Shown: piece after piece, positions 1 through 37,390 of the stretch
Position numbering within the stretch: the first letter of the stretch is position 1
Layout of the letters: each line of letters starts with the position of its first letter
Assembly: GCA_022824265.1 (NCBI GenBank)
Contig: JAJEAG010000022.1
Location: 1-37,390 of the forward strand
Source: Candidatus Poribacteria bacterium
GTDB lineage: Bacteria > Poribacteria > WGA-4E > WGA-3G
Reading direction: 5' to 3'
Length of the DNA stretch: 37,390 nt
Translations under genes and position numbers: made by a program
Notes under the pieces: model-generated
The model's database searches: none
Seen by the model: only the letters and a program-made list of their open reading frames with translations
Told to the model about the DNA's origin: nothing

Positions 1-695
1 GTTGGATCAAAATGCGTCAAGTCTTACGTTTTGTTGGAAATATTATCAAGGTGACAATCTCAAGGACAGCACATCGTTGGTTTGCATCTATCACCGTGGC
101 AACAGAGGACACCGAAGTCGTTGATAACTCAACGCACCCTGCTATCGGTATAGATGTGGGTATCAATACACTGGCAACCTTGAGTGATGGGACGAAGTAT
201 GATAATCCAAGACCCCTCAAACGTTATGAGAGAAAACTTAAACGTGCCCAGCACAAACTCAGTCGGAAAGTGCTAAAATCTAAAAACTGGTTCAAACAGA
301 AACGGAAAGTAGACCGTATTCATTACCGTATTGCTTGTATTCGCAGGGATGCACACCATAAAGCGACAACAGAGATTGTCAAGAATGCATCTACTATCGG
401 TATAGAAACACTAAAAGTAACTAATCTGCTAAAGAATAAGAAGTTAGCAAAAGCGTTATCTGATAGTGCGTTAGGCGGATTTCTCTCAAAACTCAAGACC
501 AAAGCAGAGGCACACGCGGTTTGTGTCGTAGAAGCAGACCAGTTTTTTGCGAGTAGCAAAACCTGTAGCAGTTGTGGACATAAGAAAAAAGAACTGCTGC
601 TATCAGAAAGAATGTATCATTGCGGTGTCTGTCAATATCAAAAAGACAGGGATGTCAACGCTGCAATAAACCTTAGACACCTCGCTGTCGGATAG
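1..695 (+). CDS. tnpB: TnpB RNA-guided endonuclease, partial at 5' end
   Basis: IS605 OrfB/TnpB is an ancestor-like relative of Cas12 that uses an RNA made from the element's 3' end to cut DNA. The frame is open to base 3, so the ATG at 12 is an internal methionine and roughly the first third of a normal 350-400 residue protein is missing. Numbering from that Met, the RuvC residues are D48 (in GIDVG), E131 (in IGIETL) and D213 (in DRDVNAAINL), and the zinc finger is C184/C187/C203/C206. All visible catalytic and zinc residues are intact and the protein ends normally, so this copy could be functional if its 5' part is intact. It differs from the right-hand copy at five residues over the shared part (A44V, H80R, V122I, V172I, H202Q). 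Confidence 0.9.
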   Translation, partial: WIKMRQVLRFVGNIIKVTISRTAHRWFASITVATEDTEVVDNSTHPAIGIDVGINTLATLSDGTKYDNPRPLKRYERKLKRAQHKLSRKVLKSKNWFKQKRKVDRIHYRIACIRRDAHHKATTEIVKNASTIGIETLKVTNLLKNKKLAKALSDSALGGFLSKLKTKAEAHAVCVVEADQFFASSKTCSSCGHKKKELLLSERMYHCGVCQYQKDRDVNAAINLRHLAVG

Positions 696-839
696 ACAGA
701 GAGGCTAAACGCCTGTGGAGTCCAAGTAAGACCTTAAGTAGTTCAGGAAGGAGGCACGAGAGACGGAAGCAGGAATCACCTTATGGGAGGAGTCGATGTG
801 CTAAAAGAAGCACACGGCTTTAGCCGTCGTGAGTATCAC
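696..839 (+). ncRNA. Candidate omega RNA (reRNA) scaffold at IS right end
   Basis: In IS605-family elements the RNA guide for TnpB is made from the 3' end of tnpB through the right end, with the guide being the bases just outside the element. Here the 144 bases after the tnpB stop contain two adjacent stem-loops next to the boundary at 839. By family rule the guide would begin at 840. The 5' limit of the RNA cannot be seen and probably lies inside tnpB; the call rests on position and structure only. Confidence 0.5.
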
Positions 840-1986
840 AACATACCGTATAGCAATTTTAGGTTGTAGAGGTAGGGGAACAGCTGCCGCACGCGCTTAT
901 CATGCACATCCCCGCACTGAAATAGTTGGACTCTGCGACTTAATTGAGGAACGTCTGAAAACATTGGGTGATGAAGTCAAAGTCTCAGCACGGTTCACTG
1001 ATCTTGATGAGATGATACAACAGACATCACCAGATATCGTTGCAATCCCAACAGGCACTGAATTCCACTACGATTTATGCATGCGCGTATTAGAACACGG
1101 AGTACACATTGAAGTTGAAAAACCGATGTGTGTTGATCTTGTGGAAGCAGATGCTGTCATTGAAAAAGCAGAAGAAAAAGGGGTACAAGTAGCAGTACAT
1201 CATCAAGGAAGAGTTGGTGCATCTATGCAAGCGATTGCGCTTGCCTTCAATGCTGGAAAAATCGGTGAATTGCGGTATATCTACGGTAGCGGAAAAGGTT
1301 ATTACGGTGGGTATGGCTTGATGAACATTGGCACACATATGCTCAATAATATGCTACATTTTGGCAAACAGTGTAAGAGTGTCTTTGCACAGTTGACAAC
1401 TGGTGGTAAACCGATTACACCTGAAGATGTTATCCCGTCACCAAGCGGAATGGGAACTATCGCAGGTGAATATATAACCGCAACGATGCAATATGAAGGT
1501 AACATAACAGGTACACTACTGCAACATCGGTTCAACAAAATGGACACTGGTGCATATTCAATGGAACTATATGGGACAGAAGGAAGACTTATGTGGAAAT
1601 TAGGTAATGCCTACTATTTACCGACACCACACTATATACCTGATGGAACTAACGACAAATGGGAATCGTTGGATCTAATCTTTCCTGAACATTACGATCC
1701 AAAAAGCAGTGCATCTGAAATGGATTATTGGTTTGTTGAAGACTATGTTAACGCACTTGATGAGGAAAGACCTCATGTCTGTAGTGGTTATGAAGGACGA
1801 CATGTCATTGAGATGATGATGGGTATCTTTGAATCTGCTGCTTACGGAGAACGGGTTAATCTTCCACAAACTGACCGTAGCCATCCGTTGCTTCGTTGGC
1901 GTGAAGAAGAAGGATTTGGATCCCCTCCAAAGATGCCACGGGGATACGGGGAATGGGTAAATTTGGAATCCAAACGAATTGGGTAA
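829..1986 (+). CDS. Gfo/Idh/MocA family oxidoreductase, start supplied by IS end
   Basis: NAD(P)-dependent sugar or inositol oxidoreductase of the Gfo/Idh/MocA family, probably cytoplasmic. The Rossmann loop GCRGRG is at residues 12-17, the EKPM motif with the catalytic Lys at 97-100, and IGTH, the position of the conserved catalytic His, at 167-170. Length (385 aa) fits the family. The only start that keeps the Rossmann strand is the GTG at 829, which lies inside the IS right end (boundary 839). No Shine-Dalgarno sequence precedes it; the bases there form the IS hairpin. I infer the insertion hit the first few codons and the native ATG was lost. The gene body shows no frameshift, so the insertion may be recent or the GTG may work. 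Substrate cannot be told from the sequence. Confidence 0.85.
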   Translation: MSITTYRIAILGCRGRGTAAARAYHAHPRTEIVGLCDLIEERLKTLGDEVKVSARFTDLDEMIQQTSPDIVAIPTGTEFHYDLCMRVLEHGVHIEVEKPMCVDLVEADAVIEKAEEKGVQVAVHHQGRVGASMQAIALAFNAGKIGELRYIYGSGKGYYGGYGLMNIGTHMLNNMLHFGKQCKSVFAQLTTGGKPITPEDVIPSPSGMGTIAGEYITATMQYEGNITGTLLQHRFNKMDTGAYSMELYGTEGRLMWKLGNAYYLPTPHYIPDGTNDKWESLDLIFPEHYDPKSSASEMDYWFVEDYVNALDEERPHVCSGYEGRHVIEMMMGIFESAAYGERVNLPQTDRSHPLLRWREEEGFGSPPKMPRGYGEWVNLESKRIG

Positions 1987-2058
1987 TAGAATACTTGGTG
2001 ATATGCATTCAGATATAATAACTCATAGGACTTACGCCCAAGTGGTAGGCGGGCTTTG

Positions 2059-2424
2059 ATGAAGATTAAGAAAATATTTCGGTAATTCTAATTTTCCCAA
2101 ATTCGGTAGGTGCGGTTTCCTAACCGCCCTATATGCGTCAATTTAAGGAGAAAACCCGTTCGTAGTCGCGCAATTCATTGCGCCTCGGACATTCTCGTAG
2201 GGGCGGGGTCTCCCCGCCCGTAGCAAGCCCGTGACATGTACACTATAGCCCCAGCGGGGCGATAGGTGTATAGTAATCGTTGATCCTATTAATAGCAAGC
2301 CCCAGCGGGGCGACAGGTGTATCAGATGCCCTAAGGTTGCGCACTAAATTGACGCTTATGGTGCGGTTTCCTAACCGCACTGGATCTTTCTATAAAATTA
2401 CCGAATTTAAAAATTAATCTTCAT
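2059..2424. repeat. MITE-like block with symmetric inverted arms and nested hairpins
   Basis: The gap between two oxidoreductase genes holds a 366-base structure with matching arms in inverted order: 2059-2069 with 2414-2424 (11 of 11), 2079-2087 with 2396-2404 (9 of 9, and the 9-base gap to the outer arm is the same on both sides), hairpin 2110-2127 with hairpin 2361-2380, and 2135-2145 with 2345-2355 (11 of 11). Inside are a hairpin at 2168-2183, a GC-rich hairpin at 2200-2219, and a 25-base direct repeat at 2247-2271 and 2298-2322 with one mismatch. No coding frame is visible. It resembles a non-autonomous mobile element or a cluster of REP-like sequences; no target duplication is obvious. 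Confidence 0.7.
2247..2322 (+). repeat. 25-bp direct repeat, two copies, each with GC-rich palindrome
   Basis: Copies at 2247-2271 and 2298-2322 match at 24 of 25 bases. Each contains the short palindrome CCCCAGCGGGG followed by a shared tail ending GGTGTAT. They sit in the centre of the inverted-arm block and look like REP-type intergenic repeats. Confidence 0.75.
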
Positions 2425-2470
2425 GTAAGCGCGCTGGACTTCAATAGTAAATTACCGATTTTACTATAAC

Positions 2471-3445
2471 TCAATTACTATCTGCATATATTTGTGCAAT
2501 GATGGCATTTGTCTTTAGACCCGATTCACCTGAACAACGTATCGGTGTTCCAGTCTTGATATGTTGAACAAAATCCTCCACAAGTCCTGTATGCGTATAT
2601 GACAAAGGCTCTTGAGGCATCTCAACCTGTCCATCAGATTTTGTAACAAGTGTCAGATTCCCTGAATTAAGAGAAGAACATGTTAAACTTCCAGTTGTTC
2701 CATAGACCTCAACATCGTCAATACCGATGCCAACATTCCAGTTGATATTTGCGATAGCGTGGGAACCACTATCAAAACGGAGAGCAAAAACTGTAGAATC
2801 ATCAACAGGAATATCCTGATGAACAGTCTCGGCATAGCCTTTCACGGATTCAATGTCTCCCATCAAATACGCAAGCAGACTTATCCGATGACTACCGATG
2901 TCCATCAATACCCCACCTCCACTCATCTCAGGATTAATGCGCCAATTCTTCAAATCCTGACGATTTGGATTATAAAAACCGGTACAGTTGAGACGTGCAA
3001 GAACTACATCTCCAATTGCACCTTCTTCCATTAGCGATTTCATCTTGACAATATTTGGATAGTGATTACGATAGTAAGCAAGCATCAAAGTTACACCTGC
3101 ATCATTGCAGGCATCAACCATGCGTTGACACTCTTCCACAGTCATCGCCATCGGTTTTTCGCAGAGAACGTGCTTACCTGCTTGTGCTGCACGGATAGTT
3201 TGTTCACAGTGGAGATATGGATGGGTTGCAATGTAGACTGCATTGATTTCGTCATCAGCAAGGAGTTTATCAACATCGGTATACACACGTTTTGCACCAT
3301 GCTTTTCTGCAAATGCTTCTGCTTTTTCACGATCCCGCCGCATCACAGCAATGAGTTCTGATCCGTCAACGGTATAAAGAGGAGGTCCACCTTTATATTC
3401 AGCAACATTACCACAACCGAGTATACCCCATCTGAGTATTGCCAT
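2471..3445 (-). CDS. Gfo/Idh/MocA family oxidoreductase
   Basis: NAD(P)-dependent oxidoreductase of the Gfo/Idh/MocA family, 324 aa, close to the usual length. The N-terminal Rossmann motif GILGCGNVAE is at residues 7-16, CEKPMA with the catalytic Lys (K97) at 95-100, and DIGSH with the conserved His (H186) at 182-186. The ATG at 3445 has a good Shine-Dalgarno sequence (AAAGGTGG) about 7 bases upstream. It is divergent from the VOC gene at 3495, so the 49-base gap should hold both promoters. It is only distantly similar to the oxidoreductases at 829 and 17754, and the substrate is not evident. Confidence 0.9.
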   Translation of the reverse strand: MAILRWGILGCGNVAEYKGGPPLYTVDGSELIAVMRRDREKAEAFAEKHGAKRVYTDVDKLLADDEINAVYIATHPYLHCEQTIRAAQAGKHVLCEKPMAMTVEECQRMVDACNDAGVTLMLAYYRNHYPNIVKMKSLMEEGAIGDVVLARLNCTGFYNPNRQDLKNWRINPEMSGGGVLMDIGSHRISLLAYLMGDIESVKGYAETVHQDIPVDDSTVFALRFDSGSHAIANINWNVGIGIDDVEVYGTTGSLTCSSLNSGNLTLVTKSDGQVEMPQEPLSYTHTGLVEDFVQHIKTGTPIRCSGESGLKTNAIIAQIYADSN

Positions 3446-3494
3446 GAAATGTCCACCTTTCTAATTCATTCAACTTTATATGAGGAGAATATTG

Positions 3495-3890
3495 ATGCAA
3501 GAAGATGTAAAACTTGAGAGAATCTACCCATTTTTCATTGTTGACAATCTGGCAGAGTCTATAGAATTCTATAATAATAAACTCGGATTCAAGACTGATT
3601 TACTCGTCCCAGAAGACGATCCATTTTTTAGTATCGTCAGTCGTGATAATGTGAGAATACTGCTCAAGGAAATAACTGAATATATCCATCCAGTCCCAAA
3701 CCACACACGACATGAGTGGGCACGATGGGATGCATTTATTTATACACCAAACCCCGACGGTCTCTATGCAGAATATCAGTCTCGTGGATTAGAATTTCAC
3801 GAACCTCTGGAAAATACTGATGACGGTCTACGTGCTTTTGAACTGAAGGATCACGACGGTTATGTCCTCTGTTTTGCAAAACCACTTTGA
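3495..3890 (+). CDS. VOC family (glyoxalase/bleomycin-resistance fold) protein
   Basis: Small vicinal-oxygen-chelate fold protein, 131 aa. The N-terminal strand and helix (residues 9-32: YPFFIVDNL, then SIEFYNNKLGF) and the C-terminal FELKDHDGYVLCF are typical of the glyoxalase/bleomycin-resistance/dioxygenase superfamily. The first ATG in frame, at 3480, overlaps the Shine-Dalgarno sequence GAGGAG (3482-3487), so I place the start at the ATG of 3495, seven bases after it. Members include glyoxalase I, antibiotic-binding proteins and ring-cleaving dioxygenases; the sequence does not separate these, and the metal ligands are uncertain. Confidence 0.82.
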   Translation: MQEDVKLERIYPFFIVDNLAESIEFYNNKLGFKTDLLVPEDDPFFSIVSRDNVRILLKEITEYIHPVPNHTRHEWARWDAFIYTPNPDGLYAEYQSRGLEFHEPLENTDDGLRAFELKDHDGYVLCFAKPL

Positions 3891-3979
3891 TTGGGATGTT
3901 AACTTCTGTATCGCGAATAACACAAATTTACGAGGATAAGAAGATCCTGCTCAGAGCCATGCAGTTTTCCAGATCCTAT

Positions 3980-5071
3980 CTACGCAAGTACTTGCATTTC
4001 ATATTCAGCACGCGTAATTTGCCGAAACCGATTGTGACGCAAATTCTCATAGAAAACCCATGAATCTGGAATTGTGCCTGAAGCAAAAATACCAAACTGT
4101 GTATCAGTTGCACAGAGATAACTCTTCAAAGGTTCATGGCTATATTCACCATGATCGGAACTTGTGTCCAATTTGCACTCTACTATAGTGATAAAGTTTC
4201 CTTCTGCATCGCAAAGCGCAAAGTCTGCCCTGCTATTGAGTGTTCCTATTTGAATTCTACACTCTCTGACAATTGAATATTTTGAGAATTTTGATTCAGA
4301 AAGATATACAACAGCGGCTTCTACCACATCAAGTTCCTTAATCCGTTCGTTAATAATGAATCCGAAGTCCTCTTTTCCCTGCTTTTCTGCAAGTTTCAAG
4401 GCGTTTTGTAGATCTGCCTTTGCCCCGCTAAGATCATTTAAACTGGATTTTGCTTCACCTCGACTTGTATGGATACTGGCATAATCAGATTTTATAGAAA
4501 TTGCCAAGTCGTATGCAGAAATAGCTTTTTCTGATTTACCTCCCTTCCAAAGTAGGCAACCAATCGAAAAAAGAACAATGACAAAATCAGTGTCAATCTG
4601 TCCTGATAGAGTATTAGGAGAATCACTGATTTCCCAAGTATTTTCAACGGTAGCACTTTCTGCAAGTTCTGGAAAAAGTGAATCTAACTTTGGAAAGTGT
4701 TGATCCTCATACATCTTAATAAGTAGACTAACCAGTGTCATAGTTGCCGACAAAGGATGGGTTTCATCTTCACCGACACTGTAGATTAAATCGTCAAGGA
4801 CTCCTGAAAGTTGTTTGTATTCCGTTTCGGTTATCACAACACAACTAAGGTCTTTGTTCCGATTTACTATACCAGAGAAAATGTCTAATAATCTGATTAG
4901 CCACTGTGCAGCACTTTCAGGATAAGGTGTGACATAAACAAATTCCTTGGTGAAAGGTTGTGTTGACGCAGGCAATGTCCGTTCTTGCAAGTTGTGTTCC
5001 CTTAAGACAGGTGGCACAAATGGTGAAAATGTTGATAACAGATTTTCAGGTATCGGCATTTCAGTTAACAT
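3980..5071 (-). CDS. HigA-like N-terminal segment fused to TPRs and a PD-(D/E)XK nuclease-like domain
   Basis: Multidomain protein of 363 aa. Residues about 80-130 (TETEYKQLSGVLDDLI, then LVSLLIKMYEDQHFP) follow the pattern of the region before the helix-turn-helix in HigA/Xre-type antitoxins. No HTH follows; instead there are TPR-like helices at about 162-230 (for example KAISAYDLAISIKSDYA). The C-terminal domain, about 250-363, shows E270, D283 (RADFALCDAEG), E298-x-K300 (IVECKLD) and FGIFASG, the PD-(D/E)XK arrangement of type I restriction HsdR N-terminal-like (HSDR_N_2) domains. The ATG lies 6 bases after the HigB-like stop, and its Shine-Dalgarno bases are inside the last HigB codons, so translation is probably coupled. 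I infer it takes the antitoxin's place or adds a nuclease or sensing module to the pair. The domains are recognised by eye. Confidence 0.7.
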   Translation of the reverse strand: MLTEMPIPENLLSTFSPFVPPVLREHNLQERTLPASTQPFTKEFVYVTPYPESAAQWLIRLLDIFSGIVNRNKDLSCVVITETEYKQLSGVLDDLIYSVGEDETHPLSATMTLVSLLIKMYEDQHFPKLDSLFPELAESATVENTWEISDSPNTLSGQIDTDFVIVLFSIGCLLWKGGKSEKAISAYDLAISIKSDYASIHTSRGEAKSSLNDLSGAKADLQNALKLAEKQGKEDFGFIINERIKELDVVEAAVVYLSESKFSKYSIVRECRIQIGTLNSRADFALCDAEGNFITIVECKLDTSSDHGEYSHEPLKSYLCATDTQFGIFASGTIPDSWVFYENLRHNRFRQITRAEYEMQVLA

Positions 5072-5077
5072 TATTCA

Positions 5078-5419
5078 TTACCTTTTCCTGTTCCATGCAT
5101 TGTACTCAGCGTGTGTCAGCACTTCATGAATAACAACTTGCTGAGACTCATATCGCATAACTGTGATTAGTCGTGCTTTGTTACCGCCAATGTTGAAGAC
5201 TGTAAACGTAGTTTCTCGGTTGCTATATGGAACTTGCTGTATAAGTTGAAGAGGTGTTCTTTTTTTTACGAGGTCAGCGTGAGGAAACATTTCTCTCAAA
5301 GCAGTCACAGAACTGAAATTATTCTGTTGTACCAGATTAATCCAACGGAGAAGTCCTGGTCTTGAGGTAGAGTGTCTTTCTACAAATTCTACAAGTTTAT
5401 GTTCATAAATGATCTGCAT
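5078..5419 (-). CDS. higB: HigB-family type II toxin (mRNA interferase-like)
   Basis: HigB toxins (PF09907 type) are RelE-fold, ribosome-dependent mRNA interferases normally encoded just before the antitoxin HigA. The signature is clear: FNIGGN at residues 75-80 followed by R83, and VLTHAEY at 100-106, as in the YgjN/HigB group. Length (113 aa) is slightly above the usual 95-105, with extra residues around 52-70. The next gene, 6 bases on, is not a standard HTH antitoxin but carries a HigA-like segment. A perfect 9-base inverted repeat lies 20 bases upstream of the start and may be an operator. The Shine-Dalgarno sequence is weak. Confidence 0.85.
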   Translation of the reverse strand: MQIIYEHKLVEFVERHSTSRPGLLRWINLVQQNNFSSVTALREMFPHADLVKKRTPLQLIQQVPYSNRETTFTVFNIGGNKARLITVMRYESQQVVIHEVLTHAEYNAWNRKR

Positions 5420-5438
5420 TGTTTAATTGTCTCAATAG

Positions 5439-5466
5439 TGGGAATCGTGAACACAACCGATTCCCA
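5439..5466. promoter_or_regulatory. Perfect inverted repeat upstream of higB; candidate operator
   Basis: The arms TGGGAATCG (5439-5447) and CGATTCCCA (5458-5466) are perfect complements separated by 10 bases. The position, just upstream of the toxin gene start at 5419, fits an autoregulatory operator of a toxin-antitoxin operon. There is no T-tract on either side, so a terminator is less likely. The usual DNA-binding antitoxin domain is missing from the operon, so what would bind here is unknown. Confidence 0.5.
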
Positions 5467-5707
5467 TCCTGATGACAATAACAGATGTAAACTCAGATGT
5501 TTTGATAGGAATGTTATCACTCTTAAATTTATGCTTCTACATTAGATTCGTACTAAGTAAGTACGTGAAATTATACATCAATTGGAGATATATTTCAAGG
5601 CAAATAGATTACAATCTATCAGACAATTTCAGTCAATTATTTATGTGGAAATGTTCCGCTTAAAATACTAATGTGCCCTGATGACCTACATATTCTTCTC
5701 AAGTTTC

Positions 5708-6835
5708 CTAATCCTCTTGCTGTTTCCCAAGGTCAATTGCCTTATTCATATCAGCTCTGGCTTCTTCATGTTGTCCGAGAGCCCGTTTAGCTGTACCTCG
5801 ATTGATATAGGCATCAGCGTAATTGGGTTGTAGACTAATTGCCTTGTCATGGTCTGCAATAGCATCTTGATGGTTACCAAGTTCGTTTTCTGATACGCCA
5901 CGATGGGTGTAGGCTGCTGCAGAATTCGGATTAAGACGGATCGCTTCATCATAATCAATAATTGCATCACGATGTTTACCTAACGACCGTTTGGCATTAC
6001 CACGATTGATGTACGCCTCTGTAAAATCCGGTTTAAGTCGTATTGCTTCGGTATAGTCAACAATTGCATTAGTAGGTTCACCCAATTTACTTTTTACAAT
6101 ACCTCGACTGTTGTATGCTTGTGCATAATCTGGATTCAGTCTAATTGCCTCGTCGTAAGCAGAGAGTGCTTGATCAGTTTCATTCTCTTCGGAGTGTAGA
6201 AAACCAATAGAGAAAAATGCCCGTGCCACCAATTCATTATCAACGCCTTTGGCAGTATTGGCGATAGATCTCCATTTCTCTATCGCATCTACGACATTCC
6301 CATCTCGTTGCATTTTATATGCTTCAATAATTGCTCTGTCTTCCAATGATAATTCAGGATTCTTAAGGATGTCTTGTATCGAAGTATTTAATGTATCAAC
6401 CTTATTTGGATTGCTAAAATCTTTACTGGTTAACTGTGAAACGATTGCTTGTATTCTGGCATTGTTCTGCTGAATTTCCTTATGGTATTTTGTAGTTTCA
6501 GTAGCAGATGTTTTAGCGTCAGCAGCATGTTGTTCCGCTGCTTTGACATGATCCAACATTTGGGATTGTAGATCGCCAAACTTCATATAGATTAAATACG
6601 CTGCAATACCAGTCACCAAAGGAATAAGGAGTGTAAAGAATACAAGAACTATACTGGTAAAGGATAACCAGCGATTGATTGACCTCGATCTTTCATCAAG
6701 ATACGTACTACGTAATTCGTTGAATTGCTGCTGTATTGAGGGATTAACTTCCGGTATTTCATTCGATCCGTTTATCGCTTCATCATCGGTAGGATCAGGT
6801 GTCTGCAATGGCTCATCATTTACATCTTCTTTCAT
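5708..6835 (-). CDS. Membrane-anchored TPR protein
   Basis: Protein of 375 aa: an acidic, proline-rich cytoplasmic-looking N-terminus (1-50), one strong membrane helix at about residues 58-85 (SIVLVFFTLLIPLVTG and following), a helical, possibly coiled-coil linker with alanine- and glutamine-rich stretches (90-135), and then at least four consecutive 34-residue TPR units from about 205 to 370, each with the consensus AYxxRGxxxxxLGxxxxAIxDYxxAIRLxP. It has no signal peptide. TPR arrays bind partner proteins; the partner is not evident. The ATG has a good Shine-Dalgarno sequence (GGAAGGTGG). It lies upstream of the higB-like pair on the same strand, but 288 bases separate them, so a shared operon is not supported. 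Confidence 0.85.
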   Translation of the reverse strand: MKEDVNDEPLQTPDPTDDEAINGSNEIPEVNPSIQQQFNELRSTYLDERSRSINRWLSFTSIVLVFFTLLIPLVTGIAAYLIYMKFGDLQSQMLDHVKAAEQHAADAKTSATETTKYHKEIQQNNARIQAIVSQLTSKDFSNPNKVDTLNTSIQDILKNPELSLEDRAIIEAYKMQRDGNVVDAIEKWRSIANTAKGVDNELVARAFFSIGFLHSEENETDQALSAYDEAIRLNPDYAQAYNSRGIVKSKLGEPTNAIVDYTEAIRLKPDFTEAYINRGNAKRSLGKHRDAIIDYDEAIRLNPNSAAAYTHRGVSENELGNHQDAIADHDKAISLQPNYADAYINRGTAKRALGQHEEARADMNKAIDLGKQQED

Positions 6836-7316
6836 TTTTTACCACCTTCCAGAAGTATTCTGTAGAGTTGATTATTGTAACGTGAATTCGGAATAAATAA
6901 CACTTGTAAACAACTGAATCCACATCCTAAAATCCGTTATTATTGTTATATGTAGAATAGTTCAAATTTTCAGAGTCATTCTTGACCAAATAAGTCATAA
7001 ATACCCTTTAGAACCAGACAGGATATAGATTCGTGGCACATGAAGAAATTGTGCAATTTTCCGTCTGACTCTGAAAACTCTGAATCTTTAGAACGCAACC
7101 AATGTAAATATCACCTTATAAAATTGTTCTCCTTCTGTCACACAATACTATCAAATTATCATATCCAAGTTATTTTACATCAAATTAATTTACACAAGGT
7201 AATAATTAAATTAATATCATTACAAACAAGACCGTATATGTCAAGACATTTCCATATAAGCACTTCTATGTAGTTTTAGCACTACAATTTCTAAACGATT
7301 ATGCTATCAACAAAAC
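6836..7316. other. 481-base AT-rich gap with a 12-bp inverted repeat
   Basis: No convincing gene is seen. The only clear structure is a perfect 12-base inverted repeat, TTTTCAGAGTCA at 6967-6978 and TGACTCTGAAAA at 7066-7077, with flanks that extend the match imperfectly by several bases. It could be the ends of a very small element or a pair of binding sites. The part nearest 6836 should hold the promoter of the TPR gene, but no good -35/-10 pair was found. Confidence 0.5.
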
Positions 7317-7955
7317 CTATACCAACCTCCTAAAACTAAGCGATATACGTCGTTGCCGTTCATATTTACGACCATCCCACATATCCAATTTTCTGCTGGG
7401 TATACCGTGCATCCATCTGTTTTTCGCATCCGCACTCAATACAGTTAAACTCCTCGGTGCGAGCCAGATCGGAACCTTCTTTGATCTATCTTTTACGTTT
7501 GTCAAATCCATTACACAACTTGATCCCAAACTCAATATAACAATCGTATCCATAAAACATGCTTCTTTATCTGTATGATCACCAATACCTTGACCGGGTT
7601 CGTATTCACTTACAAGCACTTGATTTGCTATTTTCGGCATGAACCCATCGTTATGTAATTTTAGACAAAGTCTATTTACCCATTCAGGAAACGGATCAAC
7701 CTCTTTTTCATGTCCTTCCTGCTGATCATTGAAGTTATAGCTTTTACCGTAATGTTGAACACGTCGCTGATAGAATGTATCCCACTTCTGTTGATCAATA
7801 TGATTTAACAACCATTCGTGTTGGAGGTCAGACAGGTAATCTGGAATATAACGAAAACCGTGAACGGTATCAACAGCGTGTTGATTGTTCGGGATAGGTT
7901 GCGGTTGAAGAAACTGCGTGTCTAATAAAGGAAATAAAGATATTTGTTCCATCAT
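7317..7955 (-). CDS. AlkB-like 2OG-Fe(II) oxygenase
   Basis: Fe(II)/2-oxoglutarate dioxygenase of the AlkB family, whose members repair alkylated DNA or RNA by oxidative demethylation. The core is textbook: NQVLVSEYEPGQGIGDHTD with the iron ligands H127 and D129, the distal ligand H183 (NRWMHGIP), and the 2OG-binding RRISLSFR at 202-209. At 212 aa it is a compact AlkB without an added domain, closer to the ALKBH8/ALKBH4-like bacterial group than to E. coli AlkB by the spacing of HTD and CFMDTIV. The stop is 18 bases before the next minus-strand gene's end region, and MFS and lipoprotein genes lie upstream on the same strand with short gaps. The substrate is unknown. Confidence 0.87.
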   Translation of the reverse strand: MMEQISLFPLLDTQFLQPQPIPNNQHAVDTVHGFRYIPDYLSDLQHEWLLNHIDQQKWDTFYQRRVQHYGKSYNFNDQQEGHEKEVDPFPEWVNRLCLKLHNDGFMPKIANQVLVSEYEPGQGIGDHTDKEACFMDTIVILSLGSSCVMDLTNVKDRSKKVPIWLAPRSLTVLSADAKNRWMHGIPSRKLDMWDGRKYERQRRISLSFRRLV

Positions 7956-7972
7956 CTATTCCATTTATGATA

Positions 7973-9247
7973 TTAATCTGCACTGTTATATGCAGTGTTT
8001 TCTTCCAACTCGTTGTGATATGCGATAAGGATTGCTGCTGCGATAAATGTTCCAACAATACCTATAGGGGCAAACTTCGCAACCCCCGCGGTAGCAAAAC
8101 TACCGAATGCATCAACTAACCATCCAAGTAGTGGAGCAAAGATGATTGTGGCTAAGGACTTAGCTTGTGCTTCAATAGATAACACTGTCGCACCCATATC
8201 TGGGGTGGATTGTGCATCAAATCTGCTAATTAGCACTGGTCTCCAGAAGTTCTGAAGGATGGCTAAACCTACAAAGAGTCCAATCACTGCAGGAAGCCAA
8301 TTAAACCACAATGCTGGAATTAACAGGGCAAAGAGAATTAAATCCATCCACCACATCAATTGTGATGCCCTCTCTTCACCGCCTCTCCAATCAGAGAGTC
8401 TGTGCGAGTTACGTGAAGCAAAGGATGATAACATATAAAGGGCAAAATATACTCCTGCTACAAGCAATGCTGCCCGTTTAGAATCGTCCAAAACTAATAG
8501 AACTGGAAGAGCAATTGCTGTCTGTCTGAGTATCGGTTGCAGGAAGTCCTTACTGGCTTTATACATACCCTCAAAACCCATACCCTCAAAAACAAGTCTG
8601 CGGAGCGGCGGAAAGAGAACTGCTGTTTTCAAAGCTTTACCAAGTAATGATGCAACGGCTTTCAGCGAAAATTCACTATCTCGATCTCCATCTAACTGTC
8701 TTGGATAGCCAAGGAAATTGATTATGTTTATACTATAAGGAATAATAGAATACCAGAAGATGTCAATGAAATTACCACGATAGAAAACTAAAGCACCCGC
8801 GATAAGAACGGATAGTGCTGAACCCATCTGTGACCAAGATCGTGTAAAACCGTATACCTTAGTTTTTTCGTCTAATCTATCCTGCATCCGGAGCCAATCG
8901 AAAATCATGGCTTTGTGCGTCCCAGTGCGGAACGCATCACCTAATCCGAAGAAGAACATTGCCATGAATAATATAGCAAACGATTCACTGAGTGCGAAGG
9001 TAGCAAATGAGGCAATATAAGCGCAGAACGAAAAAATCATAGCGCGTCGTCTACCATAAAGGTCAGCAACTGCACCAGAGGGAATTTCAAAGAGGTTGGT
9101 ACATATTTCACGAAATCCTATGAGGATACCAATTTGAAAGAAGGATAGACCTTTCTCAAGAAACGCTAAGATCAAAAACGGGTCGTAGTAACGTTGGTTT
9201 TTTAAGAATCCATAGAGTGAAAAACGGAAGAGCATCGGTATTCGCAT
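7973..9247 (-). CDS. MFS transporter
   Basis: Major facilitator superfamily permease of 424 aa in the inner membrane. Hydrophobic helices run through the whole protein, and the loop 2-3 motif A appears as SGAVADLYGRRRAM at about residues 57-70. The pattern RF-LYGFLKNQRYYDPFL at the N-terminus is like the MFS group often annotated as uncharacterised efflux proteins. The ATG at 9247 has no clear Shine-Dalgarno sequence; Met5 is an alternative. It lies 17 bases after the lipoprotein gene, so they are probably cotranscribed. The substrate cannot be told. Confidence 0.87.
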   Translation of the reverse strand: MRIPMLFRFSLYGFLKNQRYYDPFLILAFLEKGLSFFQIGILIGFREICTNLFEIPSGAVADLYGRRRAMIFSFCAYIASFATFALSESFAILFMAMFFFGLGDAFRTGTHKAMIFDWLRMQDRLDEKTKVYGFTRSWSQMGSALSVLIAGALVFYRGNFIDIFWYSIIPYSINIINFLGYPRQLDGDRDSEFSLKAVASLLGKALKTAVLFPPLRRLVFEGMGFEGMYKASKDFLQPILRQTAIALPVLLVLDDSKRAALLVAGVYFALYMLSSFASRNSHRLSDWRGGEERASQLMWWMDLILFALLIPALWFNWLPAVIGLFVGLAILQNFWRPVLISRFDAQSTPDMGATVLSIEAQAKSLATIIFAPLLGWLVDAFGSFATAGVAKFAPIGIVGTFIAAAILIAYHNELEENTAYNSAD

Positions 9248-9264
9248 GGGTTCACTACATAATC

Positions 9265-9762
9265 TTACTGTTTTTCCCAGATTTGCACGTTATATTTTGG
9301 CAAATCAAAAGGATATTCAGCATATTCAAGTATTGGAATACCGTTGTCATCAACGGTGACAACAGCGTAGAGTTGATTTGGAGTGACACTTGTATCTACG
9401 CGTTCAAGGAATTGCCATCTATCCCCTTCAGCGGTAATCAGTCTAATTTTTGTCCAGAGGATATCTTCACCATCTGTGTATGTCCCATCAGATGTTTGTA
9501 GAATAGGTTGTGGATCTGCAGGTAAGGTGAAACTTTCACCAATCGTTGAGGTAGAATTAAGATGTGTATGAGACACTAACACCCATGTGCCAGGCACAGG
9601 CACCTCAATACCGTTCTGATCAACAGGCCAAACATGGTCGCGCTCCGCAACTGGGGTATGTGACTCTAACACTTGTGGCAACCGTTCACAAGAAGATAGT
9701 CCAACAACAAAAAAGACTATAGACGCTATAAGAATTAGTTGTCTAAATGAACTTATATACAC
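9265..9762 (-). CDS. Lipoprotein of unknown function
   Basis: Hypothetical protein of 165 aa with a type II signal peptide: basic N-terminus, hydrophobic stretch (residues 8-21) and lipobox LSSC with the lipidated Cys at 25. The mature part is beta-rich and soluble, with no family I recognise. The start is a GTG at 9762, five bases after a good Shine-Dalgarno sequence (AAAGGA). A sigma70-like promoter with an overlapping palindrome lies about 70 bases upstream. The MFS gene follows after 17 bases, so the two are probably an operon and the lipoprotein may act with the transporter at the membrane (inference). Confidence 0.75.
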   Translation of the reverse strand: MYISSFRQLILIASIVFFVVGLSSCERLPQVLESHTPVAERDHVWPVDQNGIEVPVPGTWVLVSHTHLNSTSTIGESFTLPADPQPILQTSDGTYTDGEDILWTKIRLITAEGDRWQFLERVDTSVTPNQLYAVVTVDDNGIPILEYAEYPFDLPKYNVQIWEKQ

Positions 9763-9828
9763 AATATTCCTTTCTATATATTATTCAAGAATGTGTTAAT
9801 TTTCTCTTACAACAAATGATATATTTAA

Positions 9829-9859
9829 GTAGTATACTACAATGTTTGTAACATGTAAA
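9829..9859 (-). promoter_or_regulatory. Sigma70-like promoter with palindromic -10 region
   Basis: Reading on the minus strand, -35 TTTACA (9854-9859), a 17-base spacer, and -10 TATACT (9831-9836), each 5 of 6 to consensus. The -10 lies inside a perfect 12-base palindrome, GTAGTATACTAC (9829-9840), a likely repressor site. It points at the lipoprotein gene starting at 9762. Confidence 0.6.
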
Positions 9860-9966
9860 GAAAATGTTAATCAGCAGTTGAAATACCGGGAACCGTATTC
9901 AATACTATGTTAATCGTATCTGATACTTTTCCAGTTGAGTTTGAATTGAAATTAAGTGCGACGACC

Positions 9967-10332
9967 TCACCCGACTGTTTTATCCTTTCGTTGATGTATA
10001 ATAATTCCATTTCTGTCAGGATCCTGCACAACAACCCAATAACAAACTGGTGACTCTCCCAAAGGTGAATGTAGCTTAATCCCTGCTTGTTCCAATTCCT
10101 CTATAGCAGCCTTTACATCTTCAACCGCAAACGCAACCGTTCCACCGCCCGGTTGTGTAGGACCAAATCCTTGTCCTAAAGCAAGTGTTCCAGGATTTAT
10201 CTCAAATTCTGCCCATTTGCCATCATGCACCAAACAAGCCAGTGGAATACCAAGCACATCACGATAAAATTCAATGGATTTCTGCATATCGCTTACTGCA
10301 AAGTAAGTGAAGTCAATACCTAATATATTCAT
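9967..10332 (-). CDS. VOC family (glyoxalase-like) protein
   Basis: Single-domain vicinal-oxygen-chelate protein of 121 aa. It has the N-terminal VSDMQKSIEFYRDVLGIPL helix, the WAEFEI strand with the metal-position Glu, VAFAVEDVKAAIEEL in the second half, and a closing DPDRNGIIIHQRK. This is the glyoxalase/fosfomycin-bleomycin resistance fold; the exact reaction is unknown. A Shine-Dalgarno stretch (AAGGAGAGG) lies upstream of the ATG. It is distinct from the VOC gene at 3495. Confidence 0.85.
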   Translation of the reverse strand: MNILGIDFTYFAVSDMQKSIEFYRDVLGIPLACLVHDGKWAEFEINPGTLALGQGFGPTQPGGGTVAFAVEDVKAAIEELEQAGIKLHSPLGESPVCYWVVVQDPDRNGIIIHQRKDKTVG

Positions 10333-10369
10333 ACCTACAATATCCTCTCCTTGAATTTACTATGATGTA

Positions 10370-11323
10370 CTAAGCGGCAAGAGTTTGGAAAGGATAATCA
10401 CCATCGTATTCGGGTGCTGTCCAGAAGGGACTCCAATCGGTGGCTTGATTTTTTCCGATGTACAGAGTCTTTCCAATAACTGCCCACGCCGTTCCATCAA
10501 ATGTAAACGCAATACAACCTGTGCGGATCCGATCAGTGGATTCTGTAAGATGATCATTGAGTTCAGTCCACGTTGCACCGCCGTTCTCAGAACGACAGAG
10601 CCAAGCTCCACCACCCCTTGGTCCTTTTTGGACTGTGGCGATCATTAAATCTGGATTTGCTGGATGTACAGCTATAGCGGTACCATACCGAACTGGCAAT
10701 CCGTCAATCCGATTTACCCACGAGTTTCCTCGATCTTTACTGACATAAACACCGTTTGCGGTATTGGCAAAAACTTGATTATCATCTGCAGGACATGTAG
10801 TAACCTGATGGACATCTTTATTCAGATCTGGTGTGACAGGTTCCCAAGAAATCCCTTCATCGTTGGAACGCATGATACTCCCAACATGAATATCTGCGTA
10901 ACAGAAGCCATCTTTAGTTTTAGCTAATGTCCGCACAGCGGGTGGACCACCCCACGGCGTATACCAATCTTTCCGACATTCTAATTCATCAAACGACTTA
11001 ACCTTTTCAGCGGGACCTTCTTCTCCAATGAGACGATAGACGTAAGCACCCTCATCCGTTCCAATCAGCAGTGTCAAAGGTTCTTCACGAACAATGAGCA
11101 ACGAAGCGATTGGATCCTCTATACCTGTTGGAATTCGTTTCTCATTATCTTCTGATAATATCAGTAGCGTTCCATCCGATAAAGCAGTTCCCACGGTTTG
11201 ACCGTTTGACAGTGAAACCATAGTACCATGCTCTTGATGGTCTGTGCCTTCATAGATTTGAGTAGGTTCACCATCCCCATTATTTTCAACGGTATAGATG
11301 GCGTTGGTTGTTGCAAAAAACAT
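10370..11323 (-). CDS. BNR/Asp-box beta-propeller (sialidase-like) protein
   Basis: Protein of 317 aa with at least three Asp-box repeats, SNDEGISW, SKDRGNSW and SENGGATW, spaced as in sialidase-type or photosystem-stability-factor-like beta-propellers. There is no signal peptide, so it may be cytoplasmic, and no sialidase Arg triad could be assigned; it may bind rather than hydrolyse. The frame extends to 11350, but the ATG at 11323 has a good Shine-Dalgarno sequence (AAAGGAGA) 7 bases upstream, so I use that. Its start is close to the end of the next minus-strand gene upstream (11360), so they may be one transcript. Confidence 0.82.
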   Translation of the reverse strand: MFFATTNAIYTVENNGDGEPTQIYEGTDHQEHGTMVSLSNGQTVGTALSDGTLLILSEDNEKRIPTGIEDPIASLLIVREEPLTLLIGTDEGAYVYRLIGEEGPAEKVKSFDELECRKDWYTPWGGPPAVRTLAKTKDGFCYADIHVGSIMRSNDEGISWEPVTPDLNKDVHQVTTCPADDNQVFANTANGVYVSKDRGNSWVNRIDGLPVRYGTAIAVHPANPDLMIATVQKGPRGGGAWLCRSENGGATWTELNDHLTESTDRIRTGCIAFTFDGTAWAVIGKTLYIGKNQATDWSPFWTAPEYDGDYPFQTLAA

Positions 11324-11359
11324 TATGTGTTCTCCTTTGTTATCTCGCAAGTATATCCA

Positions 11360-11779
11360 TTAACCCGATATGTCTTGATCTGAGTCATCCCAATTATCAA
11401 TAACACGATAGTAATTTAACAGGTCACCAGACTTATATGTTTCAACCTTATCAGGTATTATCTCGTCCTCAGTCACAGCAATCTGAAATGAATCAATATA
11501 GATTTTCTTGTCTTCAGAGATTTTTGTAGGGTCTACAAAATAGATGTAAATTGTCTCATCTGGTTCAAACTGATCCGGATATTGAAAGCAAATGGTTCGT
11601 TCTGTCAGATCTATATTTGATGTGCCAGGTGGTCTTGCCGCGCATGCCAATGCAAAGAAAAAGTCGGGTGTAAGGTAAATCGCTTCCAAAGCTTCTTCGG
11701 GAGGTCTTCCCGGTGGTGCTAAAGCCTGACGTTTTTTCAATTTGGGAAACAACTGTTTACTTCCATGATATAGAAACAA
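11360..11779 (-). CDS. Small protein, possible ADP-ribosyltransferase-like fold
   Basis: Protein of 139 aa that I cannot assign firmly. It opens with FLYHGSK and continues with AIYLTPDFFFALACAA, a layout (Y-H-G-S/T near the N-terminus, then a Y-x-T/A-P-D strand and an alanine-rich helix) seen in Arr-type and other small ADP-ribosyltransferase-like proteins. A catalytic Glu cannot be placed with confidence. The start appears to be TTG at 11779 with CGGAG 8 bases upstream. The C-terminus (after 105) is acidic and polar. It could instead be an uncharacterised DUF. It sits directly upstream of the propeller gene with a 36-base gap. Confidence 0.5.
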   Translation of the reverse strand: MFLYHGSKQLFPKLKKRQALAPPGRPPEEALEAIYLTPDFFFALACAARPPGTSNIDLTERTICFQYPDQFEPDETIYIYFVDPTKISEDKKIYIDSFQIAVTEDEIIPDKVETYKSGDLLNYYRVIDNWDDSDQDISG

Positions 11780-11846
11780 TGTCTTTTCTCCGTCAATCTA
11801 TGGGACTGTATTCCACTGCATCTATCATAAAGATATGTGATAGACC

Positions 11847-13115
11847 TTATTGACTGTATGATTTGACAATCAGTGGAAGTTTCTCACCGTCCTTACCTAA
11901 TTCCGCATGAACACCGTTAGGATTCAGCACTGTGATATTACCCGTTACATCCTGAAGTGGTAAATCGCTATCCTGTTGTGTATAGTTAACAGCAGGACGA
12001 TCCTTATTATCCTCAACGAAACAATCAATGAAATCAATACCACCCATAGTTTGGACTATATTTGTTTGTGGTAAAGATAATGATATCGGAGACCATTCAC
12101 CACCAAATTCACGATCAGTCGCAGCATTGATAACAGCACAATTATTGAAGGTAACACGTGCACCTTTAACCGATTTTTCCTGAACTTTAATACCGTAAGT
12201 GAGTGTATTTTCTACTGTACAGTTGTTAAATTCGATGTACCCACCAGGCCCCTTATCTCTGATTTTTGATACGCGAATACCAGCACCGTGTTGACTGCTG
12301 ATATAGCAATTATCAAATCGTATGGTCACATCTTCAGATTCATCTGTGACATGTGCTAAGAATACCTCAATTCCGTCACCAGCATTATCAACAAATTTGC
12401 AACCGGAGAAGTGGACATTCTTTATCCGTTGATCAGACAAGTCAGGTTCAATGTCTAAACCGGAACAGGGTGGTGTTCCCCATGTGTTTGAGAAAGTGCA
12501 ATTTTCAACTATTAGGTTTTCAGCACTGATAACACTTACTCCTTGCCGATAATGATTATCACATACGATGTCTCTCAAAACTACATCTTCAGAATATCTC
12601 CGTTCCTTACTACCATTTACATAAATCCCATCTCCACCACTATCTTTGAGTGTCAAACCGGAGACATTAACATTTTTAGACCCACGAATAGCAAAGGTCA
12701 TACGCCATTCTGCCTTTGGGTATTGTCCATACCAACGTTGCCATCCCATCTGTTCAAGCACGAGTCCTGTGATATAGTCCTGTTTCCACATGCGGAAGGT
12801 AGCACCATAGCCGCGTATCGTCAGGTTCTCCACATCTTGTGCAGTGAACATTGAATCCCCTTTACCGCGATATTCGCCTCGTTTTGCTGACACGACTGTA
12901 CCGCGTTCAAAGATAATTTCCTGATTACTGGTAAGTCTAACTGGTCGAATTATCCAATCAGCACGCATATTCGGGACAATCAAACGTCTCGCACCAGAGT
13001 CGATAGCTGCTTGCAAGCCTTCTGTCGCATCCTCGGGGTTAAATCCCCACCAAGATGCATTTGCATCTGTTCTCTTACCTGATTGTACTTCTGCAATCGC
13101 TTCAAGATTTTTCAT
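11847..13115 (-). CDS. Right-handed parallel beta-helix protein (pectate lyase-like superfamily)
   Basis: Protein of 422 aa with repeated short strands typical of parallel beta-helix (PbH1) rungs from about residue 90 to 390, such as NVNVSGLTLKDSGGDGIYV, NLIVENCTFSNTWG, VHFSGCKFVDNAGDGIEV and YIEFNNCTVENT. Such folds are found in pectate lyases, polysaccharide epimerases and C5-epimerase-like enzymes. No signal peptide is seen, so a secreted lyase role is unsupported unless another export route is used. No catalytic residues can be assigned. The Shine-Dalgarno sequence is weak. Neighbours do not settle its substrate. Confidence 0.8.
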   Translation of the reverse strand: MKNLEAIAEVQSGKRTDANASWWGFNPEDATEGLQAAIDSGARRLIVPNMRADWIIRPVRLTSNQEIIFERGTVVSAKRGEYRGKGDSMFTAQDVENLTIRGYGATFRMWKQDYITGLVLEQMGWQRWYGQYPKAEWRMTFAIRGSKNVNVSGLTLKDSGGDGIYVNGSKERRYSEDVVLRDIVCDNHYRQGVSVISAENLIVENCTFSNTWGTPPCSGLDIEPDLSDQRIKNVHFSGCKFVDNAGDGIEVFLAHVTDESEDVTIRFDNCYISSQHGAGIRVSKIRDKGPGGYIEFNNCTVENTLTYGIKVQEKSVKGARVTFNNCAVINAATDREFGGEWSPISLSLPQTNIVQTMGGIDFIDCFVEDNKDRPAVNYTQQDSDLPLQDVTGNITVLNPNGVHAELGKDGEKLPLIVKSYSQ

Positions 13116-13144
13116 GTTTTTTAGTTCTCACAGAGATTAGTCGA

Positions 13145-13372
13145 TTATTTAAAAACGGCTACTGGTACGAAGCGTTTAGTCGTGAGTTTCTGGGGAGAAC
13201 GTTTTATACGCTCAATTTGATCTAATGTATGTGCCGTCATATATCTCTCTCCACAATGAGGACAACTAATTACCGGCACATCCTCAATGACTAATAGCGA
13301 CTCTCCTTTACCATAGCTACGTGTTAGAAAACGCAGTCGTGCTCCTTCTTTTCCACACACATCGCAAGTCAT
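13145..13372 (-). CDS. YgiT-type zinc finger protein (antitoxin-like)
   Basis: Small protein of 75 aa with two CxxC pairs, CDVCG at residues 3-7 and CPHCGERY at 37-44, the YgiT/MqsA N-terminal zinc-finger type. Such proteins act as antitoxins next to DUF4258 or MqsR-like toxins. The C-terminal helix (48-60, LDQIERIKRSPQ) is short, and there is no MqsA-type HTH. The ATG has an AAGGAG Shine-Dalgarno sequence 7 bases upstream. Immediately upstream, with a 26-base gap, is a broken DUF4258 toxin gene, which fits a decayed toxin-antitoxin pair whose antitoxin is still intact. Confidence 0.85.
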   Translation of the reverse strand: MTCDVCGKEGARLRFLTRSYGKGESLLVIEDVPVISCPHCGERYMTAHTLDQIERIKRSPQKLTTKRFVPVAVFK

Positions 13373-13398
13373 AGTAAATCTCCTTACTGCTAACTGTT

Positions 13399-13679
13399 TT
13401 ATTGTAAATAAACGGTTATGATAACTAATTTTCTCTGGAACGTAAACTTAGATACGACAATAGCAATTTCAGATCCATGTGTTTACCTTCTATGACATAT
13501 TTCTATTCATCCGTTTGTCTGTCTTTCTGTCTACCCACAATTCTTCCAGTTAGTATAGCATTTTCCACGTCATAGTGTGTAAGTCCATCATTTACCATTT
13601 CATCTTCTGCGTGAAGTGTTAACACATACTCATGTGAGCGAACTAATTCTTGTATCTGGTTTAGAATCTGATCAAACAT
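13399..13679 (-). pseudogene. DUF4258 toxin pseudogene (nonsense codon plus frameshift)
   Basis: From the ATG at 13679 a 58-codon frame ends at a TAG (13503-13505). It contains YVLTLHAEDEMVNDGLTHYD and VENAILTGRIVGRQKDRQ, the DUF4258 signature. Reading on past the TAG in the same frame gives KYVIEGK, the expected continuation, and then one shifted frame gives IAIVVSKFTFQRKLVIITVYLQ-like ending at a TAA (13399-13401), right before the antitoxin. The stop sits where family members usually have a Trp or another residue after DE, so one base change would explain it. The 281-base length is not a multiple of three, which confirms the shift. The toxin is therefore very likely dead. Confidence 0.8.
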
Positions 13680-13707
13680 TAAATAATAATAAATGGTAAA
13701 AAGTTAG

Positions 13708-13739
13708 AACTTTAGGGTTTTTGGTTTTTTACTAAAGTT
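13708..13739. repeat. Imperfect hairpin in the gap before the DUF5069 gene end
   Basis: AACTTTAG (13708-13715) and CTAAAGTT (13732-13739) pair perfectly around a T-rich 16-base loop. It lies about 60 bases after the stop of the triple DUF5069 gene and could be its transcription end, though the T-tract is poor. Confidence 0.35.
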
Positions 13740-13799
13740 ATATAGTCGCATATGTCATATAAATAGTAAAATATGATTAATACTATTTAAGAAATAAAA

Positions 13800-15083
13800 T
13801 TACAAGGCAAACGTTTTCTCATCATCAAGATCCATCATTGCAAACCAAGTATTTATGTCAGTCCGATCTGGTGCGATCTTTTTGAGCATTCTCGCCATCA
13901 TCGCTTTATGGCGTTCGGTTTCAGGACCTAATTGTGTCATTTTCTCATTAAACGCATTGATGTCTGCTTCACTCTTTAAATAGTTGTCCTTTAACCATTC
14001 CACTACTTCTGTATCGGTTGATAATGTTTTGAGTGCTTCAGTAAATTCATCAGCAGACACACCGAGAAAACCGAGAACCATCCTGTCCATTCCCGATTCC
14101 TCAGCATAAAAGTACTCACCTAATGTGTTACCATTAAATGCTCTTCCTTTATCAATCAACCGAGCAAGGTGAACCATACCGTAAACGTCGGTATTATTGG
14201 GACTTCGCGGTGCACGGCGATTGAGATCAACAATGCCGAAACTCAACTCGTCATCCAAGTCTTGAAGTGCAATCCAAGTTGTAATGTCCGTGCGTGTCGG
14301 ATCTACTTCTTGTCGGCGCGCTTCAAACCGTTCCCTTGTCGTGCCATCGGGACCACGGTTTACCATAGCGTGATTGTATGTATCAATCTCTTCTTGTGAT
14401 TTATCACAATTTTCCTGGACCCACTCACTGAGTTCAATATCGTTTGGATTCTTAACTGCTGCTTCCTGAAAATCATCTGCTGAAACACCCAGGAATTCTA
14501 AAATACGTACATCTTGTCCAGAAATATCTCCGTATTTATAATCCCCAATATTTCCTGCACGGTCTGCGCGTGCTTTGTCTGCCATGCGAGCAACGCCACA
14601 GATACCAGCAACATCTTTAGATCGCGCACTACGAGGCGGTCCTGTGGTAAGGTCTACCTGCCAAAAACATCCCCAATCATCAAGTTCTATCGACTGTAGC
14701 ACGGTCTTTATATCAGTGCGGTCAGGTGCATACTTCGCAAGTCGTTCTTCCAACAGTTGCTGATGTTTTTTATCAGCTGGCAGTCGTTCTAATTCTGATT
14801 TGTTAAACGCATCAATCTCTTCGTCTGTCTTTTTTCCTTGATCAAGCATCCAAGCACTGAGTGTGACATCATCATATTCGTCTGATGCCTCAGCAAAATC
14901 ATCCGCGGAAATACCTAAAAATTCTAATATTCTACGATCTAAACCTGAATGTCTTCCATAGACAAATTCTCCGAGTGTCTCATTGTTGTGCGCGCGTGCC
15001 TTGTCTGTCATACGTGCTGCGCCTACTATCCCTGCTACACCAAGGTTAGAAGGACGACGTGGGGGTTGTCGTGTCAAATCCAT
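13800..15083 (-). CDS. Triple tandem DUF5069 protein
   Basis: Protein of 427 aa made of three near-equal copies of one DUF5069 unit: residues 1-142, 143-284 and 285-427. Each starts with DLT/DLN-x-PPR (xDLxxxxPRS in copies 2 and 3), has ARMxDKxRA, a D-x-RxLEFLGxSADDFxEA helix, and ends with APDRTDIxTWxxLxDLDDExxF. DUF5069 is normally a single-domain protein of about 140 aa with no known function, so this is an unusual triplication. No signal peptide or membrane helix is present. A good Shine-Dalgarno sequence (GAAAGGAA) precedes the ATG, and a strong promoter lies 50-80 bases upstream. It is divergent from the gene at 15211. Confidence 0.88.
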   Translation of the reverse strand: MDLTRQPPRRPSNLGVAGIVGAARMTDKARAHNNETLGEFVYGRHSGLDRRILEFLGISADDFAEASDEYDDVTLSAWMLDQGKKTDEEIDAFNKSELERLPADKKHQQLLEERLAKYAPDRTDIKTVLQSIELDDWGCFWQVDLTTGPPRSARSKDVAGICGVARMADKARADRAGNIGDYKYGDISGQDVRILEFLGVSADDFQEAAVKNPNDIELSEWVQENCDKSQEEIDTYNHAMVNRGPDGTTRERFEARRQEVDPTRTDITTWIALQDLDDELSFGIVDLNRRAPRSPNNTDVYGMVHLARLIDKGRAFNGNTLGEYFYAEESGMDRMVLGFLGVSADEFTEALKTLSTDTEVVEWLKDNYLKSEADINAFNEKMTQLGPETERHKAMMARMLKKIAPDRTDINTWFAMMDLDDEKTFAL

Positions 15084-15127
15084 AATTCGTTTCCTTTCAA
15101 TTTTGAAATGTGGTATAATATCTCCTA

Positions 15128-15160
15128 ATGATATTGTATCATATTAAGTGTGCGTGTCAA
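15128..15160 (-). promoter_or_regulatory. Sigma70-like promoter for the DUF5069 gene
   Basis: On the minus strand, -35 TTGACA (15155-15160, 6 of 6), a 16-base spacer and -10 TACAAT (15133-15138, 5 of 6). The -10 is inside an imperfect palindrome with arms ATGATA (15128-15133) and TATCAT (15137-15142), a possible operator. The gene starts at 15083, giving a 5' leader of about 40 bases. Confidence 0.65.
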
Positions 15161-15210
15161 CTGAAAAACTAATGAATTAGGATATTAAAATCATCTGAAA
15201 CAATCAAGCA

Positions 15211-16911
15211 ATGAAATACAAATATATATTTATCATCTCTATACTCGGAGTAGTTCTATCAATAATCTTATGCAGTGTTTGTCTCAAATTCACATATTTT
15301 GAACCTGATACTGCATCATATCTATTTCAAGCGAAGTTATTTTCACAAGGTAAAATTTCTGTTCCGGTACCACCGCGTACTATGAATGGGGAAGTGGTAG
15401 AAGATCCAAACGGTGGACCGATGCCAGAATACGGACTTTCACCCTCTCCACATATCAACATGCTGAATGGAAAATGGTATTCAAAGTATCCATTCGGTAA
15501 TGCCTTAATGTTGATGTTTGGTGTCTTTTTTAACATTCCATGGCTTATACCAGCACTTGCAACGGGAGGTGCGTTGTTTCTACTTTTCCTTCTCGTCAAA
15601 GACACCTATGGAAAACCTATAGCATATATCGCTGCTGTGATTGCACTTATCTCTCCCGCAACATCTGGTTTGGGAGCTACATGGTTCAGCGAACCAGTTA
15701 GTAGATTTTACCTTGTCCTGTTTCTTTTTGCTTTGGTACGCACCTTAAATGGTAAAGGGAACTTTATTTATCCACTACTCTCAGGATTTGGGTTGGGTTA
15801 TGCATTCAACACGCGTCCACTCTCTGCTATCGTTTTCGGTGTTGTAGGGGCAGGATTCGCACTATATCATCTCTATAAACCCAGATTAACAAATGATTCA
15901 ACGGAAAAAGATAAACAGGAAGATGTAAATGTCCCTATACAGAAACAATTAATCAATCGGTTAGGAATTTTCATGATACCCTTTGTTATGTGGGTATTAG
16001 TGTGTATGGCATGGAATCATAATTTTACTGGAAATCCGTTCAAGTTCACACATACTGCCGCACAACCTTATGATAAAGTTGGGTTCGGTAAACGCACAGA
16101 GGGATACTATCCAGACATTGAACGGGCATGGGAATTCAAACCAGAATGGGCAGTTAAGAGAACATGGCAGCACATACTTCCATGTATCAGTTTCAACGCA
16201 CTCGGATGGGGTAACTACCATCCAAGACTTATCAGGGATGCTAAACCTACGGTTAGATTCTTCTTTGACTCTTTACCACTACTGATACCTTGGTTTCTCG
16301 TCCTCATACCATTTTTCCATTCCTCTCGTAATAGATACGATGTCCTATGTATTTCTCTAATAATAGGTAGTCTCTTATTGTACGCATTCTTCTATTTTGA
16401 AGGATCAACATGGGGAATTACACCTGTTAATGCGCGCTATTATGCTGAATCAATTTTTATCGGTTTTATTCCGTTAGCAGCACGCGGGATGTTTATCCTA
16501 TATGAACGGTTCAAAAAACCTATCTGGACGAACAAACTCGCTTATACCGTAGGGATATGCCTTTTATTACTAAGTATCAACACTGTGTGGAGTTATGTAC
16601 GTATTGGGAGGGTATATCAGAATTGGGGTTCTATTCCTTTTTATCAGAAACTACCACAAAGGGTCAAGGACTTTGATATTCGCCATGCTGTTATTTTTAT
16701 AAATGGAACACGCGACGCTCCTGTTGGCGACTATCCTTATACGAGTCTGGAAGAGGCAGATGTAGTATATTTTAAACTCGGTCCAGCACCACGATGGGGA
16801 TTAACATTTAGTGATTGGAAGAGTGTATATAATGAATATTTTAAGGGAAGAGATGCTTATTTGTATGAACCAGGTCCGAATAACATAATACCTTTGATTC
16901 CTGATCCATAA
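15211..16911 (+). CDS. GT-C-like membrane glycosyltransferase (GT39/ArnT-like)
   Basis: Integral membrane protein of 566 aa with about 10-12 hydrophobic segments. The first loop after the N-terminal helix has FEPDTASYLFQAKLF, the E/D motif at the position where GT39/ArnT-type lipid-linked sugar transferases keep their catalytic acidic residue. A periplasmic loop of about 40 residues follows, then helices, a charged cytoplasmic loop at about 228-250 (TEKDKQEDVNVPIQK) and a soluble C-terminal tail of about 100 residues. Such enzymes move sugars from polyprenyl-phosphate donors to glycans or proteins in the periplasm. Acceptor and donor are unknown. No Shine-Dalgarno sequence is obvious before the ATG. 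It is transcribed away from the DUF5069 gene and towards the isomerase gene at 16943. Confidence 0.7.
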   Translation: MKYKYIFIISILGVVLSIILCSVCLKFTYFEPDTASYLFQAKLFSQGKISVPVPPRTMNGEVVEDPNGGPMPEYGLSPSPHINMLNGKWYSKYPFGNALMLMFGVFFNIPWLIPALATGGALFLLFLLVKDTYGKPIAYIAAVIALISPATSGLGATWFSEPVSRFYLVLFLFALVRTLNGKGNFIYPLLSGFGLGYAFNTRPLSAIVFGVVGAGFALYHLYKPRLTNDSTEKDKQEDVNVPIQKQLINRLGIFMIPFVMWVLVCMAWNHNFTGNPFKFTHTAAQPYDKVGFGKRTEGYYPDIERAWEFKPEWAVKRTWQHILPCISFNALGWGNYHPRLIRDAKPTVRFFFDSLPLLIPWFLVLIPFFHSSRNRYDVLCISLIIGSLLLYAFFYFEGSTWGITPVNARYYAESIFIGFIPLAARGMFILYERFKKPIWTNKLAYTVGICLLLLSINTVWSYVRIGRVYQNWGSIPFYQKLPQRVKDFDIRHAVIFINGTRDAPVGDYPYTSLEEADVVYFKLGPAPRWGLTFSDWKSVYNEYFKGRDAYLYEPGPNNIIPLIPDP

Positions 16912-16942
16912 GAAGTTTCAATGCATTCAGTTTTAATCACCA

Positions 16943-17716
16943 TTATGACTGAATCATATCTCTGAATTTATGTGTAAACTCGCAACTACGTTTAATACTC
17001 GCAACATCGTCCATCTTATATTGTACAACAAGCGGACCAGAAAAGTTGATCTCTTTTAGTCCTTTTGCAAATGTTTCAAAATCGAAAACACCGCCGCCGG
17101 GTTCACCGCGATTACTTCCTGAGACATGCACATCTCCTAAACACTCTCTCATGGCAAGTGCTGCTGTGACAGGTTCCGCACCATCGTTGAATAAGTGATA
17201 TGTGTCGCACGTCAGGTAGACAGGTAAACCAGTGTCTGATATAAAAGCGACTCCCTCACGATAGTTGTCGAGTGGACATCCTTTTTCAAACTCAAGTGCA
17301 ATTTTGATGTTGTGATCATTGCAAGCGGGCATCATCTTGGATAAATTATCTTCAAGGGTATCCAATGATTCTTGTCGCGACACATCTGCTGAGGGATTGA
17401 CCCATACTCCAATGAATTCCGCATTGAATTGTCGTGCAACATCAAGCACAATTTCGAAATGTTGCAAAGCTTCATTTTTACGGTTAGGGGTTGTCAAAAT
17501 ATGGTTACCAAAACCTATCGTCGGTGCAACGAGATTGTGTTTATTGGCAAGGTTCACTGCATCCTCAATTTCTGTGGAAGAGAGTTCACCGAGAAAAGCG
17601 GAATTCACAGGAATGTTAATACCTTCATATCCTGCATCTGCAACAAGATCAAAAATCTCTGCACGTGTAAATCTACCTAATGTACCCGAATACGGATCGT
17701 AACATATCGTTAACAT
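16943..17716 (-). CDS. TIM-barrel sugar phosphate isomerase/epimerase family protein
   Basis: Xylose-isomerase-like TIM barrel (AP endonuclease family 2 type), 257 aa, cytoplasmic. Metal-site positions are visible: E142 or E144 (IALEFEKG), D171 and H174 (CDTYHLF) and H197 (GDVHVSG). The last strand reads VVQYK, with Q232 where members usually have Glu, so the metal site may be altered. Members isomerise or epimerise ketoses, inosose-type compounds or hydroxy acids; the substrate is not shown. The Shine-Dalgarno sequence is AAGGAC, 11 bases upstream. It follows the oxidoreductase at 17754 with a 37-base gap on the same strand and is probably cotranscribed and related in function. Confidence 0.87.
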   Translation of the reverse strand: MLTICYDPYSGTLGRFTRAEIFDLVADAGYEGINIPVNSAFLGELSSTEIEDAVNLANKHNLVAPTIGFGNHILTTPNRKNEALQHFEIVLDVARQFNAEFIGVWVNPSADVSRQESLDTLEDNLSKMMPACNDHNIKIALEFEKGCPLDNYREGVAFISDTGLPVYLTCDTYHLFNDGAEPVTAALAMRECLGDVHVSGSNRGEPGGGVFDFETFAKGLKEINFSGPLVVQYKMDDVASIKRSCEFTHKFRDMIQS

Positions 17717-17753
17717 TGTAATATTCTGTCCTTATTTCATATAGAAAATAGTG

Positions 17754-18794
17754 TTAATAAACAACACCAATCTCTTCGCGCCAAGCATCTAACACCTTCA
17801 TATTACCCAACGTGTCGTCCCATAACATTGCGGGTGCTTGTCTTTCAGATATATGGTTTGCAACCATGTCTGCTTCATAAGTAAAAAGATCACGGTCTAC
17901 CTCAACGGTAATCTCAGATGTCCCTCCACCTTGATAGGAATTTAGTTCAAGTTGACTTGATGGAAAGGTTGTATCTAATGGTAATGCTGTTCTTGAACCA
18001 CGACAAGGTGAGGATGGTAGCCAAGGACTTGGAATTGTTATTGTCCCGCCAGACCCGTAGATAATAACTTTACTCCCGATATTACATTCCACAGCACAAA
18101 CTATCTCAGCAACAATATCGTTCTCAAATTTAAGTGTTGCCGCAGCAATATGATCAACTCCTGTAGGACCCAATTTTCCATGTGCCTTCACGGAAATCGG
18201 ATCTAAAAACAGTTTGTTAGCAGCAGCACCTGCAACTTTACGCGCCATTGAGGCAGTATAGCACCCAATATCAAGAATACCACCACCACCCATTTCACGA
18301 TTGAAAAGTCTACTATCTGGATTGAAATTCGCTTGAAATCCAAATGTTGCCTGAATGAAACGAACTTCACCGATTTCTCCATCCTGTATCAAGTCAACCA
18401 TACGTTGTATCTGCGGATGACAACGATACATAAATGCTTCCATAAGAAACACATCATTTTCACGCGCTGCTTCAACCATTCCCGATGCATTAGCGTGATC
18501 TATGCTAATCGGTTTCTCAACCAGAATATGTTTCTTTGCTTCGGCAGACTTTATCACCCATTCTGCATGGTATGGATGGATTGTTGCAATATATACCGCA
18601 TCAATATCATCGTCTGCTAATAGTGCTTCATAAGAACTATAATGTCGTGGTATATCGAAAATATTCGCAAATTTTTCTGCACGTGATTCAGTGCGGCTTG
18701 CAACAGCAAGAATCTGTCCAGTATCGGTAAATCGCATACCGTTGCAGAATACATGCGCAATGCCTCCTGGTCCTATTACACCCCAATTTAACAT
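17754..18794 (-). CDS. Gfo/Idh/MocA family oxidoreductase (dihydrodiol dehydrogenase-like)
   Basis: NAD(P)-dependent oxidoreductase, 346 aa. Numbering from the chosen start, the Rossmann motif GVIGPGGIAH is at residues 5-14, VEKPISID (catalytic Lys) near 92, and GGGGILDIGCYTASMAR near 170-190, where a Tyr replaces the usual His, as in the dimeric dihydrodiol dehydrogenase / 1,5-anhydrofructose reductase-like branch. The longest frame starts with a TTG at 18812, but the ATG at 18794 has a GAGGAG Shine-Dalgarno sequence upstream and starts the Rossmann strand directly, so I use it. It precedes the TIM-barrel gene at 16943 on the same strand. Substrate unknown. Confidence 0.88.
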   Translation of the reverse strand: MLNWGVIGPGGIAHVFCNGMRFTDTGQILAVASRTESRAEKFANIFDIPRHYSSYEALLADDDIDAVYIATIHPYHAEWVIKSAEAKKHILVEKPISIDHANASGMVEAARENDVFLMEAFMYRCHPQIQRMVDLIQDGEIGEVRFIQATFGFQANFNPDSRLFNREMGGGGILDIGCYTASMARKVAGAAANKLFLDPISVKAHGKLGPTGVDHIAAATLKFENDIVAEIVCAVECNIGSKVIIYGSGGTITIPSPWLPSSPCRGSRTALPLDTTFPSSQLELNSYQGGGTSEITVEVDRDLFTYEADMVANHISERQAPAMLWDDTLGNMKVLDAWREEIGVVY

Positions 18795-19134
18795 TTGTGC
18801 TAATCTCCTCAAAACAGTGTGGTAGTTTCACTTGTTTCACTTTATCATATTTCTACTTATATTACAATAGAATGCATCATATTAGCAGGATTATTTAGTT
18901 TTCGTTAATTTGAATAACTATCAAACTAAGATTGACTTTACACTAATAGATATGTGGATCATTGAGTCTGGTGTGTTGGATCCTGTTTCCCAAATTGACA
19001 ACATTGATATCAGCAACAGTTGTGGAATCCAAAACTTAATAATCCGTGATTCAGGTAGAAAGTAATCGGAGTTAGAAACCTTACAATAAGATTGAGACGT
19101 AACAATTGAGTACCACTGTATATAGAAAAATAGA

Positions 19135-19163
19135 TTGACAATTTCTATTCAAGGTGGTACTAT
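19135..19163 (+). promoter_or_regulatory. Sigma70-like promoter for the galactonate dehydratase gene
   Basis: -35 TTGACA (19135-19140, 6 of 6), a 17-base spacer and -10 TACTAT (19158-19163, 4 of 6). The gene starts at 19219. The transcript would begin near 19170 and include the hairpin at 19179-19193. Confidence 0.6.
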
Positions 19164-19178
19164 AGAATACAATTAAAA

Positions 19179-19193
19179 GCACTTTTGAAGTGC
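19179..19193 (+). repeat. Perfect 6-bp hairpin in the leader
   Basis: GCACTT (19179-19184) and AAGTGC (19188-19193) pair around TTG, 25 bases before the start codon of the dehydratase gene. It could be an operator for a sugar-acid regulator or a leader stem; nothing in the sequence decides. Confidence 0.4.
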
Positions 19194-19218
19194 ATAAATT
19201 ATATAAGGTGAACCCTTC

Positions 19219-20322
19219 ATGAAAATAACGAAGTTGGAAACTTTTCTTGTACAGCCTCGCTGGCTTTTCCTAAAAATACATACAGATGAGGGATTGGTCG
19301 GTCTCGGTGAACCGATTTTAGAGGGACGCGCAAAAACATGTGCTCAAGCAGTTGACGAACTTGCACCTTACCTCATCGGTGAGGACCCGAGACGTGTTGT
19401 ACATCATTGGCAAGCAATGTATCGTCATGCATTTTACCGTGGAGGTCCCATTCTCACGAGTGCACTCAGCGGTATTGAGCAAGCACTTTGGGACTTAGCA
19501 GGTAAATCACTGGATGTGCCTGTCTATCAACTTTTTGGTGGACCAACTCGGGATCGTATCAGGTTGTACAAAGGTGGTGGCGATCCACAAGGTATTAAGG
19601 AATGGATTGATAAAGGGTTTACTGCATTTAAAACAGGCGTCGCAGGTGGAAGACCTGCTCGTATCATTGAGAACAAGGCATTCATAGATAAAGCCATAGA
19701 TCACTTTGCTGCGCTACGTGAAGCGGCAGGGACAGAAGTGGATTTGGCAATTGACTTTCACGGGGCAGTTAGTCCACAGACCGCGAAGGTGTTGATTAAG
19801 GGTTTAGAACCTTATCAACCGATGTTCGTTGAAGAGCCAATACAGTGTCAGAATGTTGATACGCTTGTGGAAATAGCACGTAGCACACATTTACCAATTG
19901 CAACAGGTGAACGGATTTTCACGAAATGGGGATTCCGTGAGATATTGGAGAAACAGGCAGCGTCAATTCTACAGCCAGACCTTTGTCATGCTGGTGGAAT
20001 CAATGAAGTGCGTATTATTGCAGGAATGGCAGAAGCATATTATGGAGGAATCGCGCCGCATAACCCGTTGGGTCCCATTTCGTTGGCAGCATGTATTCAA
20101 TTAGATGCTTCAATCCCGAACTTTGTGATGCAAGAACATACAACACTCGGTGAAGGGTATCTCAAGAATCCCTTTGTATTTAAGGACGGTTTCGTTGAAT
20201 TGCCAACTGGACCTGGTTTAGGGATTGAACTGGATGAAGATGCTCTTGAGGATAAAATAGACCACGATTGGAGAAATCCTGAATCCTATCATCCGGACGA
20301 TGGTTCTGTCGTGGATTGGTAA
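19219..20322 (+). CDS. dgoD: D-galactonate dehydratase-like enzyme (enolase superfamily)
   Basis: Enolase-superfamily (mandelate racemase group) acid-sugar dehydratase, 367 aa, cytoplasmic, Mg-dependent. In E. coli DgoD the reaction is D-galactonate to 2-keto-3-deoxygalactonate. The whole chain tracks DgoD: N-terminal MKITKLETF and RWLFLKI, FYRGGPIL, LDFHG-type IDFHG with D179 and H181, metal ligand E205 (VEEP), E231 (GERIF), catalytic H281 (APHNPLGP), and the tail DWRNPESYHPDDGSVVDW. The DgoD residues are all four positions later, consistent with a small deletion after residue 115. Related enzymes use other sugar acids, so the substrate is likely but not proven. It opens the carbohydrate region with its own promoter. 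Confidence 0.9.
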   Translation: MKITKLETFLVQPRWLFLKIHTDEGLVGLGEPILEGRAKTCAQAVDELAPYLIGEDPRRVVHHWQAMYRHAFYRGGPILTSALSGIEQALWDLAGKSLDVPVYQLFGGPTRDRIRLYKGGGDPQGIKEWIDKGFTAFKTGVAGGRPARIIENKAFIDKAIDHFAALREAAGTEVDLAIDFHGAVSPQTAKVLIKGLEPYQPMFVEEPIQCQNVDTLVEIARSTHLPIATGERIFTKWGFREILEKQAASILQPDLCHAGGINEVRIIAGMAEAYYGGIAPHNPLGPISLAACIQLDASIPNFVMQEHTTLGEGYLKNPFVFKDGFVELPTGPGLGIELDEDALEDKIDHDWRNPESYHPDDGSVVDW

Positions 20323-20327
20323 GTAAT

Positions 20328-20355
20328 AGTAATCAGCCATCAGTAATCAGCCATC
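20328..20355 (+). repeat. 14-bp perfect tandem repeat, two copies
   Basis: AGTAATCAGCCATC occurs at 20328-20341 and 20342-20355, followed by AG and, 45 bases later, by a partial inverse (AACTGATGACT at 20398-20408). The cluster sits in the 142-base gap between two carbohydrate genes and may be a small intergenic repeat family member. Confidence 0.6.
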
Positions 20356-20464
20356 AGTTACAAGAAATGTTAGGATAAACACATCTGTCTTTCTTAAAAC
20401 TGATGACTAACAACAATTCCATCTAACATCTGATAAACGGAAAGAAACGACTAAAATAATTATT

Positions 20465-21265
20465 ATGAAATTTATAATGTTCACAAAACATCTGGAAGGT
20501 TTAGAGATTCCAGAAATTATCACCGCCTTGCAGGCAGTGGATGTTGAAGGTGCTGACCTTTGTGTTCGTCCTGGTTATCCTGTAAATCCTGAAAATGCAG
20601 AGAAAGAATTGCCTGCTGCAGCGAAGCAGTTTGCAGAAGCAGGTCTATCAATACCCCTTGTTACAACTCCAGGAGATTTTTTAGAGCCGACAAGTGAGGA
20701 TGCAGTTCGTGTTTATTCCGCTGCTGGTCAGGCAGGAGTTGAGAATATCAAGCTTGGCTATTGGCATTGGCATGCTGCTGATGGTGGTTACTGGTCTCAG
20801 GTTGATTCTATTCGCAAGAAACTTGATGGATTTGCAAACCTTTCAGAAAAATATGGACCGAGGACATGTATTCACAATCATTCTGGTACATCTATGGGAC
20901 TAAACTCATGCGCGGTGATGAACCTTGTGAAAGGGTTTAACCCACAACACGTTGGTGTGTTTTCAGATACTGGTCATTTGTCAATCGTTGGAGAACCTAT
21001 CAATATGGCACTTGATATAGTCAAATCGCATCTTGCTGTGATTGCTTTTAAGGACCTTGAGCGTTCTCCGGGCATGAAGAGTGGTAAGGTTGTCCGCATG
21101 GGAAAAGGTTTTGTTGATTGGGAAACAACACTTCATACACTGAAGGCGTTGGACTATTCAGGACCTGTAAGTTTTCATAGTGAATACGGTGGTGAACCCG
21201 TGGACAGTGTGGTAGATTTGGCTCGCGTAGATGTGCGATTCATCCGCGCTTTGATGGATAAATAA
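20465..21265 (+). CDS. TIM-barrel sugar phosphate isomerase/epimerase family protein
   Basis: Xylose-isomerase-like TIM barrel of 266 aa. Visible metal-site elements are CIHNHSG (about residues 135-141), SDTGHLS (about 167-173), FKDLE and SFHSEYGG near the C-terminus. The first position carries H/N instead of the classic Glu, a variant seen in several members. The Shine-Dalgarno sequence is weak (GGAAAG, distant). The next gene starts 9 bases after its stop with AAGGAG in the gap, so the two isomerase genes are one operon. Possible roles are inosose, ketose or sugar-acid epimerisation beside the dehydratase at 19219; no substrate is shown. Confidence 0.87.
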   Translation: MKFIMFTKHLEGLEIPEIITALQAVDVEGADLCVRPGYPVNPENAEKELPAAAKQFAEAGLSIPLVTTPGDFLEPTSEDAVRVYSAAGQAGVENIKLGYWHWHAADGGYWSQVDSIRKKLDGFANLSEKYGPRTCIHNHSGTSMGLNSCAVMNLVKGFNPQHVGVFSDTGHLSIVGEPINMALDIVKSHLAVIAFKDLERSPGMKSGKVVRMGKGFVDWETTLHTLKALDYSGPVSFHSEYGGEPVDSVVDLARVDVRFIRALMDK

Positions 21266-21274
21266 GGAGATACA

Positions 21275-22087
21275 ATGGGACAATTTCAGTTAGGGTTGAA
21301 TACAAGCACGATTCGTCCTGCCGATTTGATGGAGAAAATACGGATTGCTGGGAAAACCGGATATACTGCGATTGAGTTGTGGAATAACGATCTATCCGAA
21401 TATGAGGATCAAGGTGGTTCACTTGCTGATGTAAAAAAGGCACTTGGTGATCATGGACTTTCTGTTCCGACTGTCATTGCTTTACATGGATGGCTGAATG
21501 CAACTGGTACAGATCTTCAAAATGCAATGGAAGATGCTAAGAAACGTATGGCACAAGCTGCCGCTGTCGGTGCAACCTATATTATTTCAAGTCCACCGCG
21601 CGAAGTTGCGGACTTGCAGTTAGGTGGAGAGAATTATAGGAAACTGCTCGAACTCGGACGAGAATTTGGGGTTAAACCTGCAATGGAGTTTCTCGGTTTT
21701 GTTGACGGTGTTAATCAGGTGAAACATGCATGGGAAGTTATAGAAGCTGCTGATCATCCTGATAGTACTATAGTGCTTGATCCGTTTCATATCTTTCGTG
21801 GTGGCGGTGAAATAGAGGATATGGAAGGTATTCCTGGCGATAAAATCGCTGTGTTCCATTTCAACGATGCCCCTGCCGAACCTGATCAAGCTGAGCAAAC
21901 TGATGCAGATCGGGTTTATCCAGGTGACGGTATCCTTGATCTAAAAAAGATGATCTCTATTTTGGAAGATGCAGAATATTCGGGTGTGATTTCGTTGGAG
22001 TTGTTCAATCCGAGTTATTGGGAGGAAGACCCTGCGGAAGTTGCTCGGATTGGGTTGGAGAAGATGAAATTTGTTCTGCAGTCTTGA
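21275..22087 (+). CDS. TIM-barrel sugar phosphate isomerase/epimerase family protein
   Basis: Xylose-isomerase-like TIM barrel of 270 aa, similar in layout to IolI/IolE-type proteins. The metal-site Glu is in AMEFLGF, followed by VLDPFHIFRGGG (Asp and His), VFHFNDAP (His) and [10 protein letters not shown] (the last Glu). ADRVYPGDGILDL is the common loop of inosose dehydratase-like proteins. A good Shine-Dalgarno sequence (AAGGAG) is 6 bases before the ATG. It is the second gene of the pair with 20465. The last 84 bases before its stop region have a 83/84-identical copy at 22915-22998, showing that a duplicate once existed just downstream. Confidence 0.88.
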   Translation: MGQFQLGLNTSTIRPADLMEKIRIAGKTGYTAIELWNNDLSEYEDQGGSLADVKKALGDHGLSVPTVIALHGWLNATGTDLQNAMEDAKKRMAQAAAVGATYIISSPPREVADLQLGGENYRKLLELGREFGVKPAMEFLGFVDGVNQVKHAWEVIEAADHPDSTIVLDPFHIFRGGGEIEDMEGIPGDKIAVFHFNDAPAEPDQAEQTDADRVYPGDGILDLKKMISILEDAEYSGVISLELFNPSYWEEDPAEVARIGLEKMKFVLQS

Positions 22088-22170
22088 TATAATTTTGGAA
22101 TATTCACCATTATTTATCTGATTTGCATCCGAGTCTATTTTCTACAATTGGAAAAATAAGGAGATGTGAA

Positions 22171-22410
22171 ATGCATGTAAAGATGGGTGAACGTTTGACA
22201 CTGGATGATATGATAGAGAAGTACCCCGATCAGTGGTTATTTATTATTGACCCTATTATTAACGATGAGACATCAGAACTTATATCAGGAATAGTTACTG
22301 CGCATAGCGATTTAAGGGATGATGTTTATAGTGAACTAAGAAATCTGAAAGGTGGTGCTGTGATACATTATACAGGTGAGATCCCTGAAGGGAGATTGTG
22401 CCTGTTATAA
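22171..22410 (+). CDS. Small protein paired with retropepsin-like protease
   Basis: Protein of 79 aa, no signal peptide or membrane helix, rich in acidic residues: TLDDMIEKYPDQWLFII, then GIVTAHSDLRDDVYSELR and IHYTGEIPEG. I recognise no named domain with certainty; the layout (YPxxW, a hydrophobic strand, HS, then YTGEIPEG) recalls small DUF5678-like proteins. The frame is open from 22123 but the ATG at 22171 has AAGGAG 7 bases upstream, so I use it. Its TAA overlaps the possible ATG of the next gene (TAATG), so the two are coupled and likely act together. Confidence 0.65.
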   Translation: MHVKMGERLTLDDMIEKYPDQWLFIIDPIINDETSELISGIVTAHSDLRDDVYSELRNLKGGAVIHYTGEIPEGRLCLL

Positions 22411-22841
22411 TGAGTCAGACGCGTTTTCAGTTAAGACCTGATGGTTTAATCATGGTTCCAGCTAAAATACATGCTTTGGACCATAGCAAACATGTTACAA
22501 TAGATTTAATATTAGATACGGGGGCATCGTTTACGACTATTAATCCAGATATCTTGTCAGATTTAGGGTATGATCTTTCTGATACAAATTTGTCTAAGAT
22601 TGACTTTGTTACTGCAAGTGGTATTACTAAAGTTGACATTATCAATGTGAGTAGACTATCGGTAATTGGTCAAACTTTTGAAGGGATGGAAATTGCTGCG
22701 AGTTATTTACCTGTTGAGACTTATGCACACGGTTTGCTAGGTGCAAATTTTTTATCTTGCTTCGACATAAGTATTAGTTACTCTAAATATATCATTAACA
22801 CTGAACCAATTCCATCTACGATTTTTAGTTTTACACCATAG
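22398..22841 (+). CDS. Retropepsin-like aspartic protease family protein
   Basis: Protein of about 147 aa with one retropepsin-type half-site: LILDTGASFTTINPDIL at about residues 36-52 carries the catalytic DTGA. A second conserved stretch, LLGANFLSCFDISI, is typical of the clan AA single-domain proteases that work as homodimers. The start is either GTG at 22398 (Shine-Dalgarno AAGGGAG nearby) or the ATG at 22410, which overlaps the previous stop. There is no signal peptide. With the upstream 79-aa protein it makes a two-gene unit set between an intact isomerase gene and the remnant of its duplicate. The target is unknown. Confidence 0.78.
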   Translation: MPVIMSQTRFQLRPDGLIMVPAKIHALDHSKHVTIDLILDTGASFTTINPDILSDLGYDLSDTNLSKIDFVTASGITKVDIINVSRLSVIGQTFEGMEIAASYLPVETYAHGLLGANFLSCFDISISYSKYIINTEPIPSTIFSFTP

Positions 22842-22914
22842 CCAATTAAGGTTTAATGATGAATATTCTTGGAATTGAACCCGTGTGTACTGATCAAACT
22901 GATGCGGACAATCT

Positions 22915-23019
22915 GGTGTGATTTCGTTGGAGTTGTTCAATCCGAGTTATTGGGAGGAAGACCCTGCGGAAGTTGCTCGGATTGGATTGGAGAAGATGCG
23001 TGCTGTTGTGGAATCGTAA
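22915..23019 (+). pseudogene. 3' remnant of a duplicated TIM-barrel isomerase gene
   Basis: Bases 22915-22998 match 21983-22066 of the intact isomerase gene at 83 of 84 positions, and the frame runs on to its own TAA (23017-23019) with a different last part (RAVVES). Before it, TGATCAAACTGATGCGGA looks like a shortened piece of the same gene's TD-A-D region. No start or body is left. It shows a tandem duplication later broken by deletion, with the small-protein/protease pair now between the intact gene and the remnant. Confidence 0.85.
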
Positions 23020-23086
23020 AGTGTATTCAACCTGTATTCTAATGATAAAATATATGAAAGATAGTTTATAACAAAGGAAACAGTGA

Positions 23087-24232
23087 ATGAATTATGTTGA
23101 TGGATTATTGTCTTCGTTGACGCGGGTGAAAGATGCGCGGACACTTCGCGTATCCTCGTGGGATACGACAGGACGCAATAACGATGCATGGGATATTGCC
23201 CCCGGTGAAACGCGTGTATTGGCGGATATTAAAGGACCGGGATGTATCAATCATATCTGGATGACACAACCGAATGGATATCGCAATGTACTGATTCAGA
23301 TGTTTTGGGACGATGAGGAACATCCGAGTGTATTATGTCCGTTGGGTGATTTTTTTGGACTTGGAAACGAAATAGTCAACTCTTATGATTCTATTCCGTT
23401 TTCAGCATCTACACACAGCAATAATCAGTTTAATACTGGTTGCGCACTCAACTGCTATTTACAAATGCCTTTTAATCGCTCTGCTCGTGTGGAACTTGTC
23501 AACGAAGGTGATACTTCGCATCGTCAATACTTTTATGTTGATTATGAGTTATATCCTACAGAGCACGGTGAGGATGTGGCATATTTTCACGCGCAATTCC
23601 ATCGTGAAAATCCTTGTGATGGTTGGGGACATGAAATAAAGGTCAACACAGCGGAAGCAAATATCATTAATGCTGAACGTCTCGCTTGGGACAACAACTA
23701 CCTAATCCTATCCGCAGAAGGAAGAGGACAGTATATAGGTTGTAATCTATCTGTCAGTAACTTCCAAGGCACGTGGTGGGGTGAAGGTGATGATATGATT
23801 TGGATTGATGGATATAAATGGCCTCCAGATTTACACGGAACAGGTTCTGAAGATTATCTCAATCAGGCATGGGGAATGCAGCAAAATGCATTTGCGCATA
23901 ACGGTTCATCTATTCACGAGAACAACACCAACGGTTACCAAACTTCGTATGTGTACCATCTTGAAAACCCAATCCGTTTTGAGAAGGAAATACGGGTGAC
24001 GATTGAGCACGGACACGGGAACCATCTAAGCAACGAGACATCCTCTGTTGCATATTGGTATCAGATAGAACCACATAAACCTTTTGGTGTGCTACCCGTT
24101 GAACAACGCAAACCTGTGCTAAAGGATGAAGATGGGAATTGGATTTTTGACGAGTCGAACCAAACACCTTCATCCGAGATCGTTCTAAATGACGAAATGA
24201 AACAGAAGAAAAAGCAGTGGCAAGAAAAGTAA
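23087..24232 (+). CDS. DUF2961 / GH172 family glycoside hydrolase
   Basis: Protein of 381 aa of the DUF2961 family, now GH172, whose characterised members act on fructofuranose or arabinofuranose linkages (difructose dianhydride, arabinan). The core is clear: SWDTTGRNNDAW at the N-terminus, GPGCINHIWMT, LGDFFGLG, WWGEGDDMIWIDG with E233 and GTGSEDYLNQAWG with E255, the two Glu positions that match the catalytic pair spacing in the family by eye. There is no signal peptide, so the enzyme looks cytoplasmic. AAAGGA lies 8 bases before the ATG. It is followed after 46 bases by the large (alpha/alpha)6-like protein, an apparent operon for glycan breakdown. Confidence 0.88.
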   Translation: MNYVDGLLSSLTRVKDARTLRVSSWDTTGRNNDAWDIAPGETRVLADIKGPGCINHIWMTQPNGYRNVLIQMFWDDEEHPSVLCPLGDFFGLGNEIVNSYDSIPFSASTHSNNQFNTGCALNCYLQMPFNRSARVELVNEGDTSHRQYFYVDYELYPTEHGEDVAYFHAQFHRENPCDGWGHEIKVNTAEANIINAERLAWDNNYLILSAEGRGQYIGCNLSVSNFQGTWWGEGDDMIWIDGYKWPPDLHGTGSEDYLNQAWGMQQNAFAHNGSSIHENNTNGYQTSYVYHLENPIRFEKEIRVTIEHGHGNHLSNETSSVAYWYQIEPHKPFGVLPVEQRKPVLKDEDGNWIFDESNQTPSSEIVLNDEMKQKKKQWQEK

Positions 24233-24278
24233 TAGATGCCAATGTTTTGTTATGAATAATGACCATAGGAGAAGTAAT

Positions 24279-27200
24279 ATGCTTACGTTTTTCCAACATT
24301 TTCTCATCGGAAAAGTGGAAGAAGAAACACCTAACGACGAGGAAGGAGTTGATCAAGAACAACCGGAGTCCGAACATCAAGACCAAACATCTGATACCGA
24401 TTCCCCCGCACAGGCTGAGGAAACCGTAGAGGATGAAACCCCACATGAAGATCAACCTGAAAACGAATCTGACTCTTCCTCAGAAATAACCGACTCCGAA
24501 GCAGAATCTCAATCAGAACATACACCACAATCAGACGATACAGAAGAAGTGATGGCGTCTGAAACAGATGAAACACCTGAGTCTAAAGAACAAAAAGCAG
24601 ATGAGGAAGAAAACACCCAAGTTTCTGAAGAACCAACTGAGGAAGAGACTATAACACCTGAATCTGAAGATACAGCAGAAGAAGAACCAACTGAAGTTGC
24701 AGTAATGTCTGAGGCTCAGGATATATCTGATACAGAACAAACTCCTCAACTTCAAGATACACCAACTGATCCAGAAATTGAGATTGTCTCTGAGACTGAA
24801 GAAATATCTGTGACAGATCAACCTACAGAAACTGAAGATACACATGATGAAGAGAATGTTGAGGCAGAAGACACTCCCGCATCTGATGAGACTGTTAGGG
24901 CATATACTCTTGGAGAGAGCGAGGAATTGTATGATTTCGTGGTGAATTTTGAAGAGAGTGAGTGTTCTGGTGGTGAACATATCTCTGTAAACTTAATGGA
25001 TTCGTCTGGTGGCGTATCAAAACCTGCGATCTTTGAACATCCTTCATCAACTGAAATTTCAAGAGTTGCATACAAACTGGAATTACCATCTGTAAATAAT
25101 AAAGAGATGCTTTTCTTGAATTTCAGTATCGGTCTCCGAGATGGTGTGGTCTTTGATGATCCACAAAGTCCACCAGGTGGTGTGAAATATTCTATTGAAA
25201 TTTCAGGCGAACAATGTTTTGAATCAGTTTCAACTGAATGCCAATGGACACAAAATGGCGTGGATCTAACCCGTTTTGCAGGTGAAAAGATAGAACTTGT
25301 TTTCATCACACAATGTAATGTTGAGGGAAATAGTAGTTTTGCATGGGCATTATGGGGACAACCGAAACTTCTCAAACTCACACGGACTCATGAGCCTGTT
25401 ACAGACGAAAAGTTGCCACCTATAGAAATACAGTACGGGATAGCAATTGCGCAAGTTACTGAAAATCATAATGTACTGTTTGAGTTTAATCGGGATAACT
25501 TTACTCCTGCCACAGAAATTGTTAATAACATATATAGTCAATTAGAAACCACACCGATTGACCTGACGTTATTCGCAGCGCAACCGAAATTAGAAATCGT
25601 GAGTGTTGGCACAACGGCAACGGTCGTTGGAGCTGGAGAAGCGTATGAGGTGCAATGTACTATCAGAAATGTAGGTGAAGGACCTCTTCCCAAAGGTAGT
25701 AAAACGCGATTAAGTTTAAGCGACATAAAGTTACGACGAGGAAGGACCTCACATAATGTCAAGACACTCGGTCCTGGCGATACATCAACCTATGTTTGGT
25801 ATGCCCGTGGTGTATCACGCCCATCAGAAATCAATTTTAAAGTGACATTAAAGTCCCGCCATATTAAAGGTGATAGTCAAAGGAAGGGAAATGTTATCAT
25901 CCGTCCGGCATTACCGAAACTTGAAACGAATGTGATACCTGAACTTCATACCTACATGGAAGGTAAGCATTTGATATTAGGAAATAAGCATCTTCGCTTA
26001 ATTTTCGTTCACAACAGTTCACCTACCCAAAATATAGGGAAATCCAAAGCAGAAATACAAGACAAATCTCCGCAGGGATATGAGTATTACGCTATATTTG
26101 TTGCAAAAGGCAGTACATATCAACAGGTTGCCACCTCTAAGATGATTGCTGAGGTGACCTATCTTTCAAAAGATACTACCCACACGATAAATTTCGTTCC
26201 GAACGATGTGCAGTTAGCTGGAAACAGTCTTGGAGAATCTATTGTCCGCTTATCTGGTGAACACAAAGATACAGATGGAGTAACTTGGACTCTACAGTTA
26301 CAGTTGATTCTCACTGAAGATACTAAACGTATTAAGTCCTCATATAGTTTGTCGGTTGATAAGGAACGAGAACTTCTTGCTTTTCGTGGTACAGAGATTT
26401 ATGCAGGACACAAGAGTACGCGGGAAAAGAAAACTGCAGCCCTGTTTCCGGGCTTAGAATATCTTGAAAGTGATGAACCCTCTTCAAATACACGGGATGC
26501 AGCCCCACCGTTCAATAATCGGTTGGTCCCCCATCCATATAAGATTACTATCCCTGTGATGGCAGTTGAGATTCAGAAGTCTGTCGTTGGCATTGCTTGG
26601 AATCCGTTGAAGAGTTGGGATGGTCAGATGCAAAATGTATCCGCAGTATTTGCATCACCTAATTGGCATAACCAACAGAGAAATCACTTAATGGGACTTT
26701 TTCTACCGACTGTACCGGATTTTGTCAAAGAAAATGCACTGGTTGCTGAAAAACCTTATCAACTAAGCACAGAACAATCAATAAATTTGGAATGTGAGAT
26801 AATAGCTGATGGGAATGCTTCAATCTTAGCAGCATTAAACCATTGGACATCTGCCTATGGAATACCTAAACCGTTGAGACTTCCTCGCAACGATACAGAA
26901 CAGGTACTCCTCTCGCGACACGGGTTTATGCATACTGTTTGGGATGCTGAGGCAAGACAATCCAGACATTGTGTTGATTGGGTATCACATAATGAACCAG
27001 GATTTGCGACTTTACTTTGGTATGATTACCTAATAACGAAAGCTGAGGATGTAAAAGCGCGTGTTTTGGAAATTGCAGAGAAAACAATTGCAGATGTAGG
27101 TGCTGGAGGTTTGGCATCACGTGGATCGTGTCATATTCTAAGTGGTGAATTTCCATTCTATTTTGGTCATTTGGAAGATGCATTAGAAGTATATAAGTCA

Positions 27201-28256
27201 GATGTCCAACCTATTATTGATTCTCAGTCTGATGATGGTAGTTGGGGTTTTCATCCGACATCCGAGAAAACACAAAACCTTGGTAAAGAGGGAGATATAG
27301 TTCTTGGAACATGTGCTGCAAAGGCACTCAAGCTCCTAAAACATGCGCGTATAACAGGGGACAAGGAATCACTTGAGGCGGGTAAAAAAGCCCTCTCTTA
27401 TATGGATCGCTTTGTTGTGCCACGTGGTGCACAAACATGGGAATGTCCACTTTATGAACCTGATATTCTCGCTGCTGCTCATGCGATCGGTGCCTATATT
27501 GAAGCTTATGAAGTCATTGGTAATAAGACGTATTTGAAACGTGCAGAATATTGGGCAGAAACAGGGTTGCCATTCCTTTATCATTGGCATCTTCCTGACC
27601 GTCCCGGTATGCAGTTTGCTTCCATACCTGTCTTTGGAACAACCTTCTACACACATCCTTGGTTCGGTGTGCCGGTTCAGTGGAACGGTTTGGTGTATGC
27701 ATATTATCTGCAACGTCTAAATCAACACACCCGTGATGATAGATGGCAGCAGATCGCTGAAGGGATTACCGTTAGTGCCATGTATCAGCAGTGGGACGAT
27801 GGTGAGTTGAAAGGGACATACCCAGACGGATTCTATGGGTTCTGTACAGAAGGCAAAGGACCACATCTCAATCCTGAAGATATCATGGTGAATGTCTACA
27901 CGCTCCGTGGACTTGACCCTGATGTAAAAACCGCAATTACAGGATCAGTTCATTTAAGTTCTGGTGCAAAACCAGAAGGTTTTACATCATCACGTTCAGG
28001 TGAGTTAAAATGGAGTCTTAATTACGTGGAGAACGAAACAAGTCATACGTTGATTACCGGTTATGGACAAGCACCATCACTTATCCGAACCGAAAGAACA
28101 CAGACTGATGATAACAATGATGATTCTGCTAATGACATTCCTCAAGTAGAATCGCTTGAGGAAGTTGCATCCGGATGGCGTTACATCCCAGAAAAAGATG
28201 CTATCTTGATAAAACAGAAACACATTACCGATGAAATGCAATTTCAACTGATTTAA
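24279..28256 (+). CDS. Large protein with long acidic tract, beta domains and (alpha/alpha)6-like domain
   Basis: Protein of 1325 aa. After a short hydrophobic start (LTFFQHFLIG) comes an extreme Glu/Thr/Ser/Asp/Pro tract at about residues 14-204. Then a jelly-roll-like segment (about 205-370), an Ig/CARDB-like domain (about 433-540, SVGTTATVVGAGEAYEV, IRNVGEGPLPKG), a beta-sandwich (about 560-850) and a helical domain with alternating hairpins from about 860 to 1210 (DALEVYKSDVQPIIDS, LKLLKHARITGDK, AYEVIGNKTYLKRAEYW), as in (alpha/alpha)6 lyases or glycosidases. No catalytic residues are assigned. No cleavable signal peptide is seen. The frame extends to 24252, but the ATG at 24279 has AGGAGAAG upstream. 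It is directly behind the GH172 gene, so a role in glycan breakdown is inferred. The family is not identified. Confidence 0.75.
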   Translation: MLTFFQHFLIGKVEEETPNDEEGVDQEQPESEHQDQTSDTDSPAQAEETVEDETPHEDQPENESDSSSEITDSEAESQSEHTPQSDDTEEVMASETDETPESKEQKADEEENTQVSEEPTEEETITPESEDTAEEEPTEVAVMSEAQDISDTEQTPQLQDTPTDPEIEIVSETEEISVTDQPTETEDTHDEENVEAEDTPASDETVRAYTLGESEELYDFVVNFEESECSGGEHISVNLMDSSGGVSKPAIFEHPSSTEISRVAYKLELPSVNNKEMLFLNFSIGLRDGVVFDDPQSPPGGVKYSIEISGEQCFESVSTECQWTQNGVDLTRFAGEKIELVFITQCNVEGNSSFAWALWGQPKLLKLTRTHEPVTDEKLPPIEIQYGIAIAQVTENHNVLFEFNRDNFTPATEIVNNIYSQLETTPIDLTLFAAQPKLEIVSVGTTATVVGAGEAYEVQCTIRNVGEGPLPKGSKTRLSLSDIKLRRGRTSHNVKTLGPGDTSTYVWYARGVSRPSEINFKVTLKSRHIKGDSQRKGNVIIRPALPKLETNVIPELHTYMEGKHLILGNKHLRLIFVHNSSPTQNIGKSKAEIQDKSPQGYEYYAIFVAKGSTYQQVATSKMIAEVTYLSKDTTHTINFVPNDVQLAGNSLGESIVRLSGEHKDTDGVTWTLQLQLILTEDTKRIKSSYSLSVDKERELLAFRGTEIYAGHKSTREKKTAALFPGLEYLESDEPSSNTRDAAPPFNNRLVPHPYKITIPVMAVEIQKSVVGIAWNPLKSWDGQMQNVSAVFASPNWHNQQRNHLMGLFLPTVPDFVKENALVAEKPYQLSTEQSINLECEIIADGNASILAALNHWTSAYGIPKPLRLPRNDTEQVLLSRHGFMHTVWDAEARQSRHCVDWVSHNEPGFATLLWYDYLITKAEDVKARVLEIAEKTIADVGAGGLASRGSCHILSGEFPFYFGHLEDALEVYKSDVQPIIDSQSDDGSWGFHPTSEKTQNLGKEGDIVLGTCAAKALKLLKHARITGDKESLEAGKKALSYMDRFVVPRGAQTWECPLYEPDILAAAHAIGAYIEAYEVIGNKTYLKRAEYWAETGLPFLYHWHLPDRPGMQFASIPVFGTTFYTHPWFGVPVQWNGLVYAYYLQRLNQHTRDDRWQQIAEGITVSAMYQQWDDGELKGTYPDGFYGFCTEGKGPHLNPEDIMVNVYTLRGLDPDVKTAITGSVHLSSGAKPEGFTSSRSGELKWSLNYVENETSHTLITGYGQAPSLIRTERTQTDDNNDDSANDIPQVESLEEVASGWRYIPEKDAILIKQKHITDEMQFQLI

Positions 28257-28389
28257 TCTGTTGAATAAATTAACTATTTTCTGTAAAGTGTCTATAGTTG
28301 TATAAGATAAACTTTCTTACAATAATACATACTCTTGAACACATATTACATTAGGCATAATGCACATCTATGTCTCAATAGGAGGAACA

Positions 28390-28731
28390 ATGAAAGCGAA
28401 AAGAATCGTATCAACAACATTCTGTTTAGTTATGGTAGCACTCTGTGTCTTTACAGTATTTGTCACAGTTGCGTATGCACAAGATGGTGCTGCATCACCA
28501 GAAGATCCGTCACTGTTTCCGTGGAAAGTAATTGCACGAGATATTATCTTAGTTGCAGTCTTTAGTATTGTTGGATTAATTATTTTGATGATTGGCTACA
28601 AAGTTTTTGATATGGCAACCCCGTATGACCTTAACCGACAAATAGCTGAGGATAACAACGTTGCAGCTGGTATTGCAGTTGCGGGTGTGCTTGTCTCACT
28701 CGGTATAATCGTTGCCGCTGCTATGGGGTAA
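28390..28731 (+). CDS. DUF350 family small membrane protein
   Basis: Protein of 113 aa with a signal peptide of about 30 residues (VTVAYA before QDG), then two hydrophobic segments (about 50-72, IARDIILVAVFSIVGLIILM, and about 90-113, VAAGIAVAGVLVSLGIIV). The linker KVFDMATPYDLNRQIAEDNNVA is the DUF350 signature (PYDLN, AEDNNVAAGI). Usual DUF350 proteins carry two such units; this has one, like the short members. The longest frame begins at 28360, but the ATG at 28390 has a full AGGAGG upstream. Function unknown; DUF350 proteins are inner-membrane proteins. A hairpin follows at 28790-28812. Confidence 0.85.
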   Translation: MKAKRIVSTTFCLVMVALCVFTVFVTVAYAQDGAASPEDPSLFPWKVIARDIILVAVFSIVGLIILMIGYKVFDMATPYDLNRQIAEDNNVAAGIAVAGVLVSLGIIVAAAMG

Positions 28732-28789
28732 TCTATCCAATATCTTACATAGGATGACTTCACAAATATAGTTTTGTATAACATCATGT

Positions 28790-28812
28790 TAGGCGGGGTT
28801 CATCTCCGCCTA
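28790..28812 (+). terminator. Hairpin after the DUF350 gene, weak intrinsic terminator
   Basis: TAGGCGG (28790-28796) and CCGCCTA (28806-28812) form a 7-bp GC-rich stem that two more pairs (G-C and G-U) extend, followed by TATTTTGG. It ends 24 bases before the ATG at 28837. The T-run is short, so termination may be partial. Confidence 0.45.
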
Positions 28813-28836
28813 TTTTGGATTATAAAGAGGTTTCAC

Positions 28837-29646
28837 ATGTCTGAAATACGTTATTGGTCGGAGCAGGATGTCAGTGCAGAACAGATCCAAGAATGGGTTG
28901 AAACATTCCACCGAGATGGATGTCTATTCCTTCAAAATGTATTGACTCCTGATCACTGTGCGGAACTTCGGCAGGATTTAGAATGGTCACTTGAAAACAA
29001 TCCGAACGGTTTGAACAGTGGTAATTACGAATCAACCATGCACTTGTGTCATCGCATGTTTGAACACAGCAAGGCAAACCTAAGGTTATTTGACCTCGAA
29101 CCTATTGTTTCCTTTGCTGAAGCACTTGTCTCTGGAAACTGTCATGTTATCCACAACAATTCCTTTCAAACGCGTCCTGGAGGCGGAATCACTTCTTGGC
29201 ACCAAGATGATGCACCACATTTTCTCGTGACAGATGGAGAACCACCCAAAAACATAAAACTTCCTGTATTGCTTTTTACCGCAAATTATTACCTCACTGA
29301 TGTTACCGAAATTGAACATGGTGGAACGGAAGTGGTTCCAGGTTCACATCTTTTTGGTGCATCTCCTCCTAATCCAATAGATGGCACAGCGTGGGAGGAT
29401 AAGGTGCAATACAACTTAGGTCAAGCAGGAAGCGTAATCATGTTTAACAATCAGGTATGGCATCGGGGTGGTCCGAATCAAAGTCAACGCACTCGCTACA
29501 TCACACAAGTGACTTATGCGCGCAGACTGGTTGGTCATAAGTTTTATCCATTTATGAATTACAATATGCCAGAATCGGTCTATCAGGATGCAAGTCCAAG
29601 ACTACGACGATTGCTTGGGTTTTTAAACCGTGGTGCATACGGATAG
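28837..29646 (+). CDS. Phytanoyl-CoA dioxygenase (PhyH) family protein
   Basis: Fe(II)/2-oxoglutarate-dependent oxygenase of the PhyH type, 269 aa. The metal ligands are H122 and D124 (SWHQDDAPHF) and H209 (NQVWHRGG), with the 2OG-binding R220 (QRTRYITQ) 11 residues on. ANYYLTDVTEIEHGGTEVVPGSH is the standard middle region. The longest frame reaches 28774, but the ATG at 28837 has AAAGAGG just upstream, so I use it. Members hydroxylate many small molecules; no substrate is evident. The MDR gene starts 37 bases later on the same strand. Confidence 0.9.
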   Translation: MSEIRYWSEQDVSAEQIQEWVETFHRDGCLFLQNVLTPDHCAELRQDLEWSLENNPNGLNSGNYESTMHLCHRMFEHSKANLRLFDLEPIVSFAEALVSGNCHVIHNNSFQTRPGGGITSWHQDDAPHFLVTDGEPPKNIKLPVLLFTANYYLTDVTEIEHGGTEVVPGSHLFGASPPNPIDGTAWEDKVQYNLGQAGSVIMFNNQVWHRGGPNQSQRTRYITQVTYARRLVGHKFYPFMNYNMPESVYQDASPRLRRLLGFLNRGAYG

Positions 29647-29683
29647 ATACTTAGACTCACCTCTAATATAAATTGGATATGGT

Positions 29684-30727
29684 ATGAAAGCAGTTGCGTT
29701 TTCTGAACAAGGTGAGGTTAACGTTTTACAATATCAAGATGTACCTAAACCTACCCTTGAACATGATGAAGTCCTTGTGAAGGTAAAAGTGTGTGCTGTG
29801 AACTACCTTGATATCCACGCGCGGCGCGACCGACCTGAGATAAAAAAGAAACTTGAAGTAACTGGAACCCCCCATATTTTAGGATCTGACATTGCAGGTG
29901 AAATCGCAGCCATCACAGAAGACCACCCCCAACTCAATGTTGGTGACCGTGTACTGCTTGCCCCGTGTATCCCTTGCGGTGTTTGTAGCGACTGTATAAA
30001 CGGATACGAAAATCTATGTGATACACAACAACTCCTTGGTTTCCAAACAGATGGCGGTTATGCGGAATTCGTCAAAGCACCCGTAAAAAATGCGATACAG
30101 ATAGCTGATGAGTTACCATTTGTTGAAGCAGCAGCCCTTCCTATTGCTTACCTTACAGCATGGCACATGCTTATCACGCGCGCGCAACTCCAAGCAGGTG
30201 AAGATATCCTGATACTTGGCGCGGGAGGCAGTGTGGGGAGTGCGGGTCTACAAATTGCTAAACTTGTTGGAGCGCGTATTTTTGCTACTGCAAGCACAGA
30301 TGAAAAACTAGCGCGGGCGAAACATTACGGGGCAGACGTTACGATTAACTACTCCGAGGTTGATTTCTCTGAGGTGATACTTGAGGAGACGAATGGACGA
30401 GGTGTTGATGTTGTCTTAGAGCATGTTGGGACTGCAACTTGGAATAAAAGTATCAGCAGCCTTGCGAAAAACGGTAGACTTGTTTCTTGTGGTGTAACAA
30501 CAGGAAACATCGGAGAGATTAATATCCGCAAAATGTATCAAAAACAACTCACTATCATGGGATCGGCATTAGGAACAGCTACTGAACTCCGAACACTTGT
30601 GCGACTTGCAGAACAACGAAGGTTGATACCCATCATTGATCGGACATTGCCTCTACAAAACGCAGCTGAAGCACACCAACTGTTGGAATCGCGTAAGAAC
30701 TTTGGGAAAGTTTGCTTAATACCGTAA
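29684..30727 (+). CDS. Zinc-binding MDR oxidoreductase (quinone reductase/ADH-like)
   Basis: Medium-chain dehydrogenase/reductase of 347 aa. The N-terminal catalytic domain has CAVNYLDIHAR, where the usual catalytic-zinc Cys is replaced by Asn, as in NADPH:quinone oxidoreductases. The structural-zinc lobe is kept: CIPCGVCSDC and a later LC. The cofactor motif is GAGGSVGSAGLQIAKLVGA at about residues 179-197. A single structural zinc and NAD(P)H use are inferred. A modest Shine-Dalgarno sequence precedes the ATG. It is likely cotranscribed with the PhyH gene. Its stop is 8 bases from the stop of the convergent PhyH gene at 30735. Confidence 0.88.
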   Translation: MKAVAFSEQGEVNVLQYQDVPKPTLEHDEVLVKVKVCAVNYLDIHARRDRPEIKKKLEVTGTPHILGSDIAGEIAAITEDHPQLNVGDRVLLAPCIPCGVCSDCINGYENLCDTQQLLGFQTDGGYAEFVKAPVKNAIQIADELPFVEAAALPIAYLTAWHMLITRAQLQAGEDILILGAGGSVGSAGLQIAKLVGARIFATASTDEKLARAKHYGADVTINYSEVDFSEVILEETNGRGVDVVLEHVGTATWNKSISSLAKNGRLVSCGVTTGNIGEINIRKMYQKQLTIMGSALGTATELRTLVRLAEQRRLIPIIDRTLPLQNAAEAHQLLESRKNFGKVCLIP

Positions 30728-30734
30728 ATAAAGT

Positions 30735-31628
30735 TTAAATACTGTGCGGTCCCCTCATATACACAGAATTTTCACCAAATTGCTCAATTAACCAACCACG
30801 CAACGGCACATCGTCATCAGTAGGGATATAGCGACCATTATTTCTTACCGCAGCCCCAAGCAATTGCCTGCGGATCGGATCACACCGTTCATAGAGATGT
30901 TCAACCTCCATATCGTCTTTCGGACGAATCCATCGGTAACCATATCCATAAAATAGAGCCTTACGTGTCATCTGTGATGTATTTGGACTACGTGAATGCC
31001 ACAGTCGTCTATCAAAGAGAACAGCAGTCCCTGGCTCCACACATACAGGTATTGCATCATCGGGAATACCTGTTGCTGTTTTTTCTCGTGGGTCACGACT
31101 GATTTCCATCTCAGGTAATGGCATGTCAGATAATTGGCTTCCGGGACGAATGTAGAAGTTACCGCGACCGGGTTCTGAGACATCTGTGAGGAAATATGCT
31201 ACCTTCAACGATAGGCGTGGACGTGGGTGCGTTTCCATCTCAATATTGACACGACCACTATCTTGATGCCATTCCAACCAACCGTCACCATCCTGTGCTT
31301 CTGCTGGTGCTGGTGGTTTGACATGCATGTGTGCATGATAAAGATAAATATTCCAACCCAGAATACCCCATACTTTGGGGAGTGTCGTAGGCATGTCAAC
31401 AAGATCTAAAAAAGCGTCATCTTCTCCTAAGAAATTGGAGAAGCCCCAATGATTGTTTGATTTCGCTCTTCCAGTGGAAAGTGCGTTGCCATGGATTTTA
31501 TTTACAGCATTTAATAGACGTTTCACCATATCTGAAGTAAGTGCGTTGGGAACGTATAGATAACCTTGTTCCTGAAAGTGATTTCGTTCTTCATCTGTTA
31601 GTAGATGATTAAGACATTCTCCGTTCAT
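30735..31628 (-). CDS. Phytanoyl-CoA dioxygenase (PhyH) family protein
   Basis: Fe(II)/2-oxoglutarate oxygenase of 297 aa. Ligands H121 and D123 (LEWHQDSGRV), H211 (RRLWHSRS) and R222 (MTRKALFYGY) match the PhyH pattern; KVAYFLTDVSEPGRGNFYIRPGS is the usual middle. The longest frame starts at a TTG (31652); the ATG at 31628 has CGGAG 8 bases upstream and I use it. A strong promoter lies 47-76 bases upstream. It is only distantly similar to the PhyH at 28837, and is convergent with the MDR gene. Substrate unknown. Confidence 0.9.
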   Translation of the reverse strand: MNGECLNHLLTDEERNHFQEQGYLYVPNALTSDMVKRLLNAVNKIHGNALSTGRAKSNNHWGFSNFLGEDDAFLDLVDMPTTLPKVWGILGWNIYLYHAHMHVKPPAPAEAQDGDGWLEWHQDSGRVNIEMETHPRPRLSLKVAYFLTDVSEPGRGNFYIRPGSQLSDMPLPEMEISRDPREKTATGIPDDAIPVCVEPGTAVLFDRRLWHSRSPNTSQMTRKALFYGYGYRWIRPKDDMEVEHLYERCDPIRRQLLGAAVRNNGRYIPTDDDVPLRGWLIEQFGENSVYMRGPHSI

Positions 31629-31674
31629 AAATGACACTCCGTATGAATCCAATAACGGGTTCTCTACACTATAA

Positions 31675-31704
31675 AATATATAACTCTATCTCGACAATTG
31701 TCAA
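31675..31704 (-). promoter_or_regulatory. Sigma70-like promoter for the PhyH gene at 30735
   Basis: On the minus strand, -35 TTGACA (31699-31704, 6 of 6), an 18-base spacer and -10 TATATT (31675-31680, 5 of 6). The palindrome GACAATTGTC overlaps the -35 element and could be a regulator site. A start near 31668 leaves a leader of about 40 bases. Confidence 0.65.
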
Positions 31705-31731
31705 CAAATCCTTGTTAAGATCAATTACTTA

Positions 31732-32523
31732 TTACTTTCTAAGATGTTGACGTAATTCTGCAAAATAGTCCTCTAATGGTGTTGCTTCCCAGTTTGGGAG
31801 TAGTTCTTCGGGTCTCGCAACGAGTCTTTCTTTGATGGGACACTCATTTACTATTATAGGTTTCGGATGTTTATAGTTGTTCCCATTTTGGTACAACTGA
31901 TTAACTAATGTTGCGATGTTTGTCGGTTGTGCTGTTCCGATGTCAAATACGCCTGGTTTCCAATCATTCACTACGCTAATAATTGCATTAGCTGCATTTG
32001 TTACATGCACAAAATCACGTAGACAACCGTTATATGCTCTCTCTAATTTTCCCGCTAATATTTTGTAGACGATACTCGGACTTTCCTTACCAACTTCATC
32101 ATAATCCCAAATATTGAAAGGACGTAAGATACATAGATTTCTACTGGTAATTACCTGAGACATATAATACTCAGCACAGTGTTTACTCCATCCGTAAGGA
32201 ACATCAGGATCAATCGCTGCAGCGGATGATATATATATCAATTTTATATGTGTCTGTTCACAGTAATCCGCTATTTTTGTGCTTGCTTTGTAATTGAGTT
32301 GCCAAAGTAGGTTGTCGGTAACTTGAGAATTACTTAGACCACCGTTGTGGATTACCAAATCATATTTATCTTCTTCGGACAACAAATTCTGATACATTTC
32401 AACAAACACATCATAATTGGAATCGCAATCTAAGCCATTAACGTCATGTGCATCATTGTCTATGAGTAACTTAATGATGTGTCTGCCAAGGAAACCTTTA
32501 TGTCCTGTTAGAAGTATTCTCAT
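31732..32523 (-). CDS. NAD-dependent sugar epimerase/dehydratase (extended SDR)
   Basis: Extended short-chain dehydrogenase, 263 aa. Numbering from the chosen start, the nucleotide motif TGHKGFLG is at residues 6-13, the acidic strand end GLDCDSNYD follows, and the catalytic YGWSK (Tyr and Lys) is near residue 125, with SSAAAID before it. DFVHVTNAANAI is the standard conserved region after the active site. The frame starts at 32568, but the ATG at 32523 has AAAGGA 9 bases upstream. Members epimerise or dehydrate nucleotide sugars. It sits after lpxA on the same strand, so a role in surface glycan or LPS precursor synthesis is plausible but not shown. Confidence 0.85.
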   Translation of the reverse strand: MRILLTGHKGFLGRHIIKLLIDNDAHDVNGLDCDSNYDVFVEMYQNLLSEEDKYDLVIHNGGLSNSQVTDNLLWQLNYKASTKIADYCEQTHIKLIYISSAAAIDPDVPYGWSKHCAEYYMSQVITSRNLCILRPFNIWDYDEVGKESPSIVYKILAGKLERAYNGCLRDFVHVTNAANAIISVVNDWKPGVFDIGTAQPTNIATLVNQLYQNGNNYKHPKPIIVNECPIKERLVARPEELLPNWEATPLEDYFAELRQHLRK

Positions 32524-32698
32524 TCCGTACAATTCCTTTGGGTTTCTGTTAATATACCACACCAACATTCTGTATAATGGAGTATAACTTGGTATGATGC
32601 CATTGTTTCAATAGACTGCGAGGTTAAATCATCAGTGGTATATTTATCCATCAGACAAGCTTCGCATATCTATATCATTCGCTGCAAGGTGGGGTAAA

Positions 32699-33529
32699 TT
32701 ACATGTCGCTTTTCAATGAACGATTCGGATGACTGAAGCCGATACCACGTTTAGATGCTTCAATAAATTGTAACAGATATTCAACTTCTGGATCTGCTGG
32801 TAATTCTTCTCTTGTTCTGGTAACAGCATGCTTTAAGGGTATTCCAGAACGGAACAAAATACGGAAAGCTTTCTTTAGAATTGCAAATGTTTCAGGAGAA
32901 AGCTTCGATAAAGGATTGATTTGGGAGGTACGAATACCGAGACGATTTAGATCACGGACACGGGAAGGTTGACCAGCAGAAAGCATGAAAGGTGGAATGT
33001 CCTGAACGATTTTTGAACAACCGCCTGCCATCGCCATTTTTCCTACACGAACAAATTGATGAAGTGCTGCATAAGCACCGAGACGCACATCATCCTCAAT
33101 AATGACATGACCGGCGAGTGTGGCAAAATTTGCCATGATGACTCTACTACCAATGATACAATCATGGGCAATGTTCACCCAATTCATAAACAGATTATCA
33201 TCACCGATTACAGTTTCTTCATCTTCAAATGTTGAACGAGATATTGAGACATATTCGCGAAATACGTTTCGGTTGCCGATACGGACAAAACTTCGTTCAC
33301 CTTTATATTTTAGGTCTTTTGATGGGTTTCCAATGGAGGCACCGAAAAAGATTTGGCAATCATCACCAATTGTTGTCCATTTTCCAATCTGAACATGCGG
33401 ACCAATGACAGTATTTGCACCTATCTTTACATGGTCTTCTATAATGGTATAAGGTTCAATGCGAACACCTTCTCCCAATTCAGACTTAGGTGAAATAATT
33501 GCTGTTGGATGAATGTTTGTCGCTGTCAC
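32699..33529 (-). CDS. lpxA: Acyl-ACP:UDP-GlcNAc O-acyltransferase
   Basis: LpxA catalyses the first step of lipid A synthesis, acylation of UDP-GlcNAc. The left-handed beta-helix hexapeptides run through residues 5-190 (IHPTAIISPKSELGEGV, IEPYTIIEDHVKIG and so on). Active-site positions are H141 (ATLAGHVIIEDD) and H157 (AALHQF), and VGKMAMAGGCSKIVQDIPPF is the standard conserved stretch. The 276-aa length is close to E. coli LpxA (262). The start is GTG at 33529 with AGAGG 7 bases upstream. It follows lpxC/fabZ with a 66-base gap on the same strand, which is the usual lipid A order. Confidence 0.95.
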   Translation of the reverse strand: MTATNIHPTAIISPKSELGEGVRIEPYTIIEDHVKIGANTVIGPHVQIGKWTTIGDDCQIFFGASIGNPSKDLKYKGERSFVRIGNRNVFREYVSISRSTFEDEETVIGDDNLFMNWVNIAHDCIIGSRVIMANFATLAGHVIIEDDVRLGAYAALHQFVRVGKMAMAGGCSKIVQDIPPFMLSAGQPSRVRDLNRLGIRTSQINPLSKLSPETFAILKKAFRILFRSGIPLKHAVTRTREELPADPEVEYLLQFIEASKRGIGFSHPNRSLKSDM

Positions 33530-33595
33530 AGGATTGCCTCTACTTTCTTATTTTTGCTTGTAATTTTCCTTCTTAAGCATTTTTTGCTGTTAAAT

Positions 33596-34903
33596 CTACT
33601 CGTTCTCTGTTGGAGCGAGTGCGATTGACAATTCTGCTTCGGTAGCGAGAGCACCATCTACATATACCTCCCCTGCGATCCGCGCCAATGTGCTGCGACG
33701 TTGAACAATCTCTATTTCCAAACGAAGTTGATCTCCAGGAATTACAGTTTTTCGGAAAGTGGCTTTACTAATAGACCTAAAATACCCTAATTGATCCTCT
33801 TTTCCAATTTCCTGTAGGAGTAACCATGCACCAAGTTGCGCCAGTGCTTCTACTTGTAAAACACCCGGCATCACTGGTTCTACAGGAAAATGTCCCTCAA
33901 ATATAGGTTCATTATAGGTAAGGTTTTTTATCCCAACAGCCCGTTTCCCATTTTCATATTCAATTACGCGATCAATCAGACACATAGGGTGTCTATGTGG
34001 TAGAATTCGGTAAATTTCCTTTGCTTCAACTGTCTGATTTATTTTCTCATCTTTGAGTGTTGAGTCCAGAATACCTTTTTCTGCCATAGCATTTACAAAC
34101 TGTGCATGAAATGTATGTCCAGTCCGCATTGCGATGACTTGTGCTTTTGGAAGGTATCCAGCAAGGTATAGATCTCCTATAAGGTCAAGCGTTTTATGAC
34201 GGACAAATTCATCGTTAAACCTCAACTCAGAACTTGTCTCTCCATCTGACTTAACTACCAAAACATTATCATAACTTGCTCCTTTTCCAATACCTAATGC
34301 TTGTAATGCCTCAATTTCTGCCTCAAAACAGAAACTGCGAGCAGGAGCAATATCCCGTATATATGTTTCTGGTGTCATCTCCCAAGTAGCAAATTGTGGT
34401 GCAGTATTGGGATGATCGTAGGCGAATGTAACCTCAAATTTATCTGATGGAAGAAAGATAAGCTGCTTGTTGTCGTCACTTATAACGAATGGTTCTGATA
34501 CTTCAATATAACGACGGGGTACATCCAACTGAGTCAGTCCAACTTCTTGGATTTTATTGATGTATAGTAACGCGCTACCATCAAGTCCAGGCGGTTCCTG
34601 TGCATTGAGTTCTACTACAGCATTGTCAATTCTCATTCCTGCAAGTGCAGACAGTAAATGCTCAATGCTACTGATTATTGTATCACCTTTCTGCAAACTT
34701 GTACAACGCGGTAATATATCCTTCCAGTTCTCTGGACAAACATTCACTTCCGATGAATCTGTTTGATCAGTCCGATGAAAAACAATCCCGTAATCAGCAG
34801 GTGCTGGTTTTATAGTCAGTTCAACAGACTCACCAAGCATCAATCCTATTCCTGAAATAGAGATTTCGGACTGAAGTGTTTGTTGTGATTCAACATTTCC
34901 CAT
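33596..34903 (-). CDS. lpxC-fabZ: Bifunctional LpxC deacetylase / FabZ dehydratase
   Basis: Fusion of UDP-3-O-acyl-GlcNAc deacetylase (LpxC, residues 1 to about 285) and 3-hydroxyacyl-ACP dehydratase (FabZ, about 292-435), 435 aa. It commits UDP-acyl-GlcNAc to lipid A and supplies fatty acid precursors. LpxC zinc ligands are H82 (SSIEHLLSAL), H236 and D240 (FVRHKTLDLIGDL), and H263 (TGHTFHA) is the catalytic His. FabZ is marked by LPHRHPMCLIDRV, H338 (EGHFPVEPVMPG) and E352 (LQVEALAQ). The usual LpxC GxGLHxG motif reads GIGLMLG here, with Met22 for His. Such fusions are known in Bacteroidetes and related lineages. It lies between mltG and lpxA. Confidence 0.93.
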   Translation of the reverse strand: MGNVESQQTLQSEISISGIGLMLGESVELTIKPAPADYGIVFHRTDQTDSSEVNVCPENWKDILPRCTSLQKGDTIISSIEHLLSALAGMRIDNAVVELNAQEPPGLDGSALLYINKIQEVGLTQLDVPRRYIEVSEPFVISDDNKQLIFLPSDKFEVTFAYDHPNTAPQFATWEMTPETYIRDIAPARSFCFEAEIEALQALGIGKGASYDNVLVVKSDGETSSELRFNDEFVRHKTLDLIGDLYLAGYLPKAQVIAMRTGHTFHAQFVNAMAEKGILDSTLKDEKINQTVEAKEIYRILPHRHPMCLIDRVIEYENGKRAVGIKNLTYNEPIFEGHFPVEPVMPGVLQVEALAQLGAWLLLQEIGKEDQLGYFRSISKATFRKTVIPGDQLRLEIEIVQRRSTLARIAGEVYVDGALATEAELSIALAPTENE

Positions 34904-34978
34904 ATAATATATATGACTCCATTCATGTATATATGTTTATTTTCGATTTTGATGGATGTATTTTATTATATTCTACTA

Positions 34979-36025
34979 TTATCTTGTTATCTTTCTATTC
35001 CGTTTTATTTGACGGATCATTCTATTATGTTCCGCAAGTGTTTGAGAAAAATGATGTTTCCCTTTCTCAACAGCGACAAAATAAAAAAATGATGTTTCCT
35101 CTGGTCTTAATGCACCCAAGATAGCCTCCATTCCTGGATTTCCTATCGGACCTGGAGGTAACCCTTTATTTAAATAGGTATTGTAAGGCGATTCAACCTT
35201 CAAATCTGCTCTTGTCAATAAACGGTCAGGGTCCCCTAAAGCATATAGTACTGTTGGGTCTGCTTGTAGTCGCCATTTATCCCTAAGTCGATTATGAAAA
35301 ACACCAGAAATTAATGGTATTTCTGAAGAAGAACCTGCCTCTCTCTGTATAATGGAAGCAAGTGTGATGACTTCATGACGCGTTAAATCTAATGTTTCCG
35401 CTTCCTTTGCTAACTTTTCAGTCCATCTATTTGAGGATTCAGCCAACATCATCTTTACAACGGTTTTTGCCGTGGTGCCTTTAGCGAACTTGTAGGTATC
35501 AGGAAAAAGATAACCTTCGACTGTTACATCTTCAGGCACATGCTTTTCAAGCAGTTCAGGCAACTTAATTGCTTCTTGAAATGTTTCTGCTGTGCCGTAT
35601 CCACTTCCCTCCCAGAGTTCCGCAATCGCTGCAGCCGTGATCCCTTCGGGAACAGTAAATGTCTTATATTCAATTTGACCTTCCTTAAGTTCACCAAGAA
35701 TCCGCGAAAGCGACATATCTCGACTGAGTCTGTAATTCCCCGCCTTTAATTGTGTTCCTATCCTACGATACCGAACAGCGAGTTTGAAAGCAAGTGGACT
35801 TCGAATTAACTTATTATTTACCAGTAGTTGTGCAATTTTTGAGGTACTACTACCCGGTTCGATCGTTACGGATACAATCTCTTCTGAAGAAGCAGTTGGT
35901 GAAAAGTAGTGTAAACCCACTAAAACAACACTGAAACATAAAATTACGAGACATCCGAGCGCGTATAATCCGAACTTCCATATACGTTTCCATTTCAGTA
36001 ATGCTCCTAAATTCCGTAGGAACAT
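34979..36025 (-). CDS. mltG: Endolytic transglycosylase MltG (YceG-like)
   Basis: MltG cleaves nascent peptidoglycan and sets glycan strand length. The 348-aa protein has an N-terminal membrane anchor (about residues 18-43, FGLYALGCLVILCFSVVLVG), a LysM-like region (VTIEPGSSTSKIAQLL) and the catalytic domain with EGYLFPDTYKF, TLASIIQREAG (catalytic Glu) and the closing SPYNTYLNKGLPPGPI. It is anchored in the inner membrane with its domain in the periplasm. The longest frame starts at 36040, but the ATG at 36025 has TGGAGG upstream, so I use it. It is between ruvX and lpxC/fabZ on the same strand and is probably cotranscribed. Confidence 0.95.
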   Translation of the reverse strand: MFLRNLGALLKWKRIWKFGLYALGCLVILCFSVVLVGLHYFSPTASSEEIVSVTIEPGSSTSKIAQLLVNNKLIRSPLAFKLAVRYRRIGTQLKAGNYRLSRDMSLSRILGELKEGQIEYKTFTVPEGITAAAIAELWEGSGYGTAETFQEAIKLPELLEKHVPEDVTVEGYLFPDTYKFAKGTTAKTVVKMMLAESSNRWTEKLAKEAETLDLTRHEVITLASIIQREAGSSSEIPLISGVFHNRLRDKWRLQADPTVLYALGDPDRLLTRADLKVESPYNTYLNKGLPPGPIGNPGMEAILGALRPEETSFFYFVAVEKGKHHFSQTLAEHNRMIRQIKRNRKITR

Positions 36026-36097
36026 GGGTTTCCTCCACATCAGAATAAGCAGATAATTAAACCTATAACACTATTTTGTTATAATATATTACGCTTG

Positions 36098-36517
36098 TTA
36101 TTGATCTGTGTTACCACGTAAATACTCATCAAGGATTATCACGGCTGAAATTTGGTCAATAACCTTACGACGATCCTTTGAATTTATTTCAAGTTGATTT
36201 AATATATCTTCAGCATCCGATGTCGTAAAACTTTCATCAATAAACTCAACAGGGACATCAAGTACTTTTGATAATCGTGAGCCAAATTTTTGCACTTTTT
36301 CTGCTTGCGTCCCGATAGTTCCATCAATTGAGATTGGTAATCCGATGATTATTCGTTCTACTTCGTGGATAGAAACAAGATCGCCTATTGCAATCATATC
36401 ACGCTGCCGATTTGTACGCGTTAGTGTACATAAAGGATGTGCACCGCTACCGAGCACATCACTAACTGCAACACCGATCCTTACATCCCCAACATCTAAA
36501 CCGAGTAATACTCCCAT
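36098..36517 (-). CDS. ruvX: Holliday junction resolvase-like YqgF/RuvX
   Basis: RNase H-fold YqgF/RuvX nuclease, 139 aa, likely involved in pre-16S rRNA processing. LGLDVGDVRIGVAVSD holds the first Asp (D8), IIIGLPISIDGTIG the middle motif, IDESFTTSDAE the Glu (family usually DERLTT; here DESFTT), and VIDQISAVIILDEYL the last Asp. The ATG at 36517 has AGAGGA 6 bases upstream. A longer frame would start at a GTG at 36577 inside the IS end and is rejected. It is the first gene of the envelope cluster (mltG, lpxC/fabZ, lpxA follow). The IS boundary is 49 bases upstream of its start, so the native promoter may have been displaced. Confidence 0.92.
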   Translation of the reverse strand: MGVLLGLDVGDVRIGVAVSDVLGSGAHPLCTLTRTNRQRDMIAIGDLVSIHEVERIIIGLPISIDGTIGTQAEKVQKFGSRLSKVLDVPVEFIDESFTTSDAEDILNQLEINSKDRRKVIDQISAVIILDEYLRGNTDQ

Positions 36518-36566
36518 ACCTAATCCTCTTGTATTTAACCTATTCTCCTTTCCAACTATAACGCTA

Positions 36567-36695
36567 GTGATACTCACGACGGCTAAAGCCGTGTGCTTCT
36601 TTTAGCACACAACTCTCCTGTGTGATTCCTGCTTCCGTCTCTCGTGCCTCCGCATGAGGTCTTATTCGGACTCTACAGGCGTTTAGTCTCTCTGT
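36567..36695 (-). ncRNA. Candidate omega RNA (reRNA) scaffold at IS right end, right copy
   Basis: This is the counterpart of 696-839, on the opposite strand. Its right boundary is 36567, where identity with the left copy ends. Hairpin 36579-36583/36588-36592 is retained. It is 15 bases shorter than the left copy, mainly from a deletion in the stretch after the tnpB stop. By family rule the guide would be read from 36566 downwards. Confidence 0.45.
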
Positions 36696-37390
36696 CTATC
36701 CGACAGCGAGGTGTCTAAGGTTTATTGCAGCGTTGACATCCCTGTCTTTCTGATATTAACAGACACCGCATTGATACATTCTTTCTGATAGCAGTAGTTC
36801 TTTTTTCTTATGTCCACAACTGCTACAGGTTTTGCTACTCGCAAAAAACTGGTCTGCTTCTATGACACAAACCGCGTGTGCCTCTGCTTTGGTCTTGAGT
36901 TTTGAGAGAAATCCGCCTAACGCACTATCAGATAACGCTTTTGCTAACTTCTTATTCTTTAGCAGGTTAGTTACTTTTAGTGTTTCTATACCGATAGTAG
37001 ATGCATTCTTGATAATCTCTGTTGTCGCTTTATGGTGGGCATCCCTGCGAATACAAGCAATACGGTAATGAATACGGTCTACTTTCCGTTTCTGTTTGAA
37101 CCAGTTTTTAGATTTTAGCACTTTCCGACTTAGTTTGCGTTGGGCACGCTTGAGTTTTCTCTCATAACGTTTGAGGGGTCTCGGATTATCATATTTCGTC
37201 CCATCACTCAAGGTTGCCAGTGTATTGATACCCACATCTATACCGATAACAGGGTGCGTTGAGTTATCAACGACTTCGGTGTCCTCTGTTGCCACGGTGA
37301 TAGATGCAAACCAACGATGTGCTGTCCTTGAGATTGTCACCTTGATAATATTTCCAACAAAACGTAAGACTTGACGCATTTTGATCCAAC
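36696..37390 (-). pseudogene. tnpB: tnpB pseudogene, nonsense codon before the last RuvC Asp
   Basis: The protein matches the left copy at all but five residues through C206 of its numbering, then a TAA (36756-36758) replaces the CAA of the left copy. The lost part includes DRDVNAAINL with the third RuvC Asp, so nuclease activity should be gone even if the RNA is made. Reading past the TAA the frame stays open to the original stop (36696-36698). The 5' part is cut by the window edge. The stop could also be a sequencing error in a repeat copy, but the shared TAA context is clear. Confidence 0.85.

What the first reader, a model, noticed from the sequence alone, without database searches (positions are those of the whole stretch)
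3980..5419. HigB toxin paired with a HigA-like/TPR/PD-(D/E)XK fusion in place of a normal antitoxin
Seen: a clear HigB-type protein (FNIGGN, VLTHAEY) is followed 6 bases on by a 363-aa protein whose residues 80-130 look like a HigA N-terminal segment, with TPR-like helices and then a D-x-ExK nuclease-like domain (D283, E298, K300) where the HTH should be. Known: HigB normally sits before an HTH antitoxin of about 100-140 aa that both neutralises it and represses the operon. Inference: the fused protein may neutralise HigB through its HigA-like part and bring a nuclease or sensor module, making a toxin-antitoxin-nuclease unit that could work as a defence or stress system. I know of no described system with this layout.
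Basis: partly seen in the sequence, partly recalled or inferred. Interest (0 to 1): 0.8.

Follow-up and report, generated by a model that had tools for sequence, protein, structure and literature searches.

The report
HigB toxin with HTH-less TPR-nuclease antitoxin
In Poribacteria a common bacterial growth-stopping toxin (HigB) is paired not with its usual small DNA-binding antidote but with a larger protein that keeps only the antidote's N-terminal domain and carries repeat and nuclease-like modules instead of the DNA-binding part; dozens of related pairs show that this is a real, evolving family of toxin-antitoxin systems.

Summary
HigB (5078-5419, minus) matches PF09907 and the structure of E. 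coli HigB. The 363-aa neighbour (3980-5071), in frame 6 nt downstream, has a HigA-type N-domain (residues ~50-135), a short TPR (166-236) and a PD-(D/E)XK domain of the HSDR_N_2 family (D283, E298, K300). It has no helix-turn-helix (HTH).

The HigA resemblance is homology: profile comparison with HTH-bearing HigAs gives E 2e-12, and homology ends before their HTH. An AlphaFold2 model of HigB read through into the N-domain has pTM 0.69, as expected if the two dock confidently.

In this phylum HigB is followed, mostly at 3-12 nt, by HTH-bearing HigA, HTH-less mini-HigA, HTH-less HigA-N plus TPR arrays (237-837 aa, many loci), or the nuclease form (8 pairs with intact HigB). On the HigB tree the nuclease form is one clade inside the TPR clade. 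Intact HigB was not seen without HigA-N; HigA-N often survives loss of HigB.

Best reading: a type II toxin-antitoxin module whose antitoxin lacks the HTH and gained TPR, then a nuclease-like domain. Nuclease activity, sensing and defence are untested. New variant of a known kind; PD-lambda-2 is the nearest described layout.

The parts
5078..5419 (-). HigB-family toxin (RelE-like, PF09907), 113 aa
   Evidence: PF09907 1.7e-21; phmmer to E. coli and Shigella HigB 5ycl/5ifg 6e-8; model matches 5ifg_A with TM 0.86 normalised by the target; PADLOC PD-Lambda-2_A 1.1e-15
3980..5071 (-). HTH-less HigA-N / TPR / PD-(D/E)XK protein, 363 aa, proposed antitoxin
4667..4924 (-). HigA-type N-domain, residues 50-135 (strongest match 80-131); proposed HigB-binding part
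   Evidence: HMM of HTH-bearing HigAs 2.9e-6; hhalign prob 97.7, E 2.2e-12; helices 52-71, 82-99, 108-125
4925..5071 (-). N-terminal segment, residues 1-49, predicted largely disordered
   Evidence: pLDDT below 50 at residues 1-9 and 17-48
4364..4576 (-). TPR region, residues 166-236
   Evidence: PF13181 5e-7; helical hairpins in the model
3983..4351 (-). PD-(D/E)XK (HSDR_N_2-like) domain, residues 241-363, with D283, E298, K300
   Evidence: PF13588 8.2e-6; alpha-beta-beta-beta-alpha-beta order in the model; 3ijm restriction-endonuclease-like fold among the matches, E 7.6e-3; motif conservation

Best explanation
The two genes are a type II toxin-antitoxin operon, toxin first. HigB is a translation-dependent mRNA interferase (inferred from its family). 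The 363-aa protein neutralises it by binding through its HigA-type N-domain (homology shown; binding inferred from the domain, the gene coupling and the docked model). The HTH that normally represses the operon is missing; TPR was added to an HTH-less HigA first and then, once, in the ancestor of this clade, a PD-(D/E)XK module (order inferred from the HigB tree). The C-terminal modules most likely decide where the complex sits or when it opens, by binding a protein (TPR) and nucleic acid (PD-(D/E)XK); this last step is a guess.
For: HigB is PF09907 and matches E. coli HigB in sequence and fold. The N-domain is homologous to HTH-bearing HigAs, which in turn match E. coli HigA 5ifg_B at 2.3e-14. 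Homology stops at residue ~131, before the HTH part. The HigB stop and the antitoxin start lie 3, 6 or 12 nt apart in most pairs. HigB and HigA-N distances correlate (Spearman 0.62, 0 of 2000 permutations as high), and paralogous pairs that share a genome keep mainly the same relatives on both sides. HTH-less mini-HigAs of about 75-110 aa sit beside HigB in several phyla, so the N-domain alone appears to suffice. Among HigBs found by a family search plus relatives, the few without a HigA-N are fragments, a contig end or a deletion fusion. In the nuclease clade HigB is absent in 4 genomes and broken in 3 while the fused gene stays open in all but one of these. G041 keeps HigB and HigA-N but lost the nuclease by stop codons. 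AF2 of HigB read through into HigA-N: pTM 0.69, against about 0.41 expected if undocked. dN/dS is about 0.1-0.35 in HigA-N, TPR and nuclease for most pairs.
Against: No experiment. The docking inference rests on pTM alone: no PAE or coordinates were available, and no non-cognate control was run. In E. coli HigA helices 3-6 contact the toxin and 1-4 form the dimer (PMC7340258), so the shared region may cover only part of the known toxin interface. HigA-N/TPR proteins also occur without HigB, so the domain may have other roles. Foldseek did not pick out HigA for the N-domain with significance.
Confidence: 0.8

Rival explanations
1. The fused protein is itself the toxic effector (a nuclease) and the HigB-like protein restrains it, as in PD-lambda-2 where the second gene product was toxic and the first rescued it.
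For: Precedent in PMC9519451; the window HigB matches the PD-Lambda-2_A profile; D283/E298/K300 mostly conserved.
Against: HigB is absent in 4 and broken in 3 genomes of the clade that keep the fused gene, open in all but one, whereas intact HigB without HigA-N was not seen. That is the wrong way round for this model. Most relatives have no nuclease.
Confidence: 0.08
2. A variant of the main reading: the PD-(D/E)XK domain is no longer a nuclease but a DNA-binding replacement for the lost HTH, restoring autoregulation.
For: QxxxY glutamine missing in nearly all HigB-linked copies although present in most other copies; L008 has K300M, L013 has E298A.
Against: TPR-only and mini forms have no recognised DNA-binding domain and still persist; no conserved operator was seen upstream of HigB, the window's inverted repeat at 5426-5479 is not kept in relatives.
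Confidence: 0.2
3. Only neighbours: the genes are adjacent by chance and the fused protein has an unrelated job.
For: The fused gene persists without HigB in several genomes; HigB-less HigA-N/TPR proteins exist.
Against: Conserved adjacency and spacing across many loci, partner classes that follow the HigB tree and correlated distances, HigA homology.
Confidence: 0.03

Closest known systems
HigBA of E. coli K-12 / Shigella (PF09907 HigB; structures 5ifg, 5ycl, 6kml)
   Same: Toxin family and fold, toxin-first order, HigA N-domain homology through the phylum's own HTH-bearing HigAs.
   Different: E. coli HigA has a C-terminal HTH that represses the operon; here the HTH is absent and TPR plus PD-(D/E)XK follow.
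PD-lambda-2 (Vassallo et al. 2022, PMC9519451)
   Same: HigB-like first gene (window HigB hits its profile at 1e-15) followed by a HigA-like protein fused to an extra catalytic domain.
   Different: PD-lambda-2B keeps an Xre HTH and carries a peptidase; a third gene is required for defence. Here no HTH, TPR plus nuclease-like domain, no third gene seen.
Toxin-antitoxin-chaperone (TAC) systems, HigBA-SecB-like
   Same: HigB-type toxin whose antitoxin carries an added C-terminal element that can make it respond to a signal (PMC11980606; PMC6377645 abstract).
   Different: Separate SecB-like chaperone gene and a short C-terminal extension on the antitoxin; none here.
HSDR_N_2 / type I restriction R-subunit N-terminal nuclease (PF13588)
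   Same: Domain family and D-ExK motif.
   Different: No HsdR helicase, HsdS or HsdM; fused to HigA-N/TPR; QxxxY glutamine mostly lost in this clade.

Membership tests
HigB toxins (PF09907) | Profile match above the curated cut-off, RelE-like fold, conserved FNxGGN..R and TH-EY motifs | tested here: met
   76.7 bits against cut-off 27; TM 0.86 to 5ifg_A; R83, E105, Y106 invariant and H103 at 90% or more in 49 pairs
HigB toxins (PF09907) | mRNA interferase activity | not testable with these tools
   needs expression
HigA antitoxins of PF09907 HigB | HigA-type N-domain | tested here: met
   2.9e-6 with an HTH-HigA profile; hhalign E 2.2e-12
HigA antitoxins of PF09907 HigB | C-terminal HTH DNA-binding domain | tested here: not met
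   no HTH match in the protein; homology ends at residue ~131
Type II toxin-antitoxin module | Tight toxin-antitoxin gene pair, conserved across genomes | tested here: met
   6-nt spacing and conserved pairs
Type II toxin-antitoxin module | Antitoxin protein binds and neutralises the toxin | tested here: inconclusive
   pTM 0.69 of the read-through model agrees with docking; no PAE, no control, no experiment
PD-lambda-2 | HigB-like gene A | tested here: met
   PDLC03981 1.1e-15
PD-lambda-2 | HTH-peptidase gene B and third gene C | tested here: not met
   no HTH or peptidase in the 363-aa protein, which hits no PADLOC model; the next long ORF downstream of it is a glyoxalase-family gene on the opposite strand
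PD-(D/E)XK nucleases, HSDR_N_2 | D-ExK motif in the family fold | tested here: met
   PF13588 26.3 bits against 25; motif conservation; model topology
PD-(D/E)XK nucleases, HSDR_N_2 | QxxxY motif of RecB/HsdR-type nucleases (from general knowledge) | tested here: not met
   window reads EPLKSY; Q kept only in L016 among the HigB-linked clade, kept in most other copies

The most novel reading that the evidence does not exclude
A modular, sensor-bearing HigB family: HTH-less HigA-N is a minimal neutraliser to which Poribacteria attach rapidly changing TPR arrays that detect an intruder's protein and release HigB, and in this clade a PD-(D/E)XK domain that acts on nucleic acid as a second effector.
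Probability: 0.2. Interest if true: 0.85.

Novelty: new variant of a known kind. Interest (0 to 1): 0.6.

Why it matters
Type II antitoxins are usually described as a toxin-binding part plus a DNA-binding part that represses the operon. Here the HigA N-domain persists without the DNA-binding part: alone in several phyla, and in Poribacteria as a platform for TPR arrays and a nuclease-like domain. This makes it directly testable whether autoregulation is dispensable and whether added modules turn an antitoxin into a sensor. The mini-HigAs tested have no model in Pfam or NCBIfam, so such antitoxins are probably overlooked.

Tried and rejected
A profile search of the HTH-less N-domain (A1) against PDB sequences gave nothing; the bridge runs through the phylum's HTH-bearing HigAs. 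The second HTH-bearing HigA type of the phylum matches the N-domain only weakly (hhalign prob 64). The first genome-contig query was too diverse and was repeated with a tighter alignment. Foldseek of the whole fused protein gives mainly TPR matches with no E below 0.001, so fold search adds little for the N-domain. Plasmid and phage records hold no relative beyond two TPR matches. A conserved operator upstream of HigB was looked for and not found. NCBIfam gave no informative family. First-pass classes put some type-2 HTH HigAs in the mini class; one search corrects this.

Full report
What is there. On the minus strand HigB (5078-5419, 113 aa) is followed after 6 nt, in frame, by a 363-aa protein (3980-5071). 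HigB scores 76.7 bits against PF09907, aligns with E. coli and Shigella HigB, and its model superposes on 5ifg_A with TM 0.86 normalised by the target. The 363-aa protein has a largely disordered start, a three-helix region (52-125), a TPR (166-236) and an alpha-beta domain. The alpha-beta domain belongs to HSDR_N_2. Copies elsewhere in the phylum match that family at up to 6e-10.

Is the HigA-like part real? A profile made only from HTH-bearing HigAs of this phylum matches residues 80-131 at 2.9e-6, and the reverse search finds those HigAs at about 1e-9 to 1e-12. Profile against profile gives probability 97.7 and E 2.2e-12 over residues 78-128. Those HigAs match E. coli HigA (5ifg_B) at 2.3e-14 over nearly their full length.

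Is the pair conserved? In the 85 genomes of the phylum the protein's relatives appear in 66 at the threshold used, many through the TPR or the nuclease domain alone. HigB appears in 61. After fetching the loci, the gene after HigB falls into classes: HTH-bearing HigA of two types, HTH-less mini-HigA, HTH-less HigA-N with TPR arrays, and the nuclease form. Public records of the near-identical loci name the organisms Candidatus Poribacteria. Counting 112 distinct HigBs with a partner, including some from other phyla, one search has 42 TPR, 37 mini, 25 HTH and 8 TPR-nuclease. Spacing is 3, 6 or 12 nt in most long forms.

Evolution. On the HigB tree the five partner classes need 6 changes against a minimum of 4, and shuffles average 58. 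The nuclease form is one clade (SH-aLRT 91) inside the TPR clade; many deeper forks are weak. Within the TPR and nuclease pairs HigB and HigA-N distances correlate at 0.62. TPR arrays change length quickly: HigBs 96% identical have partners of 433 and 629 aa. Outside Poribacteria the hits in genomes were minis, most of them beside HigB, in Cyanobacteria, Acidobacteria, Chloroflexi, Latescibacteria, Verrucomicrobia, Proteobacteria and others, and no TPR form was seen; but only the best 80 of 467 stretches were kept.

Which gene is the antitoxin? In the nuclease clade HigB is intact in 8 genomes, broken or truncated in G038, G042 and G046, and absent in G032, G040, G061 and G063. Among those seven the fused gene stays open in all but G038, where both genes are broken. 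G041 has stop codons that remove the nuclease but keeps HigB and HigA-N. HigBs without a HigA-N neighbour are fragments, a contig end or the G042 deletion fusion. This fits HigB as toxin and HigA-N as its neutraliser, and suggests that the nuclease is not needed for that.

Docking. Because the gap is in frame, HigB read through into residues 1-165 was modelled as one chain with 49 paired rows. pTM was 0.69 with a disordered linker. A simple estimate gives 0.41 if the two parts were placed independently and 0.69 for an interdomain error near 2 angstrom. No PAE was returned and no non-cognate control could be run, so this is support, not proof.

The nuclease-like domain. D283 is invariant in 30 copies, E298 in 29, K300 in 28. 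L008 (HigB intact) has K300M and L013 (HigB absent) E298A. The QxxxY glutamine is kept in most other copies but, among the HigB-linked clade, only in L016. dN/dS is about 0.15-0.26 in this domain, so it is under constraint, but activity is open. The same domain is fused elsewhere to OB-fold and helix-hairpin-helix domains, which suggests a nucleic-acid setting.

Comparison with the known. Vassallo et al. (PMC9519451) describe PD-lambda-2: HigB-like, HigA-like HTH fused to a peptidase, plus a third gene. Gerdes (PMC11980606) surveys multidomain BECR-fold toxins; the text holds no mention of TPR. PMC7340258 gives the E. coli HigA helices used for dimer and toxin contact. Searches of the held library for HigB, HigA and TPR or HTH-less antitoxins found no description of this layout; most subscription papers are not held.

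Verdict. A real and conserved type II toxin-antitoxin variant, with an HTH-less antitoxin extended by TPR and a PD-(D/E)XK module. The toxin-antitoxin core is likely; sensing, nuclease action and defence are hypotheses.

Noticed in passing
L252 (G072:C13:41500-47656), minus-strand frame of 1990 aa or more: RNA polymerase beta subunit (Rpb2 domains) with up to three inserted stretches that match the same PD-(D/E)XK domain (residues ~571-688, 764-835, 1761-1826); the first keeps the D and ECK motif, the others look degenerate.
   Followed up: partly
L225:3917-4162, L234:3932-4159, L151:1407-1733 and similar: HTH-less mini-HigA beside HigB in many phyla, with no informative model in Pfam or NCBIfam.
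   Followed up: partly
L025, L028, L030, L033, L063, L064, L065, L067: HigA-N/TPR proteins of 320-355 aa without HigB, several lying directly after a large TPR-rich protein of about 600-1050 aa.
   Followed up: no
window 5426-5479: Inverted repeat (9-bp perfect core TGGGAATCG/CGATTCCCA) just upstream of HigB; not kept in the nearest relatives, and 31 of 500 shuffles reach 8 bp or more.
   Followed up: yes
window 5708-6835: 375-aa TPR protein upstream of HigB, adjacent to the pair in G040, G041 and G038 as well, but not in most other genomes.
   Followed up: partly
L256, L257, L259, L263, L253, L255, L258, L254, L261: The same HSDR_N_2-type domain is fused to OB-fold, helix-hairpin-helix, and coiled-coil or membrane-type segments across Poribacteria.
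   Followed up: partly
window 12-695: OrfB_IS605-type transposase ORF with a Cas12f1-like TNB domain (227 aa) at the window's left edge.
   Followed up: no
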